Under the pieces are notes generated by a model that made no database searches, was not told the origin of the DNA, and worked only from the letters and a program-made list of their open reading frames with translations. The translations under genes were made by a program, and so were the position numbers. This document shows positions 1 to 29,140 of a DNA stretch of 29,140 bases, one piece after another. Position 1 is the first letter of the stretch, and each line of letters opens with the position of its first letter. This DNA comes from a virus. The DNA is taken from positions 1-29,140 of IMG/VR virus record IMGVR_UViG_3300025131_000290; one strand, written 5' to 3'.

Positions 1-212
1 TTTCTATGTAATGATATAGTTCCTTTTACATCATTGAAATCTGCACCTGCTGCTAAATCTACATTGTATGTACATATTAACTCACTCACACTATCTTCAT
101 TTTGTAAGACATATATCTTACTGAATGCTATTGTATAAGCACCTTTGATATTCTCGATTGTTGTTTCGAGGTCTGTTTTAGTTGTGAATGTAGCTAATAG
201 TTGGGTTCTCAT
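1..212 (-). CDS. Unknown phage protein, N-terminal part only
   Basis: The frame starts at the ATG at 210-212, two bases after the stop of the large unknown gene, and runs off the left edge. The visible 70 residues begin MRTQLLATFTTKTDLETTIE and include NIKGAYTIAFSKIYVLQNED and ELICTYNVDLAAG, an alpha/beta pattern. I recall similar short proteins in marine phages with no assigned function. The stop is outside the window. Confidence 0.7.
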   Translation of the reverse strand, partial: MRTQLLATFTTKTDLETTIENIKGAYTIAFSKIYVLQNEDSVSELICTYNVDLAAGADFNDVKGTISLHR

Positions 213-214
213 TA

Positions 215-2506
215 TTAAGCTGTATGTCCTTTTTCTTTAAATTTCTTTATAGCATCATTGTGCCACTTATACACAGTCTGTAATTTACCCAGTTTACCAG
301 TTTTAGTTCTTAATCTTTTTTCTCCAACATAAATTCTCTCTTTTTCTACACCTTCTTCATCTTTAATAAGAAGAAAAACATTTCTTGTCTCACCAGTAGT
401 TCTCCCTTTCATTGCACCTGAACCTCCCAATTGTCCTTGTGTTTCAAAAGAAAATTCTGCAGTAAAGTTTTCTTTATTATCGACACCAAAAACATCTCTC
501 AACACACTACCATCAACAGATAATCCACCATGATTTGTTTCAAATAAACCTGGATATGCGTGGACTCCTTTTTTAGAGTTAGGATTCATTGCTTCCAAAT
601 GGAATTGGTCAAATACTGTACTCGCTTCCATTTTTTGACCAAGAGGTATATCTGACCCATCAGGTATATAATATCCATTTAGATTATTATAATGGTCTTT
701 TTCTGCTATAGCATGTTTTTGTCTAATTTCTTCAATTTGACCATATGTATCTGGTGAACCTAATTTTCTATATTTAGCATTTATCCTATCAAGTAATGCA
801 TCTTCCTTATCAGTTGAAACTATTGGTTTATTTTCATCATACTCTTTTCCTAATTTTTTAGCTCTTTCTTCAGGTGAATCACCCATAAAATTAAAAAAAG
901 CTCTTAATTGTTCTTTTTCCTTTTCATTATCAGACATGTTATCCCAATTTTCTTTAGCTTCATCAGATAAATATACAGAAAAATTTCCTTTTGGTGGTGA
1001 TGGGAGTGAGAATTTTTTCTTTGTAGCATTTGTCCATTTAGTAGATGTTTTTTCTATTGTATCACCTTTAGAACTTTTGGTCACTTTACCATCTGAATCT
1101 TTGTCTCCCTTGATATTATTCAATACATTATCTAAGTCAGAACTTTTCATCTTTGAGAAAAAAGAACCAGCTTCCTTCTGTACTGTTTTTAGCTCTGATT
1201 CAATTTCTGCTAATGCATCTCTATGTTGTACATTGAAACCTTTTAACTGGTCTCTTTGACCTTCATTAACATCACCATTCTTAAATGCTTCATCGATTAG
1301 CTCATCAAGTTTTGTATATTCTTTATTTGGGGATGATTGTGCTGTTATTGCATCTAAAGTATCTTTATCTGAATGGAAATGCATTATAATATTTCCAGTT
1401 TTTGGGTCTGTAACAAAGGTAGCTGTATCTGATGGGTTTTCTCCCCCACCTGATTTACTAATTAAATATTTTGCAATTTTCTTTGGAATCTCATACCGAT
1501 TACCATTCTTATCAACCGAATAAATATTAGCTTCTTCGGGCATCTCATCAATTCTGTCTTGCATAGCTTGTAAGGAATCTTTATGTCCATAAAAATTGGT
1601 TATCTTTGGATTTTTAATGTCAAGAGCTTCTGCACTTCTTACTGCTTTGTTATGTTTTCTTCTACCTGCTTTTACTGTATTTAAAGTCTTTGAATATAAT
1701 TCCAAATTGTCGTGAAATTCTTCAGGACTATTAGATTTATTTACACCTAATCCAGCTGTTGCTTTCTTACCACTATTCTGTTCTGCTAATGTAGTATCTC
1801 CAAATTGTTGTATAATTCTTTTTGTAATTTCTTCATTGGTTAAGTTAGGTTCTGCTTGTAATATATTACTAACCTCACCACTCATAATCTCATTCCACAT
1901 TGAACCGGCATTACCAGGTGCAGCTTTGAATATAGTATTATCATTTTCATCTTTTATTTCGTTATAACCATACTCTAAACCTTTTTGTTTTATCTCCCAA
2001 TCACTTCCTTTATCTTGTAAAATTTCATTAGGTGTATTTTGGTATGATTTAACTTTTTTAGGCTCGTCTTTATCCTTTTTCACACTATAAGGATTAGGTT
2101 CAGGTTCAACAATTTTTGGTTTTGCTCTTCCTTCTTCATCATCCCAAGAATCATCGGGGTCACCTGCAGTATCATCTTTATCATCATCACCAACAGCAAC
2201 AAGTCTACCATCTACATTTTTATGAGTAGTTTCACCACCTTCTTCTTTTCCATAATTACCATATCCAAGAGAAACCAATCCCATCTTTTTAGCTTTCTCT
2301 TTTTCTTTATCATCTAATCTACCATCATCCTTCTCTCTCAAATTACTCATAAACTCAACAATAAATTGTGATGGAAATTCTAAATCATTTAGACTATGTT
2401 CTAATTGAGCCATATGTAATGGATTATCAACATCAGGCATTCCGTCATGTACTCGATATGCCCATTCTGTTAATACATCGTCTATTATTTCTGAAATGTG
2501 TTTCAT
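215..2506 (-). CDS. Large unknown phage protein
   Basis: The 763-residue protein is hydrophilic, with a distinctive N-terminus HISEIIDDVLTEWAYRVHDG then MPDVDNPLHMAQLEHSLNDL, a module I associate with several unannotated marine phage proteins. An acidic, low-complexity linker (residues ~85-160, many Asp, Glu, Pro) follows. A more ordered C-terminal part includes HAYPGLFETNHGGLSVDGSV and ETRNVFLLIKDEEGVEKERI. No catalytic motif is recognised. The ATG has AGG 10 bases upstream, overlapping the end of the polymerase-like gene by proximity (3-base gap). It could be a virion-internal or accessory protein; not assigned. Confidence 0.7.
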   Translation of the reverse strand: MKHISEIIDDVLTEWAYRVHDGMPDVDNPLHMAQLEHSLNDLEFPSQFIVEFMSNLREKDDGRLDDKEKEKAKKMGLVSLGYGNYGKEEGGETTHKNVDGRLVAVGDDDKDDTAGDPDDSWDDEEGRAKPKIVEPEPNPYSVKKDKDEPKKVKSYQNTPNEILQDKGSDWEIKQKGLEYGYNEIKDENDNTIFKAAPGNAGSMWNEIMSGEVSNILQAEPNLTNEEITKRIIQQFGDTTLAEQNSGKKATAGLGVNKSNSPEEFHDNLELYSKTLNTVKAGRRKHNKAVRSAEALDIKNPKITNFYGHKDSLQAMQDRIDEMPEEANIYSVDKNGNRYEIPKKIAKYLISKSGGGENPSDTATFVTDPKTGNIIMHFHSDKDTLDAITAQSSPNKEYTKLDELIDEAFKNGDVNEGQRDQLKGFNVQHRDALAEIESELKTVQKEAGSFFSKMKSSDLDNVLNNIKGDKDSDGKVTKSSKGDTIEKTSTKWTNATKKKFSLPSPPKGNFSVYLSDEAKENWDNMSDNEKEKEQLRAFFNFMGDSPEERAKKLGKEYDENKPIVSTDKEDALLDRINAKYRKLGSPDTYGQIEEIRQKHAIAEKDHYNNLNGYYIPDGSDIPLGQKMEASTVFDQFHLEAMNPNSKKGVHAYPGLFETNHGGLSVDGSVLRDVFGVDNKENFTAEFSFETQGQLGGSGAMKGRTTGETRNVFLLIKDEEGVEKERIYVGEKRLRTKTGKLGKLQTVYKWHNDAIKKFKEKGHTA

Positions 2507-2509
2507 ATT

Positions 2510-3757
2510 TTATAACCTATCTTGAATTGATTGTAACTCACCCAAATTCGCTCCTGCTTTGGCTTTTGTTAAATGACCATTTCTCTCTAATATTTTCTTT
2601 ATTTCTTTCAAAGTATCTACTCCGTCTGAATTATTGTAATCTATTGTGAAACTATCATAGCCATATAACACTAATTTTGTTTTCTTCTCATATAAATATC
2701 GTTGTAGTTCAATTATCGTCTTTATATTACATTCTGTTTCATATGCCTGTAATAGATAATTCAGTAATTTACTACGATTCATATCTGTATAGTTTTTCTT
2801 TATAAGTTTCCTCTTATAAATATCAGTTTCTATGAAATTATCTCTATTATATTTACTCCATAATTCATTTGTATATTCTTTTGTTTTTTTGAAAAATGGT
2901 ATTGATTTTGCTATATCATCTGGTATTCCGCCATATAAAATCTTGAATGTTATCTGTTTTGATTCTTCATATGTACAACCATAGAAACTTGATAAATATT
3001 CGTGTACAGATGCTTGTGGGAATTTATATCCAATTAAACTACCGATAAGTCTAACGTGGTATGCGTCGTAATCAAATTCTACGAGATAGTCATTTTCTGG
3101 TATGAACACCTTCCGTTGTTCTTTTGTTAGGGCTGCGAAGTTTACTGAACCGAATGAGTTACTTGGTCGTCCTGTTGATGTCCATAGATTGTATTTTGTG
3201 TATAATTTTCCTTCTGATATGTGTTTTCTCACTCTCTCATCAAATATATCACATACATCATCTGATACACATATACCATTCTTTTCTATTGAGTAGAATG
3301 CTGATGATACTTCTCTTGCGTATTGTTGTTCTTCTAAATTCATAGTAACCGACATCTTATCACATAGTTCATCACAATATTCTATGTGTTTAACCATCGG
3401 TATGATTTCGTTTAATCGTTTTGCGTTGTAATATTTGTTATGGAAGAACTCGTAGGCATTGTTTCTAACTACACTATCGTCAAATGGTTTATTGTTTAAT
3501 GACCACCATTCGTAATTCATATCTAATACATTCTTAAATGGATATACAGATAGTAGTGTTTTCATATCAGGTGTGTATATTAGTTCCGAATCTAACCATC
3601 TATAATCTTCTAATGATTGACCACAATCTGGATGATAATTACATATCATTTGACTATCTTCATCTATTTTCTTTACATATAACATAGACAATCCATTATT
3701 CTTGTGTAATGGATGTAGATATGGGTCTGAAAATATAGGTATTACAATATAACTCAT
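2510..3757 (-). CDS. Short family-A DNA polymerase-like protein (PolA palm/fingers)
   Basis: This 415-residue protein carries the polymerase motifs of DNA polymerase I. TGRPSNSFGSVNFAAL starts at residue 195. Motif A is LVEFDYDAYHVRLIGSLIG, with catalytic Asp229. Motif B is SKQITFKILYGG (Lys267, Phe271, Tyr275). NYLLQ (Asn333, Gln337) equals the Asn845/Gln849 pair of E. coli Pol I. Motif C is VLYGYDSFTIDY with Asp368. The Glu after motif A is His234, the motif C HDE is YDS, and the motif B Arg is not seen. There is no clear 3'-5' exonuclease; the first ~150 residues may be a remnant. It lies in the baseplate operon with only a distant AAGG before its ATG, so low expression is expected. Confidence 0.8.
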   Translation of the reverse strand: MSYIVIPIFSDPYLHPLHKNNGLSMLYVKKIDEDSQMICNYHPDCGQSLEDYRWLDSELIYTPDMKTLLSVYPFKNVLDMNYEWWSLNNKPFDDSVVRNNAYEFFHNKYYNAKRLNEIIPMVKHIEYCDELCDKMSVTMNLEEQQYAREVSSAFYSIEKNGICVSDDVCDIFDERVRKHISEGKLYTKYNLWTSTGRPSNSFGSVNFAALTKEQRKVFIPENDYLVEFDYDAYHVRLIGSLIGYKFPQASVHEYLSSFYGCTYEESKQITFKILYGGIPDDIAKSIPFFKKTKEYTNELWSKYNRDNFIETDIYKRKLIKKNYTDMNRSKLLNYLLQAYETECNIKTIIELQRYLYEKKTKLVLYGYDSFTIDYNNSDGVDTLKEIKKILERNGHLTKAKAGANLGELQSIQDRL

Positions 3758-3805
3758 AGTTTAATTTACAACCTTTTTTGTGTTAAATCCTAATGTTTTT
3801 TTCTA

Positions 3806-6800
3806 TTATTCGTAACAAACATCTACTACTGGAAGACAGTCATTGGTCATACCGTCTGTATCTACAAATTGACAGTACTGTTGGTTTGTTCCCATTACAT
3901 TGGCGATATCGTCAGATATCTTTTGACATCTAGCTGTTTGAAAGCTTTTCGATTTGATACTGAGTCCTGAGAATGCTATATATCTCTCATGACATCTATC
4001 ACATTTTTCATTCCACTCAGGTACTTTTTCTAGATTTTTCATATTACCCATCAGAAGTGCTGAAAGTAAAGTAATAAATCCTGTATCTGAACCGACTTGT
4101 GTTAAGCCAATTGGTATTGTAACCCATTGTTCAGTTCCAAATAATAAATAATAATATTCATCATTCGCTAGTATGGTCTCAATTCTTGGAATATATCCAG
4201 TTACTGTAGTATTTATTGTTGAATTAAATTTTTCGCTAGAAAAGCTAGTTATTGGAGCTCCACCAATAGTTAGAGTAGAACTACTACTACTAGCTACTGG
4301 AAAGTATTTAAGGAATGATTTTAACTTTTCATCATCAAACAGTAGTCCAGTTGTTTCCGTTTGAGAGTGTGCACCATTTACATATGTATTTTTATCATAT
4401 ATTATATATGGTAAGTAATATTCTTTAATATCTGATGCCGGGCTATTCGCTACTACCGCTTTAAATTTAATAACATCTTTGAATCTATTGAGTATTGGAT
4501 CATTGTGAAGAAGTTCTTGGCTACCCATGTATTGTGCGAGTTTATCAAAATCAGCGCCTATTAGTAATTCCTTTGAAGGATTAATATTGGTATTAGTTGA
4601 GATAGATTGTGCTGAATTAATTATATTTCCAGTTGACTTTGTGGCCTGTGGGTTATTTTTCTTAATCGTCTCCACTGATAATGATACTGATGATACTGGA
4701 TATGTTAATTCTGCAAATATTTTATCAGTAGCTCTAAATCTATACTGAGTTTCTAATGTTGTATACCATCCAGACGAATCAATAGCTTGTGTTACTTTCA
4801 TTACTTGAAAATAAACTATATTACGATAAGATTCTGGTAAATAATTAACTCTGAAAATATCTCCTGGTTGTATAGATGATATACCATATATAGTCAGCGT
4901 TAATGACATTGGTAGAGGTGTAGAGTGTTTATGTTCAAGAAATTGAGAACGTGCACGGTATATGTAATAATCACTTATAGACTTTACTGTTATTGTACCT
5001 GATGCAGCTGAAGCTTCTTCATTAGCTGCTATTATTACCTCTACACCTGCTGCTTTTTCTCTAGTTTTGGAATATTTTGCAAATTTTTTGATAGTAGTAG
5101 GAGTTGTCTTTTGACTCGTACCACTTATGTTACCTCCTAAATTAGGGTTAGCAGCTAATATATCAGTAACTCTATCATATGTATTAGACACTTTAGCATT
5201 AGTTCTGAGAGAGTCGTTATTTATCTTTTTAGCTTTAAATGAACCCATATCTGGATAATAACCCACACCCATTGTGTTATATACATCATTCTGCTGGTCG
5301 TCTTTTGATTTTTTAGCTATATTTAATAAAGCTTGTAATGCTACTGCCGAATCAATGAATGAATTTACATTATATATTTTAGTGTCAACATCACCACTCA
5401 TAGCTTGAATGGCCATCATGTTAGATATTCCACCTTCTGGCATTGTAAATGATACATCATATCCTTTGACGATAGAATTAGATGACATAACATCAAACTC
5501 AAACATCATATCATATATATTTTGAGCATCTTTTATATCTCGTTCTACTCCCAAATAATTTTTATCTATTATTGATATTAGATTATCAGAACCATTATTA
5601 GATATTCCCCAATTATATACATCTCCAGAATTTGTATTTATTTTTTCACAGACTCGCTTTATACAATCTACTAAATTTTTGGCGTTTTTGATAGCTTCCG
5701 TGACAATAGATACATCAATAAACATTTCTCTTAATGGTATTCTTTCTATATCGGGTAATATATCGTATTTAGTCTTACTACCTTTATATGTTTTTAAAAT
5801 AGTTTCATCATAATTAGAATTATTTGGGTTCTTATTAACTTTAGTATTAAATGTTGTATCCCAATTTTCAGGATATAAAAAACTGAGTTTTTCTTTATAG
5901 CCTCTACCTATCACAGTTTGCCTCTCCCTTAAATGGTTGTCATGTGATGTAAATGATTCAGATGAATCAATTCTAACTTCTGTATTAGTTCCTGTAGCTA
6001 TCGATTCACCAGATTCACCAAGACCAAATTCAGGATTTAATATAACATCTTCAAAAAATCCCCATGACATAAAAGTCTGACCAACCACCTTATCTAGACC
6101 TACACCAGATTCTACATTATTTTTTTCTAATTTAAATGCGCCAAACTGTAATTTTGGTTCGACCATGCGTTTTTGCCTGTAGTCAAATTGACCTTTACTT
6201 TTAGGAGTTATATTTTTAAATCGGTCTATGATATGATCACGAGCAGTACCCTTTGACGTTAAAAATAAAACACCTATACTGTCTATTTCAGTATCTAATA
6301 AAAATTGTAATCTATCTTTTATAGATTGACCTACTTGTGCATTATCAAATTTTTCACTTAATAACGCTATATTCTTTGATGTTATTTCAACTGAACATTC
6401 TACACTACCGTTTTCTAATATCTTTGCATCATAATTAGTTACATATCCAATGAGAGTGTCTAAATCACCCTGTGCTTCTGTAACATATCCGTTAACCTTA
6501 TCTCCCGGCTTCTCACCATATAATATTTCTTCAACTGATAATCCTGTCGCAGTATCTTCACCATCTGGTTTTTCATGTTTAAATGCAACTGTGGTTGGGT
6601 CATATAATACTCCAGTATTCCAACCATAATCAACAAATATTTGAGCTCCTGGTCGTAAGAAGTATCGTTGGTATATCTTATCAAAATCGTGAAAGTTATG
6701 TACAGTAAACCCTACTGTTGTTTTTCTCATCACACCTAATGTTCCTTCAGTAGTAGATGTAAAACTTGTTATTCCAGCTGGTGGTTTCAGATATTGATTA

Positions 6801-7234
6801 TCATTTGTACCAAATTCAGGTGGAATGATATCATCATTTTCTAAACCATGCATTAATGGATCAGTGCCACTTTTACCAGGTTCCAATCCTACTGATTCAT
6901 TAGGATTAGCTGTAGCTTGATTTAAAGTATGATTGCCGACAACATATATTCGTGATGCTAATGAGGTTTTATTAACTGGTTCTCCGTCCTCATCTGTTTC
7001 TCTATTGAATATCTCAACACCCACCCACATTCTTACAAACGGTGTTCGAGATGATAAATCAGCTTGATTGTCAAATTCATTATCTAATCCGACTCCATCA
7101 ACACCTTTATATTTTTTATTTATTTCAGCTAAAGATTCATTTGGATTAGTACTTTGTGCGTAAGCTTGTCTGAGTGCAAGTTTCTTCTTAACTTTATTAG
7201 GTATGTCAGAACCGAATATTCTCTTATTTATCAT
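3806..7234 (-). CDS. Large baseplate hub-like protein with Cys-rich C-terminus
   Basis: The 1142-residue protein is the largest in the window. TVGFTVHNFHDFDKIYQRYF followed by LRPGAQIFVDYGWNTG (residues ~170-205), then ECSVEITSKNIALLSEKF, and later MSLTLTIYGISSIQPGDIFR with YLPESYRNIVYFQVMKVTQ form the pattern of large hub proteins (gp27 role) in marine T4-like phages. The last ~70 residues hold six Cys (EKCDRCHE, ARCQK, QQYCQF, NDCLP, DVCYE), which could bind metal or form disulfides, perhaps a tip-like element. The ATG has AAAGGG at some distance, a weak site. The precise T4 counterpart is not certain. Confidence 0.65.
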   Translation of the reverse strand: MINKRIFGSDIPNKVKKKLALRQAYAQSTNPNESLAEINKKYKGVDGVGLDNEFDNQADLSSRTPFVRMWVGVEIFNRETDEDGEPVNKTSLASRIYVVGNHTLNQATANPNESVGLEPGKSGTDPLMHGLENDDIIPPEFGTNDNQYLKPPAGITSFTSTTEGTLGVMRKTTVGFTVHNFHDFDKIYQRYFLRPGAQIFVDYGWNTGVLYDPTTVAFKHEKPDGEDTATGLSVEEILYGEKPGDKVNGYVTEAQGDLDTLIGYVTNYDAKILENGSVECSVEITSKNIALLSEKFDNAQVGQSIKDRLQFLLDTEIDSIGVLFLTSKGTARDHIIDRFKNITPKSKGQFDYRQKRMVEPKLQFGAFKLEKNNVESGVGLDKVVGQTFMSWGFFEDVILNPEFGLGESGESIATGTNTEVRIDSSESFTSHDNHLRERQTVIGRGYKEKLSFLYPENWDTTFNTKVNKNPNNSNYDETILKTYKGSKTKYDILPDIERIPLREMFIDVSIVTEAIKNAKNLVDCIKRVCEKINTNSGDVYNWGISNNGSDNLISIIDKNYLGVERDIKDAQNIYDMMFEFDVMSSNSIVKGYDVSFTMPEGGISNMMAIQAMSGDVDTKIYNVNSFIDSAVALQALLNIAKKSKDDQQNDVYNTMGVGYYPDMGSFKAKKINNDSLRTNAKVSNTYDRVTDILAANPNLGGNISGTSQKTTPTTIKKFAKYSKTREKAAGVEVIIAANEEASAASGTITVKSISDYYIYRARSQFLEHKHSTPLPMSLTLTIYGISSIQPGDIFRVNYLPESYRNIVYFQVMKVTQAIDSSGWYTTLETQYRFRATDKIFAELTYPVSSVSLSVETIKKNNPQATKSTGNIINSAQSISTNTNINPSKELLIGADFDKLAQYMGSQELLHNDPILNRFKDVIKFKAVVANSPASDIKEYYLPYIIYDKNTYVNGAHSQTETTGLLFDDEKLKSFLKYFPVASSSSSTLTIGGAPITSFSSEKFNSTINTTVTGYIPRIETILANDEYYYLLFGTEQWVTIPIGLTQVGSDTGFITLLSALLMGNMKNLEKVPEWNEKCDRCHERYIAFSGLSIKSKSFQTARCQKISDDIANVMGTNQQYCQFVDTDGMTNDCLPVVDVCYE

Positions 7235-7237
7235 TGT

Positions 7238-7531
7238 TTAAAACCCTTTTGCTTTTTCAGCTGATGCTGGAATCCTTAATGATGTTCCTGCTGGTATATT
7301 CATTGTTTTTAAATGATTGACTCTTGCAACGAACCACCATAATTGTGGATTTCCATAAAACCTATTTGCTAGATTATCACATCTATCACCTTCCTGTGCA
7401 ATAAAATACATATCATCGTTTCTTTCTGGGACTTTAAGATAGATAGTTGTATTATATTTATCTTTATTACCAACTCTTTCTTTATCTGGACTTGTATATT
7501 TTGTTCTTCTTGTAGTATCGTATCTTGCCAT
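7238..7531 (-). CDS. 53: LysM-domain baseplate protein, gp53-like
   Basis: The 97-residue protein consists of a basic N-terminus and one LysM fold at about residues 42-88: YFIAQEGDRCDNLANRFYGN, then PQLWWFVARVNHLK and IPAGTSLRIP. LysM modules of this type occur in the baseplate wedge protein gp53 of T4 and its equivalents in contractile machines, where they hold the hub and wedges together rather than bind cell wall. T4 gp53 is about twice as long, so this is a minimal form. The ATG has GGGAG in the end of the previous gene (stop TAG, then ATG 2 bases later). Confidence 0.8.
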   Translation of the reverse strand: MARYDTTRRTKYTSPDKERVGNKDKYNTTIYLKVPERNDDMYFIAQEGDRCDNLANRFYGNPQLWWFVARVNHLKTMNIPAGTSLRIPASAEKAKGF

Positions 7532-7533
7532 TA

Positions 7534-9429
7534 CTAAACTCCCATACCTGTAACTTTATTTGTTCCATAGAATGTTTCATCTTTATATTTACCACCTGGA
7601 TCCGTCTTCGCAAAATCAAGACTTGGAACTGTCATATGAATCACTTGATATGATATTGCAACTTGAACATATTTGGGAACTCGTTTTCCTGCTTTAGTTT
7701 CCCAAGGTGATTCTGATGGATATGAGTATGAAAGACTTTTTATAAATCCAGTCAGTTCAGCATGTTCACTACCAAATAATTCACCTAATCTAAATTTTGT
7801 TAATGGTGGTTTCATTCTTTGCATAGCGTTGGATGCAAATACAGTTCCACCGGTTTCAGATGTAGTTGAACCTACTGTATTCTTAGCGTATTCTGGATAA
7901 CACAATGATGTAAGTCTATTCATTTTTTGATATATTGAAGTTAACTCATCTTCTGTCTGTGCGAATAATTTAAGGTTGAATGATATATCTCTTTCTGACC
8001 TTTCATATACATAAACTGGTTCACTTCTTCCTAAATAATTTGTTGATGCCCAAGATGGTGATATATTTTCTGTTAGTCCGTCTATGTATGCTCTGAAAAA
8101 TATGTAGGTGTCATCTCTTAAATCTTTAAAGTAGAAAGGCATTCCTTCTTGTTCTTTTTCAACATTAAATGAAAGTTGGTTTGGTTTACCATGACCAAGT
8201 CCTGTTGTTAGAACGCCTATAGGTTCTAATGAAGTACCTCTTATCATAGTTGCCAAAGTCATTTTGTCACCACCCTCTGATTTTGGTTTTATTTCTACAT
8301 CTCTCCCAAGTGCAGTACTCATTGCTGATCTAATTTTATTAGTAAATTGACCAAAAAGAGACCCGGCAACTGAATCTGATGAACCATCTGTAAATGTTGA
8401 ATCTAATATATATTCAACATTTTCACGCAGGGGCCCCAGTCCAACACTACCATATCTATCCCTACCAAACAATGAACTCAAACCAGGTTCTTCTCTGTCA
8501 AATAAAATATTTGGTGTTGTTCCGGTTAATCGTGATACTGAAGCTCCTAAAGTACTCAATGGATTATAACCTTCTTTAAATCTTTGTTTTCCTTCCATCA
8601 ATTTATCACCATCTCTGAATTGAACCTTTGTAACAGCACCTAAAGCATTTTGTTTAGCTATAAAGGCAATACCATCTGGAGATGTTAAATACTTTGTTAA
8701 TCTTACAGTATCAGTTACTGCTCTGACTATTGGGATAGAACGACTCGCAAAATTCTGTAATCTACCGTCACCGAGTCCACCAAGTCCACCAATATCACCA
8801 TCCGGTAGTCCACTTACGATATATGGTTCACCATGTGGTCCACCAAATAATTGTGTTCTTGAAATTCCTGTTATATTAGGAGCTTCATCTCTAATACCAA
8901 ATTGCAAATTAACATTTGAGCCGTAAGAATACTGTGGGCCATCAACACCTTTAGATTTATGGTCGGCTCTGTATAAATTACTCCAAGATGTGTCATTTGG
9001 GAATTTTCTATCTTCTGTCACTAGTGATAACAATTTTCTAAAACCATCTACAGGTTGTGTAGTAACTGCAGCTAAGTCTTCACCAGCAGCTTTAAAACTG
9101 ATTCCGTTACCCGGTTCAGGCGGAGGGATAATTAAATTAGTATATGAGGACAGTTGTATTGGGTAACCATCTCCACCAGTTATACCATCTCCAATATTTC
9201 CTGATGTTAATATTTGTTCAATTGATGGTACATTTAATGATGACATTGGAGTGAACTTTGAAGATACATAAACGGTTGATTTATTAAATAATCCACCTAT
9301 TCCATCTGTGTATGTACTACTCATGTTGACAACAATAGATTCTACAGGAGTTGGTGCACCATCAATAAAATCATTCGCGAGGGAATCAATATTTTCAGTA
9401 AATATACTTTTTAAGTTTATTAAACTCAA
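7534..9429 (-). CDS. Baseplate tube-initiator-like protein (gp48/gp54 role)
   Basis: The 631-residue protein starts at TTG, with CGGAGAGAT upstream; no better ATG is present nearby. The N-terminal half is loop-rich with Gly and Pro. The C-terminal ~200 residues form a recognisable baseplate domain: MPFYFKDLRDDTYIFFRAYI, then VYVYERSERDISFNLKLFAQ, TEDELTSIYQKMNRLTSLCY and VAISYQVIHMTVPSLDF. This pattern occurs in marine T4-like proteins that seem to connect baseplate hub and tail tube, as T4 gp48 and gp54 do. Position between tape measure and the LysM protein supports it. The exact T4 counterpart is uncertain. Confidence 0.65.
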   Translation of the reverse strand: MSLINLKSIFTENIDSLANDFIDGAPTPVESIVVNMSSTYTDGIGGLFNKSTVYVSSKFTPMSSLNVPSIEQILTSGNIGDGITGGDGYPIQLSSYTNLIIPPPEPGNGISFKAAGEDLAAVTTQPVDGFRKLLSLVTEDRKFPNDTSWSNLYRADHKSKGVDGPQYSYGSNVNLQFGIRDEAPNITGISRTQLFGGPHGEPYIVSGLPDGDIGGLGGLGDGRLQNFASRSIPIVRAVTDTVRLTKYLTSPDGIAFIAKQNALGAVTKVQFRDGDKLMEGKQRFKEGYNPLSTLGASVSRLTGTTPNILFDREEPGLSSLFGRDRYGSVGLGPLRENVEYILDSTFTDGSSDSVAGSLFGQFTNKIRSAMSTALGRDVEIKPKSEGGDKMTLATMIRGTSLEPIGVLTTGLGHGKPNQLSFNVEKEQEGMPFYFKDLRDDTYIFFRAYIDGLTENISPSWASTNYLGRSEPVYVYERSERDISFNLKLFAQTEDELTSIYQKMNRLTSLCYPEYAKNTVGSTTSETGGTVFASNAMQRMKPPLTKFRLGELFGSEHAELTGFIKSLSYSYPSESPWETKAGKRVPKYVQVAISYQVIHMTVPSLDFAKTDPGGKYKDETFYGTNKVTGMGV

Positions 9430-9441
9430 TATATCTCTCCG

Positions 9442-11433
9442 TTATGCATGCTGTGCATTACTTGTTATGTTTCTCGCTACCGCTGAACCTATCTTGTTCG
9501 GTACTGTACCAGTAGTTCCGAAATAACTATCCATCCGGTTCTCTAAATTTTTGATAGCTTTTACAATATCATTTGTGTGCAGGATAGTTTCTGCTCCGTG
9601 TTGTCCTTGGCCGTGAGCCATTGCAGCGCTACCAGCTGTTGGTGTAGCTTGCTGTCCGGGTGCTAAAGTTTGAAATGTTGGAAGTGCTCTAACTGCTAAC
9701 CAAGCACCTGCTACTGTAGCGAGGGCAATTCCAATACCTAGACCCATACTCGCTGCTCCTGCAGTCATTACAGTTGCAGCTGCTGAAGCTAATGCTACTC
9801 CCATTGATGCTATTTTGAGTGTAACTAATACTGGAAGTAATTGATTTACTGCTGATTTAATATTATCGAAGAAGGGTCCTATATTATTTATAGCTTGTCC
9901 AATTTTTTCCCAAGTTGAAAGTTGTCCTTCAGTAGCAGGTGTAAAAACGTCAGTAAAGAATGCAGTTATTTTTTCACCAAATGCTGTAAATTTTTCAGAT
10001 AATACTTCTGTCAAATCACCACTGTCACCAACCCAATCGCTCATAATTATAGCTACTTTATTAAAAGTAGGTCCTAATGTATTCATAATAGCTGCACCCA
10101 ATTGTTTAAATTTATTCATCATCCGTGATATTCCAGATATTGCATCTTGTCCAACAAGATTTTCAAACTCACCCGATGCTAATGCTCCTGATACAGATAA
10201 GTCTTTTGTTCCTTTAACAAACTTAGCTAATTCAGATGTTGATACACCAATTGATTTAGCTAACGCCTCTCGTTGTATAACATTCATACTATTAAATTCT
10301 TCTTCACTTCCAAGCTGTGATATAACTTCTTCCATAGCACCTGATATATCATTATTCAATGCCAATTCACGAGCTTTTTGGAAATTTAATTGTCTTCCAA
10401 TCAACATTGAAGCTTCTATCTCTGCAGATAGTGAACTTTGGAAATCTAATAATCCTTTTGCTACTTTAGCTGTTGTGTCTAAACTGACACCTAATTGTCT
10501 TGCCTGTACAGCTGCTTCTGCTATATTTTCACCAGATGCATCTGTGAAATCTGCTATCGTTTCTGATGACGCTGCTATGTCTTTCATTACTGCCGAAGGT
10601 GCTACACCTCGTTGTTTAGCTAACTGAAATGTAGATTCTGCTAAATGTTCTGCTTGTTCATTTGATAATCCAGCAATTGATTTTAATGAACCAAATAATC
10701 TTGTAGATTCATCAACAGACATTCCTGTAGCTTTGGCTGTATCAAGTACAGTAGCTGATAATGCTGCTGCTTCACCAGTTGAAATTCCAAATTCAGAAGA
10801 TAATGTTTGAACAGTAGAAACAACATCTTCAAGACCTAATCCAATTCCAATAGCAGAAAATTCAGCATCCGTGAGATTTTTAACAAACTTATCATCTGCT
10901 GCCATAACACCAAATGTTTTTCCGATATCGTCAATTTTAGCGGCAAAACCTGTTGCTATTTTCCATAGACCCGTGAATATTGTTACAAACAATGCTCCTT
11001 GAAGTATCTGTTTTTTAAAAGCATCTTTTGCTTTAGTTTGTAACTCTGTAACTTTCGCCTGAAGTTTTGCTCTTCGAATTTGACTTTTTAATTGTTTTTG
11101 TTCAATTCTTAAATCTCTATTTATTAAACTACTTATTTTTATGTGACCTTTCAACATCTGTTTTCTATTAAACGATATACTTTTGGTTAACTTACTCCGT
11201 TTTTCCGTAAGTTTATTAATATCGTTTCCAATTTTTGCATTTGAGGCTAAAGATTTAGCAAGATCCTTAGTTTCTGCTAATGTTCTGTTACCCAACTCTG
11301 CTTGTTTCGATAGAGAGTCAATTATCTTATTTAAATTTCTACCCTCTTTCTCTAAAGCTTTTCCTCTATCTTGTACAGACTGAGTTATTTCTTTTTGTAT
11401 AGCTCTTATTTCTTTGATATCTTCTTTAGCCAT
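9442..11433 (-). CDS. 29: Tail tape measure protein (gp29-equivalent)
   Basis: This 663-residue protein is predicted to set tail length and occupy the tube. Residues 1-140 are charged coiled coil. A hydrophobic segment (FVTIFTGLWKIATGFAAKI) follows near residue 155, then an Ala/Ser-rich helical region typical of phage tape measures (STGEAAALSATVLDTAKATG, VDESTRLFGSLKSIAGLSNE, ERGV-type repeats). A strongly hydrophobic stretch around residues 560-610 contains ASMGVALASAAATVMTAGAA and MGLGIGIALATVAGAWLAV, likely membrane-interacting. T4 gp29 has 590 residues for a tail of about 100 nm, so a similar tail length is expected. The ATG has AGGAA upstream. It follows the gp26/gp51-like chaperones, the usual order. 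Confidence 0.88.
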   Translation of the reverse strand: MAKEDIKEIRAIQKEITQSVQDRGKALEKEGRNLNKIIDSLSKQAELGNRTLAETKDLAKSLASNAKIGNDINKLTEKRSKLTKSISFNRKQMLKGHIKISSLINRDLRIEQKQLKSQIRRAKLQAKVTELQTKAKDAFKKQILQGALFVTIFTGLWKIATGFAAKIDDIGKTFGVMAADDKFVKNLTDAEFSAIGIGLGLEDVVSTVQTLSSEFGISTGEAAALSATVLDTAKATGMSVDESTRLFGSLKSIAGLSNEQAEHLAESTFQLAKQRGVAPSAVMKDIAASSETIADFTDASGENIAEAAVQARQLGVSLDTTAKVAKGLLDFQSSLSAEIEASMLIGRQLNFQKARELALNNDISGAMEEVISQLGSEEEFNSMNVIQREALAKSIGVSTSELAKFVKGTKDLSVSGALASGEFENLVGQDAISGISRMMNKFKQLGAAIMNTLGPTFNKVAIIMSDWVGDSGDLTEVLSEKFTAFGEKITAFFTDVFTPATEGQLSTWEKIGQAINNIGPFFDNIKSAVNQLLPVLVTLKIASMGVALASAAATVMTAGAASMGLGIGIALATVAGAWLAVRALPTFQTLAPGQQATPTAGSAAMAHGQGQHGAETILHTNDIVKAIKNLENRMDSYFGTTGTVPNKIGSAVARNITSNAQHA

Positions 11434-11447
11434 TTTAGTTTCCTATT

Positions 11448-11690
11448 TTAAAAAAAATCACTTAATTTAAATCTTTCAAGTTCAACATCAACTCCATGAT
11501 CTCGCTTTAAAGCTTTTTCAAGTCCACCTACTGTTCTGTTTAGTAAGGCTAGACCTAACTTAATTTTTCTACTTTTTTTAATTTTATCTTTATCAGTTGA
11601 CTTTAAATTTTTTGCATATTTAAATATTTTATCAAAAAATCCTTCTGATAAAACATTTTCGTTATTCATATATGATTTCTTTTTGGGCAT
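11448..11690 (-). CDS. Unknown small basic protein before the tape measure
   Basis: The 80-residue protein is lysine-rich, with the elements VLSEGFFDKIFKYAKNL, a basic linker, and KLGLALLNRTVGGLEKALKR ending in RFKLSDFF. It is probably helical. The ATG has GGAG upstream and a promoter-like motif 33 bases away. It lies between the chaperone pair and the tape measure, so an assembly or tape-measure-associated role is possible. The family is not recognised with certainty. Confidence 0.65.
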   Translation of the reverse strand: MPKKKSYMNNENVLSEGFFDKIFKYAKNLKSTDKDKIKKSRKIKLGLALLNRTVGGLEKALKRDHGVDVELERFKLSDFF

Positions 11691-11718
11691 ATTATATTCT
11701 CCATAAGATGTAATTCAT

Positions 11719-11733
11719 CATATATAAATATCA
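11719..11733 (-). promoter_or_regulatory. Promoter-like motif upstream of the 80-residue gene
   Basis: The coding strand reads TGATATTTATATATGATG; TATAAATA lies on the other strand at 11723-11730. The start codon is 33 bases downstream. It would drive the tape-measure and baseplate genes. Confidence 0.6.
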
Positions 11734-11746
11734 AGAATGTAAAAAA

Positions 11747-11980
11747 TTATTGTTTGAATCTTTGTTGAAATGTAGATATTGGGTCTGATTTTTGTTGTGC
11801 TTTTTCTATCTGTTTATTTTCTTCAGTTTTGTAATCAACTAATTTTTGAAGATAGAATCGTCTTAAATAAACAGGCATAGCATATACATCAGAATGTGTA
11901 AATCCATTTCCGTGATATACTAAATTAAATATTTCTTCGTGAATTTGTGGTCTATGCTGAGGTGTCAGGCCAAAAAAAGT
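11747..11980 (-). CDS. 51: gp51-like chaperone extension, probably made by +1/-2 ribosomal frameshift
   Basis: This open frame begins just after a TAA at 11981-11983 and overlaps the end of the gp26-like gene. It has no start codon near its beginning. It encodes FGLTPQHRPQIHEEIFNLVY, then HGNGFTHSDVYAMPVYLRRF, YLQKLVDYKTEEN and a polar tail ending QRFKQ. The GFT.SDVY.MP..LR.FY theme is that of short gp51-like hub-assembly proteins found between gp26 and the tape measure in marine T4-like phages. Entry would be at C-TTT-TTT-TGG, by slipping +1 or -2; the -1 frame hits TGA after two codons. An alternative is a sequencing error in the T7 run. Either way the coding potential is real. Confidence 0.7.
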   Translation of the reverse strand, partial: TFFGLTPQHRPQIHEEIFNLVYHGNGFTHSDVYAMPVYLRRFYLQKLVDYKTEENKQIEKAQQKSDPISTFQQRFKQ

Positions 11981-12704
11981 TTATGGTTAAAGGTATATCT
12001 ACCTCGACCATGTCACCTCCTATTTCTATTTCTTGTTTAAGTTCAATATCAGGTGATACTTCGCTGATTTTATGTCTTAAAAACAATGAATCTCGTGACA
12101 ACATATTTTGAACAAGATTTCCTATTTTATTTATGTCAGTTTCACCATCAAATGAAACTATTGAATATTTCAATCGTGTAGTTAAATCTTTTGAAACTTG
12201 TGAATCCATCTTTTTCATTGATTTTACTTCAGTTTCAATAATTTTCTCATCAACACCAGTTAACATTTTAACCTTTATTTTGGCCTTCGATACAGGGAGT
12301 TCAACCTCAAATTCATTTGTGTTGATGTCTGTAGATATTTTTTTGAATGGACATTCAGCAAGATTGAATGTGTATTGAATTTTTTCACCTGTATCTGGAT
12401 TTTCAACTTCAGCTGGATATTCTGGTCCATATGCTAAAATACGAGCCGCTACCATAACAGCATTCTTATCACCTAATATCAAATCATCAACATTAACTCC
12501 CTCTGTGAGAATAAGTGAATTTAAAAGTCTATCTATCACCACTCCCTTCTTTATAAGATTCTGTGATGTGAGAATATCTTCTTCTTTCGCCGTCATATAT
12601 TTTATTTCTATTTTTCCTGATGACAATGGACTATCTTTATGATATACTTTACCCTCACTTGGTAAATCAATTACTTCACTTGGAAATTTTTGTTTATCTG
12701 CCAT
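11952..12704 (-). CDS. 26: Tail/baseplate-hub assembly chaperone, gp26-like
   Basis: The 250-residue protein starts FPSEVIDLPSEGKVYHKDSP and has KIEIKYMTAKEEDILTSQNL, then DRLLNSLIL, the pattern of T4-type gp26-like proteins encoded just before the tape measure in marine phages. These are non-virion assembly factors related in role to tail-tape chaperones. The ATG has GGAGGT at ideal spacing, inside the end of the lysozyme gene. Frame 0 ends with NFFWPDTSA. Seven T (11972-11978) lie 18 bases before the stop, where a change of frame would enter the 75-codon open frame described next. The short form is then the normal product and a fusion the minor one. Confidence 0.75.
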   Translation of the reverse strand: MADKQKFPSEVIDLPSEGKVYHKDSPLSSGKIEIKYMTAKEEDILTSQNLIKKGVVIDRLLNSLILTEGVNVDDLILGDKNAVMVAARILAYGPEYPAEVENPDTGEKIQYTFNLAECPFKKISTDINTNEFEVELPVSKAKIKVKMLTGVDEKIIETEVKSMKKMDSQVSKDLTTRLKYSIVSFDGETDINKIGNLVQNMLSRDSLFLRHKISEVSPDIELKQEIEIGGDMVEVDIPLTINFFWPDTSA

Positions 12705-12705
12705 T

Positions 12706-13176
12706 TTATACCTCCATACTTCGTCTAAACCAACCGAAGTAAAATCTGTCTTGTTCTGGTTTCTTTGTTACTAAATCTGAATAGTACTTAACTCTATAAG
12801 CTCTTACTCTTTCTACTTCAACACCTTTCATGGCCTTTACAGTTGCTGGACCCATTCCTCCATCTACATCTATATCTCTACCTTTGTTGTTAGCTGCTCG
12901 TTGTAGAATCTTAACGGCTGTTCCTCTACCCATATTTACACACATATCAAAGAAAATATGCCATAAGTTTTCTGGAAGTGATTCAACGCGATTCTTATCC
13001 CAATAATCTCGTTTATATATATCTTTAGCTTGTTCTCGTGTCAGATTCTTTATATCGACATCAGGGTAGAATCGCTTTGTGATACCATAATTGGTTTCAC
13101 CGCCCAAATCACTTGGGTCATTAACATAACCACCTTCGTGTTCTAGAACCTTTTCTATTATTTCATTGAAATTCAT
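12706..13176 (-). CDS. GH108-type lysozyme (N-acetylmuramidase)
   Basis: This 156-residue enzyme is predicted to cleave the glycan chain of peptidoglycan. The N-terminal catalytic motif EHEGGYVNDPSDLGGETNYG (Glu14 as the family's catalytic residue, then GGY) defines glycoside hydrolase family 108. DGGMGPATVKAM near residue 120 belongs to the companion peptidoglycan-binding/helical C-terminal domain. There is no signal peptide. Start: ATG at 13176, with AAGG upstream; an ATG 14 codons earlier is too close to the promoter-like motif. It starts the tail-assembly operon, and its end holds the GGAGGT ribosome site of the next gene. It may be the endolysin or a tail-linked lysozyme standing in for T4 gp5. 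Confidence 0.88.
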   Translation of the reverse strand: MNFNEIIEKVLEHEGGYVNDPSDLGGETNYGITKRFYPDVDIKNLTREQAKDIYKRDYWDKNRVESLPENLWHIFFDMCVNMGRGTAVKILQRAANNKGRDIDVDGGMGPATVKAMKGVEVERVRAYRVKYYSDLVTKKPEQDRFYFGWFRRSMEV

Positions 13177-13220
13177 ATTATTGATAACCTTCTTATTTTT
13201 GAATAACCTACATAACATTT

Positions 13221-13235
13221 CATATATAAATATAT
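13221..13235 (-). promoter_or_regulatory. Promoter-like motif upstream of lysozyme gene
   Basis: The coding strand reads ATATATTTATATATGAAA; TATAAATA lies on the other strand at 13225-13232. It is 49 bases from the preferred lysozyme start at 13176 but only 7 from the longer alternative, which supports the shorter start. Confidence 0.6.
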
Positions 13236-13243
13236 ACTAAATG

Positions 13244-13277
13244 AAAAAACCCTCAACTTTTTTGTTAAGGGTTTTTT
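13244..13277 (-). terminator. Rho-independent terminator after the tube gene
   Basis: On the minus strand AACCCTTAAC and GTTGAGGGTT pair (one T-G wobble) around a six-A loop, followed by a run of T. A and T runs on both sides make it symmetrical and usable in both directions. Confidence 0.85.
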
Positions 13278-13297
13278 ATTATACTTATTTTATTGTA

Positions 13298-13786
13298 TTA
13301 GAATTGTAATACAGCGTAGTCATATCGTAATGTAAGAGTAATCTCAGCCGGATCACTTGCGGCAAAGTCAAAATCACCAAAAGTAGCATCTTGAATCCAA
13401 CATCCTTTAAGTGTCCATTCTTCAACAACATCACCAACTGGACCAAGTACATTAAATGTCACTTCTTTCTTATAGAAATCAGAATATCCATCACGGCCTG
13501 TTACTGATTCGTGTGATAATCTAACCCATTCCATAGCTGCTTGAGCTGCTGAAGGAACAATTGGGTCATACATTGTAACTTGTAATGCTTGCCATTTACC
13601 CTTACCTTTAACATATCGTGTCACATTCATATGTTCTAACTCTACCTCATCAAATGTAATTTGAGGTCTTCCGGCCGTCTTAATCATATATGCTGGAATG
13701 CCTTCTATGTTCATTATAAACCGATTCTTTAACTTCGGTTCAAATGGTGTAAACATTATATCTTGTGGTGTTAACATCTCTGCCAT
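13298..13786 (-). CDS. 19: Tail tube protein, gp19-like
   Basis: The product is 162 residues from the ATG at 13786, chosen because AGGAG lies 8 bases upstream; an in-frame ATG 11 codons earlier overlaps the promoter-like motif and lacks a site. T4 gp19 is of about the same length (163). Typical elements are NRFIMNIEGIPAYMIKTAGR near the N-terminus, HMNVTRYVKGKGKWQALQVT, the MYDP turn, and the C-terminal beta strands LKGCWIQDATFGDFDFAASD then ITLTLRYDYAVL. It forms the hexameric rings of the inner tail tube. Terminators on both sides and one promoter-like motif make it a single-gene unit, consistent with a need for many copies. Confidence 0.9.
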   Translation of the reverse strand: MAEMLTPQDIMFTPFEPKLKNRFIMNIEGIPAYMIKTAGRPQITFDEVELEHMNVTRYVKGKGKWQALQVTMYDPIVPSAAQAAMEWVRLSHESVTGRDGYSDFYKKEVTFNVLGPVGDVVEEWTLKGCWIQDATFGDFDFAASDPAEITLTLRYDYAVLQF

Positions 13787-13816
13787 TATACTTCTCCTAA
13801 AAAGATTATCTAATTT

Positions 13817-13831
13817 CATATATAAATATCA
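13817..13831 (-). promoter_or_regulatory. Promoter-like motif upstream of the tube gene
   Basis: The coding strand reads TGATATTTATATATGAAA; TATAAATA lies on the other strand at 13821-13828. It is 35 bases upstream of the preferred start and directly follows a terminator. Confidence 0.6.
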
Positions 13832-13837
13832 AAAAAC

Positions 13838-13873
13838 ATAAAAAAAGAGAACTTAAATTTCATAAGTCCTCTT
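13838..13873 (-). terminator. Rho-independent terminator after sheath B
   Basis: On the minus strand AAGAGGACTTA pairs with TAAGTTCTCTT (11 bp with one G-T wobble), followed by seven T. It lies 30 bases beyond the sheath B stop and before the promoter-like motif of the tube gene. Confidence 0.8.
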
Positions 13874-13902
13874 AATTTAACCTGTCTATGTAAGATTATC
13901 TC

Positions 13903-16149
13903 TTATTCTGGAAATGTAGCTCCAGTTGGTTGAACTGTGAAATCAAGAACGATGAACTCTGCTGTTCTTGTGGGTTGAACAAATATCTGCCCATATAAGA
14001 CATTTCTATCTACAACATCTGGAGTGTTATTTGATTCATCCATTACAACGCGGAATGCATTTAAGCCTGAGTTAGATTGAACTTGTTCCAAGAACGGATT
14101 TACAATATTCAAGAATCTTCGTCTTGTACTTGCATTGTTTTGTTCAAATACAAGGAATCTTGAACTTGATGCGATAAATTTCTTCACCTTAATCAACAAT
14201 CGTCTTACATTCACCCTGTCGAGAGCTGAAGATTTCTTTTGAAGTGTCTTTTGACCCCAAACAGTAACACCAGAGGTAGGAAATGTTGCAATTGGATTGA
14301 CATTTGAATCATACAAGGTATCTCTATTTGAATGACTTAATTTACGTTCAGCTTGAACTACACTATCCAATGTTCCTCTATTCAGACCGGCTGGAGCAAA
14401 CCACTCATGAGCTACTTTGTCGTTAAACGCATACATTCCAGCAACTACAACTGATGGTGGTACCCATCGATTTCTTCCTAAATCAGCATCTGATATCTGA
14501 ACCCAGGGCCAGTAAGTAGCTGCGTAGTTAGAATCTCTTGTTTTAGCTTCTGTTGTTGCTGTTGTGAGTGCTGCTGAATATAAAGTTGGATCAGATATAA
14601 CAAAACAATCACCTCTGTCTTCGCACATATCTATTGCTTTTGTTATAATAGAACTACCACCTGTTTGATTATCTATAACTCCAGGTAATAATACAAGATT
14701 TATATCATATTCATCTTGATTTCCTAAAATATTAATTGCATCTTCATATTCTGTAGCACTAGTCAGAATAAGACCTTGTGAATTAGAATCAGTTATAGAA
14801 TCATAAAAATTCTTCGGATGTTGAACTGTTCCATCAGAACCACCACTAAATGAACCACCAAATGAACCACTATTTGAACCGCTATGGAATAATGGTAATG
14901 AAGCAGAAGCTACATTGACTCTAATATTACCATTTTCATCAAGATAATCTACAGTTTGTTCTATAACTTCAACTCTTACATATTTTGATTTGTTTGGATA
15001 ATCACCAGCTAGTGAAAGATATGGATCTGTTCCACCAGAATCGTTAAGTGTCCAAACTTGGTCACCGATTACTTTAGAGATATAATTAGTTGAATTTTCA
15101 TCTAAAGTAAGGTTGTTCCAAGTTTCAAGAGTTTGTTTTCTTTTAGAACTATCATCACCTCGTCTGAGAAGGAGTGTAAATGTTCCTTTCTTTTGATTAA
15201 GACTTCCTATTTCCCATCTTAAATTATCTTTTGAACCTGATTCTAATACATTATTTGTTCCTATTGGACCAACACTATTTAATATCTCTCCATCTGATAA
15301 TGTATGTAATTTAAAAGATTCTTTAAATGTATCAGTATTAAAATCATGACCACCCCCTAAACTTTTAGATGTCATAGATCCTGAATGTCCAGCTATTTCT
15401 ACAAAATTACCAACTGCTTGTGAACCACCGAACACAGGTGCTGGTGTAACACCTTGAGTTGGACTTGTATAAACACCAAAATTTCCAGCTATACTTGATG
15501 TAAGTCCAACTACATTAACATCTGAACTAGCACTTATTGGTAAATTATGTAACGAACTACTGATATTAATGGCGTTTTTTAAATTTAAAGCGGCGTTAGT
15601 CAATGCAGCTGCACCAACACCAGAACCAGAATCTACATATATTAAAGTTGCTGAATCTGTTAATAGACCACTCCTATTAATGGAACCTGTAAATACAAAT
15701 TTAACTTCACTACCACCAGTTGGTGTAAATGAAGCAGATCCATGAGAACCAATAAAGGAAGCTGATAATATTGGACCAGCTATAGTCAAACTTGCAGTAT
15801 GTTTATTTCCACCACCTACAATTGCTGGATCTACTGATGATGAAATTGTAGCAGATGCTCCACCATAACTACCATCAAGTATTCTAACAACAGTCAATTT
15901 TGAACCATGTTTCAAATATTCTCTTGCTGTATGTGATGTAAAATATTGATAATAATCACTTCCACTCTTGAAAGTATCACCAAATCTTGCTTGAAACTCT
16001 GAATATGATGTAACTACTGTCGGTATTCCAGCTGGACCCTTTACTGTTGGTCCTATTAACGCAGCTCCTATTTCACCAATTGCTGATGGTAAAAATGTCT
16101 GGTCTATTTCATTCGTAAATACACCAGGACTTATAATCTTTTCTGCCAT
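13903..16149 (-). CDS. 18: Contractile tail sheath protein, gp18-like, copy B with extra domain
   Basis: This 748-residue paralogue of the preceding sheath has the same N-terminus (EKIISPGVFTNEIDQTFLP) and a nearly identical C-terminal core (NRWVPPSVVVAGMYAFND through FTVQPTGATFPE). It differs by an inserted segment at about residues 105-275, rich in Ser, Gly, Ala and Val, with the theme LTNAALNLKNAINISSS and VVGLTSSIAGNFGVY, which resembles small beta domains repeated in marine phage tail proteins. The insertion lies where sheath proteins carry their outward-facing domain, so copy B may display a decoration on the tail surface. The ATG has CGGAGA upstream. It has no promoter-like motif of its own and depends on read-through from copy A. 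Confidence 0.92.
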   Translation of the reverse strand: MAEKIISPGVFTNEIDQTFLPSAIGEIGAALIGPTVKGPAGIPTVVTSYSEFQARFGDTFKSGSDYYQYFTSHTAREYLKHGSKLTVVRILDGSYGGASATISSSVDPAIVGGGNKHTASLTIAGPILSASFIGSHGSASFTPTGGSEVKFVFTGSINRSGLLTDSATLIYVDSGSGVGAAALTNAALNLKNAINISSSLHNLPISASSDVNVVGLTSSIAGNFGVYTSPTQGVTPAPVFGGSQAVGNFVEIAGHSGSMTSKSLGGGHDFNTDTFKESFKLHTLSDGEILNSVGPIGTNNVLESGSKDNLRWEIGSLNQKKGTFTLLLRRGDDSSKRKQTLETWNNLTLDENSTNYISKVIGDQVWTLNDSGGTDPYLSLAGDYPNKSKYVRVEVIEQTVDYLDENGNIRVNVASASLPLFHSGSNSGSFGGSFSGGSDGTVQHPKNFYDSITDSNSQGLILTSATEYEDAINILGNQDEYDINLVLLPGVIDNQTGGSSIITKAIDMCEDRGDCFVISDPTLYSAALTTATTEAKTRDSNYAATYWPWVQISDADLGRNRWVPPSVVVAGMYAFNDKVAHEWFAPAGLNRGTLDSVVQAERKLSHSNRDTLYDSNVNPIATFPTSGVTVWGQKTLQKKSSALDRVNVRRLLIKVKKFIASSSRFLVFEQNNASTRRRFLNIVNPFLEQVQSNSGLNAFRVVMDESNNTPDVVDRNVLYGQIFVQPTRTAEFIVLDFTVQPTGATFPE
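16001..16085. repeat. 85-bp exact direct repeat, copy in sheath B
   Basis: Identical base for base to 17915-17999, including third codon positions. It encodes the N-terminal part of the sheath (around TVKGPAGIPTVVTSY). Similarity continues with few mismatches to the start codons. Confidence 0.9.
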
Positions 16150-16169
16150 TATGTTTCTCCGATTAATAA

Positions 16170-16191
16170 GAGGGTCAAATTAATGACCCTC
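16170..16191 (-). other. Hairpin between the two sheath genes
   Basis: A perfect 8-bp stem GAGGGTCA/TGACCCTC has a 6-base loop. On the transcribed (minus) strand it is followed by TTATTAATC, not a T-run, and then at once by the Shine-Dalgarno site of the second sheath gene. No promoter-like motif lies here. It is therefore more likely a weak attenuator or RNA-processing element than a full terminator. Confidence 0.6.
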
Positions 16192-16206
16192 GTTATTTAT
16201 TTTATG

Positions 16207-18069
16207 TTACTCTGGAAATGTAGCTCCAGTTGGTTGAACTGTGAAATCTAAAACAATAAATTCTGCAGTTCTTGTAGGTTGAACAAATATCTGTCCGTAT
16301 AATACATTTCTATCTACAACATCTGGAGTATTATTTGTTTCATCCATAACGACACGGAATGCATTTAATCCTGAGTTGGCTTGAACTTGTTCTAAGAACG
16401 GATTAACGATATTCAAGAATCTTCGTCTTGTAGCCGCATTGTTTTGTTCGAATACAAGGAATCTTGAAGATGATGCAATAAACTTCTTAACTTTGATTAA
16501 CAACCTTCGTACATTAATCCTATCAAGTGCTGATGCTTTCTTCTGTAAAGTCTTTTGACCCCATACAGTAACACCTTGTCCTGGGAATGTTGCAATTGGA
16601 TTAACATTTGAATCATACAATGTATCTCTATTTGAATGTGTTAATTTTCGTTCAGCTTGAATGGCCATATCAATTCCACCACGATTTAAACCAGCTGGTG
16701 CGAACCATGGATGTGCAACTTTATCGTTGAATGCATAAACTCCAGCTAACACAACTGATGGTGGTACCCATCTATTTGTTCCTAAGTCAGCGTCTGCTAT
16801 TTGAATCCAGGGATAATACATAGCTGAATAATTTGAATCACGAGCTTCGGCCTTAGCTGTTGCTGTTGTGAGTGCTTGACCATAAAGACCTGGGTCGGCA
16901 ACAACAAAACAATCACCTCTGTCTTCACACATATCTATTGCTTTTGTTATAAGTGCAGAACCGGCACCTGACGAATCATCTGTTACACCGGGCATCAGAA
17001 CTAAATTAATATCATATTCATCTTGATTTCCTAAAATATTAATTGCATCTTCGTAAGCAGTTTGACCATCAGTAGCTGCGTCTAAATCAAATCCTTGTAC
17101 ATTGGACGATTCTATGTTATCATAGAATACTGCTTGAGGAGAAGCGCCACTATCTCCAACAAAATTACCAAGTGCATCAAATCCTGCGTGTCCTACTGAA
17201 CCACCTGTAAATGAACCGCTATTAATACTAGGAAGTGAAGCAGAAGCTGCGTTAACTCTAATATTTCCGTTCTCATCTAAATAATCTGCAGTTTGTTTTA
17301 GTATTTCAACCCTCACATATTTTGATTTGTTTGGATAATCACCAGTTAATGAAAGATATGGATCTGTTCCACCAGAATCATTAAGTGTCCAAACTTGATT
17401 TCCAATTATTTTTTCAATGTAATTACTTGAATTGGGATCAAGTGTTAGATTATTCCAAGTTTCTAATGTTGTTTTTCTTTTATGAGAATCATCACCTCGT
17501 CTAATAAGAAGTGTGAATGTTCCTTTATTTTGGTTAACGGTTGAAATTTCCCAACGAACATTATCTTTTGAACCAGAATTTGTTAAAATGTTATTTGTTC
17601 CAATACAACAACCTTCATATCCACCAGAACCAGTAGTATTATTCATCAATGCACCATCTGATAGAGTATGAAGTTTAAATGAACTCATAGCTGAATTAAA
17701 AAGTGTACCCGTAGTACTACCAGTATAATAATTTCCACTCCCTGTTGGAACAAATGAACTTGCTTTTGCGACAGATCCACCACCATTGGCTAATATCCTG
17801 ACGACAGTCATTTTACCTGCATATTTTAAATATTCTCTTGCTGTGTGTGATGTTAAATATTGATAATAACTTGAACCACTTTTGAATGTATCTCCGAATA
17901 ACGCTTGATATTCAGAATATGATGTAACTACTGTCGGTATTCCAGCTGGACCCTTTACTGTTGGTCCTATTAACGCAGCTCCTATTTCACCAATTGCTGC
18001 CGGTAAGAATGTCTGGTCTATTTCATTCGTAAATACACCAGGACTTATAATTTTTTCACTTGATGGCAT
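16207..18069 (-). CDS. 18: Contractile tail sheath protein, gp18-like, copy A
   Basis: This 620-residue sheath protein starts with EKIISPGVFTNEIDQTFLPA, the typical N-terminus of myovirus sheath proteins (GVF..EID), followed by GEIGAALIGPTVKGPAGIPT. The C-terminal half has the conserved sheath core: NRWVPPSVVLAGVYAFND, HPWFAPAGLNRG, VWGQKTLQKK, INVRRLLIKVKKFI and a final beta-rich arm. The middle (residues ~100-330) is variable. The ATG has TTGGAG upstream. The downstream gene is a paralogue, 128 residues longer, with very similar ends. It is probably the major sheath, or one of two, assembled around the gp19-like tube. Confidence 0.92.
   Translation of the reverse strand: MPSSEKIISPGVFTNEIDQTFLPAAIGEIGAALIGPTVKGPAGIPTVVTSYSEYQALFGDTFKSGSSYYQYLTSHTAREYLKYAGKMTVVRILANGGGSVAKASSFVPTGSGNYYTGSTTGTLFNSAMSSFKLHTLSDGALMNNTTGSGGYEGCCIGTNNILTNSGSKDNVRWEISTVNQNKGTFTLLIRRGDDSHKRKTTLETWNNLTLDPNSSNYIEKIIGNQVWTLNDSGGTDPYLSLTGDYPNKSKYVRVEILKQTADYLDENGNIRVNAASASLPSINSGSFTGGSVGHAGFDALGNFVGDSGASPQAVFYDNIESSNVQGFDLDAATDGQTAYEDAINILGNQDEYDINLVLMPGVTDDSSGAGSALITKAIDMCEDRGDCFVVADPGLYGQALTTATAKAEARDSNYSAMYYPWIQIADADLGTNRWVPPSVVLAGVYAFNDKVAHPWFAPAGLNRGGIDMAIQAERKLTHSNRDTLYDSNVNPIATFPGQGVTVWGQKTLQKKASALDRINVRRLLIKVKKFIASSSRFLVFEQNNAATRRRFLNIVNPFLEQVQANSGLNAFRVVMDETNNTPDVVDRNVLYGQIFVQPTRTAEFIVLDFTVQPTGATFPE
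17915..17999. repeat. 85-bp exact direct repeat, copy in sheath A
   Basis: Partner of the repeat at 16001-16085. The following ~50 bases towards the start codon also match, apart from a few substitutions. Confidence 0.9.
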
Positions 18070-18107
18070 TTAATTTCTCCAATTAATATATTAATGATAT
18101 GATTTAT

Positions 18108-18128
18108 ACTATCTTGTGCACAGATAGT
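18108..18128 (-). other. 5' leader hairpin of sheath message
   Basis: A perfect 7-bp stem ACTATCT/AGATAGT encloses a 7-base loop containing GTGCAC. It begins about 5 bases downstream of the promoter-like motif, so it would form near the extreme 5' end of the sheath mRNA. Such stems can protect messages from 5'-dependent decay; that role is inferred. Confidence 0.5.
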
Positions 18129-18132
18129 TTTT

Positions 18133-18147
18133 CATATATAAATATAT
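18133..18147 (-). promoter_or_regulatory. Promoter-like motif upstream of the first sheath gene
   Basis: The coding strand reads CATATATTTATATATGAA, nearly palindromic; TATAAATA lies on the other strand at 18137-18144. The sheath start is 68 bases downstream, with a hairpin in between. Confidence 0.6.
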
Positions 18148-18180
18148 GAAAAAAACTCGAAACGATTATATTTATTTGAC

Positions 18181-18462
18181 TTATTCAGATTTATTTGATG
18201 TAAAAACACCAGTTTCGGGGTCTAATGAACCATCACCATATTTTTCTGTGATTTTGTTCAAAAGTTCTCTTTCGTTGGATTGTACCTCATTAAATTTTTT
18301 ATTTAATTCATCTTCTTGACCATTTAATAAGTCTGATTGCTGGTCAAGTCTTAATTTTGCCACAGACAATTGACCAAATTGAGTTTGAATATCAAAATAA
18401 TTATCTTGTATTTCCTTAACTTGTTTCAGTTCTCCGTCTGTGAATTTTGTTTCTTCTGCCAT
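18181..18462 (-). CDS. Small coiled-coil protein upstream of sheath genes
   Basis: The 93-residue acidic protein is dominated by heptad-like helix from residue 10 to about 75 (ELKQVKEIQDNYFDIQTQFG, then LDQQSDLLNGQEDELNKKF). It closes with KYGDGSLDPETGVFTSNK, a short polar tail. Similar small proteins are common in marine T4-like phages but have no assigned role as far as I know. The ATG has AGAGG upstream and its own promoter-like motif. It may be an assembly factor or minor tail component; function is unknown. Confidence 0.7.
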   Translation of the reverse strand: MAEETKFTDGELKQVKEIQDNYFDIQTQFGQLSVAKLRLDQQSDLLNGQEDELNKKFNEVQSNERELLNKITEKYGDGSLDPETGVFTSNKSE

Positions 18463-18490
18463 TTTATAACCTCTATTTTGTTGTTAATAT

Positions 18491-18505
18491 CGTATATAAA
18501 TATAT
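18491..18505 (-). promoter_or_regulatory. Promoter-like motif upstream of the 93-residue gene
   Basis: The coding strand reads ATATATTTATATACGATA; TATAAATA lies on the other strand at 18495-18502. The start codon is 33 bases downstream. It carries C instead of T within the ATG part of the consensus. Confidence 0.55.
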
Positions 18506-18527
18506 ATAAACTTTTCTAAAAAATGAT

Positions 18528-19391
18528 TTATTTTCCTACTTGTTTATTAGTAGCGTCACCTTCAAATCCAAATACAACTTTTGCTGGTGTCAACTCTCTG
18601 CCCATTTCATAAGTTTTTCCAAATATATTATCTGTAAACTCTGGAATCATATATGCTTTTATTGAAAGACTAAATTCATTTTTAATCAGTCGTTCTCCAT
18701 CAGCTGTCATTTCAGATGCATCACTTATACCACCATCCAATGATGATAAGAATTTATAATTCTCTGAATCACCGAAATATGTTTCTAAATGTTCAATCCA
18801 TAAGTTATTAAGTAAATTCATCTGTTCCATATAGCTAGTAAACATCATTATCGAATAACTACATAATACAAAGTCAGGCATTCCTGTGTAAAGTATTTCT
18901 TGAACAGGTTTCTTTCCTGTTTGAACTGTAAATCTATCATAACGATTATCTTTAGACCATTGATTATTTCTTGCTACTTTAATAAATTTACCTTGAACAT
19001 CGTTGTCAAATGAAAGAGGCATTGTATCATCAAATGAAAGGTCAGTTCTTCTCATTATAATTAATGGTAACATTATTGAACCATTCTTATCTCTTAATAC
19101 TCCATTCTTTCTAACTGATTTCCATCTTTCTTCATTCGCATATAATACAGGAACTTTTATATTTTCATTGGCTTCTCTCACAGTAGGTTTCATTATATTC
19201 TTAATATGATTCATAACAGATGTATCAATATCTTTTAATGTGATAGAAAATCCTTTAGTAAAATCTTTACCTGGATTTACAGATTGAGCTCTATTACCTT
19301 TAATCTGTGTATCTTTAAAAGACCTTTGTTTTGACCTATCAACTTGTGATGTTGTTGTTATATGTTTATTTGTGATTGGTTTAACAGCCAT
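18528..19391 (-). CDS. 15: Tail sheath terminator/stabiliser, gp15-like
   Basis: This 287-residue protein matches T4 gp15 (about 270 residues), which caps the tail and joins it to the neck. Similar elements in the same order are IKVPVLYANEERWKSVRKNG (gp15: RVPITYASKEHF...), then LPLIIMRRTDLSFD, the IMMFTSYMEQMNLLNNLWIE helix (gp15: SIFTRYEDDMFQIVEQILPY), and SLSIKAYMIPE before the C-terminus. Start: ATG overlapping the upstream stop, with GGAGAT upstream. It follows gp13-like and gp14-like genes and precedes the sheath, matching the T4 order without the terminase genes 16 and 17 in between. Confidence 0.8.
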   Translation of the reverse strand: MAVKPITNKHITTTSQVDRSKQRSFKDTQIKGNRAQSVNPGKDFTKGFSITLKDIDTSVMNHIKNIMKPTVREANENIKVPVLYANEERWKSVRKNGVLRDKNGSIMLPLIIMRRTDLSFDDTMPLSFDNDVQGKFIKVARNNQWSKDNRYDRFTVQTGKKPVQEILYTGMPDFVLCSYSIMMFTSYMEQMNLLNNLWIEHLETYFGDSENYKFLSSLDGGISDASEMTADGERLIKNEFSLSIKAYMIPEFTDNIFGKTYEMGRELTPAKVVFGFEGDATNKQVGK

Positions 19392-19813
19392 TATACTTTA
19401 TCTCCATTTCGTCTGCGTTCTCTAATTCGTAATGCTTTTAGTTTATCCTTTTTAGTCAATACTTTACCTATCGTTACTTCTGATTTAACAGCGTTCTGGT
19501 CAACTTTACTGATAGCTATCTCTCTTTGTATATCTACTTCAACAGCTTCTGTTCCAGTTTGACTATCTTTTCCATCGATTCTGTTACCAAACTTATCAAT
19601 CTTTCCTAACATCTTTGACATCATTTCTTCTAATTTTAGATTTCCGTTTTGTTCTGTTGGAGCTTGATAAATCCGTTCTCCATATACATCTTCTTCATAG
19701 TTTTCTTTTAAGTTACCATCAACTTGTTCTTCAACTTTTGGTAATTGTTTGAAGTTTGGACTTTTGGTATCATATTTTATTATTTTTTTACCTGGTATTT
19801 TTTGTACTGCCAT
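19391..19813 (-). CDS. Unknown protein between neck and tail-terminator genes
   Basis: The 140-residue protein is charged, with a Gly/Asn/Gln-rich N-terminus that looks flexible (residues 1-55) and a basic C-terminal helix (LTKKDKLKALRIRERRRNGD). The ATG is preceded by GAGGAAG. Its start overlaps the small basic gene by 26 bases, and its stop overlaps the start of the gp15-like gene as TAATG. No family is recognised. Its place suggests a neck or tail-completion accessory. Confidence 0.65.
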   Translation of the reverse strand: MAVQKIPGKKIIKYDTKSPNFKQLPKVEEQVDGNLKENYEEDVYGERIYQAPTEQNGNLKLEEMMSKMLGKIDKFGNRIDGKDSQTGTEAVEVDIQREIAISKVDQNAVKSEVTIGKVLTKKDKLKALRIRERRRNGDKV

Positions 19814-19922
19814 GTTTCTTCCTCATCCGCTTGACTTGGTTTGCTGTTCTTCCATTTCTTTTTAACCATTCATTTCTTTTTCTTCTTTCTCGTTTTCTTT
19901 CTTTCGCTGCTCTATTTGGCAC
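19788..19922 (-). CDS. 44-residue, very basic conserved-looking small protein
   Basis: A short open frame starts with GTG overlapping the TAG stop of the gp14-like gene (TAGTG) and ends 26 bases inside the next gene. The product begins MPNRAAKERKRERRKRNEWL and continues KRNGRTANQVKRMRKK, about half of it Lys or Arg. I recall similar tiny NxAAKERKR...NGRTANQ proteins in marine T4-like phages, but cannot confirm this here. Stop-start coupling, length filling the only gap in this operon, and non-random composition support a real gene. The high charge suggests DNA or RNA binding, perhaps in the neck or during packaging; this is inference. Confidence 0.65.
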   Translation of the reverse strand: MPNRAAKERKRERRKRNEWLKRNGRTANQVKRMRKKHGSTKNTR

Positions 19923-20389
19923 TATTTAGGTCTTTCTTCTATTTGTAATGATGATAACCTACTTCTATGTGCTTTAACAATTATACTATGTTTAAAGTTT
20001 TGATGACCAGCAATCAATTGTGGTTCTGTCACCGAGTTCATTTCAAAATAAATACCATTCCAATCAACAATATCACCAATTTCTGGATAAAAACTCGCTT
20101 CTGATAAAGTTGTTCTGTGGAAATACATCTCAATTGATGTATTTAAGTCTGGACCTAAGTCATTTACTTCTATTTCTGGTTCTATATAATTAATAAGACA
20201 ATTTACTCTAAACCCTTGGTCGTAATATTTAGTTGTAGATTCACCATACATATTTTCTTCGGTATTCTCTATTGTAATCTTATAGATATCTACTGTCTGT
20301 CCTATTATCTCATCAATTAGTTCTTCGTTAAACGCGTCGAACAAATTTATATCTTTCTGGGATGTAAAAAAAGGCTTATTAGTTGCCAT
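19922..20389 (-). CDS. 14: Neck protein, gp14-like
   Basis: This is a 155-residue protein between the gp13-like and gp15-like genes. The segment FYPEIGDIVDWNGIYFEMNS, then VTEPQLIAGHQNFKHSIIV, resembles the gp14 pattern of a beta-hairpin domain (in T4, EGDLIYFPM...LFEINWVEP...LGQ). T4 gp14 has 256 residues, so this is a shorter version of the neck completion protein. The start is an ATG with AAGGAG inside the end of the upstream endonuclease gene. The stop TAG overlaps the GTG start of a small basic gene. Confidence 0.6.
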   Translation of the reverse strand: MATNKPFFTSQKDINLFDAFNEELIDEIIGQTVDIYKITIENTEENMYGESTTKYYDQGFRVNCLINYIEPEIEVNDLGPDLNTSIEMYFHRTTLSEASFYPEIGDIVDWNGIYFEMNSVTEPQLIAGHQNFKHSIIVKAHRSRLSSLQIEERPK

Positions 20390-21062
20390 ATATCAACTCC
20401 TTACAATTATCAAAATGCCATCTTTTCATATTACTTATACTCCCAATTAATGTACAATGTGGACATTCAATTTTTCTCTTAGCTTTCTCACCAATTTTAA
20501 TCTTAGTTTCCATCGATTGATATTTACCATACATACCATTGTTATCACCCGTTCTATCTACTCCATACCAATGATGGTTTTCACCTGAATGATATGTAGT
20601 ATTATTATTATGACATTTACCTTCTTTCCACCGTTTCTTAACAGTATTACTGATACTATTCTTATACCCATCAGATTTTCTTCTACCAGATTGATAATCA
20701 CTCATTTTTTTCTTTGTTTCTGCTGATTTCGGTTTACTCATTCGTTTTTTAGTTATATTAGAACGAATATAATTTTCACCACCTAATGTCATATTATATC
20801 CACACCCATTATCAACAAAACTATTATTTTCTTTAATGTAATATTGCTCTTTTTCATTTAATTCATCAATATCTTTACATTCACAGATAACTTCCCATTT
20901 AAAGTTTTCTTGTCCGTATTTGTTAATAGCGTTGTGAAAATAATTATTAGAATTGTTCTTAGAGTTCCTCAAATGATTCAATTTTCTATCATTAAATTTA
21001 TTTATAGTCTGACCCACATAAGACTTGCCATTTACTTTATTTGTAGCTTTGTAAATTACCAT
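20379..21062 (-). CDS. GIY-YIG homing endonuclease with NUMOD3 motifs and C-terminal zinc finger
   Basis: The 227-residue protein has an N-terminal GIY-YIG nuclease domain: MVIYKATN, KSYVGQTINKFNDRK, a Glu in DELNEKEQYYI and the closing GYNMTLGGE. NUMOD3-like DNA-contact motifs follow (SKPKSAETKKKMS; DNNGMYGKYQSMETKIKIGE). The C-terminus IECPHCTLIGSISNMKRWHF then DNC gives a C-x2-C...H-x3-C zinc-finger pattern common in these enzymes. It sits between the gp13-like and gp14-like genes. It starts 5 bases after the former, and its last 11 bases overlap the start of the latter, whose Shine-Dalgarno site (AAGGAG) lies inside its coding region. This close fit suggests long co-adaptation rather than a recent insertion. 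Confidence 0.87.
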   Translation of the reverse strand: MVIYKATNKVNGKSYVGQTINKFNDRKLNHLRNSKNNSNNYFHNAINKYGQENFKWEVICECKDIDELNEKEQYYIKENNSFVDNGCGYNMTLGGENYIRSNITKKRMSKPKSAETKKKMSDYQSGRRKSDGYKNSISNTVKKRWKEGKCHNNNTTYHSGENHHWYGVDRTGDNNGMYGKYQSMETKIKIGEKAKRKIECPHCTLIGSISNMKRWHFDNCKELIYGN

Positions 21063-21066
21063 ACAA

Positions 21067-22242
21067 TTATCCTATATAAATCTCAAGTGGAGCTTTGTTC
21101 AACACTTGTTGATTAGCGTCTGCTATCTCTTGTTCTGTTACTGCTTTTTCTTTTAAACTTAACGAATCTAAAAATTCTTTCATCTCTTCTAATAGTAATG
21201 ATTTTTCTTCTCTACCTTCCGCCTTTAAACCTTCACCATCCATTGTTACTTCACCATTTGGAAGTGGCATCGATGCATATTTACTTCTTATAATTCCTAA
21301 TAATTCTTTTGCTAAAGCTAAAGTCATTTTTCTTATCCATTGACGACCAGCTGAATTTATTTCTGAATATGTAATGAACTTATATGGAATATTACTTGGG
21401 TCTGATACTTTACTATTTGTATGTGTCCTTGTTGTATTTCTAGCTTCACTTCTGATATAATAATTAAAATATATCTTATTACCCGCATCAGATGATTTTG
21501 GTATTGGAAAAATTCTTACTTTATTATTTACTAACTCAAATGAATAATTAGATTTTCTAACTTTATCACTAGTTTCAATGGCTTGCATTCTTGTTATATC
21601 ATGTGAAATCGGTCTTAATATAAATGAAACTGCAGGTGAAGTTGAACCCATTCCAAATGCATCTAACATTTGTTGTTGGTCAAATGAACCAGCATATGGG
21701 TCATAAAACTTTAATGCGGCCGATGGACCATAATTAAATACTCGTTGAATTTCAAGTCTGTCACCTGTTTTTTCTAATGACGCGCTTTCTAAATTATATT
21801 CTTGTTTACTACTTGTAAGAGTAATTGAACCACTATACATTTCTACACTACCACCAACATTAACAGCTTCAGCATATTGTTCAGATAAAACAAATGATGT
21901 TCCCATATGAGGTGTTTCTGGTTCATGTGAACCCATGTCACCTAAAGTAGAGCCACTTTGTCTGTTAGTTGAACCATAATGTTCCCACATCCAATTCTTT
22001 ATATTATAATGGTTTATTTGTTGTGAATATTCTGAAACTGCTTCTTCAAATGTAGCGTATATTGAACCTGTATTGAACTCTAATTGCATAACTGGATGTC
22101 CAAGTTTCTTAGCTACATATTTACAAACAGTTAAACTATCATTTTGAAATTCTGTATCATTATCATAAATTCCATGAGGTGTTTCACCAACTACATCATA
22201 ACCTGTTGTTGGGTCTGAATATATATAAGCAAATTTTGACAT
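21067..22242 (-). CDS. 13: Neck protein, gp13-like (head completion)
   Basis: This 391-residue protein is probably the head-completion/neck protein. The evidence is the N-terminal theme VCKYVAKKLGHPVMQLEFN and FEEAVSEYSQQINHYNIKN, which resembles the amphipathic start of T4-type gp13 from marine phages, plus its place two genes before gp14-like and gp15-like proteins. A beta-rich middle (residues ~130-270) and a helical C-terminus follow. T4 gp13 has 309 residues, so this one is longer. The ATG has TTGGAG 6 bases upstream. Another neck or portal-adaptor role cannot be excluded. It probably starts an operon from the promoter-like motif 33 bases upstream. Confidence 0.6.
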   Translation of the reverse strand: MSKFAYIYSDPTTGYDVVGETPHGIYDNDTEFQNDSLTVCKYVAKKLGHPVMQLEFNTGSIYATFEEAVSEYSQQINHYNIKNWMWEHYGSTNRQSGSTLGDMGSHEPETPHMGTSFVLSEQYAEAVNVGGSVEMYSGSITLTSSKQEYNLESASLEKTGDRLEIQRVFNYGPSAALKFYDPYAGSFDQQQMLDAFGMGSTSPAVSFILRPISHDITRMQAIETSDKVRKSNYSFELVNNKVRIFPIPKSSDAGNKIYFNYYIRSEARNTTRTHTNSKVSDPSNIPYKFITYSEINSAGRQWIRKMTLALAKELLGIIRSKYASMPLPNGEVTMDGEGLKAEGREEKSLLLEEMKEFLDSLSLKEKAVTEQEIADANQQVLNKAPLEIYIG

Positions 22243-22270
22243 TTATTTCTCCAAATTGGGTATTCTTCTT

Positions 22271-22285
22271 CATATATAAATATAA
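22271..22285 (-). promoter_or_regulatory. Promoter-like motif upstream of neck gene
   Basis: The coding strand reads TTATATTTATATATGAAG; TATAAATA lies on the opposite strand at 22275-22282. The start codon is 33 bases downstream. It separates the fibre gene from the neck operon. Confidence 0.6.
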
Positions 22286-22304
22286 GAAAAGGAGAGAATA
22301 GATA

Positions 22305-24143
22305 CTATTTATTCTTCAACTCATCTATTTGTTTCTGTAAATCTATAACATATAATGTAAGTTCCTCAACTTTTTCAAGAAGTTTCATATCTCTATCACC
22401 AATTGATAGTTGTTTCCACCCATTTATATCATCGGCTGGTGGGAGGCCTGGTAGATGTTGATGTTCTTCAATATGTTCTTCAACTTCTGGTAAGGTTCTC
22501 AATATATATTCAGGTTCAAATACATAGTCAGCTCCAAACTCCACACCTAAATCATAGAAAGTTGATCCATACACAGCCCCACTTGCACTTATGTTTCCAC
22601 TTGCGGTTATGTGACCATTTGAACCTGATACCCACACATCACCAACTACATGTAATTTTGCACCTAATGATCCTGTGATGCCGACACCAAGAGGGCCCTT
22701 AAACCAACTAGGATAATTACCTGTTCCCCCAGCATTAAGTGAAACATTTACATCACTACCATCTTTATATAATTCTAACTTACCTGAATTATATAACGAA
22801 TCATGTGCCCCTAAAATACCAAGAAGATAATTACCTTCTACTTTAAGAATATCTGTATTAGTGTCAGCTGATATTCCAGACTGTTTTAAATGTAGTAAGC
22901 TGGTTGGACTCGTTTTTCCGATGCCAACTCGACCATCAAAATAACCAGCTCCCAACGAACCAGTTGATATTGATGAACCACTTATACCATATACAAATTC
23001 TGATGCTTCGTTTCCTTTTAATATTACTCTGTTACTATCATTATTTTCTCTGACATACAATTCACCATGACCACTTGATATATTTGTAAAAATTCTAAAC
23101 TGATTGTTTGAATTGTCTCTATGTCCAAAACCAATTCCTGTGTAATCGACTACAAATCGTTTGTTGTCTAAATGTACATCATATGATGGATTAGTTATTC
23201 CAACTCCTATACGACTAAATGTTCCTAAGTCGTCAATTGATAAATCACCGAATGAACCAGTTGATGTTGATGAACCACTTATGTTTCCTTCTACATTTAT
23301 ATTAGCAGATGAACCACTCCCTACCCATAGATTTCCACTTGCGGTTATGTGTGAACCAAAAGAAGCTCCACCATCTTTAAGAAAAAATACTCTATTGTTT
23401 CCACCACCTGCATCAGTTGTTCTTTCTCTAAAGGTTAAATCACCAGCGGTTGATAATCCAAGATTCCATTGGATGTTTTCATTGTTTCTTCTAAGTGAAA
23501 GCATTTGAGCATCAGATGAATCAATAATCAACATATTAGCACCTTCATTAAATATTGGTGTGTATTCTCCAATGTATGTTGTTCTTGATATTAATGAACC
23601 GAATGAACCAGTTGATGTTGCTGAACCACTTATGTTTCCAACTACTTTTAAATTTATATTATTAGCACTTGTTCCTATATTCATAACACTAGGATTACTA
23701 TTTGCATCAAGAGTAATAAGATTACCAGTTCCATATTTGTTATAATGGAATCCTCTTGTAGATGTTAAACTTACATACTCACCTGTATTACGAATACCTT
23801 TAGCACTTGTAGAAGTTCGGAAATCACCAGTAGCGAAAACTTCATCTCCACTAGTTATATCACCACCAACCTCTATTGTTGATGTTGATGAGCCACTTAT
23901 GTTTCCACTTGCGGTTATGTGTAATAAATTTAAACTATCACTCTCCCCGACATTACCTATTGGACCCTCTGGTCCAATTTGTCCTTGAGGACCTGTTGAA
24001 GTAGCAGTTAAAACATTTATAGTTTGTCCTGTGGTTATATTTAATTCTTTATGAGTATCGGGACTTTCAATTATGATTTGTTTTTTATCTTCACTTATAT
24101 TAATATTATTCGGTGAATCTGGTTTTGGATTAATTGTTGACAC
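22305..24143 (-). CDS. Tail fibre protein with collagen-like segment and trimer/coiled-coil end
   Basis: This 612-residue fibre starts at a GTG with AAGGAG 6 bases upstream. After a ~50-residue N-terminal region comes a short collagen-like stretch (GPQGQIGPEGPIG, near residue 53). Then repeated beta-rich units bear the theme ITASGNISGSSTSTGSFG at least four times, with intervening segments such as GRVGIGKTSP. The end (around residues 540-612) has DYVFEPEYILRTLPEVEEHI, HQHLPGLPPADDI, and a Leu-heptad helix LLEKVEELTLYVIDLQKQID. That trailer strongly resembles the C-termini of many Bacteroidota surface proteins and phage fibres, some of them near S74-type auto-processing chaperones. It is probably the receptor-binding fibre. 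No catalytic S74 residues can be assigned confidently. Confidence 0.8.
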   Translation of the reverse strand: MSTINPKPDSPNNINISEDKKQIIIESPDTHKELNITTGQTINVLTATSTGPQGQIGPEGPIGNVGESDSLNLLHITASGNISGSSTSTIEVGGDITSGDEVFATGDFRTSTSAKGIRNTGEYVSLTSTRGFHYNKYGTGNLITLDANSNPSVMNIGTSANNINLKVVGNISGSATSTGSFGSLISRTTYIGEYTPIFNEGANMLIIDSSDAQMLSLRRNNENIQWNLGLSTAGDLTFRERTTDAGGGNNRVFFLKDGGASFGSHITASGNLWVGSGSSANINVEGNISGSSTSTGSFGDLSIDDLGTFSRIGVGITNPSYDVHLDNKRFVVDYTGIGFGHRDNSNNQFRIFTNISSGHGELYVRENNDSNRVILKGNEASEFVYGISGSSISTGSLGAGYFDGRVGIGKTSPTSLLHLKQSGISADTNTDILKVEGNYLLGILGAHDSLYNSGKLELYKDGSDVNVSLNAGGTGNYPSWFKGPLGVGITGSLGAKLHVVGDVWVSGSNGHITASGNISASGAVYGSTFYDLGVEFGADYVFEPEYILRTLPEVEEHIEEHQHLPGLPPADDINGWKQLSIGDRDMKLLEKVEELTLYVIDLQKQIDELKNK

Positions 24144-24153
24144 CTAATTCTCC

Positions 24154-24564
24154 TTAATAATTACCAGTAGTAACTTCTTTTGATAAATTAACTTTTCCTT
24201 GTATTAATCTTGTCACATTAGCAGTATTACCACTACCAGACACTATTTCTAAATCATAAAAAGCACTACCAAAAGATAAATTAGAAGATGTAGCGTGGCT
24301 GATATAAATTCCAATACTACCCGATGTAGGTGGCTTTGATGCAGCATTTCCTCCGGAACCACTTAAATTCAAACCAGTTCCATCAGACATTAAACTTGAA
24401 GATAATGTTAAATAAGTATTTGAACCACCTATAGAATCTTTTAATTGCATTTTTGCTACATAACCTGTTAAATCAACTGGATCTCCAGCTGAATCTTTAT
24501 AAACTAATTCAAAATCTGTTGTTGCTCCCTGTTCGATAGTAAATGAAAAAGTACCTGCGGCCAT
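24154..24564 (-). CDS. Small beta-rich structural protein (BppU-N-like theme)
   Basis: The product is 136 residues. It opens with FSFTIEQGATTDFELVYKDS followed by DPVDLTGYVAKMQLKD, then a Ser/Gly-rich middle and VTRLIQGKVNLSKEVT at the end. The theme of an ordered-beta domain with DLTGY..KMQ..D recalls the N-terminal domain of baseplate upper proteins (BppU-type) and small proteins near fibre genes in marine phages. I choose the ATG at 24564, with GGAGG 6 bases upstream, over an upstream in-frame TTG. The gene precedes the tail fibre with a gap of about ten bases, so a role in fibre attachment or decoration is plausible but unproven. Confidence 0.6.
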   Translation of the reverse strand: MAAGTFSFTIEQGATTDFELVYKDSAGDPVDLTGYVAKMQLKDSIGGSNTYLTLSSSLMSDGTGLNLSGSGGNAASKPPTSGSIGIYISHATSSNLSFGSAFYDLEIVSGSGNTANVTRLIQGKVNLSKEVTTGNY

Positions 24565-24590
24565 AAAATCCTCCAATAAATATTATTATT

Positions 24591-24605
24591 CATCTATAAA
24601 TATCA
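24591..24605 (-). promoter_or_regulatory. Promoter-like motif upstream of the 136-residue gene
   Basis: The coding strand reads GATATTTATAGATGAA, with TATAAATA on the opposite strand at 24595-24602. It differs from the consensus at one position (G for T). The start codon is 31 bases downstream. Confidence 0.55.
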
Positions 24606-24608
24606 ATA

Positions 24609-24646
24609 TAAAAAGAAAAACTCCTCAAATTAAAAAGGGTTTTTTC
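24609..24646 (-). terminator. Possible weak terminator after GIY-YIG gene
   Basis: On the minus strand an imperfect stem (AAAAAC/GTTTTT with inner mismatches) is followed by a T-rich run interrupted by one C. It falls between the endonuclease stop and the next promoter-like motif, but the stem is poor. Confidence 0.35.
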
Positions 24647-24656
24647 TATTGTTTAT

Positions 24657-25220
24657 TTATTTGATTTTGATAAATTTACCAACATCATTCCTTTTCATAT
24701 TTCTTTCTGAAAGGGCTTTGCATCTTTTATTATATCTATCAGTTCCTTCTTCATCACCATATCTATCAATAAACCAATCTAATGAAAATCGACCTTTGGC
24801 TTTTTCTTTCATTTTTTTGATTGATTCTGGTTTTTGTTTTTTACCGTACATTCCGTTTTTTTTACCTTTAGTCATATTGGACATCTTTTCAACAAATACT
24901 TTATATTTATCTGAATCATATAAACCTTCCCACATATTTCCACCTGATTCTGTATTATAAGTATCATTATACCCAATTTTCACCGAATCGTATTTTTCAA
25001 TAAAAAATCTTTCTAATTCCGATGATTCTTCTTTTTTGACTTCCGCTATAATTTCTTTTTCAAAATTATCCCATCCATATTTTCTGATAGCTGAATGTAT
25101 TGTATAACTGCCATTATGTTCAGAAACATATTTATGTTCATTCATTCTACTATCAAAATCTCTCGCTCTTCCTATGTAACATTTTCCACTCGGACTTGTT
25201 AATTTATATATCACTTCCAT
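24657..25220 (-). CDS. GIY-YIG homing endonuclease with NUMOD3-like motif
   Basis: This 187-residue protein is a probable free-standing homing endonuclease. The N-terminal nuclease domain shows VIYKLT and KCYIGRARD (the GIY and YIG elements, with the catalytic Arg after YIG), a Glu in ELERFFIEKYDS, and GYNDTYNTESGG as the closing Asn motif. A DNA-contact motif of NUMOD3 type follows: KGKKNGMYGKKQKPESIKKM. Start: ATG at 25220, with GGAG upstream; an in-frame ATG 4 codons earlier overlaps that site. It lies between a capsid terminator and a weaker terminator and has its own promoter-like motif, so it is a single-gene unit inserted in the structural cluster. The recognition site is unknown; adjacent structural genes are the usual targets of such enzymes. 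Confidence 0.85.
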   Translation of the reverse strand: MEVIYKLTSPSGKCYIGRARDFDSRMNEHKYVSEHNGSYTIHSAIRKYGWDNFEKEIIAEVKKEESSELERFFIEKYDSVKIGYNDTYNTESGGNMWEGLYDSDKYKVFVEKMSNMTKGKKNGMYGKKQKPESIKKMKEKAKGRFSLDWFIDRYGDEEGTDRYNKRCKALSERNMKRNDVGKFIKIK

Positions 25221-25240
25221 AAAATTCTCCATAAAACTCT

Positions 25241-25255
25241 CATATATAAATATAG
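25241..25255 (-). promoter_or_regulatory. Promoter-like motif upstream of GIY-YIG gene
   Basis: The coding strand reads CTATATTTATATATGAGA; the reverse strand carries TATAAATA at 25245-25252. It is placed just after the capsid terminator and 25 bases before the endonuclease start. Confidence 0.6.
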
Positions 25256-25262
25256 TGAATAT

Positions 25263-25294
25263 AAAAAAAAGAGGGAAATAAATCCCTCTTTTTT
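25263..25294 (-). terminator. Rho-independent terminator after the capsid gene
   Basis: On the minus strand an AAGAGGGA/TCCCTCTT stem of 8 bp with a 6-base loop is followed by a run of eight T. It lies about 30 bases past the gp23-like stop codon. The A-run on the other side makes it usable in both directions. Confidence 0.85.
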
Positions 25295-25321
25295 ATGTTT
25301 TAACTTTTATTTTATGTTAAA

Positions 25322-27049
25322 TTACACCAAGTTTAAATCCTTGATTGCGATTTTACCATAAAATTCCGGCCGGATCATCTTCTTAGCATATCGAGTCATC
25401 ACACCCTTACGAGGAGTAAAGTCAGATGGATCATATACCAATGGAGTCATAATCAGCGGTACATACGGAGCATATACAGCACCTGTTTCAAGGAAGTTAC
25501 TTCCTCTGAAACCTACAAGAATCTGATTTTCTGTCATATAAGGATTCTTATAAACAGTCCAACGATTCTGTAGTGAACCGATAGCTTGTACACCAGCTGC
25601 GAAAGCTTGTTTATTACCATCCGTAGCTACACCATATCCAGGAATTGATTCAAGGATTGTTGCCACTTTAGGTGAACAAACAACGAAGTTAGCTCCACCT
25701 CTCATAGTTAACCTATGAATTTCATTAGATACTTTTTGTATCTTTGAAACAAGTGTCTGCCACCATTCGAATCGTGTTCCATAGAATGTTGTAATAGCCC
25801 AAGCAGATTCACCAGTACCTGAACCATCATAATCTTCACCTGGAGTTACTGACCAATAGTCTTGAGTAACTGCGTCTGCTACTAACATATCAAGGATTTC
25901 TAAATCGATTTCCAATGAGATGTATTCAGACAACATTGAAGTTAACTCAGCTTCAGCGTCTACACTATGGTAGGCGTTCAAGTCTTGAGCCAATTCAGGT
26001 GTCCATACAGCTTTCAACTTACGAGTCTTAGCAACAATTGCTTGACTTCTTAATTGTAAGTCAACTTCAGGTATTGCTAATGTATCAGCAGTAGCATCAC
26101 CAGCAGTATCTTCAAAGTCACCACGAGCTGCAGCAGTAGGTTGTTGTGAATAAATCAAACTAAGTGTTTCAGCTGGATTATCACCTAAAGTTGCCAATGC
26201 TGAAGCAGAAACAACAAATTTTATTGTATTGTCTGTTGCATTGTAAGCCGTAAACTGTGGAAGTTGTGATACATAATCAGTTTGGTTACTACCTGATATG
26301 TTGAATGACCTAACAGCTTTAACATCAGGTCTAGTAAGATCTCCAGCACCAAATGTTATAGTAAACAATTCAGTACTTGCTAATGAAGATGAAAACTCTT
26401 GGTTAAAGTTAATATCTTTATAAGTTGCAGAACCAGAACTGTAGTTACCAGTAGTTGGAGTTCCAGCGTTCCCACCAGCTGGTGCGAAATTCACATTAGA
26501 TGGAGAGTTAATTGAATAGTCATAACGACCTTCACCATACAAACCACCAACACCGTAAGGAGCTGTTGAACCAGATGGACTTTCAGGACCAGTTTTACCT
26601 TGCAATGAATCATTACTACCACCAGGTACGTTTACATCATTGTTTGTACCAAAACCTTCGGCCTGTGAACCAGCAGTTGTCTTACCATATTTAAAGTCAA
26701 GATAAAATACAAGACCAGATGGTAAGTTCATTGGTTGAACTGACACAAATTCTTGAGCTGCTAACTCACCAAAGATTCTACGAACCAATGGAAGTGCAAC
26801 ACCTGACCATTCTTCTGAACTAGCACCTGCTGAAGAACCTGCGGCTCTACCACCGGTTCCAGATGCTTCTGAAATTAACTGACGAGCTTGGTTTTCCAAC
26901 ATCGTAGCCATTCCACTTTTTTGAAAATCCTCATTTAAACCATCAAGAAGACCAGTCTTATCCCATTTAGAGACAAGAGCTTTAGACTCTTCTGCTTGTT
27001 TTTTATAAGGACTAGCCCCTAAAAGGGCATCGTTAATATAATCACTCAT
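25322..27049 (-). CDS. 23: Major capsid protein, gp23-like
   Basis: This 575-residue protein forms the hexamers of the T4-type head. Recognisable gp23 features are LPLVRRIFGELAAQEFVSVQ followed by MNLPSGLVFYLDFKYG near residue 100, the conserved RKLKAVWTPELAQDLNAYHS around residue 345, then AEAELTSMLSEYISLEID, and a C-terminus rich in conserved aromatics (ARYAKKMIRPEFYGKIAI). T4 gp23 has 521 residues; the extra length lies in a Gly/Ser/Thr-rich stretch around residues 130-290, probably a surface-exposed insertion. The N-terminal ~65 residues would be the delta region cut off by the prohead protease. The ATG has AGGAG 9 bases upstream. It follows the scaffold gene closely and ends at a strong terminator, so scaffold and capsid share one message. 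Confidence 0.92.
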   Translation of the reverse strand: MSDYINDALLGASPYKKQAEESKALVSKWDKTGLLDGLNEDFQKSGMATMLENQARQLISEASGTGGRAAGSSAGASSEEWSGVALPLVRRIFGELAAQEFVSVQPMNLPSGLVFYLDFKYGKTTAGSQAEGFGTNNDVNVPGGSNDSLQGKTGPESPSGSTAPYGVGGLYGEGRYDYSINSPSNVNFAPAGGNAGTPTTGNYSSGSATYKDINFNQEFSSSLASTELFTITFGAGDLTRPDVKAVRSFNISGSNQTDYVSQLPQFTAYNATDNTIKFVVSASALATLGDNPAETLSLIYSQQPTAAARGDFEDTAGDATADTLAIPEVDLQLRSQAIVAKTRKLKAVWTPELAQDLNAYHSVDAEAELTSMLSEYISLEIDLEILDMLVADAVTQDYWSVTPGEDYDGSGTGESAWAITTFYGTRFEWWQTLVSKIQKVSNEIHRLTMRGGANFVVCSPKVATILESIPGYGVATDGNKQAFAAGVQAIGSLQNRWTVYKNPYMTENQILVGFRGSNFLETGAVYAPYVPLIMTPLVYDPSDFTPRKGVMTRYAKKMIRPEFYGKIAIKDLNLV

Positions 27050-27066
27050 GATTATTTTCTCCTAAT

Positions 27067-28080
27067 TTACTTAATTATACCAGCGAGTTTCTTGAACCTG
27101 TTAGCAACTTGTGCTTCTTCAGTAATCACTTTCTTTGATTCTGTAGAAGGTTTTGTTGAACTAACAGCTGAACTAGCTGATTCGTTAACACTATTTCTTT
27201 TTGTAATTGAACCATTATCACCGAACTGTTCTGCAAGTGTAGAATAAACAAGTTTAATCTCTCTTGTAGTTTGTGCTCTGTCAAATGTTTCAACCACCTT
27301 TAATTTCTGACCGTTATCCAAAGAATATTCTTTGAACAATTTGTTTGTAAATAAAAGTTTAGCATTCAAGATGTTTACTTCATGAAGTTTGTCTTTTAAG
27401 AAATGAACGGCTTCTTTGTATTGATCAAGTTCAGATTGAACAGCTGAAATTTCTGTTGATTCCTCAACTTCTTCTTCATCATCTTCATCATCATCATCAT
27501 CATCATCATCTTCTGTAAATAAAGATTCATCGATTTCAAGTTCTTCATCAACTGTTTCATCGTCTGATGTATCAGCTTCATCAACTGTTTCATCGTCTGA
27601 TTCATCAGCTTCATCAACTGTATCTTCGTCTGATGTTTCATCTTCAGAAAGTTCAGATTCAAGTTCACGAATTATAGCTTCAAGGTCGAGTTCTTCTTCT
27701 TCAACTTCTTCCTCATCCTCATCACCATATCCTTCTTCTTCATCTTCAACAACTACTGGAGCATACTTGACACCATTGATTTCAATGACACCTTCTTCTT
27801 CCATTTCAGCTTCTTCATCACCGAACTCTTCTTCACCGCCTACTTCTTCGTCTTCTTCGTAAGCTTCTTCTGCGGGAATTTCTTCCTCTTCCTCACCACC
27901 TTCTTCACCACCTACTTCTTCTTCGCCTTCAAATTCATCATCGTCTTCACGAAGTTTAGCAGATAACATAGATTGTAATTGAGGTGTGAATGCTTCTTCT
28001 AACGCCATCTTTGCATTTGCAAGAGCTGTTTCTCGAACTGCTTTAGCATCTGCGATAGCTTCTTTCAAAATATCACCCAT
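27067..28080 (-). CDS. 22: Prohead core scaffolding protein, gp22-like
   Basis: The protein has 337 residues and is extremely acidic in its middle (Glu/Asp tracts with an 8-residue Asp run). A helical N-terminus (GDILKEAIADAKAVRETAL) and a helical C-terminal part end in VANRFKKLAGIIK. Position immediately upstream of the gp23-like capsid gene, acidity and a terminal RF motif all fit T4 gp22, the internal scaffold that the prohead protease removes during maturation. Sequence identity to gp22 is weak, so the call rests largely on gene order. I place the start at the ATG at 28080, with GAGGAG 7 bases upstream; an in-frame GTG 15 bases earlier overlaps that site and is unlikely. A 33-bp tandem repeat and a trinucleotide run lie in the acidic region. 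gp20 (portal) and gp21 (protease) are not in the window. Confidence 0.75.
   Translation of the reverse strand: MGDILKEAIADAKAVRETALANAKMALEEAFTPQLQSMLSAKLREDDDEFEGEEEVGGEEGGEEEEEIPAEEAYEEDEEVGGEEEFGDEEAEMEEEGVIEINGVKYAPVVVEDEEEGYGDEDEEEVEEEELDLEAIIRELESELSEDETSDEDTVDEADESDDETVDEADTSDDETVDEELEIDESLFTEDDDDDDDDEDDEEEVEESTEISAVQSELDQYKEAVHFLKDKLHEVNILNAKLLFTNKLFKEYSLDNGQKLKVVETFDRAQTTREIKLVYSTLAEQFGDNGSITKRNSVNESASSAVSSTKPSTESKKVITEEAQVANRFKKLAGIIK
27486..27511. repeat. (ATC)n microsatellite encoding poly-Asp
   Basis: An uninterrupted run of about eight ATC/TCA trinucleotides on the plus strand encodes a stretch of Asp in the gp22-like scaffold. Runs like this readily change length by slippage. 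Confidence 0.85.
27545..27643. repeat. 33-bp tandem repeat, three copies, in scaffold gene
   Basis: Three consecutive 33-base units begin at 27545, 27578 and 27611, each starting TCATCAACTGT on the plus strand. They encode an 11-residue acidic unit with the theme DEADxSDDETV. Copies one and two differ only near their ends; the third is more diverged. Confidence 0.85.
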
Positions 28081-28153
28081 GATATTTCTCCTCACATTGT
28101 GTGTATTTAATAAGTTTATTAGGAAACTTAATCAAGTTTTTCGGTATGTTTAG

Positions 28154-28184
28154 ACACGATATAAAGTCCGACCAATCATCGTGT
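28154..28184 (-). other. Leader hairpin upstream of the scaffold gene
   Basis: ACACGAT and ATCGTGT form a perfect 7-bp stem with a 17-base loop. It starts about a dozen bases downstream of the promoter-like motif, inside the unusually long (about 110-base) leader of the gp22-like gene. A second short stem, AAGTTT/AAACTT at 28112-28129, follows nearer the start codon. The function is unknown; message stabilisation or translational control is possible. Confidence 0.4.
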
Positions 28185-28195
28185 ATTTAGTTTTG

Positions 28196-28210
28196 TATAT
28201 ATAAATATAG
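28196..28210 (-). promoter_or_regulatory. Promoter-like motif upstream of scaffold/capsid unit
   Basis: The coding strand reads CTATATTTATATATAC, one of nine intergenic copies of the same AT-rich motif. It lies about 120 bases before the gp22-like start, the longest spacing of the set. The opposite strand contains TATAAATA at 28200-28207. Confidence 0.55.
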
Positions 28211-28237
28211 TTTAGTTAAAAAAACCTTTAATAAATC

Positions 28238-28468
28238 TTAATAATCTCTATTATTATCCTTCATTTGGTTATATTTATGTCGAGATTTCTGTAAATTCTT
28301 CTTTTCTCGTTTAACCATTGATGGTTTTTCATAATATGAACGATTCCTTAACTCTACCATCAATTCACTTTCTTTGACCATTCTTTTAAATTTCTTTAAT
28401 GCATATTCAACATTATTGTTTCTTACATCTACCTTTAAACCAGTTAATGGTTTTTGTTTTCTTGCCAT
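28238..28468 (-). CDS. rpsU: Phage-encoded ribosomal protein bS21
   Basis: This 76-residue protein matches the bS21 family along most of its length. Residues 13-29 (VDVRNNNVEYALKKFKR) correspond to the family pattern V.VR.N....AL..FKR, residues 39-50 (ELRNRSYYEKPS) to the conserved E.R.R..YEKP, and a basic helical tail follows. bS21 sits on the small ribosomal subunit near the 3' end of 16S rRNA, where the anti-Shine-Dalgarno sequence lies, and acts in initiation. Aquatic phages are known to carry this gene. Start choice: ATG with GAGAGG a few bases upstream. It lies directly upstream of the scaffold and capsid genes, which suggests late expression. The inferred role is to replace or supplement host bS21 and favour phage messages. 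Confidence 0.88.
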   Translation of the reverse strand: MARKQKPLTGLKVDVRNNNVEYALKKFKRMVKESELMVELRNRSYYEKPSMVKREKKNLQKSRHKYNQMKDNNRDY

Positions 28469-28469
28469 A

Positions 28470-28958
28470 TTAACCTCTCACTTGTATTCTATTTTTCATA
28501 AACATTCCAATTACCTTATCTAGGTGTTTACCATCTACATCTAATATAAATGTTGCGCCTTTACCTACACCTATATCATAATCTTTACCAATTTTTAATC
28601 TAAGTTTAGCCAGTATCTTATTAACTTTTAATTTATCAATGATAGGTATTTGTAATTGTTTTCTTTTAGCTTCCATCAAATCTTTAATTGTTTCTCTGAT
28701 AGTTTGTCTTATTTTATCTTCAATACTTTCATTCTGGTTCATACCTTCTAAAAATTTATTTGCCATATATCTTTCTCTTTTGTATTCTGCTTTAACCCAT
28801 TTCTTTCTCATTGTTTCAGGCATTTCAGATAAATCAACACCTTCATTGTTTACCATCCAAGCAACTCTACGAGCATCAGAATTATAAGTTTTCTTATATC
28901 TGTTCTCTTCAAGAGTTTTGAACCACTTTTTGATTTCTTTAACTGTTGTTCTCTTCAT
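28470..28958 (-). CDS. Unknown protein upstream of phage bS21
   Basis: The product is 162 residues, strongly basic and mostly helical. The N-terminal half is rich in Lys, Arg and Glu (for example around residues 1-60). The C-terminal third has an alternating pattern containing IGKDYDIGVGKGATFILDVD, which looks like a small alpha/beta domain and ends in IQVRG. The start is an ATG that overlaps the preceding stop (TAATG), with an AGGA site upstream. Its end carries the Shine-Dalgarno sequence of the bS21 gene, so the two are probably translated together. The basic composition could suit nucleic-acid or ribosome contact, but that is inference. I do not recognise the family. Confidence 0.75.
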   Translation of the reverse strand: MKRTTVKEIKKWFKTLEENRYKKTYNSDARRVAWMVNNEGVDLSEMPETMRKKWVKAEYKRERYMANKFLEGMNQNESIEDKIRQTIRETIKDLMEAKRKQLQIPIIDKLKVNKILAKLRLKIGKDYDIGVGKGATFILDVDGKHLDKVIGMFMKNRIQVRG

Positions 28959-29140
28959 TATCTAATCCTTTTTATGTTCTTATTAAGAAGTGTAAGTATT
29001 TCTATTAATTTTCTAGCACTCTTATGATATTTTTTACCCCACTTCACGGCTTTATCTTTATTTAATTTCTTTACATTATCTTCTAACTCATTAAATAAAT
29101 CTGCCAAGACAAAACCAACTTTATCTTCTGGAGTATAGTG
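28958..29140 (-). CDS. Unknown small phage protein, C-terminal part only
   Basis: This open frame enters from the right edge of the window and encodes the last 60 residues of a lysine-rich, probably helical protein that ends in NKNIKRIR. Its stop codon overlaps the next start as TAATG, which is typical of translationally coupled phage genes. The 5' end lies outside the window, so total length and function cannot be judged. It is transcribed with the 162-residue gene and bS21 downstream. I do not recognise the family. Confidence 0.7.
   Translation of the reverse strand, partial: HYTPEDKVGFVLADLFNELEDNVKKLNKDKAVKWGKKYHKSARKLIEILTLLNKNIKRIR

Follow-up and report, generated by a model that had tools for sequence, protein, structure and literature searches.

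The putative chaperone locus and its neighbourhood

The stretch of marine phage DNA analysed (the window: IMG/VR virus record IMGVR_UViG_3300025131_000290, 29,140 nucleotides) has, between the genes for its tail tube and tape measure proteins, two overlapping ORFs, the second of which lacks a start of its own, as in G/GT-type chaperone pairs. All coordinates are in whole-window numbering and the features of the chaperone locus are on the minus strand.

9442..11433, minus: tape measure protein gene, downstream of the chaperone pair (phrog_28, tail length tape measure, E 5.9e-14)
11448..11690, minus: small 80-aa gene with its own ATG, between the pair and the tape measure gene (ORF listing)
11747..11974, minus: second ORF (T-domain extension) in its post-shift reading, TTT (11974) to TAA, 75 codons (translation of 11750-11974)
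11747..12704, minus: predicted long form, 318 aa by a +1 shift, the short form up to the site plus the second ORF (predicted product)
11952..11954, minus: frame-0 stop TAG, 6 sense codons past the second TTT (sequence)
11952..12704, minus: PF12322 frame-0 gene (short form), 250 aa (Pfam, phrog_150, AF2 model, PDB fold matches)
11972..11978, minus: slip site TTT TTT T (seven T's), in frame 0 AAC-TTT-TTT-TGG-CCT (sequence)
11981..11983, minus: TAA shutting the +1 frame just 5′ of the slip site (sequence)
12706-13218: endolysin gene, also within the interval between tube and tape measure genes
13298..13819, minus: tail tube gene, upstream of the chaperone pair (phrog_4542, tail tube, E 3.6e-31)

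The 80-aa product has no match in Pfam or PHROG. On the minus strand the end of the frame-0 gene reads GAT ATA CCT TTA ACC ATA AAC TTT TTT TGG CCT GAC ACC TCA GCA TAG. The second frame, open from 11980 to the TAA at 11749-11747 (77 codons), can be entered only by a +1 or −2 shift. The −1 frame meets TGA three codons on, and the window's site, C_TTT_TTT, is not the X_XXY_YYZ of canonical −1 frameshifting. With ATG, GTG and TTG all allowed as starts, the ORF listing has no ORF of at least 60 aa in the second frame, and the TAA at 11981..11983, by closing the +1 frame, means that no upstream start can feed it. On all of this (the coordinates, the frame logic and the lack of a usable start) a preliminary description of the locus was accurate. 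Its figure of about 325 residues for the fused protein was too high, the computed length being 243 + 75 = 318 residues by +1 and 319 by −2. One IMG/VR contig, L008, is identical to the window over 6750 bp; it may not be an independent assembly.

The short form matches Pfam PF12322 (T4_baseplate; the family of T4 gp26 and gp51) at E 4.2e-9, with 36.9 bits against a cut-off of 24.5, which bears out the family first suggested for it, and phrog_150 at E 4.8e-12. Its AF2 model (pLDDT 88) matches in fold viral proteins whose annotations name the baseplate hub or hub assembly, that of SP-15 being an example. Among the 612 chains of a PDB fold search the top two were YqbN (3klu, Z 5.7) and the HK97 tail assembly chaperone (2ob9, Z 5.1), the third row having Z 4.0 and the others at most 2.3. 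The modelled likeness to the HK97 chaperone is moderate and, with Z below 8, is support rather than proof. The short form is probably tail-assembly-chaperone-like, and its position between tube and tape measure genes is typical of such chaperones.

The product of the second ORF is modelled by AF2 as a three-helix domain (pLDDT 84; helices 5-21, 27-32 and 35-62). Fold searches with this model gave no significant match and generic helical matches only. One of the proteins met, from RL38J1 (TM 0.64/0.80, E 2.2), may be the small gp51 of RL38J1, since it is uncharacterised and of about equal size. Searching PDB sequences with the short-form and second-ORF profiles yielded nothing useful, and hmmscan gave no direct match of window-type second ORFs to phrog_634 (baseplate hub assembly catalyst, the C-terminal part of gp51). 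Weak matches to DUF6760 were given by 8 of the 36 second-ORF members (best E 0.0012), a connection that is treated as a lead only. [A DUF6760 ORF also lies on the minus strand of L204, at 647-1194 of a Bacteroidota-phylum genome, G075, in a contractile-injection-system-like cluster of sheath, tube and a 123-aa CPxC protein. It follows the CPxC protein in the −1 frame with no start codon nearby, and the pair looks like the same short/long arrangement.]

Several other features of the window are recorded here. Most copies of a recurrent motif resembling TATTTATATATGA are a short way 5′ of minus-strand genes, and the motif is possibly a late promoter; matches with at most 3 mismatches number 15, against 5.9 expected. 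Its minus-strand occurrences include 11716-11730, 13218-13232, 13814-13828, 18130-18144, 18488-18502, 22268-22282 and 25238-25252. Two tandem tail sheath-like genes (748 and 620 aa) occupy 13903-18069; their DNA identity is about 80-82% in parts, and their main difference is an insert. Two free-standing GIY-YIG homing endonuclease-like genes, at 20379-21062 and 24657-25232, lie inside the structural gene cluster. Amid the tail genes, at 2510-3757, is a 415-aa gene with only a partial match to a DNA polymerase family (covering positions 957-1210 of the phrog_17 profile). The gene may be a fragment, or else a copy put to another use.

Conservation of the frame, the second ORF and the site

By tblastn, relatives were found among cultured phages (Flavobacterium immuto, Microcystis Mel-JY01, Streptococcus GXN1, Listeria LIS04 and Bacillus SP-15) and in large metagenomic phages, and profile scans added 80 viral loci, together with 12 found in assemblies of bacteria or archaea. 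Of the 103 loci holding both parts, 101 have their second ORF in the +1 frame. Sharing of the frame to this extent is far beyond chance, and points to programmed entry into the +1 frame shortly ahead of the tape measure gene, as had been proposed for the window. In the other two, L007 and L109, the second part is weak and lies in the −1 frame. [In L007 (LR756511.1, 3001-3900) the frame-0 C-terminus is longer and the second ORF starts near TAATGGATG; this may be an intermediate arrangement. In L045 an early stop truncates the short frame-0 gene before the site while the second ORF is intact, either through sequencing error or as a true mutant.] Annotations of many genomes of this group lack the second ORF or give it a wrong start, examples of absent or mis-started ones in public annotations of cultured phages being at 3739-3970 of L001 (MW353175.1), 3746-3982 of L002 (PP395634.1) and 1603-1695 of L200 (P-HM2).

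Between close relatives dN/dS of the second ORF is mostly 0.03-0.3, which indicates that purifying selection acts on it; the value for the window and L009, 0.74, is a point against. The preliminary description suggested looking in relatives for a separate start of the second frame, and the outcome favours the shift: no ATG is present in that frame upstream of the site in 88 of 100 loci, and in 61 of the 100 there is none either before the site or within the first 25 codons.

The site itself is near-invariant, with the consensus TTT-YTT-TGG/TAC-CC in 100 loci: 72 read TTTTTTTGGCCT, 13 TTTTTTTACCCT and 6 TTTCTTTGGCCT, and single variants among the remainder are TTTCTATTCCCT, TTTTTTAGTACC, TTTTTTCACGCC and TTCTTTCGTCCC. 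Its run of T's is T7 in most, TTTCTTT in 6 and TTTCTATTC in 1. Variation is mainly at base 4 and there is T or C only, the pattern to be expected of a TTT-to-TTY slip by tRNA-Phe. At codon 1, 99 of the 100 sites have TTT, a codon that makes up 714 of the 926 Phe codons elsewhere; TTC is never found at codon 2. The synonymous bias in Phe codons at the two positions has p values of 5e-5 and 7e-6 after clustering at 70% identity, and is weaker after clustering at 55% (0.019 and 0.0056). The frame-0 stop in relatives is mostly 6-8 codons 3′ of the first codon of the site.

Stimulatory elements were sought on both sides of the site. Downstream, no consensus RNA base pairs were found across loci, and single-sequence folding gave structures that are only mildly stable (mean z −0.83, mononucleotide shuffles). 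Upstream, a Shine Dalgarno-like element at the spacing found in prfB is absent in most loci. GGAG-type tetramers do occur, mostly 23-39 nt upstream of the site. As their spacing is variable and Gly-Glu codons explain them, they were dropped as candidate Shine Dalgarno-like stimulators. With no conserved structure and, in most loci, no suitably spaced Shine Dalgarno, the site would have to be slippery mainly by itself. To our knowledge T7 runs are not established as strong +1 sites.

A probable programmed +1 shift and its alternatives

Two tail-assembly chaperones are, with high probability, made from the single PF12322 gene by programmed +1 ribosomal frameshifting. On the model we infer, most ribosomes would complete the 250-aa short form, the equivalent of lambda gpG and T4 gp26. 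A minority would slip +1, with P-site tRNA-Phe re-pairing from TTT to the overlapping TTY, and go on to read TTT-GGC-CTG, so adding some 75 largely helical residues. The resulting long form of 318 aa would be the equivalent of lambda gpGT and T4 gp51. Were the two forms to act as in lambda, the tape measure protein would be coated by the short form, with the extension serving to recruit tube subunits.

Frameshifting in tail chaperone genes is known: it is −1 in lambda, −2 in Mu and very likely +1 in HSTV-2 (PMC5009743). To judge from its gene anatomy, the window system is very probably a +1 version of the lambda G/GT case. In common with lambda G/GT and P2 E/E′, it would make a short and a long chaperone from one gene, and it has a startless extension and a location between tube and tape measure genes. 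Those are −1 cases, however, and the window differs also in its protein family (PF12322), in having another slip site and in having no known stimulator. A +1 shift at TTT-CGC has been proposed for the tail chaperones of HF1-group haloviruses (PMC7230728), which, like HSTV-2 where +1 shifting is also proposed, are archaeal viruses. E. coli prfB (CUU-UGA) provides a further parallel, as a P-site +1 slip whose CUU-U tetramer is shared by the TTT-CTT-T variants. Unlike prfB, the sites here have no A-site stop codon and, in most loci, no Shine Dalgarno at the required spacing.

Since a −2 shift enters the same frame as +1, the preliminary description left the two open; variant sites in relatives partly separate them. 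With −2, as in phage Mu (PMC5009743), where the same functional gene pair has its +1 frame reached in this way, the ribosome would move two bases back on the T run, and the junction would have one extra Phe (NFFFGL, rather than the NFFGL of +1). On T7 the re-pairing of tRNA-Phe would be perfect, and the T7 members could use it. This does not extend to all members, however. In the six TTT-CTT-TGG loci −2 would require tRNA-Leu pairing with TTC, and in L003 (TTT-CTA-TTC) re-pairing would be even worse, whereas a +1 slip from TTT to TTC is a perfect match in both. L004 has TTC-TTT-CGT, which contains UUU-CGU, the +1 motif cited for influenza A virus, and resembles the halovirus TTT-CGC (PMC7230728). 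The −2 reading is accordingly an unlikely one, and the C-interrupted sites (TTTCTTT and the single run given above) favour a +1 slip of tRNA-Phe.

The same interrupted sites bear on transcriptional slippage, in which RNA polymerase would add or skip U's on T7 to give a mixed mRNA pool. The junction in most loci is indeed homopolymeric T7, but the interrupted runs occur as its functional equivalents, and slippage on T/A runs usually needs longer ones; we regard it as extremely improbable here. Homopolymers are also prone to sequencing error, and the T run might be suspected of it, or the second ORF of being a decayed pseudogene. Relatives refute this reading, which has next to no chance of being right: the same frame relation is present in 101 loci, the second ORF shows purifying selection, and the run whose retention the preliminary description suggested checking is kept, T7 or TTTCTTT recurring over 53 clusters below 70% identity, so that it is not a base-call error.

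Very improbable, too, is translation of the second ORF alone, from a non-AUG start or by re-initiation past the frame-0 stop, to give a small gp51-like protein. On paper at least, such a stand-alone form exists in cyanophages, where in most loci an ATG comes 5 nt past the first base of the frame-0 stop, and the second ORF of Mel-JY01 is annotated as a separate gene, which would begin at TTG. But the window has no ATG, GTG or TTG that would give 60 aa or more in this frame, most relatives have no ATG in the region surveyed above, and the invariance of the site and the conservation of FFGL upstream of any start would be left unexplained.

A −1 lineage and a proposed origin of T4 genes 26 and 51

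The +1 clade is not alone in having an extension ORF at this position. A single PF12322 gene with a small overlapping ORF, often annotated gp51 (phrog_634), is found in cyanophages, Vibrio ValKK3, Rhizobium phages, Pseudomonas Cygsa01 and Aeromonas phiAS5, and the junction is at the same FF codons as in the +1 clade. The difference is that all 90 loci have the small ORF in the −1 frame, and that the canonical heptamer T_TTT_TTC is at the frame-0 end in 87 of them. In IC12 (L112), phiAS5 (L114) and P-HM2 (L200; its gp51 is annotated as a 30-codon fragment) there is no ATG within 20 nt past the stop, and frameshifting is the natural reading there. The ATG located a few bases past the stop in most cyanophages makes re-initiation also possible in those.

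T4 has been named as the exception to G-T frameshifting (in a review, PMC5009743). Its gp26 and gp51 are listed as hub assembly chaperones, with gp51 being essential, of unknown function and absent from virions (PMC3004832), and a paper on P1 refers to proposed chaperone or cofactor roles of the two (PMC9024508). Both match PF12322 (gp26 8.8e-64, gp51 3.9e-52). T4 gp26 ends, with KEFFELL, at the FF motif where the window's short form reaches its site, whereas gp51 runs on beyond the motif with a 39-letter stretch that aligns with the window's second ORF. By sequence comparison gp26 and gp51 are paralogues, gp26 corresponding to the short form and gp51 to the complete long form; the difference from the window is that T4 has two separate genes and no frameshift. 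The earlier naming of the window's ORFs as gp26-like and gp51-like thus holds for the frame-0 gene. The second frame by itself is not gp51, matching only the C-terminal extension of gp51 and the stand-alone small gp51 of cyanophages.

Direct profile comparison of window-type second ORFs with the T4 gp51 C-terminus is weak, with a score of 20.8 when the best of 100 shuffles reached 20.1. By hhalign the second ORF matches cyanophage small gp51 at 94.8% (E 5e-8, score 40.8, shuffle maximum 17.2), and in turn profile comparison of cyanophage small gp51 with the T4 gp51 C-terminus gave 98% and E 2e-13. It is on this cyanophage bridge that the deduced homology of the second ORF to the T4 gp51 C-terminus rests.

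In the genomes searched, full-domain PF12322/phrog_150 is single-copy in all 6 of the +1 type and all 9 of the −1 type, and five T4-type Straboviridae have two copies apiece (second phrog_150 matches in several −1 genomes are to the small ORF, profile positions 214-281, and were not counted as full-domain). In a PF12322 tree all the +1 proteins are in one clade (100/99), and gp26 (99/98) and gp51 (100/100) are sisters at 97/93, together adjoining the −1 Straboviridae phages phiAS5 and ValKK3 (86/84). A second tree is similar, with long-branch warnings and with one divergent gp26 grouping with gp51. The tree is without a known root and does not give the age order of +1 and −1.

The simplest reading of the tree and copy numbers, and the most likely, is that a duplication inside the Straboviridae replaced frameshifting. 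T4-type Straboviridae would descend from frameshifting ancestors in which the gene was duplicated, one copy then keeping the short form only (gp26) and the other fixing the extension in frame (gp51). That the window would connect with T4's arrangement had been anticipated, and what emerges is richer than proposed, with another lineage using −1 at the same FF codons. In the open-access literature covered by the search, no earlier report of frameshifting in the gp26/gp51 family, or of the duplication idea, was found.

We think it likely that T4 is a descendant of tail-chaperone frameshifting and not an exception to it. On this view the shift at one and the same pair of Phe codons is +1 in the window's clade and −1 in cyanophages as well as some Straboviridae, and duplication has given each of the two products a gene of its own, 26 or 51, in T4-type Straboviridae. 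The long, GT-like chaperone would then be gp51 and the short, G-like one gp26, and with this splitting by duplication the family comparison offers a concrete, testable answer for T4. A junction that is conserved in the protein but produced by a +1 slip, by a −1 slip or through duplication would also provide a natural series for the evolution and loss of recoding.
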